Positions 1-64,000 of a stretch of 64,000 nt of DNA are shown here, piece by piece. How positions within the stretch are numbered: position 1 is the first letter of the stretch; every line of letters begins with the position of its first letter. The stretch is from Flavobacteriia bacterium. GTDB lineage: Bacteria > Bacteroidota > Bacteroidia > Flavobacteriales_D > Crocinitomicaceae. The position numbers and the translations under genes were made by a program. Location of the stretch: NCBI GenBank assembly GCA_947490145.1, contig CANLGD010000003.1, forward strand, positions 1 to 64,000, written 5' to 3'. Under the pieces are notes generated by a model. It made no database searches and had not been told where the DNA came from. It worked only from the letters and a program-made list of their open reading frames with translations.

Positions 1-40
1 ACTCTAATATGTAAATTTGTAATCTATAATCAACAATTTT

Positions 41-150
<110 letters not shown>

Positions 151-156
151 TTTTAT

Positions 157-192
157 AAAATCCTTATCATTTTATGATAAGGATTTTTTTTT
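157..192 (+). terminator. Rho-independent terminator after the rRNA operon
   Basis: AAATCCTTATCAT-tttatg-ATAAGGATTT hairpin followed by a T tract. Confidence 0.85.
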
Positions 193-284
193 GCCTTTTT
201 TTGAATGAAAATAGGTCCGAAGGTGCATAAAGTCATATTGTTGTGGAATCCAAAAAAAGACAGCTATTAGCCAATGATTATGAA

Positions 285-1570
285 CAAAACAAATTATGCA
301 TTGTTATTTTAAGAAGCTGTGATTTTCGCATTAAATGATTCAGCTGAAGCATATGTATTTCTATTATCGAAGTAATTTAATATCGTTTGATAATGATTCA
401 TTATTGTTCTTGAGATTGTGATGAAGGATTTAAATCTAGCTTGGCTAACTTTCTTTTGCCACTGAGCAAGTCATTTATATTCGTAGATCTTATCTTTAGT
501 ATTCTCAAATACCCAATTTAGTTTCTGATATAATTCGTTTGCTGCAAGTATGTCTGGATAATGTTCGAAAAGTAGTTTTGCTCTATGTTTATTAATAGCT
601 TTCCAATCTTTTTCTTTTTTATATGAGACCTATCTTCTTCTTTCAAGTAGTTGTTTTATGGTATCTCCATTTTCTAAAATAGTTGGTTGGAATACTTTTT
701 TAGGTTGTTTTGCTTCTTCTATTGAATCTTTTTCTTTATCAATGCTTCAACTTGTGTTGGACACGAAGTTCTTGAGTAGCTTCATTTGCATATTTTTGAA
801 CATGAAATCTAAGTGTCACTAGCACTGTTTTTGGAAAGGCACTTTTTACAATTAAATTCATACTACCCGATCATATCTAAAGTTATTTCTATAAGCCTTT
901 TACGAAGTTTTTATTGTATTTTTTCCAAAACCAAGATTACTTCTTCTGCCTTTGTTCCTTAACAAGGGCGACTATAGCTGCTTTTTTTCCTTTTGCGGCT
1001 ATGGTAGTGATTATTGTGTAAAGTTTTCTATGCGTGAAAGTTATTTCATCAATTAATAAAAATTGTCCACAGTTTTCGGGAAAAATCAACCATTTTTCTG
1101 CATGTTTGAGTAGATTCTAATTTTTAAATTCACTTAATTGATCTTTAAAATAGCGTGGAAAAATTCTACCTTTCACACCATTAAAACCACCAATTGTCTC
1201 ACAGCTAAAGGCTCAGAAGCTACCGACTTCTTTTAAAAAAGAGGCAAACTCAGATGTCATTCGAGTGCCTTTCGATATTAAATTCCAGTTTCCAAATTCA
1301 ACTTTTCCGTTTTGATGATTCAACCACCTTCTTCTCTTTAAGTGCAGAAAAGCGTAATGCACAAGAATGGAGAAATCTTGATTAATAATTTCATCAAAAA
1401 AAACTTTAGAACTATGTTTTATATTACCAAACTCAGATGGTAAAAGACCCTTTTCCTCTAAAAACAAATGTAAATCTTCATCAATTTTTCAAATGCTATC
1501 ACATCAAAATACTCATTCAAAGAATCGGTTAAAAGCAATTTTAATAAATCAATATTTTTTAAAAAATAAT
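285..1570 (-). pseudogene. Decayed ISAon1-like family transposase
   Basis: Minus-strand fragments in several frames: CETIGGFNGVKGRIFPRYFKDQLSEFKN*, HAEKWLIFPENCGQFLLIDEITFTHRKLYTIITTIAAKGKKAAIVALVKEQ, and near the C-terminus ASAESFNAKITAS. Interrupted by stops and frameshifts; only an 84-aa ORF (1213..1467) survives. Confidence 0.75.
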
Positions 1571-1676
1571 CATTTTGGAAACAAAAGTTAAAGACAATCC
1601 TGAATTTACCTCCACAGAAATTTGCTCTGGTATATTAAAATTTTACTTAAACCAGTTTTATTCAAATTATATCAAA

Positions 1677-1707
1677 AAAAACCCAATTCAATATTGAATT
1701 GGGTTTC
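1677..1707 (-). terminator. Terminator downstream of tRNA-Ser
   Basis: Perfect inverted repeat ACCCAATTCAATATTGAATTGGGT followed on the minus strand by T7. Confidence 0.8.
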
Positions 1708-1715
1708 AAATTTTT

Positions 1716-1803
1716 TGGCGGAGAATGTAGGATTCGAACCTACGGTACCTCTCGGTACAACAGTTTTCAAGACTGCCGCAATCGACCACTCTGCCAATTC
1801 TCC
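1716..1803 (-). tRNA. tRNA-Ser (anticodon TGA)
   Basis: Minus strand GGAGAATTGGCAGAGTGGTCGATTGCGGCAGTCTTGAAAACTGTTGTACCGAGAGGTACCGTAGGTTCGAATCCTACATTCTCCGCCA; long variable arm, encoded CCA. Confidence 0.96.
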
Positions 1804-2006
1804 GTGCCAAATGTACTGCTTTTTTCCTTATTGGCAATGGAAAAAGTAAAAAAAAGTAAAAAAAAGTATTTTTTCTGAATATGAAATTTCTTGCGTATTC
1901 ATTTTCATACAGTTAAATCAATTGAATGAACAACAAAATAAATAGCAGAAAGTAAAATTTCGTTTTCTTTAAACAAAATTGTACCTTTACAACTCAATCT
2001 CAAGGT

Positions 2007-3494
2007 ATGAAGAATATTTTTATAGCCGTATTAATTGGTTTTTTTAGCTTCTCAGTTTATTCTCAAAAGAGCAAAACAATAAAAGCTTATTTGGATCACA
2101 AAAATTTTTTCAATCCCGAAATTGGAAATTTTGTTGAAATACATTTACAATTTGTGTCTTATTCCTTGAATTACAAAGCGGTTGAAAATGGTTTGCAAAG
2201 TGAAATAGCAATTCAGTATGTTTTTAAACAAGATGGTGTTGTTGCTAAGTCAGATGCTTACAGATTACAAAGTCCTGTAATGCGAGATAGCATTATTGAA
2301 GATTTTTATGAAATCAAACGAATTGCCTTAAAACCGGGTAAATATTCTCTGGAATTAACTTTAACTGATGTGAATTCCAAAAATGAAAATACGGATAAGT
2401 CAACAATTACAGCTATTCAAGAAATTAATGTGGAAGATTTTTCGTCAAAAATTGCTATTTCAAGTTTGGAAACTGCAGAAATGATGCTACCAATTAAAAA
2501 TGAAATAGATAATTCAAGTGTTTTTGCAAAATCTGGTTATGAGATTATTCCAAGAATTTCAAATTATTATCAAACTCAAGCAACAAAAATTCCAGTGTAT
2601 TTTGAAGTTTATTGCCCCAAAAAGGTTGATGATTCACTAAAAAAAATGGGTTTAAAGCAAACTTTAATTGATGTGAAAACGAAAACTGAAATTGAAAGTT
2701 TTACACGTTTTTCAAAAATTGAAGTTGATGAAGTTCAGCCAATAATTAAACAAGTTGATATTTCAAAACTGAAATCAGGTGAGTATATTTTGGAATATTC
2801 TTTAATAAACAGACAAAACCTAAATGTCGCGACAAGTTCTTATTATTTTGAGCGTTTTAGTGAGGACGAATTTGAAGAAGTTCAAGCTGATAACATTGTT
2901 TTGGATCCAAAATTTCAAGCCTCAATAACGGATGATAGTTTGGATTTTTACATTTCTAGTTTGATTCCAATTTCTAAACCAGCTGAAATGCGCAACATTA
3001 TTGATTTACTTAAAACAAAAGATAATTCGCTGTATAGAAAATACATTCAATCATATTGGGTAAATTCAACAAATGGTTCAAGAACTTACGAATCTTGGAT
3101 GAGTTATAAATTTCAAGTGTTAACTGTAGAAAAATTATTTAGTACTAATTACACTGCTGGTCATGAAACAGATCGTGGAAGAGTTTATCTCCAATATGGG
3201 GCACCAAGTTCAGTAATTACCAGAGAAAATTCTCCTTCAGATTATCCATATGAAATCTGGAGATACGATAAAATTAAAGTTTATTCTCGACGTGGATTTA
3301 TTTTTTATAATCCTGATTTAGTCAATAATACATATAGATTGTTACATTCTGATATGATTGGAGAAGTTCAAAATTACCGTTGGCAGCAACAATTGTCCAA
3401 ACGAACTTCTGTAAATAAAGATATTGATGATCCAAATGATGGAAATAGAGATCATTTTGGTGGAAATAGTGAAGATTTATTTAAACAATATTAG
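2007..3494 (+). CDS. GWxTD domain-containing protein (secreted)
   Basis: Signal peptide; C-terminal DRGRVYLQYGAPSSVITRENSPSDYPYEIWRYD typical of the GWxTD family. Confidence 0.75.
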   Translation: MKNIFIAVLIGFFSFSVYSQKSKTIKAYLDHKNFFNPEIGNFVEIHLQFVSYSLNYKAVENGLQSEIAIQYVFKQDGVVAKSDAYRLQSPVMRDSIIEDFYEIKRIALKPGKYSLELTLTDVNSKNENTDKSTITAIQEINVEDFSSKIAISSLETAEMMLPIKNEIDNSSVFAKSGYEIIPRISNYYQTQATKIPVYFEVYCPKKVDDSLKKMGLKQTLIDVKTKTEIESFTRFSKIEVDEVQPIIKQVDISKLKSGEYILEYSLINRQNLNVATSSYYFERFSEDEFEEVQADNIVLDPKFQASITDDSLDFYISSLIPISKPAEMRNIIDLLKTKDNSLYRKYIQSYWVNSTNGSRTYESWMSYKFQVLTVEKLFSTNYTAGHETDRGRVYLQYGAPSSVITRENSPSDYPYEIWRYDKIKVYSRRGFIFYNPDLVNNTYRLLHSDMIGEVQNYRWQQQLSKRTSVNKDIDDPNDGNRDHFGGNSEDLFKQY

Positions 3495-3499
3495 AATTT

Positions 3500-4522
3500 T
3501 TGAAAAATCTTGCCATAGTAATATTAAATTGGAACGGTAAACAATTTTTGAGTGATTTTTTACCAACTTTAATTAAATTTAGTTCCGAAGCTCGCATCAT
3601 TTTAGCTGATAACGCTTCATGTGATGATTCAGTTGGATTTGTAAAAGTAAATTTTCCAAATGTTGAAATTGTTTTAAATCAACAAAATGATGGTTTTGCA
3701 AAGGGTTATAACGATGCTTTAAAACAAATTGATTCTGAATTTTTTTTACTGATAAATAGCGATGTTGAAGTGACAGAAAATTGGTTAAATCCACTTTTTG
3801 AAGCTATGTCTGATATAAATATTGCTGCAGTTCAACCAAAAATTTTATCTTTTTATTCCAACAATAAATTTGAACATGCTGGTGCTTCTGGTGGCTTTAT
3901 GGATAAAAATTATTACCCATTTTGCAGAGGTAGAATTTTTGGTGAAACAGAAATCGATGCTAACCAATACAATGGTGAAACAGAAGTTTTTTGGACATCT
4001 GGTGCGTGTATGTTAATTCGTTCAGAAATTTTTAATCAATTAAATGGTTTTGACGAAGATTTTTTTGCTCACATGGAGGAGATTGATTTGTGTTGGAGAA
4101 TTAAACGCCTTGGACACTGTTTAAAAGTTATTCCAAATTCTCTTGTTTATCACGTTGGAGGAGGAACATTAAATTATGAATCGCCGCGAAAAATCTACCT
4201 TAATTTTAGAAATAGCCTTTTTATGATTACAAAAAATCATCAAGGAATTTTGATTTTAAAATTGATGTATCGCATGATTTTAGACGGAATTGCTGCTCTT
4301 CAATTTCTCGCCAAAGGAAAATTTAAGTTTTTTTATGCCGTTTTGAGAGCGCATGGAAGTTTTTACATATTGTTCCCGAAAATGATTCAAAAAAGAAAAT
4401 CGTTTAATCCCAAAAAGGAACTTTTTAATAAAATTGGATTTTATAAAGGAAGTATTTTGTGGGCGTTTTATTTTAAAAAGATTAAAACTTTCTCTAAGCT
4501 AAATATGAGACTTTTTAACTAG
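3500..4522 (+). CDS. Glycosyltransferase family 2
   Basis: AIVILNWNGKQFLSDFLPTL...LADNASCDDS...LLINSDVEV; TTG start. Confidence 0.9.
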   Translation: MKNLAIVILNWNGKQFLSDFLPTLIKFSSEARIILADNASCDDSVGFVKVNFPNVEIVLNQQNDGFAKGYNDALKQIDSEFFLLINSDVEVTENWLNPLFEAMSDINIAAVQPKILSFYSNNKFEHAGASGGFMDKNYYPFCRGRIFGETEIDANQYNGETEVFWTSGACMLIRSEIFNQLNGFDEDFFAHMEEIDLCWRIKRLGHCLKVIPNSLVYHVGGGTLNYESPRKIYLNFRNSLFMITKNHQGILILKLMYRMILDGIAALQFLAKGKFKFFYAVLRAHGSFYILFPKMIQKRKSFNPKKELFNKIGFYKGSILWAFYFKKIKTFSKLNMRLFN

Positions 4523-4657
4523 AGTTATGAATTATGAACGATGAGTTATGAGTTTTTGTTAAAATTAAATTTTCCTAAAAACAGAAATTCTAAATTATCA
4601 ATTCTTAATTTTAAACTTTCACAACATTCGTAATTCATAACTCATCACTCATAACTC
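4522..4657. repeat. Inverted pair of degenerate heptamer arrays between convergent genes
   Basis: GAGTTAT-GAATTAT-GAACGAT-GAGTTAT-GAG (4522..4552) and the complementary ATTCATA-ACTCATC-ACTCATA-ACTC (about 4632..4657). Confidence 0.7.
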
Positions 4658-4659
4658 TT

Positions 4660-5133
4660 TCAGTATTCAATTTTATCTTGCTTTTCGCTCCATTCTTTAA
4701 AAACAACTAGCGCTTCGTCGTTTAATAAATGTTCACATTTTAATTTTCTGTCAGAAAGGGAAAGTTCGATTTCTTCGTAGATAAATTGATCGTCAAAGCC
4801 AATGTTTGCAGCATCAACTTTCGTGTTTGCATAATACATTTTTTCTGGTCTTGCCCAATAAATTGCACCCAAACACATTGGACACGGTTCACAACTTGTA
4901 TATATTTCACATCCATCTAATTGAAAAGTTCCTAATTCTTTGCATGCTTCACGGATTGCCACCACTTCTGCATGCGCAGTTGGATCATTTGATGAAGTAA
5001 CTTGATTGAAACCTCTAGCAATGATTTTTCCATCTTTAACAATTACTGCTCCAAACGGACCACCTTTACCAGAACGAATATTTTCTAATGAGAGGCGAAT
5101 TGCTTCACGCATGAAATCTTCTTTTTGTGCCAT
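4660..5133 (-). CDS. Nucleoside/guanine deaminase (CMP/dCMP deaminase fold)
   Basis: HAEVVAIREA and CEPCPMCLGAIYWAR zinc motifs; GuaD-like GGPFGAVIVKDGK; divergent from the xdh genes. Confidence 0.88.
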   Translation of the reverse strand: MAQKEDFMREAIRLSLENIRSGKGGPFGAVIVKDGKIIARGFNQVTSSNDPTAHAEVVAIREACKELGTFQLDGCEIYTSCEPCPMCLGAIYWARPEKMYYANTKVDAANIGFDDQFIYEEIELSLSDRKLKCEHLLNDEALVVFKEWSEKQDKIEY

Positions 5134-5284
5134 ATTTTTCTGTTTTTAACTTGACTTTTTTTGTAAAAGTAAGGTTATTTTTTTGAAAAATATTCAATTC
5201 AAAAAACTTTTGTTTTAATTCTTAAAACTAAATCGATTAGGGTGAAAAAATGTTTAAACTTTCCAAAAAGCTTAAGTTTTTCAT

Positions 5285-5292
5285 TATATTTG
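5285..5292 (+). promoter_or_regulatory. Putative Bacteroidota -7 element for xdhC
   Basis: TATATTTG matches TAnnTTTG, about 27 nt upstream of a TTG start. Confidence 0.5.
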
Positions 5293-5318
5293 TATCAATA
5301 CAATATGTAAACTCAACT

Positions 5319-6074
5319 TTGAAAGATTTATACAACACACTTATTAATATCGAAAATAGCAATCAAAAAGCCGTTTTGTGCACTGTTGTTTCATCAAAAG
5401 GTTCAACTCCGAGAAAAATGGGGTCTAAAATGATTGTTTTTGAGAATGAAACAATTTTCGGTTCAATTGGTGGAGGCGCTTTAGAAAAAAAAATAACTGA
5501 GCAAGCTATTGAAGTATTGAAAACTAAAAAACCGCAACTTGTTTCACATAATTTAGTAAAAGATTTAGAAATGTGTTGTGGCGGAACGGTTGAATTATTT
5601 TTAGAGCCTATTATGAATAAAAAAAAAGTACATATTTTTGGTGCAGGTCACATCGGAAAATCCTTAGCAAAATTTGCTGTTGAGCTCGACTTTTTGGTTA
5701 CGTTAATTGATGATAGGATTGATGCTTTTGAAAATTTTGACATCGAATGTTGTAAAATAAATGAACATCATTCCTTAGCAATAGAAAAATTAAATTTTGA
5801 TGAAAATACTTTTTGTGTTATTTTGACACATGATCACGCTTATGATAGAGAAATTTTAGCATTGTGTGCAAAAAAGAAAAATGCGTACATCGGAATGGTT
5901 GGTAGTGAAAGAAAAGTTGAAATTGCTAAAAAGACTCTACTTTCTTCAAATTTAATAACTCAAACCGAAATTGAAAATGTAGATATGCCTATTGGAAAAA
6001 AAATTAAAGCAATTACTCCTGAAGAAATTGCAATTAGTATTTTGGCGAAATTAATAGAACAACGAAATGAATAA
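5319..6074 (+). CDS. xdhC: XdhC/CoxI family protein
   Basis: CTVVSSKGSTPRKMGSKMIV..GSIGGGALEK...HIFGAGHIGKSLAKFA...GMVGSERKV...PIGKKIKAITPEEIAISI. The ORF track starts at 5250; TTG 5319 is preferred. Confidence 0.85.
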   Translation: MKDLYNTLINIENSNQKAVLCTVVSSKGSTPRKMGSKMIVFENETIFGSIGGGALEKKITEQAIEVLKTKKPQLVSHNLVKDLEMCCGGTVELFLEPIMNKKKVHIFGAGHIGKSLAKFAVELDFLVTLIDDRIDAFENFDIECCKINEHHSLAIEKLNFDENTFCVILTHDHAYDREILALCAKKKNAYIGMVGSERKVEIAKKTLLSSNLITQTEIENVDMPIGKKIKAITPEEIAISILAKLIEQRNE

Positions 6075-6084
6075 ACTAGGAATA

Positions 6085-6132
6085 CAGATTACTTCGCTTT
6101 CAAGAAAATCATTTTGAAAGTGAAGCAATCTG
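6085..6132. repeat. Intergenic hairpin between xdhC and xdhA
   Basis: CAGATTACTTCGCTTTCAA / TTGAAAGTGAAGCAATCTG imperfect inverted repeat. Confidence 0.6.
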
Positions 6133-6179
6133 TAATCTGCCAATTTGTAATCTGCAATCACATTTAAAAATAAGAAAAA

Positions 6180-7622
6180 ATGCAAGATAAAATCACCTAT
6201 ATTTTAGACGGTAAAATTGAAACGATCGAATTTAACCAAGAAAATAAACCTACGAATACTGTTCTTAATTACTTGCGCAAAACCCCTTGTCATAAAGGAG
6301 TAAAAGAAGGTTGTGCTGAAGGAGATTGCGGCGCATGCACAGTTGTTTTAACCGAATTAAATCAAGATAACAAACTTCTATACAAAGCAATCGATTCGTG
6401 CTTGGTTTTTTTGCCGATGTTACAAGGAAAACAATTGATTACTGTTGAAAATTTAGCTTCTAAAAATGGTGACGAAGAGAATTTACATCCAGTTCAAGAT
6501 GCTTTGGTTAAAGCAAATGGAAGTCAATGTGGGTTTTGTACTCCAGGAATTGTGATGTCGATGTTTTCGCTTTACAAAAATGAAAATAATCCATCGAAGG
6601 AGCGAGTTGAAGATTCTTTAACTGGAAATTTATGTCGCTGTACAGGTTACAAACCGATTATTGAAGCAACAATTCAATCTTGTGTGAATAATGGAGCAGA
6701 TCATTTTTCTACAGATGAAAAAAAGATTGCAGAAATGCTACTCGAAATCAAAAATTCAAGTGAATCAATTGAAATAAAAACAGAAAATCAACAATATTTT
6801 CAACCTTTAACAAAAATCGAAGCGTTGAATTTAAAAGAAAAATATGTTGATGCAATTGTTACAAATGGCGCTACAGATGTTGCACTGCGCGTAACGAAAA
6901 GACACGAATTATTGACACAGATTATCGATTTATCCCATGTTCAAGAACTGAAAAAGAATGTAATTTCAGAATATCTGATAAAATTTGGAGCTGGAACTTC
7001 TCTTGAAGATGTAAAACAAATTTCTCAAAAAGAATTACCTGCTTTACATGATTTATTGGCTGTTTTTGGATCTAAACAAATTCGTGAAATTGGTACAATT
7101 GGAGGAAATATTGGTTCGAGTTCACCAATTAGTGATACTTTGCCTTTACTCATGGTTTACAATGCGGAAATAAAATTACAAGACGCCAAATCAGATCGTA
7201 TCGTAAACATGAATGATTACGTAATTACTTACAGACAAACTGCGAAAAAACCGAATGAATTAATCACAAAAATTATCATTCCACGGCCAAATCCAAAAGC
7301 TCAAATTAAATTTTACAAAATTTCAAAACGAAAAGATTTAGATATTTCAACAGCAAGTGCTGCATTTTTACTTTTGTTGAATGGAAATTTGGTTGAAGAA
7401 ATTAAAATAGCCTACGGTGGAATGGCTGCAGTTACAAAAAGAGTAATCAAGGCTGAGAATTTTTTAATCGGAAAACCTTGGGACAGAAACATTATTGAAC
7501 AAGCAATGGAAATAATTGGAGCAGAATTTACGCCACTTTCAGACGCACGTTCAGGAGCAGAATTTAGAACAATAGTTTCCAAAAATCTACTATTAAAATT
7601 CTGGAACGAAACTCAGATTTAA
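6180..7622 (+). CDS. xdhA: Xanthine dehydrogenase small subunit (2Fe-2S + FAD)
   Basis: GCAEGDCGACTVVL; CGFCTPGIVMSM; GNLCRCTGYKPI; FAD domain GTIGGNIGSSSPISD. Confidence 0.93.
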   Translation: MQDKITYILDGKIETIEFNQENKPTNTVLNYLRKTPCHKGVKEGCAEGDCGACTVVLTELNQDNKLLYKAIDSCLVFLPMLQGKQLITVENLASKNGDEENLHPVQDALVKANGSQCGFCTPGIVMSMFSLYKNENNPSKERVEDSLTGNLCRCTGYKPIIEATIQSCVNNGADHFSTDEKKIAEMLLEIKNSSESIEIKTENQQYFQPLTKIEALNLKEKYVDAIVTNGATDVALRVTKRHELLTQIIDLSHVQELKKNVISEYLIKFGAGTSLEDVKQISQKELPALHDLLAVFGSKQIREIGTIGGNIGSSSPISDTLPLLMVYNAEIKLQDAKSDRIVNMNDYVITYRQTAKKPNELITKIIIPRPNPKAQIKFYKISKRKDLDISTASAAFLLLLNGNLVEEIKIAYGGMAAVTKRVIKAENFLIGKPWDRNIIEQAMEIIGAEFTPLSDARSGAEFRTIVSKNLLLKFWNETQI

Positions 7623-7679
7623 TTTTATTGAAGTTAGCCTATTCCTATTAAAATTCATTTTTCTACTTTATTATAAAAT

Positions 7680-9989
7680 ATGAAATTATCTAATTCATTT
7701 CCTCACGATAGCGCGAAAAAACACGTAAGCGGACAGTCAATTTACATTGATGATATGCAAATAAATGCTCAATTATTGCATGGAAAAGTTGTTTACAGCA
7801 AGCAGGCACACGCAAAAATTACAGCAATTGATTTTAGCGAAGCAAAAAAGCTGAAAGGTGTTCACGCTATTTTGACTTACAAAGATATTCCTGGTGAAAA
7901 TCAAATGGGTCCTGTGATTCACGATGAACCTTGTTTAGCTGAAAATGAAGTAATTTGCGTTGGTCAAGCGATTGTTTTGATTGCTGCTGAATCGGAAGAA
8001 ATTGCTCTTGAAGCAGAAAAATTAATTCAAATTTCTTACGAACCTTTGGAAGCAATTTTGGATTTACGCACTGCGATTGAAAAAAATGCACTTCTAGGTG
8101 CACCAAGAACGATGCAAAGAGGTGATGTTGTTTCAGGATTGAAAAATTCGAAACACATTATAAAAGGTGAATTAGAGACTGGTGCGCAAGAACATTGGTA
8201 TTTGGAAACTCACATTTGTCTTTCTATTCCGGGGGAAGGAAACGAAATGACAGCTTACAGCGGAACGCAACATCCATCAGAAACGCAGGCAATAATTTCA
8301 GAAGTATTGGGAATTCCAAAAAATGAAGTTGTTGTTGAAATTAGAAGAATGGGCGGAGCTTTTGGTGGAAAAGAAACGCAAGCAAATTGGTTAGCTGCTT
8401 GGAGTTCTTTGTTAGCTAGAGCTACAAAAAGACCCGTAAAATTGCGTTTATTCCGCGATGATGATCAAATTATGACAGGGAAGCGTCATCCATATTTGAT
8501 TGATTATGTAGTTGGTTTTGATAATAATGGAAAAATTTCAGCATTGAATGTTACACAAAATGCTGACGGAGGTTGTGTGACAGATTTGAGTTTCGCCATT
8601 TTAGAAAGAGCCATGCTGCATGCTGATAATGCCTATTTTATCCCAGATATTTTGGTAACTGGAAAGGCATATAAAACAAATCTACCTTCAAATACAGCAT
8701 TCAGAGGTTTTGGTGGACCGCAAGGAGTTGCTGGAATTGAAAGCATTATGGACAAAATTGCTCGTTTTCTGAAAAAAGATGCTGCTGAAGTACGTAAAAT
8801 AAATTTTTATGGAATCGATAAAGATAATATTACTCATTATGGTCAGGAAGTTGAATTGAATAGAATTCATTTGATTTATGATCAATTAATGGAGTCGTCA
8901 GATTATAAAAATCGTCGTTTGGCAATTAATGAATTTAATGCTAAAAATGAATTTTATAAAAAAGGATTAGCAATGACTCCAGTGAAATTCGGGATTTCGT
9001 TCACCACAACGTTTTTAAATCAGGCTGGATCTTTGGTTCACGTTTATACGGATGGAACAGTTTTGGTAAACCATGGAGGAACAGAAATGGGACAAGGTTT
9101 GAATACTAAAATAACTCAAATTGCAGCTTTAGAACTTGGAATTGATTTTGACAAAATTAAAGTGAATGCAACAAATACTTCTAAAGTTGCAAATACTTCT
9201 GCAACAGCGGCTTCTGCAGGAACAGATTTGAATGGAATGGCTGTAAAAGTTGCTATTGACAGCATCAAAAAGAATTTGTCAGATTTTTTAGCAAGTCATT
9301 TCAACAAAGAAAATTCAGATGAAAAATCAAAAGCGGAAAATATTATTTTTCAGAACAATGAAATCATCGATTCAAAAAATAGCGATCGAAAAATTGCCTT
9401 TGCTCAAGCAGCACAATTAGGATATTTGAATCAAATTCATTTGAGTGCAAACGGTTTTTACAAAACACCAAATATCGGTTGGGACAAAGCAACTGGTTGG
9501 GGAAAACCTTTTAATTATTACGCTTATGGAATGTGTGTAAGTGAAGTTTTATTGGACACTTTAACAGGATTTTACAAAAATTTAAGAACAGATATTTTAC
9601 ATGATTGTGGAGATTCAATCAACGATGGATTGGATATCGGGCAAGTGGAAGGAGCTTATATTCAAGGGGTTGGCTGGTGTACTACCGAAGAATGCAAACG
9701 CAATGCCAAAGGAGAATTATTGAATCATTCACCAGATACTTACAAAATTCCTTCTGTTCAAGATATTCCAATGGATTTTAGAACAAGTTTATTGCAAAAT
9801 GTACCAAATCCTAATGCGATTCGTAAAAGTAAAGCTGTTGCAGAACCACCATTTATGCACGGGTTAGCAACTTGGCTGGCGATTAAAGATGCCGTGTCAG
9901 CAGTAAGAAATCATGAATTTGAACCAGAATTTAAAATTCCTGCAACAAATGAAGTTATTTTATTGAGTATTGAAAAGTTGAGGAAATAA
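7680..9989 (+). CDS. xdhB: Xanthine dehydrogenase molybdopterin-binding subunit
   Basis: GGAFGGKETQ; TAFRGFGGPQG; HGGTEMGQGLNTKI; KAVAEPPFMHG. Confidence 0.93.
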   Translation: MKLSNSFPHDSAKKHVSGQSIYIDDMQINAQLLHGKVVYSKQAHAKITAIDFSEAKKLKGVHAILTYKDIPGENQMGPVIHDEPCLAENEVICVGQAIVLIAAESEEIALEAEKLIQISYEPLEAILDLRTAIEKNALLGAPRTMQRGDVVSGLKNSKHIIKGELETGAQEHWYLETHICLSIPGEGNEMTAYSGTQHPSETQAIISEVLGIPKNEVVVEIRRMGGAFGGKETQANWLAAWSSLLARATKRPVKLRLFRDDDQIMTGKRHPYLIDYVVGFDNNGKISALNVTQNADGGCVTDLSFAILERAMLHADNAYFIPDILVTGKAYKTNLPSNTAFRGFGGPQGVAGIESIMDKIARFLKKDAAEVRKINFYGIDKDNITHYGQEVELNRIHLIYDQLMESSDYKNRRLAINEFNAKNEFYKKGLAMTPVKFGISFTTTFLNQAGSLVHVYTDGTVLVNHGGTEMGQGLNTKITQIAALELGIDFDKIKVNATNTSKVANTSATAASAGTDLNGMAVKVAIDSIKKNLSDFLASHFNKENSDEKSKAENIIFQNNEIIDSKNSDRKIAFAQAAQLGYLNQIHLSANGFYKTPNIGWDKATGWGKPFNYYAYGMCVSEVLLDTLTGFYKNLRTDILHDCGDSINDGLDIGQVEGAYIQGVGWCTTEECKRNAKGELLNHSPDTYKIPSVQDIPMDFRTSLLQNVPNPNAIRKSKAVAEPPFMHGLATWLAIKDAVSAVRNHEFEPEFKIPATNEVILLSIEKLRK

Positions 9990-10009
9990 TTATTCTAAAG
10001 TATAAAAAG

Positions 10010-10058
10010 AAAAAAGCTGAAAGCAAAAAAGAACAAATTCTCTTTACTTTCAGCTTAA
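10010..10058. terminator. Bidirectional hairpin between convergent xdhB and phosphohexomutase
   Basis: AAGCTGAAAG...CTTTCAGCTT. Confidence 0.6.
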
Positions 10059-10078
10059 TGTCTGCTATAAACGATTGT

Positions 10079-11488
10079 TTATTTACAAATCGTTTCCTCA
10101 ACAATTTTTAATATTTTTCTTACTTCTTCCAATGTTGGAGCTTCAGCATAGGTTCTTAAAACTGGTTCAGTTCCTGAAGGGCGAATCATCATCCATCGGT
10201 TTTCATCAAAGAAATATTTAAATCCATCTATTGTTTTTAACTCTTCTACATGATATTCTCCAAAAGATTTAAATTCTCCATTTTTACAGCTCGTAATGAT
10301 TTTTTGCTTTAAATCTTCTGTGATGTGTAAATCATTTCTTTCATATTTGAAAGGTCCAACAATTTGGTAAACTTCTTCAATCAATTCATCCAATGTTTTA
10401 CCTGATTTAGCCATGAATTCCCAAATGATTAATCCCATCCAAATCCCATCTCTTTCTGGAATATGACCTTTTACTGCGATTCCTCCAGATTCTTCTCCTC
10501 CAACGAGAACATCTTCTACAACCATAATTGAAGCTATTTCTTTGAAACCAATTTTTGTTGTTTGGTGAGCCAAATTGTAATGTGCAGCCAGTTTTTTAAC
10601 TCGTGGAGTTGTACTAAAAGCAGTAACAACTTTTCCTGTAAGTTTTTTGTAATGCGCTAAATAATGCACTAAAAGTAAAATAATGTGGTGTGAATCAATA
10701 AATTCTCCAGCTCCATTGTACAAGCCAATTCTATCAGCATCACCATCAGTTGCTAAGGCACAACTAACATTTCCTTTTGATTTGATGTAATTTTCTAAAG
10801 GCTGTAAATTTTTCGCAATTGGTTCTGGCGCTTGACCATAAAATGATGGATTGTGTTCACAATGTAAAAATGTGATGTCTGGTAAAATGCGTTTCATGGC
10901 ACTTTGTCCTGCTCCATACATTGCATCGTAAACCAAGTTTAAACCTGAATTTTTGATTGCATCTAGGTCAAAATTTGCTTTTACGTGATCTACATACATT
11001 GTTTCCAAGTCAATGATTTCCAATTGTCCTGATTTTATGGCATCATTTAATGAAATACTTTTGAAATCAATTGCATTTTCATCAGGAATAATATCTTCAA
11101 TTTCTTGAACTAATTCTGGTTGAAGTGGACCGCCAAAATATGCTTTTAATTTAAAACCATTGTATGAAGGTGGATTATGACTTGCAGTAATAATAACTCC
11201 AACACCACAATTTAACTTATTTGCTCCCAAAGAAATCATTGGCGTTGAAACAAATCCTTTAGACATTTTTACTTGAATCCCTTGACTTAAGAAAATTCTT
11301 ACTGCTGTGTCAACGAATAATTCACCTGCAAAACGACAATCATGACCAACAATTACGGATGGTTTTTCGTATTTATTTTTCAACCAAATTCCTGTTGCTG
11401 CTGAAACTCGTGCAACATTTTCTACAGTAAATTCTTCCGCAATGATTGCTCTCCAACCGTCTGTTCCAAATTTTATTTTTTGTGACAT
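10079..11488 (-). CDS. Phosphoglucomutase/phosphomannomutase family protein
   Basis: IKFGTDGWRAII; TASHNPPSYNGFK; ATDGDADRIGLY; GGEESGG; RPSGTEPVLRTYAEA. Confidence 0.93.
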   Translation of the reverse strand: MSQKIKFGTDGWRAIIAEEFTVENVARVSAATGIWLKNKYEKPSVIVGHDCRFAGELFVDTAVRIFLSQGIQVKMSKGFVSTPMISLGANKLNCGVGVIITASHNPPSYNGFKLKAYFGGPLQPELVQEIEDIIPDENAIDFKSISLNDAIKSGQLEIIDLETMYVDHVKANFDLDAIKNSGLNLVYDAMYGAGQSAMKRILPDITFLHCEHNPSFYGQAPEPIAKNLQPLENYIKSKGNVSCALATDGDADRIGLYNGAGEFIDSHHIILLLVHYLAHYKKLTGKVVTAFSTTPRVKKLAAHYNLAHQTTKIGFKEIASIMVVEDVLVGGEESGGIAVKGHIPERDGIWMGLIIWEFMAKSGKTLDELIEEVYQIVGPFKYERNDLHITEDLKQKIITSCKNGEFKSFGEYHVEELKTIDGFKYFFDENRWMMIRPSGTEPVLRTYAEAPTLEEVRKILKIVEETICK

Positions 11489-11666
11489 AATTTTCTATTT
11501 TTGATTTCTGATTTAAAATTATATTTACTTGTTTTAATAATTGATTAAAATATTACACTTCGGCATTTAGACAAGTTCAATCTCTAAACATACTCAGCGT
11601 AAAGTGGACGAATTTAAAAAAAAAAAAGTATTTAAAGAAATATTTCAAATTAAAAGAGGATTATTT

Positions 11667-12638
11667 TTATGCTATATCGATTTTGATGGTATTTCCACAT
11701 TTGAAATGCTGTCTTGGACAGCTTCTAAAACCATGAATTCCGCAAGGTTTGCAACTTAACTGTTCTTCCGTTTCTATCGTTTTTGAATTTTCTGATAATG
11801 GCCCAAAACCAAATGCTGGAATAGTGGAACAGAAAAAAGCTCTTACTGGAGCATTTATTGCAGAACAAAAATGCAAAGGTCCTGAATCGTTTACGTAATT
11901 CATTTCAGCGCTTTTGAATAAAGCTGCTGATTGTAAAAAAGTTAATTTTCCAGCTAAATTTTCACAATTTCCTTGCTTTATTTCAACTCTAATGCGTTCA
12001 CAAATATCAAAATCTGATGGGCCGCCAACAATGAAAACTTTTCCTTTTTGACTAAGTTTTACACTTAATTCGATCCATTTTTGTTCAGGTAATTGTTTTG
12101 TAAACCAAACAGATGCTGGAGCTACACAAAAATACTTTTCATTTTGATAATCTGAAACAATTTCAAAATCATTATTGGATGGAAAAATTTCTGGTCTTAA
12201 TTCAGAAACTGCTCCATGATGAGCAATGCAAGTTAAATTGCGCTCAACTTCATGTTTTCCATTTCCAATTTCATGAGAAATTTTACGGGAAAAGAGGAAA
12301 GATATTGGATTTTTATTGAAGCCAACTGTTGATTTTGCGCCAGAAAATGCTGTTATTATACCAGTACTTGTAAAACGATGTAAATTGATTATCTCATCGT
12401 ATTGTTTAGAACGAAATAACATGATAAAATGCAAAATTGATTTTAATTTATTGCCCTTTTTATTGAATACAAAAACTTCGTTTAAATGTGGATTATTATC
12501 CAGCAATGATTGATTTCCGTTTCGAACCAAAACATCAATTTGTGCTTCTGGATAGATTCTTTTCAATTCAGAAAATAGCGGAGTTGCAAGAATTACATCA
12601 CCAATAAAAGCTGTTTGAATAAGTAAGAATTTTTTCAC
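11667..12638 (-). CDS. Glycosyltransferase family 9 (heptosyltransferase-like)
   Basis: LLIQTAFIGDVILATPL; APASVWFTKQLPEQKW; NYVNDSGPLHFCSAI. Confidence 0.88.
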   Translation of the reverse strand: MKKFLLIQTAFIGDVILATPLFSELKRIYPEAQIDVLVRNGNQSLLDNNPHLNEVFVFNKKGNKLKSILHFIMLFRSKQYDEIINLHRFTSTGIITAFSGAKSTVGFNKNPISFLFSRKISHEIGNGKHEVERNLTCIAHHGAVSELRPEIFPSNNDFEIVSDYQNEKYFCVAPASVWFTKQLPEQKWIELSVKLSQKGKVFIVGGPSDFDICERIRVEIKQGNCENLAGKLTFLQSAALFKSAEMNYVNDSGPLHFCSAINAPVRAFFCSTIPAFGFGPLSENSKTIETEEQLSCKPCGIHGFRSCPRQHFKCGNTIKIDIA

Positions 12639-12673
12639 AGCACAAAAATAACTTTTTTTAAGATTTAATCACT

Positions 12674-12716
12674 AAAAAAGCGACATTAAGACTTTTCATC
12701 TTAAAATGTCGCTTTC
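12674..12716 (-). terminator. rpoD terminator
   Basis: AAAGCGACATTTTAAGATGAAAAGTCTTAATGTCGCTTTTTT on the minus strand. Confidence 0.8.
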
Positions 12717-12760
12717 ATTTTTAACATTTCATTCGAGTGTTCAAAACTCAATTTTCCCGC

Positions 12761-13630
12761 TTAACCAAGGTATGATTTTAGCATCCGGCTTCGGGAAGTG
12801 TGTTTCAATCTTCGAATTGCTTTTTCCTTTATCTGTCTCACACGTTCGCGAGTTAAATCAAACTTTTCTCCAATTTCCTCTAAAGTAAGGGGATATTTTC
12901 CGTTTAATCCGTAGTAAAGTCTAACTACTTCTCCTTCTCGAAGAGTTAGGGTTGATAAAGATCTATCGATATCTTTTCGCAAAGATTCAGTTACTAATTC
13001 ATTTTCTGGACTATTCATGTAAGTATTTGGCAAAACTTCATACATACTTGAAGAATTGTCATCTGTGTCACTCAATGGTGCATCCATGGAAACATGGCGA
13101 TTTGAGTTTGAAAGAGATTGACGAATATCATCTACAGATACACCCAAGAAGTCAGAAAGTTCATCTGCTGACGGTGGTCTCTCAAATTTTTGTTCTAATT
13201 CAGAATAAGCTCTATTTATTTTATTAATTGTTCCAATTTTATTCAAGGGCAAACGAACAATTCTTGCTTGTTCAGCTAAGGCTTGTAAAATAGATTGGCG
13301 AATCCACCAAACAGCGTAAGAAATAAATTTAAATCCTCTTGATTCATCAAATCTTTGAGCAGCTTTTATCAAACCGATGTTTCCTTCGTTAATTAAATCA
13401 GGTAAAGTTAACCCTTGATTTTGATATTGTTTTGAAACTGAAACAACAAAACGCAAGTTGGCTCTAGTTAATTTATTTAATGCATTTTGGTCACCCTGCT
13501 TAATCAACAAAGCTAATTGAACTTCTTCCTCCGCAGAAATCATTTCTTCCCGACCGATTTCCTGCAAGTACTTATCCAAAGAAGCGTCTTCTCTGTTAGT
13601 AACTTGCTTGGTTATTTTTAGCTGTCTCAT
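12761..13630 (-). CDS. rpoD: RNA polymerase sigma factor RpoD/SigA-like
   Basis: [72 protein letters not shown]...[18 protein letters not shown]. Start [14 protein letters not shown]; the upstream ORF extension is unlikely to be coding. Confidence 0.95.
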
Positions 13631-13922
13631 ATTTTTGGTTTTTGTTAGAGCTGAACCTTTTACAACTATAGAACGATTAAAAGTACTAAATAGTTGATTA
13701 TGAATTGTATTAAAATATCTTAAATGAATATTTTGGCTATTGGTATGTTTAAAGCTAATATATGAATGAAAATTTAAGAAAAAGTTACACATAAATTTTG
13801 AAAAAGATCTAAAGTGTATTTAGTTTTGTTTTAACGAGAACTTTTGGATCATTTAGTCTTTTTTTGCCTAATTCTTTATTTTCCATTCTTCATTTTAATT
13901 ATCTTTGTAAAAACAATTTTAT

Positions 13923-14390
13923 ATGTTAGAAATTCCAAAAAGAAAGATTTTATTTGTTTGCTTGGGAAATATTTGTCGATCACCTTTAGCCGAAGGAATA
14001 CTAAGAAGAAAAGTAGCTGAAAATAAATTAAATTTTGAAGTTGATTCTTGCGGCACAGCAGCATATCATATTGGTGCAAAACCTGATTCTCGAATGATTC
14101 AAACTGCCAAAAATCGTGGAACAGATATTTCTTTTTTAATAGCAAGACAATTTTCCAAATCTGATTTCGATTATTTTGATTCTATTTTTGTTATGGACAA
14201 AGCAAATTATAAAAATATCATAGCTCTAGCAGTAAACGAAAGTCAAAAAGAAAAAGTTAAACTGATCTTAAATGAAATAAATCCGAATAATAATGATGAA
14301 GTTCCGGATCCTTATTATGGTGGCCAAAATGGATTTGATCATGTTTATGATTTACTTGATTTAGCAACAGATAAGATTTTAGGACTGTAA
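13923..14390 (+). CDS. Low molecular weight protein-tyrosine phosphatase
   Basis: ILFVCLGNICRSPLAEGIL P-loop; EVPDPYYGG. Confidence 0.93.
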   Translation: MLEIPKRKILFVCLGNICRSPLAEGILRRKVAENKLNFEVDSCGTAAYHIGAKPDSRMIQTAKNRGTDISFLIARQFSKSDFDYFDSIFVMDKANYKNIIALAVNESQKEKVKLILNEINPNNNDEVPDPYYGGQNGFDHVYDLLDLATDKILGL

Positions 14391-14391
14391 G

Positions 14392-14490
14392 ACACAAAAG
14401 GCAAGACTTTGATTTTCTTGAGACCAAAAATTTTGTATTTGAGAAAAATAAAGTCTTGACTTTTGACTTTTTAAGTCTTTTGTCTTACAT
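14392..14490. repeat. Intergenic hairpin with the GTCAAGACTT word family
   Basis: AAGACACAAAAGGCAAGACTTTGATTTTC and complementary gaaaaataaagtcttgacttttgac...gtcttttgtcttac. Confidence 0.6.
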
Positions 14491-14513
14491 AAAATTGTTA
14501 ATTTTACATTTTA

Positions 14514-14560
14514 AACTCATAACTCATAACTCATAACTCATAATTCATAATTCATAACTC
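14514..14560. repeat. Heptamer tandem array (AACTCAT)4(AATTCAT)2AACTC
   Basis: Directly read tandem 7-mers immediately before the 14564 CDS. Confidence 0.9.
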
Positions 14561-14563
14561 GGT

Positions 14564-14962
14564 ATGACTCACTTACAAAAAACAATTTTACTTACGGGAA
14601 TGATTACAATTTGCATTGGAATTATTCTGGGAGCTTTTGGAGCACATGGTTTGAAAGGTAAAATTTCAGCTGAAAAAATTATTTCTTTTGAAACTGGAGT
14701 AAAATATCAAATATATCATGGTTTAGCTTTTTTATTACTTTCCTTATTGTTGCCAAGTTTTGATTTTTCTCTAAAATATGCATTTTATTTTATGTTAATA
14801 GGAGTAATCTTATTTTCAGGATCGATTTATCTGCTCGCAATACAAGATATTTTAAAACTTTCAATCGGAAAAATTCTTGGGCCAATTACTCCTTTTGGTG
14901 GATTGTTTTTGATTATTTCTTGGGTACTTTTAATTGTTAATTTATACAAACAGAAAATTTAA
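14564..14962 (+). CDS. DUF423 family membrane protein
   Basis: GAFGAHGLKG and YQIYHGLAFL motifs; four TM segments. Confidence 0.88.
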   Translation: MTHLQKTILLTGMITICIGIILGAFGAHGLKGKISAEKIISFETGVKYQIYHGLAFLLLSLLLPSFDFSLKYAFYFMLIGVILFSGSIYLLAIQDILKLSIGKILGPITPFGGLFLIISWVLLIVNLYKQKI

Positions 14963-15727
14963 ATGAAAGTTACCTTATTAGGAACAGGAACATCGCAAGG
15001 TGTGCCAATTATCGCTTGCGATTGTCATGTTTGTGCTTCAAAAGACTCGAAAGACAATCGCTTGCGTTGCTCTGTGTTACTTTCCTTCGATGAGGAAAAT
15101 TATGTAATTGATTCTGGTCCTGATTTTAGGCAACAGATGTTGCGTGAAAAAGTGAAATCTTTGAATGGTATATTATTTACCCACGAGCACAAAGATCATT
15201 TAGCAGGCCTGGATGATGTTAGAGCGTTTAATCACAAGGACAAAAAACCGATGGAAATTTATTGTGATTCAAATGTTAAAACAGCACTTCATCGGGAATT
15301 TCACTATGTTTTTCAAGAAAATAAATATCCTGGAATTCCAAAATTAAACATAAACTTAATTGATAAAAATAGATTCACATTGCAAAATGGAATAGAAGTT
15401 CAACCAATTGAAGTTTTACATTATAAGCTTCCTGTCTTGGGATTTCGAATTAAAAATTTCACCTATATAACAGATGCAAAAACAGTTTCAGAAGAAGAGA
15501 GACAGAAAATTCGTGGAACAAAAGTATTAGTTATAAATTGTTTACATGAATTTGAGCATGTTTCTCACTTTAACTTGAAAGAAGCCTTAGAATTTATTGA
15601 AGACATTAAGCCTGAAATCACTTATTTAACGCACATCTCACACTATTTTGGTACACATGAAGAAATTATTAAAAAACTTCCAAAAAATGTATTTCCAGCT
15701 TACGATGGTTTGAGTTTTGAACTTTAG
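14963..15727 (+). CDS. MBL-fold metallo-hydrolase (PhnP-like)
   Basis: LLGTGTSQGVPIIACDCHVC; FTHEHKDHLAGLDDVR; LTHISHYFGTH. Confidence 0.9.
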   Translation: MKVTLLGTGTSQGVPIIACDCHVCASKDSKDNRLRCSVLLSFDEENYVIDSGPDFRQQMLREKVKSLNGILFTHEHKDHLAGLDDVRAFNHKDKKPMEIYCDSNVKTALHREFHYVFQENKYPGIPKLNINLIDKNRFTLQNGIEVQPIEVLHYKLPVLGFRIKNFTYITDAKTVSEEERQKIRGTKVLVINCLHEFEHVSHFNLKEALEFIEDIKPEITYLTHISHYFGTHEEIIKKLPKNVFPAYDGLSFEL

Positions 15728-15861
15728 TTTTATGGTTGTTATAAATAGTAAGGATATGATTAATTAATTATTTACCTCACACTTTTAATTAGTTCTTTAG
15801 TTTTTTTAATTCTTTAATTTCCTTGTTTTTAATTGCTTGAATTGTTGTGAAATTTTGAGAC

Positions 15862-15890
15862 AAAAAAAACCTCCCGAATCGAGAGGTTTT
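15862..15890 (-). terminator. lpdA terminator
   Basis: AAAACCTCTCGATTCGGGAGGTTTTTTTT on the minus strand. Confidence 0.88.
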
Positions 15891-15914
15891 AATAATGTTG
15901 ATGATTAATTTATT

Positions 15915-17306
15915 TTATAAATGAATTACTTCACCATAAGCAGCTGCAGCAGCTTCCATAATTGCTTCAGACATTGTTGGATGAGGGTGAACAGTTTTAA
16001 TTAGTGCTTCACCAGTAACCTCTAATTTTCTGATGGCTACAATTTCGGCAATCATTTCAGTAACATTTGCACCAATCATGTGAGCCCCAAGTAGTTCACC
16101 GTATTTTGCATCGAAAATTAATTTCACAAAACCATCTTTTGCTCCAGCAGCACTTGCTTTTCCAGAGGCTGAGAATGGGAATTTCCCGATTTTAATATCT
16201 AAACCTTTTTCTTTCGCTTGTTTTTCCGTTAAACCAACAGAAGCAACTTCTGGTGAACAATAAGTGCATCCTGGAATATTTCCATAATCTAACGGTTCTG
16301 GATGGTGTCCAGCAATTTGTTCTACACAAATAATTCCTTCTGCTGAAGCAACGTGTGCTAAGGCAGGTCCAGGAACAATATCCCCTATTGCATAATATCC
16401 AGGTATATTTGTTTGGTAATATTCATTTACTAAAATACGTCCTTTGTCTGATGCAATTCCGACTGTTTCAAGTCCTAAATTTTCTAAATTAGTTTCGATT
16501 CCAACTGCAGATAAAACAACATCACATTCGATTTTTTCTTCTCCTTTGGCAGTTTTTATTGTTACAATACACCCTTTTCCTGCAGTATCTACTGATTCTA
16601 CAGAAGAATTTGTCATAATTTTAATTCCTGCTTTTTTCAATGATTTTTCCAATTGTTTAGAAACTTCTTCATCTTCAACAGGAACAATATTTGGCATAAA
16701 TTCAACAACTGTAACTTCAGTCCCAATTGCATTATAAAAATAAGCAAATTCAACACCAATCGCGCCAGAACCAACAACAACTAATCTTTTTGGTTGTGCT
16801 TTTAAAGTCATAGCCTCACGGTAACCAATAATTTTTTCACCATCTTGGGGTAAATTTGGTAATTTTCGCGAACGAGCTCCAGTAGCTAAAATCACACCTT
16901 TGTCAGCTGTAAATTCGGATTTAGAGCCATCCTCAGCCGTTACAATAACTTTTTTTCCAGTAGAAACTTCACCATGACCTTTTAGAACATCAATTTTATT
17001 TTTTTTCATTAAAAATTGAATTCCAGCAGACATTCCGTTTGCAACACCGCGACTTCTTTCAATCATTGCTCCAAAATCAGCAGAAGCACCTTCAACAGTT
17101 ATTCCATAATCCTTGGCGTGTGTTAAATATTCATATACATTTGCACTTTTCAATAATGCTTTTGTAGGAATACATCCCCAATTTAAACAAATTCCACCTA
17201 AAGATTCTTTCTCAACAATTGCAGTTTTTAAACCTAATTGAGAAGCTCTAATAGCAGTAACATACCCTCCAGGACCACTTCCGATAACAATAATGTCGTA
17301 ATTCAT
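15915..17306 (-). CDS. lpdA: Dihydrolipoyl dehydrogenase
   Basis: IGSGPGGYVTAIRASQLG; GGICLNWGCIPTKALL; YAIGDIVPGPALAHVASAEG; HPHPTMSEAIMEAA. Confidence 0.95.
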   Translation of the reverse strand: MNYDIIVIGSGPGGYVTAIRASQLGLKTAIVEKESLGGICLNWGCIPTKALLKSANVYEYLTHAKDYGITVEGASADFGAMIERSRGVANGMSAGIQFLMKKNKIDVLKGHGEVSTGKKVIVTAEDGSKSEFTADKGVILATGARSRKLPNLPQDGEKIIGYREAMTLKAQPKRLVVVGSGAIGVEFAYFYNAIGTEVTVVEFMPNIVPVEDEEVSKQLEKSLKKAGIKIMTNSSVESVDTAGKGCIVTIKTAKGEEKIECDVVLSAVGIETNLENLGLETVGIASDKGRILVNEYYQTNIPGYYAIGDIVPGPALAHVASAEGIICVEQIAGHHPEPLDYGNIPGCTYCSPEVASVGLTEKQAKEKGLDIKIGKFPFSASGKASAAGAKDGFVKLIFDAKYGELLGAHMIGANVTEMIAEIVAIRKLEVTGEALIKTVHPHPTMSEAIMEAAAAAYGEVIHL

Positions 17307-17455
17307 ATAACTCTTCTTTTTAATGTCAATATTTATTTTGCGAAGTTAAATAAATTTTATGGAATAGACAGAATTTTGATTCAATTTCAATTACTGAAAA
17401 TTTAGAAGCAAATGTCTTATTTTTTAAAATGAATTATGGTTTAGTTCGTTAAATC

Positions 17456-17691
17456 GTGCCTCGAAAACGTAAATCTGGTACCTTTCGCAAAAAGTAAGCG
17501 TATAAAAATCGAGTGTTTGATCCGCCGCGGCGGAGAGTTTTGATTTTTTAGCGTCATTTATTGAAAGGTAGATGCGTTTTCAAGCACTAGAACTTAGCCA
17601 AAGGCGGTCTCAGCGAAGATACTTTTGGTTCTTTTTGGCAACTTAGCGAAGCGATCTCATGAACTTGTGAATAATGAAAAAGAACAAAAAT
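17456..17691. repeat. Long imperfect hairpin element with GC-rich palindromic apex TCCGCCGCGGCGGA, plus a second smaller hairpin
   Basis: Arms GTGCCTCGAAAACGTAAATCTGGTACCTTTCGC... and revcomp GTGCTTGAAAACGCATCTACCTTTC... meet at the palindrome 17521..17534. Second hairpin: TTTTGGTTCTTTTTGG / AAAAAGAACAAAAA. Confidence 0.75.
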
Positions 17692-17927
17692 TAGATTTCA
17701 GTATTAAATTCAGTTTTAGTGGCAGATATGGGTGTAATCAAAAAAAAATATTATTATTTGATTCAGAATTTTTATAAAAATTCAGGCGATTTCTTCTTAA
17801 GAATTAATTGTTAAAAAGTATTGAAAAAAGTCTTTACTAAATCAATTTTATTATACTTACTTTTGTTCTCAATTTATGATGAAATATTAAGTTTAGTTAT
17901 TAATAAATTGAATTCTTAAAGCGCAGT

Positions 17928-20744
17928 ATGCCAAAAAACAACTCCATCAAATCAATTTTAATAATCGGAAGCGGACCAATTGTAATTGGTCAAGCATGTG
18001 AATTTGATTACGCAGGTTCTCAAGCTGCTCGATCTCTTCGCGAAGAAGGGATTGAAGTTACCTTGATAAATTCAAATCCAGCGACAATTATGACAGATAA
18101 AGTTGTTGCAGACAACGTTTATCTTGAACCACTTGAACCAGAGAGTGTAATAAAAATACTTCAAAAGCACAAAATTGATGCCGTTTTACCCACAATGGGT
18201 GGGCAAACTGCACTTAATTTGTGTATTCAGTGCGAAGAAATGGGGATTTGGGAGGAATTTGGTGTTGATATTATTGGAGTTGACATTGCGGCAATTGAAA
18301 TTACTGAAAACCGCGAATCATTCCGAGAATTGATGCTTTCGATTGATATTCCAATGGCTCCTCAAGCTACAGCAAAATCATTTTTGGAAGGAAAAGAAAT
18401 TGCGCAGAAATTTGGCTTCCCACTTTGTATTCGTGCTTCTTTTACTTTAGGTGGTGCTGGGGCTTCAATCGTGCACGACCCAAAAGAATTTGATGGATTG
18501 TTGGAAAGAGGTTTACAACTTTCTCCAATTCATGAAGTCATGATTGACAAAGCACTTTTGGGTTGGAAAGAATTTGAGTTGGAACTTTTACGCGATGCAA
18601 ATGATAACGTTGTCATTATTTGTTCAATCGAGAATTTTGACCCAATGGGAATTCATACAGGAGATTCAATTACAGTTGCTCCTGCAATGACTCTTTCCGA
18701 CTCAACATATCAAAAAATGCGCGATATGGCAATCAAAATGATGCGTTCTATCGGCAATTTTGCTGGTGGTTGTAACGTTCAATTTGCTGTTTCACCTGAT
18801 GATGCAGAAGACATTATCGCTATTGAAATTAATCCTCGGGTCTCTAGGTCTTCTGCTCTAGCATCAAAAGCTACAGGTTATCCTATCGCAAAGATTGCAG
18901 CTAAATTAGCAATTGGATTTCATCTAGATGAATTAAAGAATCAAATTACTAAAACCACTTCTGCCCTATTTGAGCCAACCTTGGATTATGTTATTGTGAA
19001 AATTCCTCGTTGGAATTTCAATAAATTTCCTGGTACAGATCGAAAACTAGGACTTCAAATGAAATCAGTTGGAGAAGTTATGGCAATTGGTCGAACTTTT
19101 CAAGAAGCTCTTCAAAAAGCTTGTCAATCTTTAGAAATTGATAGAAATGGCTTAGGTGCAGATGGAAAAGAATTGACAAATCAAGATGAAATTTTACACA
19201 GTTTAGAATTTGCAAGTTGGAATAGATTATTTCATATTTATGATGCCATAAAACTTGGAATTCCTTTTAAAACAATTGTAGAAAAAACAAAAATTGATAT
19301 TTGGTTTTTAAAACAAATTGAAGATTTAATCAAATTAGAACGGAAAATAGAACGTTTTCACCTAGAAAATTTACCTAAAGATTTATTGTTCGAAGCCAAA
19401 CAAAAAGGTTACGCTGACAGACAAATCGCGCATTTAGTTCGTTGCTTAGAATCAGAAGTTTATAAAAAACGGCAGGATTTTAACATTCAACGTGTATATA
19501 AAATTGTTGATACATGTGCAGCTGAATTTGAGGCAAAAACACCATATTATTACTCAACTTTCGAATACGAAAATGAAAGTATAGTTTCTGACAAGAAAAA
19601 AGTAATCATTTTAGGTTCTGGACCAAATAGAATTGGTCAAGGAATTGAATTTGATTATTCTTGTGTTCACGGAGTATTGGCCGCGAAAGAATGTGGTTAC
19701 GAGACAATTATGATTAATTGTAATCCAGAAACTGTTTCTACAGATTTTGATACCGCTGATAAATTGTATTTTGAACCAGTGTTTTGGGAACACATTTACG
19801 ACATCATTCAGCATGAAAAACCTGAAGGTGTGATCGTACAATTGGGCGGACAAACAGCACTTAAATTAGCTGCAAAATTGGAACGCTACGGAATTAGAAT
19901 TTTGGGTACAAGTTACGAAGCTTTAGATTTAGCTGAAGATCGTGGACGTTTTTCAAAAGTTTTGGAAGCAAATAACATTCCTTTTCCTAAATATGGAATT
20001 GTTCAAGATGCAGAACAAGCATTGGAACTATCCGATGAATTAGGTTTTCCTTTATTGGTTCGACCTTCTTATGTTTTGGGTGGACAAAAAATGAAAATTG
20101 TCATCAATAAAGAAGAATTGGAACACCATGTTGTCGATATTATTGGTGAAATGGGTCAAAATCAAATTTTGTTAGATCATTTCATTGGTGGAGCAATTGA
20201 GGCTGAAGCTGATGCAATTTGTGACGGCGAAGATGTTTATATAATTGGAGTTATGCAGCACATCGAACCAGCGGGAATTCACTCTGGAGATTCTTATGCT
20301 TTACTACCCCCATACAATTTAGGCGATTTTGTGATGCAACAAATTGAAGATATAACTAAAAAAATTGCCATTGAGCTGAAAACTGTTGGTTTAATTAATA
20401 TTCAGTTCGCTATCAAAGAAGATAAAGTTTATGTCATTGAAGCAAATCCAAGAGCATCTCGAACAGTTCCATTTATCGCCAAAGCTTATGATGAACCGTA
20501 TGTAAATTACGCTACAAAAATTATGTTAGGTCATGCAAAAGTGAAAGATTTCACTTTTAATCCTAGAAAAGAAGGTTATGCGATTAAAATTCCAGTTTTT
20601 TCTTATGAGAAATTTCCTGATGTTAAGAAAGAATTAGGTCCAGAAATGAAATCTACTGGAGAGGGAATTCGTTTTATCAAAAACTTAAAAGATCCTTTCT
20701 TTACTAAAATCTATAACGAAAGAAATATGCATTTGTCCAAATAG
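17928..20744 (+). CDS. carB: Carbamoyl-phosphate synthase large subunit (lacks the C-terminal allosteric domain)
   Basis: SILIIGSGPIVIGQACEFDYAGSQAARSLREEG; second half VIILGSGPNRIGQGIEFDY; ends shortly after GPEMKSTGEG. Confidence 0.95.
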   Translation: MPKNNSIKSILIIGSGPIVIGQACEFDYAGSQAARSLREEGIEVTLINSNPATIMTDKVVADNVYLEPLEPESVIKILQKHKIDAVLPTMGGQTALNLCIQCEEMGIWEEFGVDIIGVDIAAIEITENRESFRELMLSIDIPMAPQATAKSFLEGKEIAQKFGFPLCIRASFTLGGAGASIVHDPKEFDGLLERGLQLSPIHEVMIDKALLGWKEFELELLRDANDNVVIICSIENFDPMGIHTGDSITVAPAMTLSDSTYQKMRDMAIKMMRSIGNFAGGCNVQFAVSPDDAEDIIAIEINPRVSRSSALASKATGYPIAKIAAKLAIGFHLDELKNQITKTTSALFEPTLDYVIVKIPRWNFNKFPGTDRKLGLQMKSVGEVMAIGRTFQEALQKACQSLEIDRNGLGADGKELTNQDEILHSLEFASWNRLFHIYDAIKLGIPFKTIVEKTKIDIWFLKQIEDLIKLERKIERFHLENLPKDLLFEAKQKGYADRQIAHLVRCLESEVYKKRQDFNIQRVYKIVDTCAAEFEAKTPYYYSTFEYENESIVSDKKKVIILGSGPNRIGQGIEFDYSCVHGVLAAKECGYETIMINCNPETVSTDFDTADKLYFEPVFWEHIYDIIQHEKPEGVIVQLGGQTALKLAAKLERYGIRILGTSYEALDLAEDRGRFSKVLEANNIPFPKYGIVQDAEQALELSDELGFPLLVRPSYVLGGQKMKIVINKEELEHHVVDIIGEMGQNQILLDHFIGGAIEAEADAICDGEDVYIIGVMQHIEPAGIHSGDSYALLPPYNLGDFVMQQIEDITKKIAIELKTVGLINIQFAIKEDKVYVIEANPRASRTVPFIAKAYDEPYVNYATKIMLGHAKVKDFTFNPRKEGYAIKIPVFSYEKFPDVKKELGPEMKSTGEGIRFIKNLKDPFFTKIYNERNMHLSK

Positions 20745-20786
20745 AGCTTGTTTTAAAGTCCTCTTTTACCTCTGGTGCTTCCTGCG

Positions 20787-20865
20787 GAGGTGTCGTTATT
20801 TTTTTATAAATCAAATTTATTATCTGCATCGGCAGACTCAAAATTCGATTCCGAAAAAATGACTA
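20787..20865. repeat. Imperfect intergenic hairpin with TCTGCATCGGCAGA apex
   Basis: GTCGTTATTTTTTTATAAATCAAATTTATTA-TCTGCATCGGCAGA-CTCAAAATTCGATTCCGAAAAAATGAC. Confidence 0.5.
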
Positions 20866-20906
20866 TAAAGCAAAATTTAAAAGCAATCTCTTGTTAACTT
20901 TAAATT

Positions 20907-21158
20907 ATGGTAACAATTCTTCTTAGTATTTCTGGTCTTTTAAAAACTGTTCTGATTTTAATCGGAGTGTTTGTTGCCTTGCGCTTTTTAGGTCAAATGA
21001 TGATTGCAAAAAGAAATTTGGCAGAACAGAATGAATTAAAAGAACGAAAAGTACAATTAAGTAAAGAAAAGGCTTTTGTAGAGAAAAATACGGGGAAAAT
21101 TTCTATATCTAAAAAAGCAAATCAATCGGCAGAAGATATTGAATTTGAAGAAGTTTAA
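20907..21158 (+). CDS. DUF4834-like small membrane protein
   Basis: N-terminal TM followed by a charged tail; typical size. Confidence 0.55.
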   Translation: MVTILLSISGLLKTVLILIGVFVALRFLGQMMIAKRNLAEQNELKERKVQLSKEKAFVEKNTGKISISKKANQSAEDIEFEEV

Positions 21159-21220
21159 TTTTAAATAAAAAATCCGTAATTAAGAAAAATTGAGGATTTT
21201 GAAACTGTAATTAGAACTTT

Positions 21221-21592
21221 TTATTTCTTAAAACTAATCGGTAAAACCATTTTAGATACAACTGGATTACCTTTAGCGTCTTTAGCTGGCGTCCATTTTG
21301 GCATTTTAGTAATAACATCTGTTGCACTTTTATCAAAATCTGCATCAATGCCTTTCAAAACTTTAACATCAGCAATTGAACCATCCGTTAAAATTTGAAA
21401 CTCAACATATACTTTACCTTCAATTTTTTTATTTTTTGGGTATTTCAAGCTTGTCTGAATGTAACTCATAAGAGCATCATTTCCAGTTGCATAACTTGCC
21501 TCAACACTTGGAGGGTTAGCTTGTTTTTCTACTTGAGCTGAGAGATTTGCTACGAAAAATAAAATTGAAAAGGCAAAAAATATTTTTTTCAT
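21221..21592 (-). CDS. TonB C-terminal domain (energy transducer TonB-like) secreted protein
   Basis: KIEGKVYVEFQILTDGSIADVKVLKGIDADFDKSATDVITKMPKWTPAKDAKGNPV. Confidence 0.88.
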   Translation of the reverse strand: MKKIFFAFSILFFVANLSAQVEKQANPPSVEASYATGNDALMSYIQTSLKYPKNKKIEGKVYVEFQILTDGSIADVKVLKGIDADFDKSATDVITKMPKWTPAKDAKGNPVVSKMVLPISFKK

Positions 21593-21803
21593 GATAACTA
21601 TTTTAAGATATTAAATAATAAAACAAATGTAGTAAAAAATTATGCAAAAAAAAAACAGAATTAAAAAATTTTATCCTTTAAATGAGATAGGATTAAATTA
21701 AAAAAATTGCCTATTACAATGTTTTAAGTATGATTTCTTAACATTAACTTAATATTGTAAAAAAAATCTTATTTTTGTACAGCAAAACTAAAACTCTTTA
21801 TTA

Positions 21804-22211
21804 ATGAGAACAAATTCTTTATTTTTAATACTTACAATAATCTCAATTACCGTGTCTTGTAAAAAAGAAGCTGGTGTTGGCGGAAAAGCTTCGATTTCAG
21901 GTAAAATTTGGTATCAAGAATGGAATTCAAACTTTACAACTTTACAGCTAGAAAGAGAAGGTTATGACCAAGATGTATACATTCAATATGGTGATGAGAT
22001 TTCTTATGGAAATAGAATAAAAACAAGTTACAATGGGCGTTTTGAATTCAATTATCTAAGACCGGGAAAATATAAGGTTTACTGCTATTCAAAAGATCCA
22101 AGCGACAAAGACAATGTCAATCCGGATGCCATGATGGTTGTTTTAGATGAAATTGAAATTCTCGAAAAAGAACAAAAAATTGAATTAGACACCATGTTTG
22201 TTCTAAATTAA
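21804..22211 (+). CDS. Putative lipoprotein
   Basis: Lipobox-like ISITVSCKK; TAttTTTG promoter element at about 21770. Confidence 0.6.
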   Translation: MRTNSLFLILTIISITVSCKKEAGVGGKASISGKIWYQEWNSNFTTLQLEREGYDQDVYIQYGDEISYGNRIKTSYNGRFEFNYLRPGKYKVYCYSKDPSDKDNVNPDAMMVVLDEIEILEKEQKIELDTMFVLN

Positions 22212-22236
22212 TTTTAATAAACTTAAAAATTTCAAA

Positions 22237-22788
22237 ATGCTCAAATATTTTTATTCCCTAATTTTTATAGCTCTAACAGTTACATGTTTTTCTCAATCAA
22301 AAGGGAAAATTAAAAAATATAAAATTAAAAGTGTCACTGAAATTGCGATTGATTCTACCAACAAATCTCACACAGAATCTATCATTAAATTTGATTCAAA
22401 AGCAAACACTATTTTTGAAGAACAATTTTCTAAAAAAGGTAATTTAAAGAAAAAATACACAAAGAAATTCAATAAATATAATGAAATTGAAGAACACATA
22501 ATCTACAATGAAAAAAATGAAGTTTCTCTTATCATTAAAACAAAATATAAATTAGATAAACCAATTTTAATTTCTACTTCAAATTCTAAAGGGGAAATAA
22601 TTGAAGAAATAGAGATTAAATACAATGGATTTGGAGAAAAAATTGAAGAAATTAAATTTGATTCAAAACACATAGTAGTTCAAAAATCCATTTTTGAGTA
22701 CGACAAAAAAGGCTTAAAAACGTCCAAAAACACGTTTGATAGTTTAGGGAAATTAGTAGAAACAAAAATGTATACTTACGAATATTAG
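22237..22788 (+). CDS. Hypothetical secreted protein
   Basis: Signal peptide; repeated YDKKG/YNGFGEKIEEI-like segments. Confidence 0.5.
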   Translation: MLKYFYSLIFIALTVTCFSQSKGKIKKYKIKSVTEIAIDSTNKSHTESIIKFDSKANTIFEEQFSKKGNLKKKYTKKFNKYNEIEEHIIYNEKNEVSLIIKTKYKLDKPILISTSNSKGEIIEEIEIKYNGFGEKIEEIKFDSKHIVVQKSIFEYDKKGLKTSKNTFDSLGKLVETKMYTYEY

Positions 22789-22803
22789 TAAATCAATTTA
22801 ATC

Positions 22804-23565
22804 TTGAATTTAGAATTAGAAAATATATTAAATGAATTTGAGCCAATCGGTTTAAAGGATATGGATCGTGTTTCGTTAATGGATCGTATAGATGCAAAAT
22901 ATGTTTTTCACATTGAAGATTTGACTTCTTTATTGGATGAATTAAAAAAAGATTATGCAGTTTTGGATGTAAATGATACTAAAATTTCACAATACGAAAC
23001 ACTTTATTTTGATACTCCACAATTTGATTTATATCACTTCCATCAGCGAGGAAAATTCAATCGATTTAAATTCAGAATTCGAAAATACGTTGAATCGAAT
23101 TTATTGTTTTTTGAAGTGAAATTTAAAAATAATAAAGGAAGAACCAAAAAAAATAGAATTGTCAACGAAAACTTTGATTTTGAAGGCAACGAGATGATTA
23201 ATGACTTTCTACACAAAAATTCTCACTACGACATCAAACATCTGGAAGAGAAAATTTGGATAAATTATTCTCGAATTACACTTGTAAATAGAGAAATTGC
23301 AGAACGAGTTACAATTGATGTAAATTTACATTTCATGCATAATGAAATAAATAAAAGTCTAAAAGAATTTGTAATTGCAGAGGTAAAACAAGATAAGTCT
23401 GTTGATTCGCCCTTTGTAAAATTAATGCACAAATACCACATTCGAGAAGGATCAATTAGTAAATACTGTTTAGGAATAATGAATGTATACCCAGAATTAA
23501 GGTCAAATAATTTCAAACCTTTTCAAAATAATTTAAAAAAAATCGTCAAAAACCACGAGAATTAA
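22804..23565 (+). CDS. Polyphosphate polymerase (VTC) domain-containing protein
   Basis: LMDRIDAKYVFHIEDL; YETLYFDTPQFDLYHFHQRGKFNRFKFRIRKY; FFEVKFKNNKGRTKKNRI; VIAEVKQDK. Confidence 0.85.
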   Translation: MNLELENILNEFEPIGLKDMDRVSLMDRIDAKYVFHIEDLTSLLDELKKDYAVLDVNDTKISQYETLYFDTPQFDLYHFHQRGKFNRFKFRIRKYVESNLLFFEVKFKNNKGRTKKNRIVNENFDFEGNEMINDFLHKNSHYDIKHLEEKIWINYSRITLVNREIAERVTIDVNLHFMHNEINKSLKEFVIAEVKQDKSVDSPFVKLMHKYHIREGSISKYCLGIMNVYPELRSNNFKPFQNNLKKIVKNHEN

Positions 23566-23602
23566 TACTTTTGACAAATAAATTAAAAAATTAATTAAAA
23601 TT

Positions 23603-24208
23603 ATGTTTTTACCACAATTAGTGCTAGACACAACACTTTTCTCACAAGCTAATGTTTTAGAATTCGCTTTAAGATTACTTGTGAATATGGTTTCATGTTT
23701 TGTTTTAGTAAGATTTATATATTATCCTGTTTATAAAAATCGTGAATTCTTTTTCACTTTTACTATTTTTAATTTACTCATTTTCTTAATCATATTCTTA
23801 CTTCAAAAAGTAGAAATGAGCACTGGTGCTGGTTTTGGACTCTTTGCAGTTTTTAGTATGTTACGTTATCGCACTGAAGGGTTATCGATGAAAGACATGA
23901 CTTATTTGTTTTTGGTAATTGCTTTAGGATTTATTACTGCTGTTGGCCCTGGAGAATTTTGGCATGTTGCAATCATAAATGGTGTCATTTTATTCCTAAC
24001 TTATTTAATGGAAAGCAGCTTATTGCTCAAAAAAGAATTTTCAAAAATAATTCAGTATGAGAATATTGAGTTAATAAAACCTGAACTTCGAAATGAGTTA
24101 ATTGCAGATTTGGAAGCTAGAACTGGCTTGAAAATCAATCGAATCACCATCGATCGAATTGATTTTTTGCGTGATACAGCTTTATTAACAGTGCATTACA
24201 ACGATTAA
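23603..24208 (+). CDS. DUF4956 domain-containing membrane protein
   Basis: GAGFGLFAVFSMLRYRTEGLSMKDMTYLFLVIALGFITA. Confidence 0.85.
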   Translation: MFLPQLVLDTTLFSQANVLEFALRLLVNMVSCFVLVRFIYYPVYKNREFFFTFTIFNLLIFLIIFLLQKVEMSTGAGFGLFAVFSMLRYRTEGLSMKDMTYLFLVIALGFITAVGPGEFWHVAIINGVILFLTYLMESSLLLKKEFSKIIQYENIELIKPELRNELIADLEARTGLKINRITIDRIDFLRDTALLTVHYND

Positions 24209-24211
24209 AAG

Positions 24212-24865
24212 TTGAAAGTAATCAGTTTTATAGTTTTCTTAATAATCTCGGCAAACGGATTATTTGCCCAAACAAGAGATTTTGGTATTTGGACAAATTT
24301 ATCTTTGGGAAAAAAAGTAAATAATCGATTGGATTTTACCTTGACCGAATCTGTTAGATTCGATGAGAATGCAACTCAACTTGCTCAACATTTAACAAGT
24401 TTAACTGCAAGTTTCAAAATCACAAAAAAACTATCAGTTTCTTCTACTTTGCGTTACGCTCAAAAATTTAAATACGATAAAAGCATTAATTTAAAGTCTC
24501 GTTTTCAGATTGGATTTCTTTATAAAGTAAGGATTAAAAATCTAGGAATTAATTTAGAAGAACGATTTCAAAGTCAATTGACGAATGTTAAAAGAGTTGA
24601 CAATTGGGAAATTCCATCCAATTATATGAGAACTAGAATTACTGTTAAATACGATTTCAAAAAGAAAATTGAACCTTTCTTTTCAACAGAATTATTTTAC
24701 AATGTTGGAGTAAATTTTGACAATTTAAGAAGTCGATTAGGATTTTCTTATGAAATTGACAAATTTCAAAGTTTCAAAGTTTTTTATATGATCGACAAAG
24801 AATTCAATGTTAAAAATCCAAGTACAAATTATATTTTAGGACTTGGGTATAAATTCTCATTTTGA
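24212..24865 (+). CDS. DUF2490 domain-containing outer-membrane protein
   Basis: RDFGIWTNLSLGKKVNNRLDFTLTESVRFDENATQ...; beta-barrel ending in LGLGYKFSF. Confidence 0.8.
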   Translation: MKVISFIVFLIISANGLFAQTRDFGIWTNLSLGKKVNNRLDFTLTESVRFDENATQLAQHLTSLTASFKITKKLSVSSTLRYAQKFKYDKSINLKSRFQIGFLYKVRIKNLGINLEERFQSQLTNVKRVDNWEIPSNYMRTRITVKYDFKKKIEPFFSTELFYNVGVNFDNLRSRLGFSYEIDKFQSFKVFYMIDKEFNVKNPSTNYILGLGYKFSF

Positions 24866-24909
24866 GATTTGGATAAAAAACATTACTTTTGTGAAAAAAT
24901 AAAAATAAC

Positions 24910-25167
24910 ATGGCAAGTAAAAGAAAATTCAAAAGAGAACTAAATTATATGGTTTTTGACGTTATCGAAGAATGTTTTAGCGTACAACTTTACGATGAGA
25001 AAAAAACAGAAGTTACAAATCAATTAATTGACGAAGTAATTGAATTTAGAAATAAAATGGCTGCTAAAGTTCATGCGTCAAAATCTAAAAAAGATTTTAC
25101 TGCTTTAAATATAGAAGTAGAAGATGCAGCTGTTGATTTTATCCATAAAATTAATGGTTTACACTAA
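24910..25167 (+). CDS. Conserved hypothetical protein (85 aa)
   Basis: Intact ORF followed by a strong terminator. Confidence 0.6.
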   Translation: MASKRKFKRELNYMVFDVIEECFSVQLYDEKKTEVTNQLIDEVIEFRNKMAAKVHASKSKKDFTALNIEVEDAAVDFIHKINGLH

Positions 25168-25196
25168 AATACATATTTAGCAAAATAAATATTTTT

Positions 25197-25230
25197 AAAA
25201 AACGGGTTGAATTTCAATCCGTTTTTTTTA
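25197..25230 (+). terminator. Rho-independent terminator
   Basis: AAAACGGGTTGAATTTCAATCCGTTTTTTTT. Confidence 0.8.
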
Positions 25231-25267
25231 TTTTAGCACTCTTAAATTCAAAAACTAACGTTATCAT

Positions 25268-26659
25268 ATGATCCAAAAATATTACAAATCAATAATTATT
25301 GCTTTAGGTTTCATTATTTTTGGATCAATTATTTTATCAACCGGCGGAAAATCGCTTTTTTGGAACGCAATTTCAATGGCTGGTTTAATGATTTATTTCT
25401 GGATTTTTGAAGTTATTCCAATTTATTTAACGGCACTTTTTCCAATCATTTTAGCTGCTCCACTGGGTTTACTAGATGTTGATGGAAAAGTAGATTCAAA
25501 TATCTTAGCAAAATCTTATGGAAATAATATGATTTTTATTTTTCTAGGTGGATTTATGCTTGCTTTAGCTTTAGAAAAATGGAATATTCACTTACAGATT
25601 GCTAGGGCAATTTTAAGAATTGTGGGAAATACTAAATCCAAAATTATTCTTGGTTTTCTTTTAAGCACTGGTTTATTGAGCATGTGGGTTTCAAATACTG
25701 CAACTGCTTTGATGCTTTTACCAATGGCTTTAGCCGTAATTAAATCTTTGCCTAGTGAGGAACAAAACTCTCGTTTCTCTTTATTCCTTTTATTATCAAT
25801 CGCTTACGGTTCAAGTATTGGGGGAATTGGAACAATAGTTGGCTCTCCGCCAAATCTCCAAATGGCATCCATTTTATCAAATCAATTTAAGATCGAAGTG
25901 GATTTCATACAGTGGTTTATTATTGGATTTCCCCTCTGCATATTGATGTTAAGCGCATGCTATTTGTTTTTTTATATCGCCTTAGGGAGAGAGAGAAATA
26001 AAAAGATCGATTCATTTTCGATGGAAAAAGAGCCTTGGACAAAAACACAATTTAAAGTTTTAGCAGTATTTTTAGTTTTTGTAATTCTATGGTCTTTCAA
26101 AGATTTAATTGCTTTAGCAGGAATAACTTACAGCGATGAAAGTGTAGCAATTTTTGGAACAGTTTTACTCTTTTTAATTCCTGTTGACAGAACAAAAAAT
26201 TTAATTGAATGGTCTGACACTTCAAAATTACCGTGGGGAATTTTATTATTATTTGGCGGAGGATTAGCGATGGCAGACGCTTTAGCAAAAGGTGGTGTTA
26301 TAAAATGGCTATCAGAATCTTTTGTTGATTTAAATAATTTTCCTTACTATTTAATTTTATTAATTTTAATTGCAAGTGCAGTTTTTGCAACGGAAGTAAT
26401 CTCTAATTTAGCATTGGTTACAATTTTAATTCCAATTATTGGTGCTTTTGCAAACGAATATGGACATCCGATCATACAACTTTCTTTTGCCATAACTTTT
26501 GGAGCAAGTTTGGCATTTATGCTTCCAATTGGAACACCACCAAATGCAATTGCCTTTTCTTCAGGACACATTAAGTTTAATCAAATGGCAAAAGTTGGCT
26601 TTATTTTAAATATTATTAGTATCACCTTAATCTTTTTAATATCATATTTTTTCTTGTAA
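25268..26659 (+). CDS. SLC13/DASS family sodium-coupled anion transporter
   Basis: GGIGTIVGSPPNLQMA; MLPIGTPPNAIAFSSGHI. Confidence 0.88.
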   Translation: MIQKYYKSIIIALGFIIFGSIILSTGGKSLFWNAISMAGLMIYFWIFEVIPIYLTALFPIILAAPLGLLDVDGKVDSNILAKSYGNNMIFIFLGGFMLALALEKWNIHLQIARAILRIVGNTKSKIILGFLLSTGLLSMWVSNTATALMLLPMALAVIKSLPSEEQNSRFSLFLLLSIAYGSSIGGIGTIVGSPPNLQMASILSNQFKIEVDFIQWFIIGFPLCILMLSACYLFFYIALGRERNKKIDSFSMEKEPWTKTQFKVLAVFLVFVILWSFKDLIALAGITYSDESVAIFGTVLLFLIPVDRTKNLIEWSDTSKLPWGILLLFGGGLAMADALAKGGVIKWLSESFVDLNNFPYYLILLILIASAVFATEVISNLALVTILIPIIGAFANEYGHPIIQLSFAITFGASLAFMLPIGTPPNAIAFSSGHIKFNQMAKVGFILNIISITLIFLISYFFL

Positions 26660-26792
26660 AATGAAGATCAAAATATTAAAAGATTAATTTTCTTCTAAAA
26701 TTTCTATTTTTAATCAAAAAACATATTAATTCGGCTAAAACTACTATCTTTATGCCGTTCTTCAGATAAAATTAAACAAAAAAATATAATAT

Positions 26793-29700
26793 ATGAAAGC
26801 ATTTTTTCAAAAAAATTGGATACATTTTGCAATCGTTGCAATCTTCTTTATTGTTACTTTTTCTTACTTTAACTTGCAGTTTAATGGATATGGTTTGAAA
26901 CAACACGATATCGAGCAGCACAAGGGAATGTCTCATGAAATTGTTGATTACAGAGAAAGAACTGGAAATGAAACATTGTGGACAAACTCCATGTTTGGGG
27001 GAATGCCAAGTATGCAAATTTCCTTGTTGTATGAAGGAAATTACATAAAAAATGCAGTTGACGCTTTCGTAAGAAGTTTTCCGCCTCCAGCAGGTGTAAT
27101 TTTCTTATATATGATTGGTTTTTACATATTTGCTTTATGCCTAAGATTGAATCCTTGGGTTGGACTTTTTGGAGCCTTGGCTTTTGGCTTTTCAACGTAC
27201 GATATGATAATCATACAAGCTGGACATAACTCAAAAGGTTTGGCTGCTGCATTTATGGCGCCCGTAATTGGTGCTTTTATTATGGCATTTCAACGGAATA
27301 TGAAATGGGGAATCTTTCTATCAGCCCTTTTCATGACAATTGAAATTTCCATGAATCATTTGCAAGTCACCTATTATTTGGGCTTTTTAATTCTGGCTTT
27401 AGGAATTGTCATGTTTATCGATGCACTTCGTACAAAAGAATTTAAGAAATTTATAATTACTTCAGGAGGAATTATAGGTGCCTATATTTTAGCTTTAATG
27501 ATCAATTATGGGAACATTTCGCTGACAAATGATTACGCTAAAAACACGATTCGTGGAGCAAACGATATCCATACAAATCCTGACGGAAGTTCCAATAAGG
27601 TTAATTCAACTGAAGGATTAGATCGAGATTATGTAACACAATGGAGTTATGGAATTGGAGAATCTTTCACTTTAATTTCTCCATATGTTAAAGGCGGTGG
27701 AACAGTCGTTTTAGGCGATAGTCCTTTTGCTGAAGATGCGCAAAACTTAGACATGAAAGCTTCCTCTTTAAATGCCGTGATGCAATATCCTGTTTATTGG
27801 GGAGATCAACCAATTACAAGCGGCCCAGTTTATGTTGGTGTAATCGTTGCATTTTTAGCTTTTTTAGGACTAATTTTCATTAAAAGTCCTATAAAATGGG
27901 CATTACTAGCAGTAACTATTTTAACTTTGGCTCTTTCTTGGGGTAAAAACTATATGGGATTAACCAATTTTTTCCTTGATCATATCCCTGGATATAATAA
28001 ATTTAGAGCAGTAACAATTATTTTGATGATTGTAGAATTAACAATTCCAATTTTAGGTGTATTATTCTTAAATCAATTAGTAAAAGAAAGGGAAAATTTA
28101 ATTAATGAAAAGAAAAAATTCTTAATTGTTTCAGGAATTTTTGTGGCCTTTTTATTAATCGTAAAGGTTGTTGGTTTAGGCGACAATTACCTTTCTGCAA
28201 ACGATTCAAAACAATTTGAACAAATCGAAGCAGGAAAGCTAAATGTAAAAGATGGAATTAAAAAACAAATTTTAGCAATGGCACCTGCCGAACAGCAAAA
28301 ATATGTTGTAAACATTAATGATGCGGCACAATTAAATCAATTTATTGAAGCTCAATATGAGCAATACGTAAGTCAAAATCCACAGTTAAGTATTTCTGAA
28401 GCCGATGTAAAAACAGTTAGAGAATCAATTTTTTCTTCCAGTATGAACCGCTCAATTCTGTTTTCAGTTCTTGCTTTTGGAATTTTGGCTTTATTTTTCT
28501 TTACTCAAATTTCATCTATTTACATTGTTTTAGGATTAACTGCTTTAGTAGCGATGGATTTAATTCCAGTTTCACGTAATTATTTAGGAAACCAAGAACA
28601 AGGTTCTGGTTACAAATATTGGGACATTGCAGCAAATGCCTTGTATCCAATTGCATCAAATTCAGCTGACATGCAAATTTTAGAGATGGAAACTTCTTTA
28701 AATCCGAATTTAGCAATGAAAGTGAAAGAAGGTGAAAAACAAGGTCTTGCAAAGGCCTCAGATTTATCTTTAAGCGGTAATGAAAAAAATAGAGTTGTGG
28801 ATGCTTATAAATTCAGAGCTTTAAATAGAAATTCTAATTACAGAGTTTTCGATTTCACAGGAGGTTTTAGTAGTGCAAATGCATCTTATTTTCACAAATC
28901 ATTGGGTGGATATCACGGAGCAAAATTGAGAAATATTCAAAATTTATACGATTTTCATTTGTCTCAATCAAACAATAAAGTATATGACATGATGAATGTG
29001 AAATATTTTATTCAGGAAACCGAACAAGGAAAAGTCGCAAATCCTAATATGAGTGCACTTGGAAATGCTTGGTTTGTAAAAACGATCAATACTTTTGAAA
29101 CTCCTGACGACGAAATTAGAGCTTTAGGTAATCAATTTGAAGTAAAAAATATTGGCCAAGGAACATTAGTTGTAAACGGACAAGTTAAAACAAACGCAAA
29201 AGTTTATGGCTCAGAAAAACTAAAATATGTGTTAAAAGGTGATAGTTTAGATGTGCGTTTGACAAATGGAATGTCTGAAGGAATGGAAGCGTTATTTGTA
29301 ATGGACATTAATGGTAAAACCAATTTAATTCCAAAAATGACGATGGAAATGGACACTGCAAAATCTTTTTTAAGATTAGTAGAGTTGCAAGTTACCGACG
29401 AATTTAAACCACGCGATGAAGCAATCATGTTAAAATCTGAAGCTAAAAAGGTGAAAAGTAGAAGTTTTACAGGAGACGGCAAAATATCTATGAAAAGTTA
29501 CGAAGCAAATAAAATTGTTTACGATGTAGAAGCTAGAGGAAAACAATTTGCAGTATTTTCAGAAGTTTATTACCCAGAAGGATGGATAGCAACTATCGAT
29601 GGAAAAGTGGTTGAAATTAGAAAAACAAACTATTTATTGAGAGGTTTAGAAATTCCGAGCGGAAATCACAAAGTGGAATTTAGTTTCCTCTTACCAAAAT

Positions 29701-29840
29701 ATGAAAAAGCCGGAACTTGGTCAATGCTTGGAAGTTTGATAATCATTTTATCTTTTGGTGTGGTGTTGTTTTTTGAGATTAAAAAAAGAAAAACTAAAGC
29801 TATCCAAAATCCAAATGATAATGCCGCAAAAAGCATTTAA
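26793..29840 (+). CDS. YfhO family membrane protein
   Basis: About 1015 aa, multi-TM; SMFGGMPSMQIS; C-terminal FSEVYYPEGWIATIDGKVVEIRKTNYLLRGLEIPSGNHKVEFSF. Confidence 0.88.
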   Translation: MKAFFQKNWIHFAIVAIFFIVTFSYFNLQFNGYGLKQHDIEQHKGMSHEIVDYRERTGNETLWTNSMFGGMPSMQISLLYEGNYIKNAVDAFVRSFPPPAGVIFLYMIGFYIFALCLRLNPWVGLFGALAFGFSTYDMIIIQAGHNSKGLAAAFMAPVIGAFIMAFQRNMKWGIFLSALFMTIEISMNHLQVTYYLGFLILALGIVMFIDALRTKEFKKFIITSGGIIGAYILALMINYGNISLTNDYAKNTIRGANDIHTNPDGSSNKVNSTEGLDRDYVTQWSYGIGESFTLISPYVKGGGTVVLGDSPFAEDAQNLDMKASSLNAVMQYPVYWGDQPITSGPVYVGVIVAFLAFLGLIFIKSPIKWALLAVTILTLALSWGKNYMGLTNFFLDHIPGYNKFRAVTIILMIVELTIPILGVLFLNQLVKERENLINEKKKFLIVSGIFVAFLLIVKVVGLGDNYLSANDSKQFEQIEAGKLNVKDGIKKQILAMAPAEQQKYVVNINDAAQLNQFIEAQYEQYVSQNPQLSISEADVKTVRESIFSSSMNRSILFSVLAFGILALFFFTQISSIYIVLGLTALVAMDLIPVSRNYLGNQEQGSGYKYWDIAANALYPIASNSADMQILEMETSLNPNLAMKVKEGEKQGLAKASDLSLSGNEKNRVVDAYKFRALNRNSNYRVFDFTGGFSSANASYFHKSLGGYHGAKLRNIQNLYDFHLSQSNNKVYDMMNVKYFIQETEQGKVANPNMSALGNAWFVKTINTFETPDDEIRALGNQFEVKNIGQGTLVVNGQVKTNAKVYGSEKLKYVLKGDSLDVRLTNGMSEGMEALFVMDINGKTNLIPKMTMEMDTAKSFLRLVELQVTDEFKPRDEAIMLKSEAKKVKSRSFTGDGKISMKSYEANKIVYDVEARGKQFAVFSEVYYPEGWIATIDGKVVEIRKTNYLLRGLEIPSGNHKVEFSFLLPKYEKAGTWSMLGSLIIILSFGVVLFFEIKKRKTKAIQNPNDNAAKSI

Positions 29841-30147
29841 ATAAAAAAATACTTTTTATATAGTTATCTTTACTTCATATTGCTTTCTCTCAATTGGAAC
29901 ATCTAGACAGAATTTATTAAAGATAAATATAATCACCCAGGGGAATCCAGATTTTTCTTGGCTTGCTTTCTTTTTTTTTTGCACTTATAAAGTAGGAATT
30001 AGATTAATGGTAAGTTGTAATGAGAAAATTTAAAATTTTAACATATTAGTAAAAATTGTTGAATATTTTAATTTCACTTAGTTAAATTCAGATAATGTTC
30101 TATTTTTGTAAGACTTGAAGAAATAAATCTTACATAAAATTGAAAAA

Positions 30148-31062
30148 ATGAACGAGAAAACGGAAGAAATAATTGGTCGTATAAAAGAAAAGTATAAAGC
30201 GATAGATCAAAATCCCGAGGTACATTTAGAAGGTCTAGTTTGGGCAAAACCAATAACTTATTGGGATTACATTTTACCTGACGCCTTACTAAATCTTCAA
30301 GTTCAAAGAACAACAGAACCTGACGAAATGGTTTTCGTGATGTATCACCAAATCAATGAGTTACTTTTCAAAATGATTTTATGGGAAATAAATCAAGTAA
30401 GTGATTCAGAAGAAATTTCAGCATCGTTATTTACTGAAAAATTAAGAAGAATTAGCCGTTATTTCGACATGCTTTCCTCCTCTTTTGACATTATGGGAGA
30501 AGGAATGGCCAAAGAACAATATATGAATTTTAGAAATACTTTGACACCAGCAAGTGGTTTTCAAAGTGCACAATATAGATTAATTGAATTTTCTTCAACG
30601 GAATTAATCAATTTGATTGATTATCGCTTTAGAGCAACAATTGACAGGAATACGCCCTATGAACATGCTTTTGAACATTTATATTGGCAAGCGGCAGGAA
30701 AAAATCATGAAACAGGCAAAAAAAATACGATGTTGGTTTTCTTTGAGGAAAAATACAAAGCTGATTTTTTATTGAAGATGCAAAAATACAATACAACAAA
30801 TTTGTGGACTAAATTCAAACAATTGCCTGAAGACGTGAAAAATGATGCAGAATTAATCAAAGCAATGCGTCATTATGATTATACTGTAAACGTAAAATGG
30901 GTAATGGCACATTACGAAGCAGCCGGAAAATATTTAGGTAAATCAGAAGCAACAGGTGGAAGTGATTGGAGAAAATACATGCACCCAAAATACCAAAGAA
31001 GAATTTTCTTTCCAGAATTATGGTCAAAGGAAGAATTGGAAAATTGGGGAAATGACGTTTGA
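30148..31062 (+). CDS. kynA: Tryptophan 2,3-dioxygenase family protein
   Basis: MYHQINELLFKMILWEI; LTPASGFQSAQYRLIEF; ATGGSDWRKYMHPKYQRRIFFPELW. Confidence 0.93.
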   Translation: MNEKTEEIIGRIKEKYKAIDQNPEVHLEGLVWAKPITYWDYILPDALLNLQVQRTTEPDEMVFVMYHQINELLFKMILWEINQVSDSEEISASLFTEKLRRISRYFDMLSSSFDIMGEGMAKEQYMNFRNTLTPASGFQSAQYRLIEFSSTELINLIDYRFRATIDRNTPYEHAFEHLYWQAAGKNHETGKKNTMLVFFEEKYKADFLLKMQKYNTTNLWTKFKQLPEDVKNDAELIKAMRHYDYTVNVKWVMAHYEAAGKYLGKSEATGGSDWRKYMHPKYQRRIFFPELWSKEELENWGNDV

Positions 31063-31165
31063 TTTACAATTAATTAAGTGTTAAAAATCAATTTGGTTAT
31101 TAACAATATTTTAAATTAACATAAATTTATGTAACTTAGCGCTTAATTTGACGTTTAAAAAACAA

Positions 31166-32260
31166 ATGAAGTTACTTTTAAATATATTATTCTTTTCTGT
31201 TTCCTTGAGTTTTCTGGCTCAACAGGATAGTTTACTTTTTGAACGCGAGCAGCAGTTGAAAGTATATTTAGATAAATTAAGATCTTCAAAAAACAACGAG
31301 GAAAAAAATAATGCTAACAAAATATTTAAAAACTATTTATCTGAAACCCTTTTAATTAGAGGTGTTTTAGATTACCCTTTTGCCTCTTTAAAAACACTTG
31401 GAACAATCAAAAGTCCGGATAATTCTTTTCGCTTATTCAACTGGAATGTGGAGCAAGACGATCGATCAAATCAATATTTTTGTTACATTTTAAGATTTGA
31501 TGAAAAGAAAAAAGAATGGATTACAATTGAACTAATTGACAATTCTTCCGCTTTAACAAAAAAACCAGATGATTTTTTAGATGAAAAAAACTGGTACGGA
31601 GCATTGTATTACAAAATAATTCCAGTAGAAAAATCTAACAAAACAATTTACACAATTTTGGGTTGGGATGGTAATAATCCGATGAGTAACATTAAATTGA
31701 TTGATGTATTGTCGTTTAATGGATCACATGCAAAATTTGGAAGCCCAATTTTTAAAATGGCTGATAAAACCTATAAACGATTGTTTTTTGAACACTCAAA
31801 CAAAGCCTTCATGTCCTTAAATTATGATGAAGCACGTCAAAGAATTATTTATGACCATCTTTCTCCAGAAACTCCAAGCATGGAAGGTTTTTATGAATAT
31901 TATGTGCCAGATTTATCTTACGACGAATTGAAATTCATCAATAACAAGTGGATAATTCAAGAAAATGTAGTGAGTGTAAATAAAAAAGGCTCAAATTCCT
32001 ACACTTTAGAATACATCAATAAAAAGACAAATGAGCTTGAAAAAGCTAACGTAAGAAATAATTGGGTTGATCCAACGGATCCAAGTTCTCCAAATGGAGG
32101 AAATATTCATGTTGCTCAGTTACCTGAAGATCAGATAGGAAGAACAAAAAATTCTGACTCTAAAATTGTAACTGGTTCTCCAAAAATTTCTAAAAGACAC
32201 AAAAAGAAAAATGAGTTTTCAATGAATCCTTTTATGAAAACTAGAAAAAATAGAAATTGA
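31166..32260 (+). CDS. Hypothetical secreted protein
   Basis: Signal peptide MKLLLNILFFSVSLSFLAQQ; ORF-track start 31148 is TTG, ATG at 31166 preferred. Confidence 0.65.
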   Translation: MKLLLNILFFSVSLSFLAQQDSLLFEREQQLKVYLDKLRSSKNNEEKNNANKIFKNYLSETLLIRGVLDYPFASLKTLGTIKSPDNSFRLFNWNVEQDDRSNQYFCYILRFDEKKKEWITIELIDNSSALTKKPDDFLDEKNWYGALYYKIIPVEKSNKTIYTILGWDGNNPMSNIKLIDVLSFNGSHAKFGSPIFKMADKTYKRLFFEHSNKAFMSLNYDEARQRIIYDHLSPETPSMEGFYEYYVPDLSYDELKFINNKWIIQENVVSVNKKGSNSYTLEYINKKTNELEKANVRNNWVDPTDPSSPNGGNIHVAQLPEDQIGRTKNSDSKIVTGSPKISKRHKKKNEFSMNPFMKTRKNRN

Positions 32261-32892
32261 ATATTTAAGTAGTAAACTGATTAAAGTTTGTCAATTTGGG
32301 AAACTTTTTTTTATCCCTATTGAATTTTTAAATGCAAATCAGCTTAAACTTTTAGGTCTCTTATAAATATTTGCTGTTAATCAAATTTTAGGTATAGATT
32401 TATACATAGAAGATGAGTATTTTATTTAACATTTAACTTAGTTTGATACTTGGCGTGGAAATTAGTAAAAACATTAAATTTGCTATCTAAAAGAACATAA
32501 ATCCATATTTTTTTTTCATTTTTTTAGTTTAACCATTTTATTGGGTAGGTTGGTTTTATTCATTAAAAGTACATGCAAAAAAAAAGCTAAAAAACTAATT
32601 TCTATTCTTTTACTGCTGATATAATCACGGAAAATACCTTTAAGGTCAAAAAAATGATGATTATTACAAAAGACTGATTTTTTAAACGCACTCTGATAAA
32701 AGTATTGTTTAAAAGCTTAAATACTTAATGGTAGGTGGATTGAGTTATGCAAGTAAAAAAAGCTCATGAATTTGAAAATATTTTATCCTATAAAGTGAGT
32801 CATCCTTTTAAACAAAATACTATTGATAATCAAAACATTCTTTTTGGTTCAACAAAAAATCAGACTAATATAATATATATTATGAGCTATTT

Positions 32893-34950
32893 CTAATTAA
32901 AAGTAATTTTTTTGATTTTATAAAAAGCATGCATCAAAAAGAAATGTGGAAAACTAATACATGAAATAAAAATGAAAAAAAATGAAATTAAACCTTCAAA
33001 ATAACTAAATTGATTTCCAAAAATTACGATTAAGAAAAAAATAATTAATGAGCCGAGAATATAAAATCGCCCTCTCTTATATAATTGCATAGAATTCATA
33101 TTCAATCCAATTTTCAAATGTCGCCACGCATTTGCACTATGTTGAAAGATAAAATAAAAACCAAAAGCCATTATTAATGGCACTTTTAAACCTATTATCA
33201 ATACAAAAAGTAAGCCTAAGAATGAATTTCTTTTAGACAGAGCATTTTGAAATAAAATGTATGTCAAAGATAATACGGGTATTACCAGGACCAGGGATAA
33301 CAAACTAAGATTGTAGTCCGAAATGGCCGCTTTTGGCAATCCTATTAAATTGAAAACAATCTCTTGTGATTCATTTAAATGAGAAAAAATTATAAATATC
33401 AGAATGCACAAACCCAATAGAAATGCCTTTAAATGTATAATTAAAGATAATAATTTTTCACCTGATTCTATCAATTCCGATTCACCAAAATGGAAGGATG
33501 AATAGAAAACAAAAACGAGCAAGGCAATTGACGGAAAAAACTGCCAAAAAGCATAATATAAGCCAACTATTAACAAATATTTCAGTAAAAAAACCAACAA
33601 ACGACTCGTATTATTTTTTAAAATCACATGATCTAGCGCGCCATGAGGAATACCAATTAAAAAAAGACCAATAGTTAAGGGTAAATAACTAAAATATTCA
33701 GCAAATTTAAGGTTATAGCTAGCTAATAATAAATACATAGCCACGATTAAAAAAACGCAAATGTAACGTAGCAAGTTTTCCATTTTCAAATACAAATAAA
33801 GAGCCTTTAAAAATGCAATTATAGGCAATGAGGCAAAAATTTTCAGTTCTTGAAAAAAAGATGATTTTTCATCCAAAAATGAAAAAACAGAAAGTATAGA
33901 ATGCTTCTCGAATAGTCTCGTAAATATCAATCTTCCCTTGGAAGGCCAATACAACAATATAAGCAGCAATAATTTATCATAAAATTTGAACCGGTTTTTA
34001 AAATCAAGTCCTATTTTATTAAAATGATCTAGCTTATTTAGTTCAATTTGCTCACTTACAAGTTGCGCAAATTGATGCATTCTCTTAAAACCGTAACCAG
34101 TGCTTGGCTTTATTAAATTTGCACTAACTCCAGTATTTAAAATACCTTTACTTTCATTCGGTGGATTAATATTAGTAGTCATAGGAATGCATCCCAACTC
34201 ATCAGCTAAAATTTCAAATTTCCCAAAATCTCTGTTTATAAAACTATTTAAAACATCCGCTGCATAATTTTTATTTATCTTTTCTTTACCAAAACGTGTC
34301 AGTTCTACCAAGGCCTCATTTGAAGAAAATGGAATAACATATACAAACTGTGTATAGTTATCTTGTTCAACATTAAAATTCATCATTTCAAAAGCATTTT
34401 TTTGAAATACATCCTTCTCGCATTTAATATGAAAACCATAAAAAGATTGATGAAGGTATATTTGCTTTTTATCAATTAAACCAAAGGAAGGAGGACGACT
34501 ATCAAAAACATAATTTGCTTTATAAGTCTCGCTTAAACTTTCAATAATGCAAATTTCATTTTCATAAACGACTTTCTTTACATCGTTTCTGAAAATAACA
34601 ATTTTTTCTTGATTTAGCTTTTGTAATGTAAATTTGTATAAATCTAAACTACGAATATAATGATATGGCTGGGAGTCAATATTTTGAGATACAGATTGAT
34701 TTACTTGAATTTCATTAAATTTATGGGAGATTATTAAAGATAGATCTTCAACTATTGCTTCATTTAATCCAGACCAAAAACAAAATGACTAAAATTTAAT
34801 ATTCTACCTAGAACTAAAAATTGAGATTCTAGAAAAGTAATGAAAATCAAAACATATACCTCTTATGAAAAAATGGAAGGTATTTCAGCAAATTTAAAGA
34901 AATTACTTGTAAATCAAATACTATGAATTTCTGGGCATTATCCAAAACTT
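32893..34950 (-). pseudogene. Lycopene beta-cyclase (CrtY)-Blh beta-carotene 15,15'-dioxygenase fusion with a degraded N-terminus
   Basis: Open frame runs from 34788 (after in-frame TAG 34789..34791) to 32893: SFCFWSGLNEAIVED...PYHYIRSLDLYKFTLQKL...NYVFDSRPPSFG (CrtY), then GIPHGALDH, FHFGE, HSANAWRHL, SFPHFFLMHAFY (Brp/Blh). Upstream decayed FIVFDLQVISLNLLKYLPFF resembles the CrtY FAD loop but contains stops. ORF track shows only 32893..34386. Confidence 0.8.
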
Positions 34951-34966
34951 TTATTTAGTGACTTTC

Positions 34967-36232
34967 CTATTTTAGTTCCTCAAACTTAGCTTTCATGGTT
35001 GGATTGTTATACGTCAATTTTTTAATGGTTAAATCTTCTGTTTTTTCATTTGCAAGGCGAAGGTTATTTTCTGACGACAATAATGCTTGCTTGGTTTTTT
35101 CCAATTCTTTGATTGTTTTATCAATTCCATTTATTGCTTCCGTAAATTTACGACTTGCCAAATCATAATTTCGTGCAAAACCATCTTTAAAGGAGTTCAT
35201 TTTCTCTTCAAAATTGGTAATATCAATATTTTGACTTTTAACTAAAGCAAGTTCTGCCTTGTATTTCATAGAAGTCATTGCAGCATTGCGTAGTAAAGTA
35301 ATAATTGCAATGAAAAATTGTGGTCGAACAACATACATTTTGTTGAACCTATATGAAACATCAACAATTCCTGTGTTATAGAACTCATTTTCTGCTTCCA
35401 GCAAGGAGACCAAAACGGCAAATTCACATTTTTTTTCATTTCGGTCTTTGTCAAGTTCCTTTAAAAAATCTTCATTTTTCTTTTTTGTTGCAGTTTCGTC
35501 ACCTTCATTTTTCATTTCAAACATGATGGAGATAATTTCGTTTCCCAATTCATCTAGTTCTCTATAAATAAAATCTCCTTTGCTACCCGTTTTTGCATCG
35601 TTGTCTTTTTCAAAATAGGCATTTTGAAAGGCTGTTGCACGCAATTTGTTAAATTCTGTTTCACAATGTTGTTCAAGTGTTTCGCCCAACATTTTGGTAG
35701 AAAGTTTCAACTTCATATCTTTGACACGTGAAATTTCATCGTCTTTGTATTTGATGATGGCATCTTTATTTTGCAATTCAGTGGAAAATTGTTGTTTCAA
35801 AGAACTTTCCAAGTTTTGTTTTTCTAATTCTTTGGTTTTTAAATCATTTGCTAAATTGTCACGTTCTTTCTCTATTTTTTGAACAGCTTCCGTTACAGCG
35901 AGTTTTTTCTCTACTTCAATATTGTCAATTTTTGCTATTAACTTCGTTATCTCAGATTCTTTATTGTTTAATTTTTCAGATAAAATCAATTCACTTTGCG
36001 CCTTCAAAGCTGCAAATTCTTGATCTTTTTTTGCAAGTTGGTCCTGCAACGAATTTCGAACATTTGCTTCTGCTAATTTTATTGCACTTTCCTTTTCATT
36101 GTCAGCAAGTTTTAGTCGGTTTTGAATTTCTTCTTCAAATTGGTGATCACGCACTTGTTTCAAGATAGCATCAAAACTTGCCTCATCTACTTTGAAGGCC
36201 TTCTTACAATTTGGGCAAATAATTTCATTCAT
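34967..36232 (-). CDS. DUF2130 domain-containing protein
   Basis: [20 protein letters not shown]; coiled coil; [64 protein letters not shown]. Confidence 0.9.
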
Positions 36233-36563
36233 CTTTTTTTGTTTTGTTGGTCGTTGTTAAAAATAAGTTGATTTTTGTTGAAGGATTTCGATTATTTCCA
36301 CTATTCCGAATTTCTATTTTTCTGAAAACAACTTTATAATCAATTAAGGCACTATTTTTTTATCTAACACAAATATAAACAAATAATGTAAACTAACAAA
36401 ATTCAATCAAGACAATGATGTTAAACATTTCAAAAGTTTTGATACATATTTTTATCAAAGTAAAATTTAATTTATCAACTAATTGACAGGTGAAATGCTT
36501 GTTAGGTTTTTTTAGATAAATTTGATTTAGGATTTTTGCTAACAAAACTTTTTTACCTTTAAC

Positions 36564-37697
36564 TTGTTTAAATATCAAATAATTTTAATGTCAAAATCAG
36601 GATATATATTTACTCCCTTTCATGAAGAAAAGAAAGGTAATTTCGATCGACTTTTTGAAATTTTTAGCGAGATAATACCACATACTTCCGGAGATGTATA
36701 CGAAGCCTTAGATTGGATGAAAACATTGGACGACGAATATAAACTTACCACTAAAGAATATACTCTAGACGATTTTTTAGAAGAATTAAAAGAACGTGGA
36801 TATCTAAAAGAAGAAATTAAACCTGATGGGAAAGGATCTTTGGCGATTACCGAAAAAACAGAACGTGTTATTAGAAAAAATGCCTTAGACCAAATCTTTG
36901 GAAAAATTAAAAAAAGCGGCCAAGGAAATCACAGATCAAAAAAAAGTGGTCAAGGTGATGAAATGACGGGTGAATTTCGTGATTTTCAATTTGGAGATTC
37001 ATTGGAAAATATCTCAATTACTGAAAGTTTAAAAAATGCACAAATAAACAACGGAATTGCTGATTTTCGTCTGACGGAGCAAGATTTAGTTGTTGAAGAC
37101 ACGCATCACAAATCTCAAATGAGTACCGTTTTGATGATTGATATTAGTCACAGTATGATTTTATATGGTGAAGATCGCATCACACCAGCAAAAAAAGTGG
37201 CAATGGCTTTGGCCGAATTAATCACGACTTGTTATCCAAAAGACACCTTGGATATTATTGTCTTTGGAAACGATGCTTGGCCTATAAAAATAAAGGATTT
37301 ACCTTATTTACAAGTTGGACCGTATCACACAAATACAGTTGCAGGACTCGAACTTGCTCTAGATATTTTGCGCAGAAAAAGAAATACAAATAAGCAAATT
37401 TTCATGATAACAGATGGTAAACCCAGTTGTTTGAGAATGCCTGATGGCCAATATTACAAAAACAGCAATGGCTTGGATCAATTTATTGTAGAAAAATGTT
37501 ACAATATGGCTGCAAAATCTCGGAAAATACACATTCCAATTACCACATTTATGATTGCGCAAGATCCTTATTTGCAAGCATTTATTGAAGAGTTTACTAA
37601 ATCAAATAAAGGAAAGGCATTTTACACAGGTTTAAAAGGATTGGGAGAAATGATTTTCCATGACTACGAAACAAATAGGAAAAAACGAATTAATTAA
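36564..37697 (+). CDS. VWA domain-containing protein
   Basis: VLMIDISHSMILYGEDRITPAKKVAMALAEL MIDAS motif; MITDGKPSC. True start possibly ATG 36588 (MSKSGYIFTPF). Confidence 0.88.
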   Translation: MFKYQIILMSKSGYIFTPFHEEKKGNFDRLFEIFSEIIPHTSGDVYEALDWMKTLDDEYKLTTKEYTLDDFLEELKERGYLKEEIKPDGKGSLAITEKTERVIRKNALDQIFGKIKKSGQGNHRSKKSGQGDEMTGEFRDFQFGDSLENISITESLKNAQINNGIADFRLTEQDLVVEDTHHKSQMSTVLMIDISHSMILYGEDRITPAKKVAMALAELITTCYPKDTLDIIVFGNDAWPIKIKDLPYLQVGPYHTNTVAGLELALDILRRKRNTNKQIFMITDGKPSCLRMPDGQYYKNSNGLDQFIVEKCYNMAAKSRKIHIPITTFMIAQDPYLQAFIEEFTKSNKGKAFYTGLKGLGEMIFHDYETNRKKRIN

Positions 37698-37702
37698 TCA
37701 AA

Positions 37703-39163
37703 ATGGACACAAAAATAAACACACTTGGAGCCTTAAAAGCTGCTGGATATATTTCGAAAAGTATCAAAGATGAGTTAAGAGATAACTTAATTTCTTCTCT
37801 GAAACATGGCAAAAAAACATTTCCAGGAATGCATGGATATGAGCAAACCGTGATTCCTCAGTTGGAACGAGCGATCCTTTCAAAGCACAACATCAATTTA
37901 TTGGGACTTCGTGGACAAGGAAAAACGAGAATTGCTCGATTAATGATCAATTTATTGGACGAATTTATTCCTTTTGTTACTGGAAGTGAAATGAATGATG
38001 ATCCTTTGAATCCAATCAGTCGTTTTGCACGAGATTTAGTTGCTGAAAAAGGCGACTCCGCCCCTATTTCATGGCTTCACAGAGACGAGCGCTTTTTTGA
38101 AAAACTCGCAACTCCAGATGTTACAATTGCAGATTTAATTGGAGATATTGATCCAATAAAAGCTGCGAATTTAAAATTATCTTACGCTGACGAACGTGTT
38201 TTACATTTTGGAATGATTCCAAGAGCCAATCGTTGTATATTCGTAATCAATGAATTACCAGATTTACAAGCAAGAATTCAGGTTGCTTTGTTCAATATTT
38301 TAGAAGAAGGCGATATCCAAATTCGTGGTTTTAAATTAAGAATGCCTTTGGATTTACAATTTGTTTTTACTGCCAATCCAGAAGATTATACTAACAGAGG
38401 AAGCATCGTTACTCCATTGAAAGACAGAATTGGTTCTCAAATTTTGACCCATTATTCTGCTGACATAAAAACCGCTAAAATTATCACTTCGCAAGAAGCT
38501 GGAAAATTGGAGAATCGACTGTGTGAAGTTTATGTTCCTGAATTGGCAAAAGATATTGTGGAACAAATAGCTTTTGAAGCTAGAAAAAGTGAATTTATTG
38601 ACCACAAAAGTGGAGTCAGCGCTCGAATGAGCATCACTGCTTATGAAAATTTAATCAGCACAGCAGAAAGAAGAGCAATTTTGAACAATGAAGTAGAAAC
38701 TAGCGTCCGTTTCAGTGATTTAATGGGTATGATTCCTTCAATAACAGGAAAAGTTGAATTGGTTTATGAAGGTGAGCAAGAAGGAACGGATTTCGTAGCA
38801 AATCGCTTGATTTCGGAAGCAACGAAAACTTTATTTTTGACTTATTTTCCTAAAATTGAGAAATTCAAAAAGGAAAATCAAGAAACGGCTTACGATGGAA
38901 TTGTTAAGTGGTTTTTAGAAGCAAATTCTTTTGAACTTTCTGATGAAGCAAAAAATGTAGAATATGAAGCAGCTTTGAAAGCAATTGAACCTTTGGATGT
39001 TTTACTTCAAAAATACCAACCAAAAGTTTCTCCGCAAGATTCATTTTTCTTAAAAGAATTTATTTTATGGTCTTTGGTTGAATTGAAACAATTGACTAAA
39101 AAAAGATCTCAAAATGGAATTGTTTTTAATGATGTTTACGATAGTTACATAAAAGGTTTATAA
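37703..39163 (+). CDS. MoxR/Mg-chelatase-like AAA+ ATPase
   Basis: LLGLRGQGKTRIARLM Walker A; CIFVINELPDL Walker B-like; VFTANPEDYTNRGSIVTPLKDRIGS. Confidence 0.88.
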   Translation: MDTKINTLGALKAAGYISKSIKDELRDNLISSLKHGKKTFPGMHGYEQTVIPQLERAILSKHNINLLGLRGQGKTRIARLMINLLDEFIPFVTGSEMNDDPLNPISRFARDLVAEKGDSAPISWLHRDERFFEKLATPDVTIADLIGDIDPIKAANLKLSYADERVLHFGMIPRANRCIFVINELPDLQARIQVALFNILEEGDIQIRGFKLRMPLDLQFVFTANPEDYTNRGSIVTPLKDRIGSQILTHYSADIKTAKIITSQEAGKLENRLCEVYVPELAKDIVEQIAFEARKSEFIDHKSGVSARMSITAYENLISTAERRAILNNEVETSVRFSDLMGMIPSITGKVELVYEGEQEGTDFVANRLISEATKTLFLTYFPKIEKFKKENQETAYDGIVKWFLEANSFELSDEAKNVEYEAALKAIEPLDVLLQKYQPKVSPQDSFFLKEFILWSLVELKQLTKKRSQNGIVFNDVYDSYIKGL

Positions 39164-39252
39164 GAACAGTATTTTAGCGTAGTAAAAAAAAATATTTTTT
39201 TGTTAAATTTTTTTTGTTAAAATTTTTTTATTTTATTTGTAAAAAAATAAAT

Positions 39253-41697
39253 ATGCAAATAAAATATACGCTCATTTTCTTTTTAATTTTTTCTTCGTTA
39301 AATTATAATGCTCAAAATTTTGAAATAAAGGTAAAAATTGGTAACGAAGAAAAAGAATGTGATACTGATTTAAAGCAGTTTATCTTAGTTCAAAAAAATG
39401 TAAATAACGATTCTACGCTTTTCGCGCTGCAAGATACTTCTTGTTATTTTTCCAAAGCAATAGTCTTACAGAAGGGGAATTATGTGTTGAAGATTAAAAG
39501 TATATCGTCAATACAAAGAGAAATACCAATTTCAATTACTGAAAATACAAATTCAACTATTGATTTAGGAACAATTATCTTAAGTAATAAAATTGCTCAA
39601 GTTGAAGAAGTTACTATAACTGGAATTCCCAAGAAATTCATAATTAGCGACCCTGAAAAAACGATTATTTTAGTTGAAAATAATGCAATTCTTGAAAGTA
39701 ACACAATCTACAATGCAATTACAAAAATTCCAGGAATTATTCCTAGTCCAAATGGTGGTTTTACCTATTCTGGTCAAATGACTGCAGTATTTTTTGAAGG
39801 AATCCCAAGTAGCTTGTCGCCAATAGATTTAGATAATTTATTGAAAAGTTTACCTGCAAATTCTGTCAAAAAAATTGAACTTATTACCAATCCAGGCGCT
39901 TCTTACGATGCAAATTTCAGCGGAGCAATTATTGATATTATTAGTAATGACAAAGCATTCAAATGGCTATCTGGTTCAATAAGTTTGAATACCGGTTTAA
40001 ATAATAACTTCAAAACTATGCCTACTTTTTTATTGAACGGTAAGGCAAAACGATTTACTTGGAATATACAAAGTACAGCTTCTTATAATGAAAGTAATGT
40101 GACTGAAAAATCTGATCGAACTTATACATTTTTAGATAGTTTACAAGAACTCAATTCTGTTCGACAAGAAGTTTATAAAAATCGCTATTATTCAAATCGA
40201 GGAAATTTGGTGACAAAATTATCGAAGAAAAGTACTTTACAACTAAATGCTGCTTTAAACACCAATTCAAATCAACTTAACGGAAATTCTCAAACAGAAG
40301 CGAATAATTCCACGATTGATCCATTTACATCAAATTACGATTCAAAAGGAAAAGGTTATTTTTTTGATGGTGGTTTAAAATACCGTTTAATTATGGATAC
40401 GTTAAATCGAAAATTGGAATTTTCCAGCAATTATACTAATTCAAACTATGAAAATAAACGAACTATTGAACAAAAAAATTCTATTTCTAGCTATTCACTC
40501 ATAAAATCAAGTAGTAAGTCACAACGTTTAATCAATCGCTTGGATTTAGAGTTGCCTTTCGCAGATAAAAAAACACAAATTAATTTTGGAGCAAAAATCA
40601 CGAATTTTACTGCTACAAATGATGGAGCATATCGTTTTAATGATACAATTCAGCAAGATTGGGAAAACACAAAATTTTCATCATCGATTCCATTTGTCTA
40701 TACCGAACAAAACTTAGCATTTTATTCTGAATACAAACGCCGCATAAAAAAATCTATTGCACTTACTTTAGGATTGCGAGCAGAAGATTTTAGCTTTAAA
40801 GGAAAGGTAAATGAAACTACTCTAATCAGTCGAAATTTCTTTAATTTTTATCCATCAATTCATACTTTATACCGTATTTCGCCAGATATGAACTTGATGA
40901 TAAACTATTCGCGAAAAATCAACCTGCCGAATTACGGAATGTACGATCCAAATTTAACCGGTTACTATGATTCTTACACCCAAAATTCAGGAAATAGAAA
41001 TTTAGATCCTAATTTTCTGCATCGCTCACAGGCAAAATTATCAATTTTCGAATACTGTCAATTGAGTTTAACACATACTTTTTCAAATTCAATTAATCTA
41101 AGTGATGTAAGTGTCGATTCAAGCACTTTTGCTGTAAATTACACCTACAAAACATACAACAACGTTCAGTCTTTTTCAGGATTCTTCTCTTTACCAGTTC
41201 CTTTTGGCTTATTCTCACAAGGACTTGATTTTTTTCGTAATCCAATTAATGTAGATGAAATTTCATTTATGTATCTTTATACAAATTGTAATAAAACAAC
41301 CATTCCAGGTTACAATTATATCAATAAAAATAAAGCTTTGTGGAGTTTTGGCGTATATTCACAATTTATATTGCCTTTCAAAATTCGCCTAAACATTGAA
41401 TATAATTTTACTGCTAAAGGAACAGATTTAATTTCACAATTTACGCAAAACATTCACGACTTAGAAGCAGTTGTAAGCAGAGAATTTAATCAAAATAAGT
41501 GGAGAGTATCTGCTTCATTTCAAGATATTCTAAATAAAAACCGAACTGTTTACAGTACAATTTACAATCCTTTAATAACGCGATCCTACACTAAATGGGA
41601 CACCCAAATTGTTTGGTTAAAAGTTGCTTATTCATTTGGAAAATATGAAAGACCATCTTTGAAGGAAGAAGCAATTCCAAGTGGAAAAGGAGGTTAA
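39253..41697 (+). CDS. TonB-dependent receptor / outer-membrane beta-barrel protein
   Basis: N-terminal signal; plug-like IYNAITKIPGIIPSPNGGFTYSG...ITNPGASYDANFSGAIIDI; C-terminal barrel. Confidence 0.85.
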   Translation: MQIKYTLIFFLIFSSLNYNAQNFEIKVKIGNEEKECDTDLKQFILVQKNVNNDSTLFALQDTSCYFSKAIVLQKGNYVLKIKSISSIQREIPISITENTNSTIDLGTIILSNKIAQVEEVTITGIPKKFIISDPEKTIILVENNAILESNTIYNAITKIPGIIPSPNGGFTYSGQMTAVFFEGIPSSLSPIDLDNLLKSLPANSVKKIELITNPGASYDANFSGAIIDIISNDKAFKWLSGSISLNTGLNNNFKTMPTFLLNGKAKRFTWNIQSTASYNESNVTEKSDRTYTFLDSLQELNSVRQEVYKNRYYSNRGNLVTKLSKKSTLQLNAALNTNSNQLNGNSQTEANNSTIDPFTSNYDSKGKGYFFDGGLKYRLIMDTLNRKLEFSSNYTNSNYENKRTIEQKNSISSYSLIKSSSKSQRLINRLDLELPFADKKTQINFGAKITNFTATNDGAYRFNDTIQQDWENTKFSSSIPFVYTEQNLAFYSEYKRRIKKSIALTLGLRAEDFSFKGKVNETTLISRNFFNFYPSIHTLYRISPDMNLMINYSRKINLPNYGMYDPNLTGYYDSYTQNSGNRNLDPNFLHRSQAKLSIFEYCQLSLTHTFSNSINLSDVSVDSSTFAVNYTYKTYNNVQSFSGFFSLPVPFGLFSQGLDFFRNPINVDEISFMYLYTNCNKTTIPGYNYINKNKALWSFGVYSQFILPFKIRLNIEYNFTAKGTDLISQFTQNIHDLEAVVSREFNQNKWRVSASFQDILNKNRTVYSTIYNPLITRSYTKWDTQIVWLKVAYSFGKYERPSLKEEAIPSGKGG

Positions 41698-41716
41698 ATT
41701 AATATTAAAAAATAAA

Positions 41717-42592
41717 ATGATTTCCACCAAACTAAATCTTCAAGATATCTTGCCTCTCACTTGTTCTCGAGCAGGAACTTGTTGTCATGGAAATCAAGTT
41801 TTTTTGAATCCATGGGAATTATATTGTCTTGCTAGAGAAAAGAAGATTTCTCCAAGAGAATTTCGTGATTTTTATTGTGATTTTGATGGTATTCGTTTAA
41901 AATTTGATGGGAAAGCAGATTTACGAGGAAAAAAAGCTTGCAGTCAATACCTAGATAATTTTGGTTGCAGTGTGCATATAGGAAGACCTTTAGCGTGTCG
42001 CTTATTTCCTCTGGGACGACAAATTCAAAGTGAAAACGTAAATTATATTTTCCAAGGAACAACATTTCCTTGTTTAGATGGCTGTCCTGAAGTTATTAAA
42101 TTAACTGAATTAACAGTGGAAGCATATTTAAAAGGACAAGAGACAGAAAGTTTTGAAACAGCGCAAGATGCTTATTTAGAAATTATGCAAAATATGGCTG
42201 ATATTGCTTTTGAGTTACTTCTAGATACAGAACTTGCAGCTTCCGGAGAAAAAGAAACATTAAAACTTTGGCGCAAAATGGGGATAGAATCTCCAAAAGA
42301 ATTAGTTGATAGAATTGGTTCAGAATGGCTTGATTTATTAATGATTCCAGCTTTTTTTTCTGAAAGTGAAGTTTTGGAAAATCCACTAATTTTCGCTGAA
42401 AAGCACAATGAATTACTTCAAGAAAAAGCACAAGAAAAATTCGGAAATCTAAAAACTCTAGAAGATTTGAAACAAGCATCCGTTTTAGTTATGGCACTTG
42501 CTTTATTTTTAGCCAAGGCAATTGGAGCAAATCCAACTAGTTTAGCTGTGCATTGGGTAGAAACTGCAAAAAGCTTTGGAGCCAAAGAGTGA
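41717..42592 (+). CDS. YkgJ family cysteine-cluster protein
   Basis: CSRAGTCCHGNQVFL...CSQYLDNFGCSVHIGRPLACRLFPLG. ATG 41717 preferred over 41681. Confidence 0.82.
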   Translation: MISTKLNLQDILPLTCSRAGTCCHGNQVFLNPWELYCLAREKKISPREFRDFYCDFDGIRLKFDGKADLRGKKACSQYLDNFGCSVHIGRPLACRLFPLGRQIQSENVNYIFQGTTFPCLDGCPEVIKLTELTVEAYLKGQETESFETAQDAYLEIMQNMADIAFELLLDTELAASGEKETLKLWRKMGIESPKELVDRIGSEWLDLLMIPAFFSESEVLENPLIFAEKHNELLQEKAQEKFGNLKTLEDLKQASVLVMALALFLAKAIGANPTSLAVHWVETAKSFGAKE

Positions 42593-42845
42593 AATTAATA
42601 GGATTTGAAATAAGGTTGAACATCTAGCCATTTTTTATAATGTTCTTTTATGTTTATTTATTGAATAGTATTTTTATTTATGGAAGCTTCTTTAAAAGTA
42701 AGTGTCAAAAAAAGCTAAAGGTAAACACGAAATCGAAAATATTTTTTAAAAAACTTAAATAAATTCAAATATTGATTCATAAAAGTAACTTTTGTCACAC
42801 TCTAAATTATTTGTTAATCCTAACTTTGCATAAAAATTAGAAAAG

Positions 42846-43082
42846 ATGACAATATTAGATGTAAGAAGCCCAGGAGAATTTCTGGGAGGAAATGTAGCTG
42901 GTTCAAAAAACATTCCTTTGCAAGAAATTCCAACTAGAATTGACGAAATTAAAGAAATGGACCAACCCTTAATTTTGTGCTGTGCAAGCGGAAATAGAAG
43001 TGGTCAGGCTGAAATGTATTTGAAATCTCAAGGAATTGAATGTGAAAATGGCGGTTCTTGGTTGGACGTAAATAATTTATAA
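42846..43082 (+). CDS. Rhodanese-like domain protein
   Basis: LDVRSPGEFLGGNVAGSKNIPLQEI; active-site loop CCASGNRSGQA. Confidence 0.88.
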   Translation: MTILDVRSPGEFLGGNVAGSKNIPLQEIPTRIDEIKEMDQPLILCCASGNRSGQAEMYLKSQGIECENGGSWLDVNNL

Positions 43083-43091
43083 AAAATTAAA

Positions 43092-43397
43092 ATGGGAATA
43101 TTTAGTAGCTTATTCGGAGCAAAAGTCAATTTGGAAGAATGGATGGAAGAAGGTGCAACAATTGTTGATGTGCGCACAAAAGGAGAATTTCAAGGAGGAA
43201 ACGTAAAAGGTTCTGTCAATATTCCTTTGGATCAGTTGAGGTCTGGAATATCCAAATTAGACAAAAAAAAACCAATCATAACGTGCTGTGCTTCTGGAAT
43301 GAGAAGTTCTTCAGCAAAATCTATTTTCAAAAATGCTGGCTTTGAAAAAGTTCACAATGGTGGTTCTTGGAGCAGTTTGAGAAAATTTAGTAAATAG
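43092..43397 (+). CDS. Rhodanese-like domain protein
   Basis: VDVRTKGEFQGGNVKGSVNIPLDQL; CCASGMRSSSA. Confidence 0.9.
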   Translation: MGIFSSLFGAKVNLEEWMEEGATIVDVRTKGEFQGGNVKGSVNIPLDQLRSGISKLDKKKPIITCCASGMRSSSAKSIFKNAGFEKVHNGGSWSSLRKFSK

Positions 43398-43472
43398 GCG
43401 TTTTTAATTATCAACTATTTGTTCAGCACTGAGTTCACATTGAAAACATTTAAAATATTTAATGCCCATTTT

Positions 43473-43530
43473 TTAACACTTAGAAGCATAGAGAACTTAG
43501 ATTCTTATGCTTTCTAAAGCTTCTAAGTGG
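43473..43530. repeat. Intergenic hairpin
   Basis: AACACTTAGAAGC...GCTTCTAAGTGGTT. Confidence 0.6.
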
Positions 43531-43684
43531 TTAGAAAACCATGTTTTTCAAAGGATAAACCTATAAAAATATTAAAATCCTAACGGTTAATTTTTTTGTA
43601 CCTTTAATAAACAAAATCTACCATTAAAATAAAACTTGAAATCGAATCCGTTTTTTCTCTCTACTTTTGAAAAAACTACAAAAC

Positions 43685-45658
43685 ATGAATTCAAAAATTT
43701 TATTTTTAACTTTATTAAGTTGCTCTCTTTCAACTGCATTTTTTGCTCAAAAGGATAAATTTTCTTGTGCAAATATTAAAGGGAAAAACTTTAATTTAAA
43801 AAGCAACACGCTTTCAGTAGCGCAAATTGCTGAAACAGAAAAATACGATGTCAATTTCTATTTTCTGGATTTAGCAATGAACAATACCTCAACTTTTATT
43901 TCTGGAACAGCTGAAATACATGGTTTTGCGAAAGAAAATTTAGATTCCGTTTGCTTTGAATTATTTAATTCTTACATAATTACAGGAATTCGATTGGAAA
44001 ATTTAATGGTTCCTTATTCTCGAAATTTAACAGCAATTAAAGTTCCTGTAAATTTATCTGCTGGTGAACATTTTATTATTTCTGTTACTTATTCTGGCAC
44101 AGCGCCAAATGCTACAACCAATCCTTTAGGAGGTGCCGGCATGACAAACGACAATTCTCCTTCTTGGGGAAATCAAGTTACTTGGTCTTTAAGTGAACCT
44201 TTTTCAGCATTTGAATGGTTTCCTTGTAAACAATCCTTAAAAGACAAAGCTGACAGCGTTTATGTAAATATTACTGTTCCCTCAACTTGCAAAGCAGGCT
44301 CGAACGGTTTATTGGTTCAAGAAGAAGATTTAGGAAATGGAACAACAAAATTTTACTGGAAACACCGCTACCCAATTGATTATTACTTAATTTCTGTTGC
44401 AGTTGCAGAATATGTTGATTACACAATTTTCGCAAATCCAGTTGGGGCAGCAAATCCAATTCCTGTTCAAAATTTCATTTATAACAATCCACAAACATTA
44501 CCAAATTTTCAAGCAGATATTGATGAAACGGTGGATTTTATTGAATTTTTCTCTGAGATTTTTGGTTTATATCCATTTCATACAGAAAAATATGGACATT
44601 GTATGGCACCACTTTCAGGAGGAATGGAACATCAAACCATGACAACGCAAGGATTTTTTGAGAAAACCTTAACAGCTCACGAATTGGCGCATCAATGGTG
44701 GGGCGATCATGTAACTTGCGCATCTTGGGCAGATATTTGGGTGAATGAAGGCTTTGCTTCATACGCAGAATATTTGATGTTGGAAGAAATGTATCCTGCT
44801 GAAAAGGCTGCTGATATGATGACGCGACACAACAACATTAAAAGTCAAATTGGAGGAAGTATTTGGGTTTTAGACAGTTTAGATGGAAATAGAATTTTTG
44901 ACGGAAGATTGACTTACGATAAAGGAGCAGCTTTTATACACACATTAAGATATGAAATTAACAATGATTCTCTTTTTCTTTTAGGTTTAAAAAATTTTCA
45001 GTCAAACTATGCTTATAGTTCAGCACTAGGAATTGATGTGCAACAAGCACTCGAAAATGTTACTGGTGAAGATTTATCAGACATTTTTGAACAATGGTAT
45101 TTTGGAGAAGGATTTCCAACGTATTCTGCTAAATGGAATGTAGTTGAAACTAATTTATACGTTAATATTAATCAAACGACTTCTATGCCAAATATCACTC
45201 CATTTTTCACAAATAATTTGGATTTAAAATTTCAAAGAACAGGTTTAAGTGACACAATTATACGGTTTGATATTCAAGGAATTAATAATAATTTTACTAT
45301 TCCAAATTTAGGTACAATTACGAATCTTAGTGCAATTGATCCATTGAATTGGATTGTGAATAATAACGGCACAATTGAACATGATTTGTCATTAGATTTT
45401 ACAGAAATTGCAAACTTAGAACAAGAAGAATTAATTTCACTTTCACCAAACCCAAGTTCCGATTTTGTAGAATTGAAATCAAAATCAACTGAAATTTTCA
45501 CCGTAAAAATTATTGACACAAAAGGAAAACTTTGTTTTGAAAAACAATTAAAAACAGGTGATAAAATCAATATTTCTGAATTTCAATCTGGACTGTATTT
45601 ATTTCAAATTGAATCAGAAAATGGAACTCAAATTTCTAGAAAAATTGTAAGACGTTAA
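43685..45658 (+). CDS. M1 family metallopeptidase with T9SS type A sorting domain
   Basis: LTAHELAHQWWGDHVTCASWADIWVNEGFASYAEYL (HExxH...E); C-terminal LSPNPSSDFVEL...SGLYLFQIESENGTQISRKIVRR. Confidence 0.92.
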   Translation: MNSKILFLTLLSCSLSTAFFAQKDKFSCANIKGKNFNLKSNTLSVAQIAETEKYDVNFYFLDLAMNNTSTFISGTAEIHGFAKENLDSVCFELFNSYIITGIRLENLMVPYSRNLTAIKVPVNLSAGEHFIISVTYSGTAPNATTNPLGGAGMTNDNSPSWGNQVTWSLSEPFSAFEWFPCKQSLKDKADSVYVNITVPSTCKAGSNGLLVQEEDLGNGTTKFYWKHRYPIDYYLISVAVAEYVDYTIFANPVGAANPIPVQNFIYNNPQTLPNFQADIDETVDFIEFFSEIFGLYPFHTEKYGHCMAPLSGGMEHQTMTTQGFFEKTLTAHELAHQWWGDHVTCASWADIWVNEGFASYAEYLMLEEMYPAEKAADMMTRHNNIKSQIGGSIWVLDSLDGNRIFDGRLTYDKGAAFIHTLRYEINNDSLFLLGLKNFQSNYAYSSALGIDVQQALENVTGEDLSDIFEQWYFGEGFPTYSAKWNVVETNLYVNINQTTSMPNITPFFTNNLDLKFQRTGLSDTIIRFDIQGINNNFTIPNLGTITNLSAIDPLNWIVNNNGTIEHDLSLDFTEIANLEQEELISLSPNPSSDFVELKSKSTEIFTVKIIDTKGKLCFEKQLKTGDKINISEFQSGLYLFQIESENGTQISRKIVRR

Positions 45659-45672
45659 TCCAAAAATTAAAA

Positions 45673-46467
45673 ATGTCTCAACACACAAATTTAATAATTT
45701 TCGTTAATGGTTTTACGCATGGTTGCTCGCCATTCAGAGAATATTGGATGAAAAATTCGGCAAAAACGGATGAAGAAAAGAATGAATTCGTTAGTGCTGC
45801 AAACAATTATTTTAATGAAGAAAATCAGACTTTAGTAAATTTATTTATTGATGGTTCTTGTCGTAAAGGTTCAATTTTCAACTACATCGGCTTTACAACT
45901 GCGAGAAAAAGATTCAAATTAGGAAGAAATTTTGGAAAAGTATGGCTCGAAAAAATGCAATCCACCACGGCGGAGAGCAAAAAAATTGATTTAGAAAATT
46001 GCACATTAAATTTTGTAACTCACAGCATGGGAGGAGCTTATGGTGAAGGAATGATTTCATTTTTGTTGGAAAACAATTTAAAGGTCAACAAAGCAATTCA
46101 CCTTTCGACTGCGGATGCTTTTTACATAAAAGTAGTAAATTCAAGTGAAAAAGTCACTAGAATTCAGCTGGGAGTTGACAGAGACTGGACTATAAAACGA
46201 TACGCAGATCCATTTACACGTGGAGAAAAATTAATAATTCCAACAGTTGATTTTTATGCAGAAATCATTGCAGATCATCAACCTATGATTCCAAATGTGA
46301 GTCCCAAAGATCAGATTAAATACAATTATCACGCATGGACTAAATGGGACTTAAAGGTTTTTGAAGCGATTAAAACGCTGGAAACCATCCAGTCAAAAGA
46401 ATTAAAACCTAAAGATAATAGTGTAACAAAAAATGAATATCAGTTTAGATTTGTTAAAGTAGGCTGA
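45673..46467 (+). CDS. Alpha/beta-hydrolase-like hypothetical protein
   Basis: LIIFVNGFTHGCSPF; NFVTHSMGGAYGEG (GxSxG variant). Confidence 0.55.
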   Translation: MSQHTNLIIFVNGFTHGCSPFREYWMKNSAKTDEEKNEFVSAANNYFNEENQTLVNLFIDGSCRKGSIFNYIGFTTARKRFKLGRNFGKVWLEKMQSTTAESKKIDLENCTLNFVTHSMGGAYGEGMISFLLENNLKVNKAIHLSTADAFYIKVVNSSEKVTRIQLGVDRDWTIKRYADPFTRGEKLIIPTVDFYAEIIADHQPMIPNVSPKDQIKYNYHAWTKWDLKVFEAIKTLETIQSKELKPKDNSVTKNEYQFRFVKVG

Positions 46468-46545
46468 AAATTAAAGTTTCAAGCCAAGTTTTGGTAATTT
46501 ATTTCTCAAAAAAAAAGCGTATATTCGCACCCCCATTTTTAAGAC

Positions 46546-48135
46546 ATGAAATACACAGAATCCATAGAGAAAAGAAGAACATTTGGTATTATTGCCCATC
46601 CAGATGCTGGAAAAACCACTTTAACTGAAAAATTATTGCTTTTTGGTGGTGCAATTCAAACTGCTGGAGCGGTAAAAAACAATAAAATAAAAAAAACTGC
46701 AACTTCCGATTTCATGGAAATTGAAAAACAACGTGGAATTTCTGTTGCAACTTCCGTTATGGCTTTTGAATATAGTGGGAAACAAGTTAATATACTAGAT
46801 ACTCCTGGACACAAGGATTTTGCAGAGGATACATACAGAACCTTAACCGCTGTTGATAGTGTAATCCTGGTAATAGATTGTGCAAATGGCGTTGAAACAC
46901 AAACGGAAAAATTGATGGAAGTTTGTCGCATGAGAAATACTCCAGTGATTATTTTCGTGAACAAAATGGACCGTGATGGTAAAGATGCTTTTACACTTTT
47001 AGACGAATTAGAAGACAAATTAGACCTTAAAGTTCGTCCTTTGACTTGGCCAATTGGAATGGGTGATTATTTCAAAGGAGTTTACAATATTTACGACCAA
47101 AAAATAAATCTTTTTCAAGCAAATAAAACAAAAATTTCGAAGGAAATCGTTTCACTTTCAGACATAAATTCTCCTGAATTAGACGAAATAATTGGAGAAA
47201 AGCCAGCAGCTGAATTGAGAGAAGATTTAGAAATGATTGAAGGAGTTTACGATTCTTTTGACCGTGAGGACTATTTATCAGGTGAGGTTGCACCAGTTTT
47301 CTTTGGTTCGGCTGTAAATAACTTCGGTATTCAAGAATTATTAGACACTTTCATCCGCATTTCCCCATCTCCTCGGGGAAGAGAATCAGATGCACGATTC
47401 ATTAATCCCTCAGACGATAAATTTTCAGGCTTTGTATTTAAAATTCACGCGAATTTGGATCCAAAACACAGGGATAGAATTGCTTTTTTAAGAATCGTTT
47501 CAGGAAGATTTGAACGAAATACTTTTTATTCGCATATCAGATTAAATAAAAAATTCAAATTCCCAAATCCAACTTCTTTTATGGCGCAAGATAAAAGCGT
47601 GATTGATGAAGCATTTCCGGGTGATGTAATTGGACTTTATGATACCGGAAATTTTAAAATTGGAGATACTTTGACAGAAGGAGAAAGATTCATGTACAAA
47701 GGAATACCAAGTTTTTCACCAGAAATTTTCCAAGAATTAGAGAATTTAGATCCGCTGAAATCAAAACAACTGGAAAAAGGAATTCGCCAATTAACAGACG
47801 AAGGAGTTGCTCAAATGTTTATTCAACAGCCCGGAAATAGAAAAATTGTTGGAACAGTTGGGCAATTGCAATTTGAAGTTATTGCACATCGTTTGGAGCA
47901 TGAATACGGAGCTTCTTGTCGTTTTGTGCCAAGAAATTATCACAAAGCATGTTGGATTACAACCGATAACGATGATAAATTAAAACAATTTCTAAACGCA
48001 AAAACTGGAAATATTGCAAAAGATAAAGATGATAATTATGTGTTTTTAGCTGAAACAACTTTTTTATTACAAATGGCTGAACAAGATTACCCAGAAATTA
48101 CATTTCATAAAACTTCTGATTTTAAATTGGACTAG
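46546..48135 (+). CDS. prfC: Peptide chain release factor 3
   Basis: [60 protein letters not shown]. Confidence 0.95.
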
Positions 48136-48141
48136 AATTAA

Positions 48142-48375
48142 ATGCAAACTCCCAATGTCTTAGAGCAACAAGAAATATCCGCAAAACAGATTTCTGAAAT
48201 AAATTCCTTGTGGAAAGAAAAATATCCTTCAAACCTGAAAAATCGGTCTTTAATTTTTCTTGAAGAAACAAAAAATTACCTCACTCCTATTCCATTTTAT
48301 GTCAAACAAGGATTTGAAATTTTGACAGAACTAAGATTGGAAACTCTAATTATTTCTTGCGAAAACATAAAATAG
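48142..48375 (+). pseudogene. Probable GNAT acetyltransferase remnant with an internal deletion
   Basis: 77 aa; N-terminal KQISEINSLWKEKYPSNLKNR joined almost directly to a GNAT C-terminus-like PIPFYVKQGFEILTELRLET; no acetyl-CoA loop. Confidence 0.5.
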
Positions 48376-48473
48376 AAAAAGTAATCTCGAAAAGTCAAAA
48401 AAAAATAAATTCAAACACTATTTTTTGATAATTTTCGGTATATTTTCCTTAATTTCGCAGAAAATATATAAAA

Positions 48474-51371
48474 ATGAAACAAGCTTTTTTCTCTTTTTTA
48501 ATACCTTTTTCCGCATCGGTTTTCTTTTCAATTTTCACATTTGCACAAGAAAAAGCGGAAGATCCCCTAAATGTTATCCAATATAAATTGAACAATGGAT
48601 TAACTGTGATGTTAACTGAAAATCATAATTCTCCCCAAATTTTTGGTGTAATTGCAGTGAAAGCTGGTGGGAAAAATGACCCAAAAGAAGCCACAGGAAT
48701 GGCGCATTACCTGGAACACATGTTATTTAAAGGTACACAAGATCTGGGAACTTGGGATTATGACCAAGAACAAGTTCACTTAAAAAATATCGAATTACTA
48801 TATGAGGATTTAGGGAAAGCCACTGACGAAGTAAAAAGATCTGAGATTCAAAAAAAAATCAATGACGAAGCTATATTAGCGGGAAGATATGCCATTCCAA
48901 ATGAAATGGATCGCATGATTTCTGAAATTGGTGGAACAAATGTCAATGCCTTTACAACAGAGGATTTTACAGCTTATCACAATGAATTCCCAGCAAATAA
49001 ATTAGAACATTGGTTAAAAGTATACGATCACCGTTTTGAAAAACCGGTATTTAGGCTATTTCAATCTGAATTAGAAACTGTTTACGAAGAAAAAAATCGT
49101 GCTATGGATTCTCCTTTTTCAGAAGTTCTTGACCAATTCAACAAAAATTTCTGGAAAAACCATCCTTACGGACAACAACCAATTATTGGACATACGGAAC
49201 ATTTAAAAAATCCATCTTTGCAAAAAATGTATGAATACTTCAATACATATTATGTAGCAAACAATATGGTTTTAGCACTTTCGGGAGATTTTAACACCGA
49301 TGAAACGATTAAATTAATAGAGAAATATTTTTCAGATTGGAGAACGGGCGAAATTCCAGTTTTTCCAACATATGAAGAAAAAGATTTTGTAGGAAAAGAA
49401 AGCTTGGAAATAAAAGCGACTCCGGTAAAGGCGCTTTTGAGAGGATATCGTTCACCTAAAAACAATCATCCAGACCAAAAGAAAATGCAATTAGCAAACT
49501 ATATGCTTTCAAACAGCGAAGGATCAGGACTTTTAGATAATTTGGCTACCCAAGGAAAATTAACTTATTCGGGAATTATTCCTTTGGAATACAACGATTA
49601 TAGCGCGTCTGTTATATTTGCTGTTCCAAAAATTGTTGGACAAAGCTTTGAAGAAGCAGATGTTTTAGTGGATGATCAATTAAATTTAATTAAAACTGGA
49701 GCATTTGAAACTGCATTTTTTGACGGAGCTAAAACTTCATTTATAAAAGATTTTCAGCGTCAACTGGAAAACAATGAGGCTCGCTCTTTAATGTTAATAA
49801 CAGCTTTTACATCAAATATTTCTTGGAATGAATATTTGAAAAATTACATTGAATTATCAAACATTACAAAAGAAGATGTCATGCAAATCGCAAATAAATA
49901 TTATGGTGAAAATTATTTTGCTTTGTATTCTAAAATGGGTAGTCCCAAAAAGGATAAACTAACGAAGCCCAAATTTGAGGCTGTAATTCCGGAGGATGGA
50001 AAAGTATCTGAATTTGCAAAAAAATGGCGTCAAACTGAAACAATTGGAATGGAGCCAAAATTTGTTGACTTTAAAAATGACATTCAAACTTCAAATTTAG
50101 GTGATTTCCTTACGTTAAAAACAGTTAAAAATCCCTTTAATGAAATCTTTAATTTGAATTTTTCTTGGGGAATTGGAACAGATTACGATTCAATATTATT
50201 TTACCTTCCATCCTATTTGAATAAATTAGGAACACAAAACAAAACTGCCTCAGATTTTAAAAAATCGCTATTTGAAATAGGCGCAGCAATGAATTTTAGT
50301 TCTTCAGAGAATAAATTAACGCTTTCTGTTGAAGGAATTGATTCCAGATTCAATGAAACGATTCAACTTGTTAATGAATTTTTAAACGAATATAAAGCTG
50401 ATGCAAAAGCAATAAAAAACATAGCAAATGACATAAAATCTGACCGTGAATTTAGCAATAAAGACTTGAATAATTTACTTTCTGCAGTTCAACAATATGC
50501 CTTATATGGAATTAATTCTAAATTTTTAAGAGAATTTACTCAAAAAAATATTGAAAAAATTACTCCTGAAAATTTCGAAACGAGTTTTAAAAATGGATTA
50601 AACCACCAATTAGAAATTAAATACATAGGTCAGTTAAACACTGAATTAGTTGCAAAACATTTAACTGAACTTTCAGTTTTAAATTTGGCCAATAAAAAAG
50701 CATTAGCAAAACAACCAAGAAAAAGAAATGGATTTGAATCAGCAAAAGTTTATTTCCTAGATGATAAAAAAGCTGTTCAATCTCAAATCATGTTTTTAAT
50801 TGAAGGAAATCCGATGAATATAGATATGGCTGGAGATCAAATGGCATTCAATCAGTATTTCGGTGGAGATATGTCATCCTTGGTTTTTCAAGAAATTAGA
50901 GAGTTTCGCTCTTTAGCTTATTCAACATCAGCGCAGTATGTTTTGGCAGACAAACCAAATTTAAACAATTATTTTTATGGATACGTTGGTTGTCAAGGCG
51001 ATAAAACTCCAGAAGCAATCTCCGTAATGAATGATTTGATTCAAAAAATGCCAATCAAAAAAGAGAGAGAAGATGGAATTCGATCTGCCTTAATTTCCAA
51101 TGCAAAAACCAACAAACCAAGTTTTAGAAACTTAATTGAAACTGTAGAAAAATGGCAAGAAATGGGTTACACACAAGATCCAAACATTCAGTTAATTCCA
51201 TATTATACAGATATTTCATTTAATAATATTCAAAATTTTTATGAAAAAGAAATTAAAGGTAAAACACTTCAAATTATCGTTGTTGGAAATTCAAAAAAGT
51301 TTGATAAAAATGAATTGAAAAAGTATGGAACTTTAATTGAAGTTAAAACGAAACAAATTGTGAGGAATTAA
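48474..51371 (+). CDS. M16 family metallopeptidase (two-domain, secreted)
   Basis: GMAHYLEHMLFKGT (HxxEH); signal peptide; 965 aa. Confidence 0.93.
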   Translation: MKQAFFSFLIPFSASVFFSIFTFAQEKAEDPLNVIQYKLNNGLTVMLTENHNSPQIFGVIAVKAGGKNDPKEATGMAHYLEHMLFKGTQDLGTWDYDQEQVHLKNIELLYEDLGKATDEVKRSEIQKKINDEAILAGRYAIPNEMDRMISEIGGTNVNAFTTEDFTAYHNEFPANKLEHWLKVYDHRFEKPVFRLFQSELETVYEEKNRAMDSPFSEVLDQFNKNFWKNHPYGQQPIIGHTEHLKNPSLQKMYEYFNTYYVANNMVLALSGDFNTDETIKLIEKYFSDWRTGEIPVFPTYEEKDFVGKESLEIKATPVKALLRGYRSPKNNHPDQKKMQLANYMLSNSEGSGLLDNLATQGKLTYSGIIPLEYNDYSASVIFAVPKIVGQSFEEADVLVDDQLNLIKTGAFETAFFDGAKTSFIKDFQRQLENNEARSLMLITAFTSNISWNEYLKNYIELSNITKEDVMQIANKYYGENYFALYSKMGSPKKDKLTKPKFEAVIPEDGKVSEFAKKWRQTETIGMEPKFVDFKNDIQTSNLGDFLTLKTVKNPFNEIFNLNFSWGIGTDYDSILFYLPSYLNKLGTQNKTASDFKKSLFEIGAAMNFSSSENKLTLSVEGIDSRFNETIQLVNEFLNEYKADAKAIKNIANDIKSDREFSNKDLNNLLSAVQQYALYGINSKFLREFTQKNIEKITPENFETSFKNGLNHQLEIKYIGQLNTELVAKHLTELSVLNLANKKALAKQPRKRNGFESAKVYFLDDKKAVQSQIMFLIEGNPMNIDMAGDQMAFNQYFGGDMSSLVFQEIREFRSLAYSTSAQYVLADKPNLNNYFYGYVGCQGDKTPEAISVMNDLIQKMPIKKEREDGIRSALISNAKTNKPSFRNLIETVEKWQEMGYTQDPNIQLIPYYTDISFNNIQNFYEKEIKGKTLQIIVVGNSKKFDKNELKKYGTLIEVKTKQIVRN

Positions 51372-51390
51372 AAATTATAATCAAAAAATT

Positions 51391-51517
51391 GACTAAAGAC
51401 TAAAAAATTCAAAAGTCAAGACTTATTTAACTTTGTAAAAAAAATCTTTTATCAAATCAGAATAAAGTCTCGACTTCTGGGTCTTAAAGTTCTAAAGTCT
51501 AGTAGTCCTAAGTCTCT
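51391..51517. repeat. Intergenic hairpin/repeat of the GTCAAGACTT word family
   Basis: gactaaagactaaaaaattcaaaagtcaagacttattt ... aataaagtctcgacttctgggtcttaaagttctaaagtctag. Confidence 0.55.
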
Positions 51518-51522
51518 AAAAT

Positions 51523-52113
51523 ATGTCCGATAAAATTCCCGATATCGCTTTTACCAATGAAATTTCACCAAAAAAAGGAAGAATTTTACTTTCTGATCCA
51601 TTTTTAGGTGATGAATATTTCGAACGTTCTGTGGTTTATATTTGTGAACATTCAAAAGATGGAAGTTTCGGCTTCGTGTTAAATCATTATGTTGATATAA
51701 ATTTAAAGCAATTAAATGAAAACTTCCCATATATTGATATCAAAATGAGTATTGGCGGTCCAGTAGAAACTGAAACAATGTATTTCATGCATGCCTTAGG
51801 CGAAGAACTAAATGACAGTTTAGAAATTGGACATGGAATTTACATTGGCGGAGATTTGAAACAATTATATTCTGCCATCAAGAAAGAAAACATTAAAAAT
51901 CAAAAAATTCGTTTTTTTTTAGGTTATTCTGGTTGGTCAGCAGGACAATTAAAAGCTGAAATCAAGGAAAATGCATGGGTGGTTACCGAAATTGATTCTC
52001 ATGAAGAAATAATGAATACAACAGAAGAAAATTTATGGAAATATTTCATGAATAAATTAGGTCCAAAATATAAACTAATGACCGATTTCCCAATTGATCC
52101 AAGTGAAAATTAA
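51523..52113 (+). CDS. YqgE/AlgH family protein
   Basis: KGRILLSDPFLGDEYFERSVVYICEHSKDGSFGFVLNH; YIGGDLKQL; FLGYSGWSAGQLKAEI. Confidence 0.93.
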   Translation: MSDKIPDIAFTNEISPKKGRILLSDPFLGDEYFERSVVYICEHSKDGSFGFVLNHYVDINLKQLNENFPYIDIKMSIGGPVETETMYFMHALGEELNDSLEIGHGIYIGGDLKQLYSAIKKENIKNQKIRFFLGYSGWSAGQLKAEIKENAWVVTEIDSHEEIMNTTEENLWKYFMNKLGPKYKLMTDFPIDPSEN

Positions 52114-52323
52114 AATATTAGAATTAAAGAAAAACAAGTAAAATAGCTTTCATAGCTTTTGGAAATCTTGTATTATCCATTTTAAATGGAATAATTAATA
52201 AAATTCGTTATTTGAAAAAAAAAGGACATTTTCGAAACGAAAAATTCACTATATTTTCCCACTATTTTATAAATTCTAATTAGCTAAAAAAATATGTAGT
52301 TAGCCTACAATTGAAAGCTAACT

Positions 52324-52971
52324 TTATTTTAGATCATTGATATACCTGTGCGAACCATCACAATTCGGCATTTTTTTTGATAATCCACAAACGCAGTCAT
52401 TAAAACCAAATCCTTTGAGAATTCTCTCAGTATATTTTTCAACTCTAGTTTCTCTGGTTTTTGCTTGACTTGCTCCATTAAAAAAAAGTAAGTAACCCTT
52501 TTGTCTTCCTGGTGTCAATTTTTCAAAAGCCATTTTCAACGCTGCATTTTCATTTAATTTTTGTTGAAATTCTTCAGGAACCGGAAAATCTTCTGTCTTT
52601 TTGTATTCGATTTTAATTCCAGTTTTTTCAACTTCAATGGCTTCAAAAATATATTCCTTTAACACAGATTTCAACTCATACATATTAACTGCATTTGTGA
52701 AGCGAATCTGACGCCCCGACTGAACATTTTCGGTTTGTTGAATTAAAATTCCGTTAATATCGCTGAGCAAAGAACCGTGCATGAATAAAAGTGCAAAATA
52801 TTCTTTAAATCCATGAATTAAAACAATATTTTTACCCTTAAAAGTATAAGTTGGAACTCCCCATTTTAATTCCTCCGTCAAGCCACATTCCAAAACAATT
52901 AAGCGCAATTGCTCCAATTCTTCCTGCCATTTTTGCGCTTTACTGAAAAATTCATCAACTTTTGGATTCAT
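52324..52971 (-). CDS. DUF1801 + YdeI/OmdA-like protein with C-terminal CDGSH iron-sulfur motif
   Basis: N-terminus LKWGVPTYTFKGKNIVLIHGFKEYFALLF; OmdA-like PVPEEFQQKLNENAALKMAFEKLTPGRQKGYLLFF..AKTRETRVEKY; C-terminus CVCGLSKKMPNCDGSH fits CxCx2Sx3PxCDGSH. Confidence 0.85.
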   Translation of the reverse strand: MNPKVDEFFSKAQKWQEELEQLRLIVLECGLTEELKWGVPTYTFKGKNIVLIHGFKEYFALLFMHGSLLSDINGILIQQTENVQSGRQIRFTNAVNMYELKSVLKEYIFEAIEVEKTGIKIEYKKTEDFPVPEEFQQKLNENAALKMAFEKLTPGRQKGYLLFFNGASQAKTRETRVEKYTERILKGFGFNDCVCGLSKKMPNCDGSHRYINDLK

Positions 52972-53219
52972 ATTTTAAGTGTGTGTGTTTTTGAAAACAA
53001 AGTTAATCTATATTTGAGGACAATTAAAAAAATTAATATTACAAAAAGTAGAAGTAAAAATAACTTAATCAAAAATTAACTTTGATTTAATAGTCAATTT
53101 TTAATTAATATATTGATTGTCAATACTTTTTTATAACACAAGAAGAATTAAAGGAAGATAAATTCAACCATTTTATTTTTACTTTTTTCTTCCTTTTTTT
53201 GTTTTTTTTAAAAAGTAAA

Positions 53220-55178
53220 TCACTTATTCATTGAAACCAAAAATTCTTCGTTAGAAATAGTGTGATCCATTTGAGATTTCAAAAATTCCATTGCTTCAAC
53301 GGGATTCATATCAGCAAGGTGCCTTCTCAATAAATAAACACGTTGCAACACATCTTTTCCTAATAGTAAATCATCTCTTCTTGTACTTGAAGCTGTGATG
53401 TCAATCGCTGGGAAAATACGTTTGTTTGCAATTTTACGATCCAATTGCAATTCCATATTTCCTGTACCTTTAAATTCTTCAAAGATAACTTCATCCATTT
53501 TAGAACCGGTTTCAGTCAATGCAGTTGCGATAATCGAAAGTGAACCTCCATTTTCAATTTTACGTGCTGCACCGAAAAAACGTTTTGGTTTGTGTAAAGC
53601 ATTCGCATCAACGCCTCCAGATAAAACTTTTCCTGACGCTGGAGAAACTGTATTGTAAGCCCTTGCTAAACGTGTAATTGAATCTAATAAAATACATACA
53701 TCATGACCACATTCCACCATTCGTTTTGCTTTTTCAAGAACAATGTTGGCAACTTTTACGTGTCTTTCTGCTGGCTCATCAAAAGTAGAAGCAACAACTT
53801 CTGCTTTCACACTTCTAGCCATATCAGTTACCTCTTCAGGGCGTTCGTCAATTAATAAAACAATTAAATAAACTTCTGGATGATTCGCTGCGATTGCATT
53901 TGCAACATCCTTTAGTAACATCGTTTTACCTGTTTTTGGCTGGGCAACAATCATCCCACGTTGGCCTTTTCCAATTGGTGCGAATAAATCCATTATTCTT
54001 GTTGACATCGATTCATCTTTGTGACCTGTCAATTTAAATTTTTCGTTTGGAAATAAGGGCGTTAAATATTGAAACGGAACTCGATCACGTATATATGAAG
54101 GGTGACGTCCATTTATTGATTCAACTTTAACCAACGGAAAGAATTTTTCGCCTTCTTTTGGAGGACGAATTGTTCCATAAACAGTGTCTCCTGTTTTTAA
54201 GCCAAATGACTTTATTTGACTTTGAGAAACATAAACATCATCAGGAGAAGGCAAATAATTGTAATCAGAAGATCTTAAAAAACCAAAACCTTCTTGAATA
54301 ACTTCTAAAACTCCTTCTGCTGAAACAATTCCAGATAAATCAAAAATTTCTTCTTCAACAACTGTTTGTTTTTTAGGAGTTTGCTCTGTTTTTGGACTTA
54401 AATTTTGTTGTTCGAGTAATCTCAACCGATGCGCTTCTCTATCTCGATTTCTTTGCTCGTTTCTTTTTTGAATTTCCAATTCAGATGGAGTAAGCTCTCT
54501 ATCTGAAATTGGTCTTGGCAATGAATTTAATATTTCTTTATTAGACTTTTTTGGTAATTTAACCGCGGGCTCTGCTAAATTTTCCTCAGAATTTTCAGTA
54601 ACAGAATTATTTTTAACAACTGGCGTTTTAATTAAATTTCTCCCAACTGGTTTTGAATTCTTCTTTACCTCTTCCTTAATTTCAGCAACTGCAGAGGTTA
54701 CAGCCGCATTATTAGAATCTAAAAATAAATCTAAAGTGCTAGATTCAACTTTAGCCTCTTCAAAGTTAGTGTCAGCGTTCTTTTCTACTTCGTTTATGAC
54801 TTCTGATTTAATGGCAGAGTTGTCATTTTTAGAAATTGGAGCAGATGTAGCTTCCATTTTAATAATTCTTTTTCTTTTTTCCTTTACAAATTCTGTTGAG
54901 TCAGTTTTAATTTCATCAGATAAGTTTGCTTCAACTGCCTTTACTTCTGCAGAAATTACTATTTCTTTTGATGTTTTTGTTGCAATTTTCTTAGTAGTAA
55001 CTTTGGCAGATTTTTCAACTATTTCTGGAGCTTTTGTTTCAGAAGTTGAACCTTCTAATTTTGATAAGGCATCCAAAATTTCTGCTTTTTTTAAATTTTC
55101 GGCATTTTCAATACCTGCTACCAGCGCAATTTCACGTAAATCGCTAATTTTTTTTGATTCTAAATCGCTAAGATTCAT
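53220..55178 (-). CDS. rho: Transcription termination factor Rho (with extended N-terminal region)
   Basis: [81 protein letters not shown]-terminal SAP-like [21 protein letters not shown]. Confidence 0.96.
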
Positions 55179-55335
55179 TAAATATGTATTTGGATTATGA
55201 TTTTTTTGATTTAGTTTCTACTTAATTAAACGTAAATCAATGGACAAAATGTATAGATTTTATTTATAAAACGGATTCGTTTTGAGATGCAATATTAATC
55301 ATTTTTTTGAAATAAACTACTTTCTGAAAAAAAAG

Positions 55336-56142
55336 TTAAATTTTAACAATTTTTCTTAAAAGTTTTAATCCATTTGTTGTCATTATTTCAACGAAATAAA
55401 CTCCTGAATTTAAAGTAGATAGGTTCAAATATGTATCACTGTTTTCAGTGAATAAAATTTGTTTATTTTCTAAAGATAAAATCGAAATTGATTTAATTTC
55501 TGATTGATTACTAACAATTAATAGATTTTCAACTGGATTGGGTAAAACTGAAAAATGATTTTTTTCAATTTCTGCAAGTAAAACGGGATCTTCTGTTCTC
55601 ACATTTACATCATCCAACAAAAATTTAAATCCGTCATTTGTATTTAGAATAAAAGCTATGTAAACCACTTGATTCGCATAACCTAATTCACTTAAATTAA
55701 TTTCATGATTTGTCCAAATTGAATTTTCATTTACAATAATTTCTAAAGTATCCGTAAAACTTGCAACATCATTTCCTGTCGTCGATATAAATACTTTTAA
55801 GCTTTCTGGATATGATGGGTCGAAAGATTTTGATTCCCACCTTAAATAATTACCAAATGGACCTAAAGTCAATGGTGGAGAAATTAACCAACGATTTGCT
55901 CTACCTGACGTCGTAAAATAAGAAGTCGAACCAGCAACTGAATCTGTTGAATCTTCTGGATTTAAAGTCGAAATCCAAGCTTCATTATATTCTGAAACTA
56001 CTGCATTTGGCGTTAATAAATCTTGGTTAGAAATTGACCATGTTGCTGGAATTCCAGCTTCAAAATCTTCGCTTAAAATTACTGTTTGAGAAAAAGATAA
56101 AGCTGTAAAAATGCTCGTAAAAAGAAGTATAAATAATTTCAT
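55336..56142 (-). CDS. Secreted protein with choice-of-anchor J-like domain and T9SS type A sorting domain
   Basis: ILSEDFEAGIPATWSISNQD; RWLISPPLTLG; C-terminal VLPNPVENLLIV...SGVYFVEIMTTNGLKLLRKIVKI. Confidence 0.82.
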   Translation of the reverse strand: MKLFILLFTSIFTALSFSQTVILSEDFEAGIPATWSISNQDLLTPNAVVSEYNEAWISTLNPEDSTDSVAGSTSYFTTSGRANRWLISPPLTLGPFGNYLRWESKSFDPSYPESLKVFISTTGNDVASFTDTLEIIVNENSIWTNHEINLSELGYANQVVYIAFILNTNDGFKFLLDDVNVRTEDPVLLAEIEKNHFSVLPNPVENLLIVSNQSEIKSISILSLENKQILFTENSDTYLNLSTLNSGVYFVEIMTTNGLKLLRKIVKI

Positions 56143-56158
56143 TTTGTAAAAATAAGTC

Positions 56159-56623
56159 TTATTTTGCTAAAAATTGTAGTATTTCTTTATAGCTCTGGTA
56201 AAATATGTCAAAAGAAACCAATTTTTCTTGAAAAAAATCAAAAATGGCTGCTTGATGTTGTGGATTAAAATAATTCAAACCTTCTTTCTTCCAAAGAATT
56301 CTTGAAAAAACAGGAACTGCATCCGAATAGCATTCTTTCAACCAAATATCATCTGTACCCATAGATTCTTGCAGGACTTTCTTCAATTCTTGCATCTGCT
56401 CCCAAAAAACGGATCGTGTGGCTTCATCTTTATATTGAAAGTCAAAATTAATAGCAACATAAGCTCTATTAACCTCAAGTCGCAGATAAATATCTTTTAT
56501 TTGCGTTGGATAAGAAAGCCAATTAATTTTTTTACCACTTGAGGATTTTAGGCGAGACATGTGTTTTTTAAAATCAAGCCAAAATTCAGAATTTATTGTT
56601 CTAAGTTCATCTTTAGTTAACAT
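56159..56623 (-). CDS. DUF4268 domain-containing protein
   Basis: FWLDFKKHMSRLKSSSGKKINWLSYPTQIKDIYLRLEVNRAYVAINFDFQYKD. Confidence 0.8.
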   Translation of the reverse strand: MLTKDELRTINSEFWLDFKKHMSRLKSSSGKKINWLSYPTQIKDIYLRLEVNRAYVAINFDFQYKDEATRSVFWEQMQELKKVLQESMGTDDIWLKECYSDAVPVFSRILWKKEGLNYFNPQHQAAIFDFFQEKLVSFDIFYQSYKEILQFLAK

Positions 56624-56625
56624 TT

Positions 56626-57558
56626 TTATTTTGTTTTGTGATAAATAAGATGATATTTTTTTCTGTTATACACAATTTTTTTAGGGAGAGAATTTTCGTT
56701 ATACATGATATTAAAATCTTTAATTAATGTTCCGTGCATCCATTCTTTAATTACTATTGGCTGATTGAATTTATTATATTCCCAAATTTGAGATCTTTCC
56801 AATTGAATCCAATTTTCTCCCAAATGATAACTTTCAATTGGAAATCCATTTCTTGTGTATGTAATCGTTTTATCAGATAATTCAAAATGTAACAAATTTG
56901 TATCAATTTTTTCAATTTCTGACAAAATTTTCTTTTTTGTAGCTCCTTCATTTACAAAAATTTCAATGTAATTCACATAGTTTCCAATTTTATCAATAAT
57001 AACTTTTGGATTTTCTTGATTTGGATAGAAAAACAAAGAATCGTTTTTGCCATTTGCTTTTGACTTGTAAAAAACAATTCTTTTATCATTTTTGGCAACA
57101 AAAACTGGAGGTAAATTTCCTATTCCAAAATATTTATAAATATTAATTTTTGAAATTTCATTTACTTTGTATTCATAATTTGTTTGATTTACCAAATCTT
57201 GACCATTTTCATAATAATAATTATCGTTATTTCCATCTTTATCAAATGTATAGACGAATTTTTCTGCAATATTATCTGGATTATTTCCACCTTTAATATA
57301 CATTGAAATTTTACTTACATCAATTTGATTAATGGATTTTGCATTCCAGTAACTACCGAATGAATTGGGAGTATTAAAAATTTGATCAAAATAAAAGGGA
57401 TTTATCAAATTTTTGCGAAAAGGAATATTTTCTTTTTGACTAAGTTTTTCCTTATCATTTTCACATGAAAAGAAAATTAATACAGAAAAAGATAAAAATA
57501 TTAGTCTTGGAAAATTTGTCATTGTAAAATTAATAGAAACGCTTCTTGTTAGAAGCAA
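56626..57558 (-). CDS. Hypothetical lipoprotein
   Basis: Lipobox-like LIFFSCENDK; start possibly at the second Met (MTNFPRLIF). Confidence 0.6.
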   Translation of the reverse strand: MLLTRSVSINFTMTNFPRLIFLSFSVLIFFSCENDKEKLSQKENIPFRKNLINPFYFDQIFNTPNSFGSYWNAKSINQIDVSKISMYIKGGNNPDNIAEKFVYTFDKDGNNDNYYYENGQDLVNQTNYEYKVNEISKINIYKYFGIGNLPPVFVAKNDKRIVFYKSKANGKNDSLFFYPNQENPKVIIDKIGNYVNYIEIFVNEGATKKKILSEIEKIDTNLLHFELSDKTITYTRNGFPIESYHLGENWIQLERSQIWEYNKFNQPIVIKEWMHGTLIKDFNIMYNENSLPKKIVYNRKKYHLIYHKTK

Positions 57559-57932
57559 ATTTAAGTTTATTTTTCAATAATTGATTAAACTTTATTATTT
57601 TTTCGCAAATATAACTAACTTGTAACTCAAATTATATGTTATTAAACAAAACTTGGCTAGCATTCGATATTAAAACTAAAAATATGACCAAACCTAAAGA
57701 TGAAGTCCCCAAATTATATAAATCAAAATCAGTCAAGGCCTATATTTATTGTCAAACTAGAGGGAAAAACACACCCGTAACAAAAGTATAAATTCAGATG
57801 GGAGTTTCAAAAGTCATTGATTTAAAAAGCAAATATGCATCTTGGAGAAATTAGTTTTACATCAATAATTTCAAAAATTAGTTAATAATGATATTTTTTT
57901 TATCTAAATTTGAATTGAAATAATAAGATTCC

Positions 57933-58421
57933 ATGACTAATATACCAGAAAACATAACCAAAATCATAAAACAACTTGATTTAATTGCTCATCCTGAGGG
58001 TGGATTTTATAGAGAAACATATCGCTCTGATGACACATTGCACAACAATGCAAAGAATATCATGTCGAGTATTTATTTTCTATTAACTTCTGATCATGTA
58101 TCTCATTTACATCGAATTAAAAGTGATGAAAACTGGTATTATCACGGTGGAAGTCCTTTAATTGTTCATGTTTTAGATGCCTTTGGACATCACCAGCACA
58201 TCGTTGGAAATGATTTAGAAAAGGGATATTTTCCGCATTTTCTAGTACCAAAAAATACTATTTTTGGTTCCACAGTATTGGAAAAAGATTCCTATTCCTT
58301 GGTTTCTTGTGCTGTTGCGCCAGGATTTGATTTTTCAGATTTCGAATTATTTAAAAGAAGTGAATTGCTAAAATCGTATCCCATGCATGAAGAATTAATA
58401 AATGAATTAGCTATTCCCTAA
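57933..58421 (+). CDS. Cupin domain-containing protein (DUF985-like)
   Basis: IAHPEGGFYRETYRSDD; SSIYFLLTSDHVSHLHRIKSDENWYYHGGSPL; FGSTVLEKDSYSLVSCAVAPGFDFSDFEL. Confidence 0.88.
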   Translation: MTNIPENITKIIKQLDLIAHPEGGFYRETYRSDDTLHNNAKNIMSSIYFLLTSDHVSHLHRIKSDENWYYHGGSPLIVHVLDAFGHHQHIVGNDLEKGYFPHFLVPKNTIFGSTVLEKDSYSLVSCAVAPGFDFSDFELFKRSELLKSYPMHEELINELAIP

Positions 58422-58658
58422 GGAAAATAATAGTATTTTAAAATCCCTTTAGATAATTGTCCTTATTTATACATAATACTGATTTCATTGCTCATTTCAA
58501 TGAAAAAAGTAAGTTTTTCTAAGTTTTGAGATTGAGTATAACATTGTTTTGACTTATCTTATAATCTGAGTTCAACTATTAATTTTGTTCATAACACCTG
58601 TAAATACTCAGATTTGAATAAGGACAGTGAAAAACACAAAGTATCAGCGAAGCTAAAT

Positions 58659-58787
58659 AGCGGGTTATTTTGAGTTTTTTTTTATGAAAAGAATGATTTT
58701 TTTTCGTTATCTCAAAACTAAATTATGTTTTTTTTATAGAAACAATATCTTTCAGTTATTTTATAAAGGTTAGCTCAATATCCCGCT
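58659..58787. repeat. Possible degenerate terminal-inverted-repeat element
   Basis: agcgggttattttgag ... ctcaatatcccgct, imperfect TIRs about 130 bp apart in a 600-bp convergent gap. Confidence 0.3.
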
Positions 58788-59029
58788 TACAAAACAGCCA
58801 CGTTTATTCCAGTAAAATTTTATTCTGACCGCGGAGCAGTGACGAAGTCAATTAATATTATCAGTCGAACTCAAGTTTATAATTCAACACCTTAAATTTC
58901 ATTACTACAGTGAAAAAGGATTTGGCTATAACTAGCAGAATTTTTGACTTCTCAGTTAAGGGGAAAACACAAAAAAATGGCTCTGGTTATGAATAAAAAT
59001 TGAGAAATTTATATTTGGATTGAGAAATT

Positions 59030-60265
59030 TTATTCCAGCTCATAAATCAATTCTGAAAGTTTACTTTCGTCAAAATATTCTTCGGCAATTTCTTGTAAAT
59101 CTTTAACAGAAAGTTTATCAATTCCATCGTAAACTTCTTGTATTGAATCAATTTGATTAAACAATAACAAGCTTTTCCCTAGACCAAGCATAATTCCAGA
59201 ATTACTGTCTAATGAAAGAGATAAATGACCTTTTAATTGAATTTTAGCATTTTTCAATTGAGTTTCATTCAACGCTTTTTCTCTCATCAAACGGATTTCT
59301 TTGTAGACCAATTTAATTGTTTTTTCAAGGTATTTTGGATCTGTGGCAAAATAAATCGACCAATATCCAGTGTCAGCATAAGGAGAATAATTTGCTTCAA
59401 TGTTGTAAGAATAACCGTATTTTTCTCTAATGGACAATATTAAACGTGAATTCAATGCTGGACCACCCAAAACATTTGTCAACAAGGTCATTCCGCGCCT
59501 TTTTTCATCGTCATAACCAGGCGCCATTCCACCAATTACGGAATGCGTTTGGAAATTTGCTTCTTTTGAACGAATTTTAAAGGCTTCGTAATTTGCAAAA
59601 GTACTTGGTTTTTCAATTTGAGATCTGCGACTCAAATGTCCAAAATCTTTTTCTAAAATTTGAATTAATTTGGCCAAAGGAAAATCGCCAACAAAAGAAA
59701 TGACGATATTTTCAGCAAAGAAAAATTTTTCCGTATATCTTTTTAAGTCTGCCTGAGAAAAAGAAGCAACAGAATCTTTAGTTCCTAAAATATTTGTGCC
59801 TAGCGAATGGTTTTTATATAAATATGCTTCAAAATCATCATATATTTTCTCAGAAGTAGAATCCAAATAGGAATTTATTTCGTCTAAAATGATTTCTTTT
59901 TCCTTCTCAATTTCTTTAAGTGGAAAAGTTGAATTTAAAAAAATGTCAGCAATTAATTCTGATGTTCTTCTTGTATATTCTTTTGAAAATGAAGCATGGA
60001 CACAAATTTCTTCCTTGGTGGTGTAGGCATTCAACTCTCCTCCAACAGAATCTAATCGAGATAAAATATGTAAACTTCTCCTTTTGGCTGTCCCCTTAAA
60101 AATACAATGTTCCAAAAAATGTGCTAAACCCTCTTCTTTTTGCCCTTCATAACGAGAACCAGCCAAAACTGTCACACCTAAATGGGCAACTTGCGCTGGA
60201 ATACTCATATAAACAAGTCTAATTCCGTTTCTTAAAGTATAAATTGTAGGCTTTAATTCAATCAT
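59030..60265 (-). CDS. M16 family peptidase (single subunit)
   Basis: GLAHFLEHCIFKGT (HxxEH); FGLG-type C-terminal region. Confidence 0.92.
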   Translation of the reverse strand: MIELKPTIYTLRNGIRLVYMSIPAQVAHLGVTVLAGSRYEGQKEEGLAHFLEHCIFKGTAKRRSLHILSRLDSVGGELNAYTTKEEICVHASFSKEYTRRTSELIADIFLNSTFPLKEIEKEKEIILDEINSYLDSTSEKIYDDFEAYLYKNHSLGTNILGTKDSVASFSQADLKRYTEKFFFAENIVISFVGDFPLAKLIQILEKDFGHLSRRSQIEKPSTFANYEAFKIRSKEANFQTHSVIGGMAPGYDDEKRRGMTLLTNVLGGPALNSRLILSIREKYGYSYNIEANYSPYADTGYWSIYFATDPKYLEKTIKLVYKEIRLMREKALNETQLKNAKIQLKGHLSLSLDSNSGIMLGLGKSLLLFNQIDSIQEVYDGIDKLSVKDLQEIAEEYFDESKLSELIYELE

Positions 60266-60266
60266 C

Positions 60267-60911
60267 TTAGGGATTTAATCGCGTCATTTTCCAGTTTTTT
60301 TCGTTCTTCATGTAAACAATTCTATCGTGTAAACGAGATGGTCTTCCTTGCCAAAATTCTATTTTTGTTGGTTTTACCAAATAACCGCCCCAATGAGGAG
60401 GACGAGGTACATTTAAAGGAAATTTATCAACATAAAAATTTACACGATCTTCTAATTCTTGACGTGAACTTAATATTTCACTTTGATGCGAAGCCCAAGC
60501 ACCGATTTTACTTCCATAAGGACGAGATTCGAAATACAAATCATTCATTTCATCTGGAACTTTTTCAGCAAAACCTGAAATACTTATTTGTCGCTCTAAC
60601 TCAGGCCAAAAGATCAACACATGAACTTTGTTATTTCCTTCAATTGAATTCCCCTTAAAGCTTGAATAATTTGTATAAAATATCAACCCATCTTCTACCA
60701 ATTCTTTTAAATAAACAATACGTGAACGAGGAAATCCTTCTGAATCAACAGTCGAAACAGACATTGCATTTGGCTCATTTGCAGGTTTTTCAATCGCTTC
60801 TCTTAACCAACGTGCAATCGTATCATTCGGATTTGAATCAAAATGATCTTCTAATTTACCGCTATCAAATTGATGATGGTCATTTCGAATAGAATTTAAA
60901 AAACTTTCCAT
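60267..60911 (-). CDS. pdxH: Pyridoxamine 5'-phosphate oxidase
   Basis: AMSVSTVDSEGFPRSRIVYLKEL; FYTNYSSFKG; RPPHWGGYLVKPTKIEFWQGRPSRLHDRIVY; C-terminal RLNP. Confidence 0.95.
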   Translation of the reverse strand: MESFLNSIRNDHHQFDSGKLEDHFDSNPNDTIARWLREAIEKPANEPNAMSVSTVDSEGFPRSRIVYLKELVEDGLIFYTNYSSFKGNSIEGNNKVHVLIFWPELERQISISGFAEKVPDEMNDLYFESRPYGSKIGAWASHQSEILSSRQELEDRVNFYVDKFPLNVPRPPHWGGYLVKPTKIEFWQGRPSRLHDRIVYMKNEKNWKMTRLNP

Positions 60912-61007
60912 TTTAATAAGATTATTTGATTTTTCGATTGATAGATTTTTCGATGAATTGGATTATTCAGTTTTGATCAAATGACATTCAATATTAATAA
61001 ACACCAA

Positions 61008-61028
61008 AACTCATAACTCATAACCCAT
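61008..61028. repeat. Heptamer array (AACTCAT)2AACCCAT
   Basis: Same heptamer as at 14514..14560 and 4522..4657. Confidence 0.75.
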
Positions 61029-61030
61029 TA

Positions 61031-61669
61031 TTATTCTTCTGAATATTCATTTTCCATTTCACTATCCAAATCATCATCATCAGCATCTTCATCTTCAAAA
61101 TCTTCATCGTCTAAATCAGAACCTGGAGCTGAGAAAACTGGTTTTCCGATTGAAATAACTTCTTCTTCAATTGGTTTCATTGGTTTTCTAGAAATCTCTT
61201 TGTCTAATTCTTCGTTGTACGGAAAAATTTCAACAATTGGCGAAACGATAATTGATGGAATTTGAAAATCAACCATTAAAGTTGCAAGACTTTCTTGCAA
61301 GCGATCAAATGCTTCCTTCACGGAATGAGCACCAATCAAAAAATTTTGAGCAACTTTCTTTTGTTTTTCATTATCTGCATCTTGAGATTCATATGTAATT
61401 TTACATTTAAACCAGGTGTCTGAATCTTCGTACTGAAAAATATCGTGAAAATCTGTTCGAGCAATGTTTGTTACCACAAACTCACCTCTAATAATTGAAC
61501 CCAATTCTTCATAAATTCTTGCTTCAGCATCAGTAAATGTCATTGCTGCCAATAAATATGGCTCTGAAACACGCTTAAATGTTCCGTTATCTAATTGTTT
61601 TGTATATTTTACCTTAACTGTAAACCAACTATTCATAATCTCAATTTTATAAAAACACAAAATTAACAA
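61031..61669 (-). CDS. DUF4494 domain-containing protein
   Basis: WFTVKVKYTKQLDNGTFKRVSEPYLLAAMTFTDAEARIYEELGSIIRGEFVVTNIARTDFHDIFQ; acidic tail. Confidence 0.88.
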   Translation of the reverse strand: MLILCFYKIEIMNSWFTVKVKYTKQLDNGTFKRVSEPYLLAAMTFTDAEARIYEELGSIIRGEFVVTNIARTDFHDIFQYEDSDTWFKCKITYESQDADNEKQKKVAQNFLIGAHSVKEAFDRLQESLATLMVDFQIPSIIVSPIVEIFPYNEELDKEISRKPMKPIEEEVISIGKPVFSAPGSDLDDEDFEDEDADDDDLDSEMENEYSEE

Positions 61670-61845
61670 AGATTGATTGATTTCTGTGACTTTTAAAAAA
61701 TATTTTCAAAAATTAAATCCTTATCATTTTTTAAATCGTAATTATCAAAAAGTCAAACATTTTTATTTAATTCACTGCTACCATTAACTAAACCTTAAAC
61801 ACTTTTTACAAATCTGGTTCAAAAGTAACATCAGTAAGATTTTAA

Positions 61846-62433
61846 TTGCCAATGATGATTAACTTTGCAGGAAAAAAGATGAAATTTTCTGAATACCAAA
61901 AATTATTTACACAAATAATTTCAAATCCAACTAACGAAGCACCGTATAATGATCACTCCTACTTTGAATATACAAAACTAAATAATTCAAGATTAAATCG
62001 CTGGTTAAAAAAAGGTGAGCTATCGGAAGAAATCAAAATAATTATCTCCGAAATGAAAACACCACAAAAATGGATTTTAATATCTGAACCTTGGTGCGGT
62101 GATGCTGCTCATTCAGTACCTTTTATTTTTATGATAAGCGAATTATCTGAGCATATTTCTTTGGAAATTCAACTGAGAGATTCTTATTCTGAAATTGATT
62201 CGTATTTAACAAAAGGCGGAAAATCAATTCCAAAATTGATTATCAGAAATGAAAAAAATGAAGATTTAGCTGTTTGGGGACCAAGACCAGAAAAATGTAT
62301 AGTTTTATTTGAAGAAATAAGAGAGAAACAACTTACTTTTGAGGAACAAAAAATAATTCTTCAGAATTGGTATAATGAAGATAAAGGAATTATGATTCAA
62401 GAAGAAATTGGTGAACTTTTAAAGTCAATTTAG
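61846..62433 (+). CDS. Thioredoxin family protein
   Basis: KWILISEPWCGDAAHSVPFIF; GGKSIPKLIIRNEKNEDLAVWGPRP. Confidence 0.85.
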   Translation: MPMMINFAGKKMKFSEYQKLFTQIISNPTNEAPYNDHSYFEYTKLNNSRLNRWLKKGELSEEIKIIISEMKTPQKWILISEPWCGDAAHSVPFIFMISELSEHISLEIQLRDSYSEIDSYLTKGGKSIPKLIIRNEKNEDLAVWGPRPEKCIVLFEEIREKQLTFEEQKIILQNWYNEDKGIMIQEEIGELLKSI

Positions 62434-62434
62434 A

Positions 62435-62881
62435 TTAATATCCTGCTTTTTCTCTTGGATAAGCGTTAAAAATTCCGCTAGAAACAGCTATGATTTCGTT
62501 TTTTTGATTAAAAATTTTACAATCAGACACAAGAATTCTTTTTCCTACTGAAATAGTTTGTGCTTGGGCAATTAATTCATCCCCTTCAAAAGCTGGTTTA
62601 AGGTATTTTATGTTCATTTCAATTGTTGCTACCATTTGTTGATTTTCCGCAACGCAGGAAAGTGCTGCAATTCCGAGAGCGCCATCGCATAAGCTTGCAA
62701 TTAAACCTCCGTGAACAGCTTTTATTGTTGCTAAATGTTCTTTTCTGATTTTTACTTTGTATTCGGCTTTACCTTTTTCAAGAATAAGGAATGAAATACC
62801 TAATAAATCTCCAAAATGATTACTTTCATTGTATTTTAGGATTAATTCATTAGAATTTAGTTTATCAATTATCATAATCAA
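62435..62881 (-). CDS. PaaI-like hotdog-fold thioesterase
   Basis: HLATIKAVHGGLIASLCDGALGIAALS; VATIEMNIKYLKPAFEGDELIAQAQ. Confidence 0.88.
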   Translation of the reverse strand: MIMIIDKLNSNELILKYNESNHFGDLLGISFLILEKGKAEYKVKIRKEHLATIKAVHGGLIASLCDGALGIAALSCVAENQQMVATIEMNIKYLKPAFEGDELIAQAQTISVGKRILVSDCKIFNQKNEIIAVSSGIFNAYPREKAGY

Positions 62882-63687
62882 GTTGCTTTCATTTGTGAAT
62901 CATTGATATTGTTTTCTTGAAATTTTTGGTAAACAAATTCGTTCATTGCATGCAATATTTTCGAATTATCTTCAGTTTTTGCCCAAACATTTACTGATAA
63001 ATCTATACTTTCATGTGTTACCAAAGTTACTCCAATTACAGGTTTTGGTTCAAGAAAAATCCGATCTTCAGATTTAATAAATGATTCAATTATAAGTTTT
63101 ACCTCATCTAAATTTGTTCCATTATTTAAACGAAAAACAACATCAACACTGCGCTCATCTTCCATTGTAAAATTGATTACTTGTCCATTGGCAACAGGAC
63201 CATTTGGTAATATAACCACTTTATTATCAGACGTATGTAAATAAGTGTTAAAAATTAGAATTTCTTTCACAGTTCCTATTTCATTTAAAGCTTTTATCGT
63301 GTCTCCAACTTTAAATGGCTTAAAGGCTAAAATCATTACTCCTCCAGCAAAATTGGATAAAGTTCCAGAAAAAGCCATACCGATTGCCAAACCTGCTGCA
63401 CCCAAAATTGCGACAAAAGAAGTCATTTCGATTCCAAGCTGATTAATTCCTGTTACAATTACAAGAGCTTTCAAAGTAATTGACGTAAAGCTAGTTAAAA
63501 ATGTAATTAAACCCTCATCTGTTTTACTTTTTGTTAGTAGTTTACGCACAGTTCTTGAAGCCATTTTTGCAAGCCAAAAACCAACTACAAAAATAATTAC
63601 TGCAATCAAAATATTAGTTCCAATTTTAATTAGAATCTGGTTAATATCTTGATACGAATAGCCAAATAATTTTTCTATGTTTTTCAT
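62878..63687 (-). CDS. Small-conductance mechanosensitive channel (MscS family)
   Basis: ILGAAGLAIGMAFSGTLSNFAGGVMILAFKPFKVGDTI; VVILPNGPVANGQVINFT. Confidence 0.92.
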   Translation of the reverse strand: MKNIEKLFGYSYQDINQILIKIGTNILIAVIIFVVGFWLAKMASRTVRKLLTKSKTDEGLITFLTSFTSITLKALVIVTGINQLGIEMTSFVAILGAAGLAIGMAFSGTLSNFAGGVMILAFKPFKVGDTIKALNEIGTVKEILIFNTYLHTSDNKVVILPNGPVANGQVINFTMEDERSVDVVFRLNNGTNLDEVKLIIESFIKSEDRIFLEPKPVIGVTLVTHESIDLSVNVWAKTEDNSKILHAMNEFVYQKFQENNINDSQMKAT

Positions 63688-63694
63688 TAGATTA

Positions 63695-64000
63695 TTACAA
63701 TTTTCTTGTTAGCATCAAACCATCTCGGATAGGCAATAAAATTGTTTCAACTCTTGGGTCATTTTTCATCAAATTATTAAATTCTAAAATGATTTTAGTA
63801 TCTAAATCATCTGGTTTTAAATTTTTTATGACCTTTCCTGACCATAAGACATTATCTGTAATGATAAATCCACCAGCTTTTAATTTATCAAAAACTAAAT
63901 GATAATAATTGACATAATTTTCCTTATCAGCATCAATGAAAATTAAATCATATTCTTCTTGTAATGATGGAATAATTTGCATTGCATCGCCAATTCTGTA
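63695..64000 (-). CDS. O-methyltransferase (SAM-dependent, CCoAOMT-like), partial at window edge
   Basis: YDLIFIDADKENYVNYYHLVFDKLKAGGFIITDNVLWSGKV; frame stays open to the window end (YRIGDAMQIIPSL). Confidence 0.88.
   Translation of the reverse strand, partial: YRIGDAMQIIPSLQEEYDLIFIDADKENYVNYYHLVFDKLKAGGFIITDNVLWSGKVIKNLKPDDLDTKIILEFNNLMKNDPRVETILLPIRDGLMLTRKL

What the first reader, a model, noticed from the sequence alone, without database searches (positions are those of the whole stretch)
32893..34950. Lycopene cyclase-Blh fusion gene caught in decay (retinal pathway loss?)
Seen: one minus-strand frame, open for about 632 codons (34788 to 32893), carries CrtY-like motifs (FCFW, YxYIRSLDLYKF, FDSRPP) and then a complete Brp/Blh signature set (GIPHGALDH, FHFGE, HSANAWRHL, FPHFFLMHAFY). 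The frame is blocked by a TAG directly before SFCFW. Upstream (about 34940..34790) a different frame reads FIVFDLQVISLNLLKYLPFF, which looks like an eroded FAD-binding start, followed by several stops. Established: CrtY makes beta-carotene and Blh cleaves it to retinal, the rhodopsin chromophore. Inference: a fused bifunctional gene has lost its cyclase N-terminus. The Blh half could still be translated from an internal start such as the tandem ATG at 34386/34383. No rhodopsin or other crt gene is visible in the window.
Basis: partly seen in the sequence, partly recalled or inferred. Interest (0 to 1): 0.75.

Follow-up and report, generated by a model that had tools for sequence, protein, structure and literature searches.

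The report
Freshly truncated lycopene cyclase–retinal enzyme gene
A bacterial gene that normally makes beta-carotene and splits it into retinal for light-driven pumps has abruptly lost its front end here and the genome shows no rhodopsin; it is an ordinary recent relic rather than a slowly rotting gene, and the bacterium keeps another cyclase gene and the other carotenoid genes.

Summary
The fusion is real: one minus-strand frame (34788..32893, 631 codons) holds a CrtY-type lycopene cyclase lacking its first ~50 residues (the FAD-binding GxGAS segment) joined to a complete Brp/Blh beta-carotene dioxygenase. CrtY-Blh fusions are common in aquatic Bacteroidota: 79 of 80 fetched relatives have the front end (the other is cut by a contig edge) and 52 carry a proteorhodopsin gene just upstream. 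The window gene is the only internally truncated one. All four Blh histidine motifs are intact, and codon models show no relaxation. Simulations say the frame has drifted neutrally by less than ~0.02-0.03 substitutions/site, whereas an eroded N-terminus would stay recognisable to ~0.3. So the front was cut off abruptly and recently (or by mis-assembly), not worn down. The genome shows no rhodopsin, but keeps crtB, crtI, crtD and a crtYcd-type cyclase beside cruF-like and crtZ-like genes; carotenoid synthesis is not lost. Best reading: a fresh 5'-truncated relic of a known rhodopsin cassette. Translation of Blh from an internal start cannot be excluded.

The parts
32893..34788 (-). open frame: 5'-truncated crtY-blh fusion remnant (631 codons and stop), no standard start codon before 34386
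33799..34788 (-). CrtY-type lycopene cyclase part, lacking about the first 50 residues (GxGAS FAD-binding segment); FDSRP, ELTRFG and PSTGYGF motifs intact
   Evidence: Pfam PF05834 from profile position 54; alignments A1/A2
32923..33669 (-). complete Brp/Blh beta-carotene 15,15'-dioxygenase domain
   Evidence: PF15461 2-266/267, TIGR03753 above cut-off
33628..33654 (-). GIPHGALDH motif, histidines conserved
   Evidence: residues 379-387 of the frame
33481..33495 (-). FHFGE motif
   Evidence: residues 432-436
33118..33141 (-). HSANAWRH motif
   Evidence: residues 550-557
32929..32949 (-). PHFFLMH motif
   Evidence: residues 614-620
34381..34386 (-). tandem ATG (starting at 34386 and 34383): first standard start in the frame, would give 497 aa without the cyclase's front part
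34787..34791 (-). breakpoint: in-frame TAG (34791-34789); homology to intact relatives ends at 34787
34789..34966 (-). 178 nt between the remnant and DUF2130; not recognisable as a CrtY N-terminus in any frame
34967..36232 (-). DUF2130 gene upstream on the same strand; no match in the four held genomes of the genus

Best explanation
A bifunctional crtY-blh gene of the kind that often sits behind a proteorhodopsin gene was cut abruptly and recently by a rearrangement with its break at about 34788. The break removed the cyclase's FAD-binding N-terminus, the start codon and, if the cassette was complete, the rhodopsin gene, and left the remnant behind a DUF2130 gene. Without the FAD-binding segment the cyclase half should be dead. 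The Blh half is complete but has lost the gene's own start. The remnant is a young pseudogene that has not had time to collect stops. Loss of the CrtY half would be tolerable because the genome has a separate CrtYcd-type cyclase with crtB, crtI and a crtZ-like gene. Whether the cut happened in this lineage or on arrival by horizontal transfer is not resolved. Shown: the fusion, the truncation, the sharp edge, the open and conserved remainder, the rhodopsin-linked intact relatives, no rhodopsin match, the other crt genes. Inferred: the mechanism of the cut, its recency, the lack of function.
For: Domains. Intact relatives: 79 of 80 with the N-terminus, 52 with rhodopsin upstream, 70-190 nt away in all but one. 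Sharp end of DNA similarity at 34787. Upstream DNA at chance level. Frame intactness bounds neutral drift to about 0.02-0.03 substitutions/site, while an eroded N-terminus stays detectable to about 0.3. The 134 codons before the first start are also open, bounding untranslated time to about 0.05-0.1. Only 3 departures at 138 sites invariant in 12 relatives, within the range that intact relatives show. No relaxation in a RELAX-style codon model (K=1.0 for all, 1.3 for the CrtY part, 0.84 and not significant for the Blh part). No rhodopsin in the genome, with working positive control. Alternative cyclase.
Against: No reads are available, so a mis-join in the assembly at 34788 would look the same. 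No genome was found that shows the uncut locus or the empty site in the same context; the nearest sibling (G105, about 91% DNA identity) has contig ends exactly here. dS is saturated to the nearest relatives, so the codon model cannot see recent relaxation. About 6% of the genome is missing and could hold a rhodopsin.
Confidence: 0.62

Rival explanations
1. Assembly artefact: contig C3 joins DUF2130-side DNA to a crtY-blh fragment that in the cell is still whole, so no gene is truncated.
For: Sharp homology edge with perfectly open, fully conserved remainder. The nearest sibling's contigs break on both sides of this region, so it may be hard to assemble.
Against: The flanks 25164-26679, 30029-31381 and 36508-39189 match sibling G105 at about 91%, so the contig belongs to the genome. 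The missing N-terminus and rhodopsin are not found on any other contig of the genome. No long repeat lies at the junction within 31000-37000.
Confidence: 0.15
2. Gene fission in progress: Blh (with or without a cyclase stump) is still translated from an internal start (34386/34383 or the ATG at about 33783), and beta-carotene comes from the CrtYcd enzyme.
For: Blh domain complete with all motifs. CrtYcd (TIGR03462/PF18916) with crtZ-like and cruF-like genes, plus crtI and crtB, present. No stop in the frame.
Against: No rhodopsin and no heliorhodopsin hit (no positive control) to use retinal. Promoter-like sites no more frequent than in shuffles. The first 134 codons, which have no standard start, are as clean as the rest, so the open frame is explained by recency alone. 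CrtD and CruF-like genes suggest monocyclic pigments, so beta-carotene supply is uncertain.
Confidence: 0.13
3. Incomplete arrival (a variant of the best explanation, overlapping with it): only the 3' part of a rhodopsin-crtY-blh cassette was acquired horizontally and it never worked in this lineage.
For: No cassette in the four held genomes of the genus. The intact relatives examined carry the cassette in different gene neighbourhoods. DUF2130 next door is also missing from the siblings.
Against: One of the four siblings is fragmented exactly here. No integrase or mobile-element genes were seen among the annotated neighbours. Loss after complete acquisition explains the same data.
Confidence: 0.25
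4. Gradual decay of the N-terminus by point mutations and frameshifts.
For: The length between the DUF2130 stop and the remnant (178 nt) is about that of a CrtY N-terminus; a TAG lies directly before the conserved [ST][FY]CFW.
Against: Upstream DNA at chance similarity to 8 intact N-termini. An eroded N-terminus would be recognisable at the small neutral distance allowed by the intact remainder.
Confidence: 0.04

Closest known systems
CrtY-Blh fusion genes behind proteorhodopsin in aquatic Bacteroidota (e.g. L051, L052, L055/G216)
   Same: Same two domains in the same order, 55-64% amino-acid identity, all histidine motifs of Blh.
   Different: Relatives have the N-terminal GxGAS segment and a start codon, and most have rhodopsin just upstream; the window copy has none of these.
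Stand-alone Brp/Blh beta-carotene 15,15'-dioxygenase (TIGR03753/PF15461)
   Same: Complete domain scoring above the curated cut-off.
   Different: Here it is the C-terminal part of a truncated fusion without a known start.
Loss of proteorhodopsin plus blh in marine Polaribacter (Kumagai et al. 2018, PMC5932025)
   Same: Rhodopsin and blh inferred lost as a neighbouring pair within a PR-bearing group.
   Different: There the genes are absent altogether; here a remnant of a fused crtY-blh is still present.
CrtI-CrtB-CrtYcd-Blh fusion of Thecamonas trahens (PMC10016063)
   Same: A lycopene cyclase domain fused in front of Blh.
   Different: Eukaryotic, four-domain, with a CrtYcd-type and not a CrtY-type cyclase.

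Membership tests
CrtY-type lycopene cyclase (PF05834) | profile match above the gathering score | tested here: met
   110 bits against 23.4
CrtY-type lycopene cyclase (PF05834) | N-terminal dinucleotide (FAD) binding motif GxGxx | tested here: not met
   match starts at profile position 54; motif not recognisable in any frame upstream
CrtY-type lycopene cyclase (PF05834) | equivalog score for lycopene beta-cyclase (TIGR01789) | tested here: not met
   45 of 215 bits; but an intact relative (L052) also reaches only 52 bits
Brp/Blh beta-carotene 15,15'-dioxygenase (TIGR03753) | score above curated cut-off over the whole profile | tested here: met
   132 bits against 95
Brp/Blh beta-carotene 15,15'-dioxygenase (TIGR03753) | conserved histidine motifs | tested here: met
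   GIPHGALDH, FHFGE, HSANAWRH, PHFFLMH intact
Brp/Blh beta-carotene 15,15'-dioxygenase (TIGR03753) | cleaves beta-carotene to retinal | not testable with these tools
   needs expression in a beta-carotene-producing laboratory E. coli strain
Rhodopsin photosystem cassette (rhodopsin + retinal enzyme) | rhodopsin gene adjacent or in the genome | tested here: not met
   no PF01036 hit in the 94%-complete genome; positive control
Pseudogene | disabling lesion | tested here: met
   loss of start codon and FAD-binding segment
Pseudogene | relaxed selection on the remainder | tested here: inconclusive
   no relaxation visible, but dS is saturated and the lesion may be recent

The most novel reading that the evidence does not exclude
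The truncation is a working gene fission: the CrtYcd enzyme has taken over cyclisation, the CrtY half is being shed, and Blh is translated from an internal start to make retinal or another apocarotenoid in a bacterium without rhodopsin.
Probability: 0.08. Interest if true: 0.5.

Novelty: new member of a known kind. Interest (0 to 1): 0.25.

Why it matters
It is a small, roughly dated snapshot of how a rhodopsin photosystem cassette is lost or fails to establish: the bound on neutral drift says the cut is very recent. It also shows that truncation need not end carotenoid synthesis, because a second, unrelated cyclase is present. The widespread CrtY-Blh fusion itself, apparently not discussed under that name in the open-access papers searched, may deserve a short note.

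Tried and rejected
A single-protein scan of genome contigs found nothing; the alignment-based scan worked. The eroded N-terminus reading was tested two ways and rejected. Sibling G105 as an 'empty site' comparison: inconclusive, because contigs C37 and C191 end on either side of the region. DUF2130 and the VWA gene as syntenic anchors: DUF2130 has no match in the siblings and the VWA gene only in G105. A de novo Met at the Blh start was considered and dropped: the Met at about 33783 is shared with intact relative L053. Relaxed selection was sought with a home-made RELAX-style codon model; dS saturation limits it. Heliorhodopsin as another retinal user: no hit, but no positive control either. 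Structure prediction of the remnant (mean pLDDT 75) matches FAD-dependent geranylgeranyl-reductase-like folds and adds little; no solved relative by sequence.

Full report
Observation. The minus-strand frame 34788..32893 is open for 631 codons; by base composition the chance of such a run is about 1e-23. It carries PF05834 Lycopene_cycl from profile position 54 to 378 and PF15461 BCD over its whole length, each at about 1e-31, and passes the curated cut-off of TIGR03753 (Brp/Blh). A TAG (34791-34789) stands directly before SFCFW, and the first ATG/GTG/TTG in frame is the tandem ATG at 34386/34383. So the fusion and the missing cyclase front are confirmed.

Where it lies. The window is the start of contig C3 of a 3.08-Mb, 127-contig, 93.6%-complete genome. 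The window therefore most likely comes from a Crocinitomicaceae-like member of the Flavobacteriales. That assignment is an inference; many public labels of these MAGs are plainly unreliable. The contig is native: flanking stretches match the sibling genome G105 at about 91%.

Relatives. Of 240 genomes of the family, 88 match the protein, many with the full fusion, and 87 have a rhodopsin match. The alignment-based scan of GTDB genomes gave 247 confirmed relatives, of which 80 were kept. Among those 80, 79 have the cyclase N-terminal segment and one is cut by its contig end; 52 have a rhodopsin gene upstream, 70-190 nt away in all but one case. The nearest intact relatives are L052 (64%), L051 (62%) and L053 (60%). 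L051 and L052 have rhodopsin directly upstream; in L053 no rhodopsin is adjacent, so adjacency in the ancestor of the window copy is likely but not certain. The cassettes examined sit in different gene neighbourhoods, which fits movement as a unit.

How the front was lost. DNA similarity to L051/L052 (about 70%) ends at 34787. The bases between there and the DUF2130 stop (34967) were compared with intact N-termini by frameshift-tolerant protein alignment (seven references) and by DNA alignment (eight references), each against dinucleotide shuffles. No reference scored convincingly beyond chance; the best case was reached by 3 of 60 shuffles for one of the protein references. Simulated neutral drift breaks the 631-codon frame quickly: the chance of no stop is 0.075 at 0.02 substitutions/site and 0.03 at 0.03, and lower with indels. 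A drifting N-terminus stays recognisable in 88% of simulations at 0.3. The 134 codons upstream of the first possible start are also open, which limits the time without translation even if the internal start is used. The two clocks disagree with slow erosion, so the front was removed in one step and recently, or the assembly is wrong at the junction.

State of the remainder. Against 12 relatives, the window protein departs at 3 of 138 otherwise invariant sites, within the range of intact genes. A RELAX-style codon model gives K = 1.01 (all), 1.30 (CrtY part, p = 0.03, towards stronger constraint) and 0.84 (Blh part, p = 0.2) for the window branch. Branch lengths are saturated for synonymous change, so this speaks for long past constraint, not for present function. 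The Blh motifs GIPHGALDH, FHFGE, HSANAWRH and PHFFLMH are intact.

Pathway context. No rhodopsin (PF01036) is found in the genome or in its four held genus-mates, and no heliorhodopsin (no positive control). The genome has crtI (NF058655) with crtB and idi on C20, crtD (NF042421) on C33, and on C75 a PF04240 CruF-like gene, a small CrtZ-like gene (named by eye from its histidine motifs; no Pfam or NCBIfam hit) and a CrtYcd-type cyclase with both domains. The cruF-like/crtZ-like/crtYcd group is shared with G105, and the CrtYcd gene also with G102 and G104. From general knowledge of Bacteroidetes pigments, this set suggests saproxanthin- or myxol-like monocyclic carotenoids; whether free beta-carotene is made is not known. 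So carotenoid synthesis can continue without CrtY, and what is missing is the rhodopsin branch.

Loss or failed gain. None of the four genus-mates has the fusion or rhodopsin, although G105 is fragmented exactly at this place: C37 ends at window 31381, and C191 joins at 36508 after 436 nt of unrelated, repeat-containing DNA. The neighbour DUF2130 also has no match in the siblings. Both a loss after gain and an incomplete gain fit.

Literature. Loss of proteorhodopsin together with blh is described in marine Flavobacteriia (PMC5932025). A CrtYcd cyclase domain fused to Blh within a four-domain protein is described in Thecamonas (PMC10016063). A search for 'crtY-blh' returned no open-access paper, and other searches did not surface a description of the bacterial CrtY-Blh fusion; subscription papers were not searched.

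Verdict. A probably real, recent, abrupt 5' truncation of a known kind of gene, most likely a young pseudogene. Mis-assembly and internal translation of Blh remain open, at lower probability.

Noticed in passing
L026:1-436 (G105:C191 1-436): Upstream of the VWA gene, where the window carries DUF2130 and the crtY-blh remnant, sibling G105 has unrelated DNA with repeated motifs like TTTACCGTCCATTTATTACAA, resembling transposon ends; the motif is absent from the window.
   Followed up: partly
L137:5400-7323 (G000:C75): A cruF-like gene, a small CrtZ-like hydroxylase and a two-domain CrtYcd cyclase lie together; the group is conserved in sibling G105. The CrtZ-like protein matches no Pfam or NCBIfam model.
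   Followed up: partly
window:34967-36232: The DUF2130 gene beside the remnant has no match in the four held genomes of the genus, so the region 31381-36508 may be a variable island.
   Followed up: partly
window:30148-31059: A tryptophan 2,3-dioxygenase relative scoring 94 bits in Pfam but far below the NCBIfam equivalog cut-off (104 of 391 bits), so perhaps a divergent subfamily.
   Followed up: no
L006:1501-3345, L018:1501-3315 and other places: Some other family members (G219, G087, G178, G172, G218, G177, G183) have one or two in-frame stops flagged in the CrtY-Blh match; most may be alignments running past the natural stop, but they were not checked one by one.
   Followed up: no
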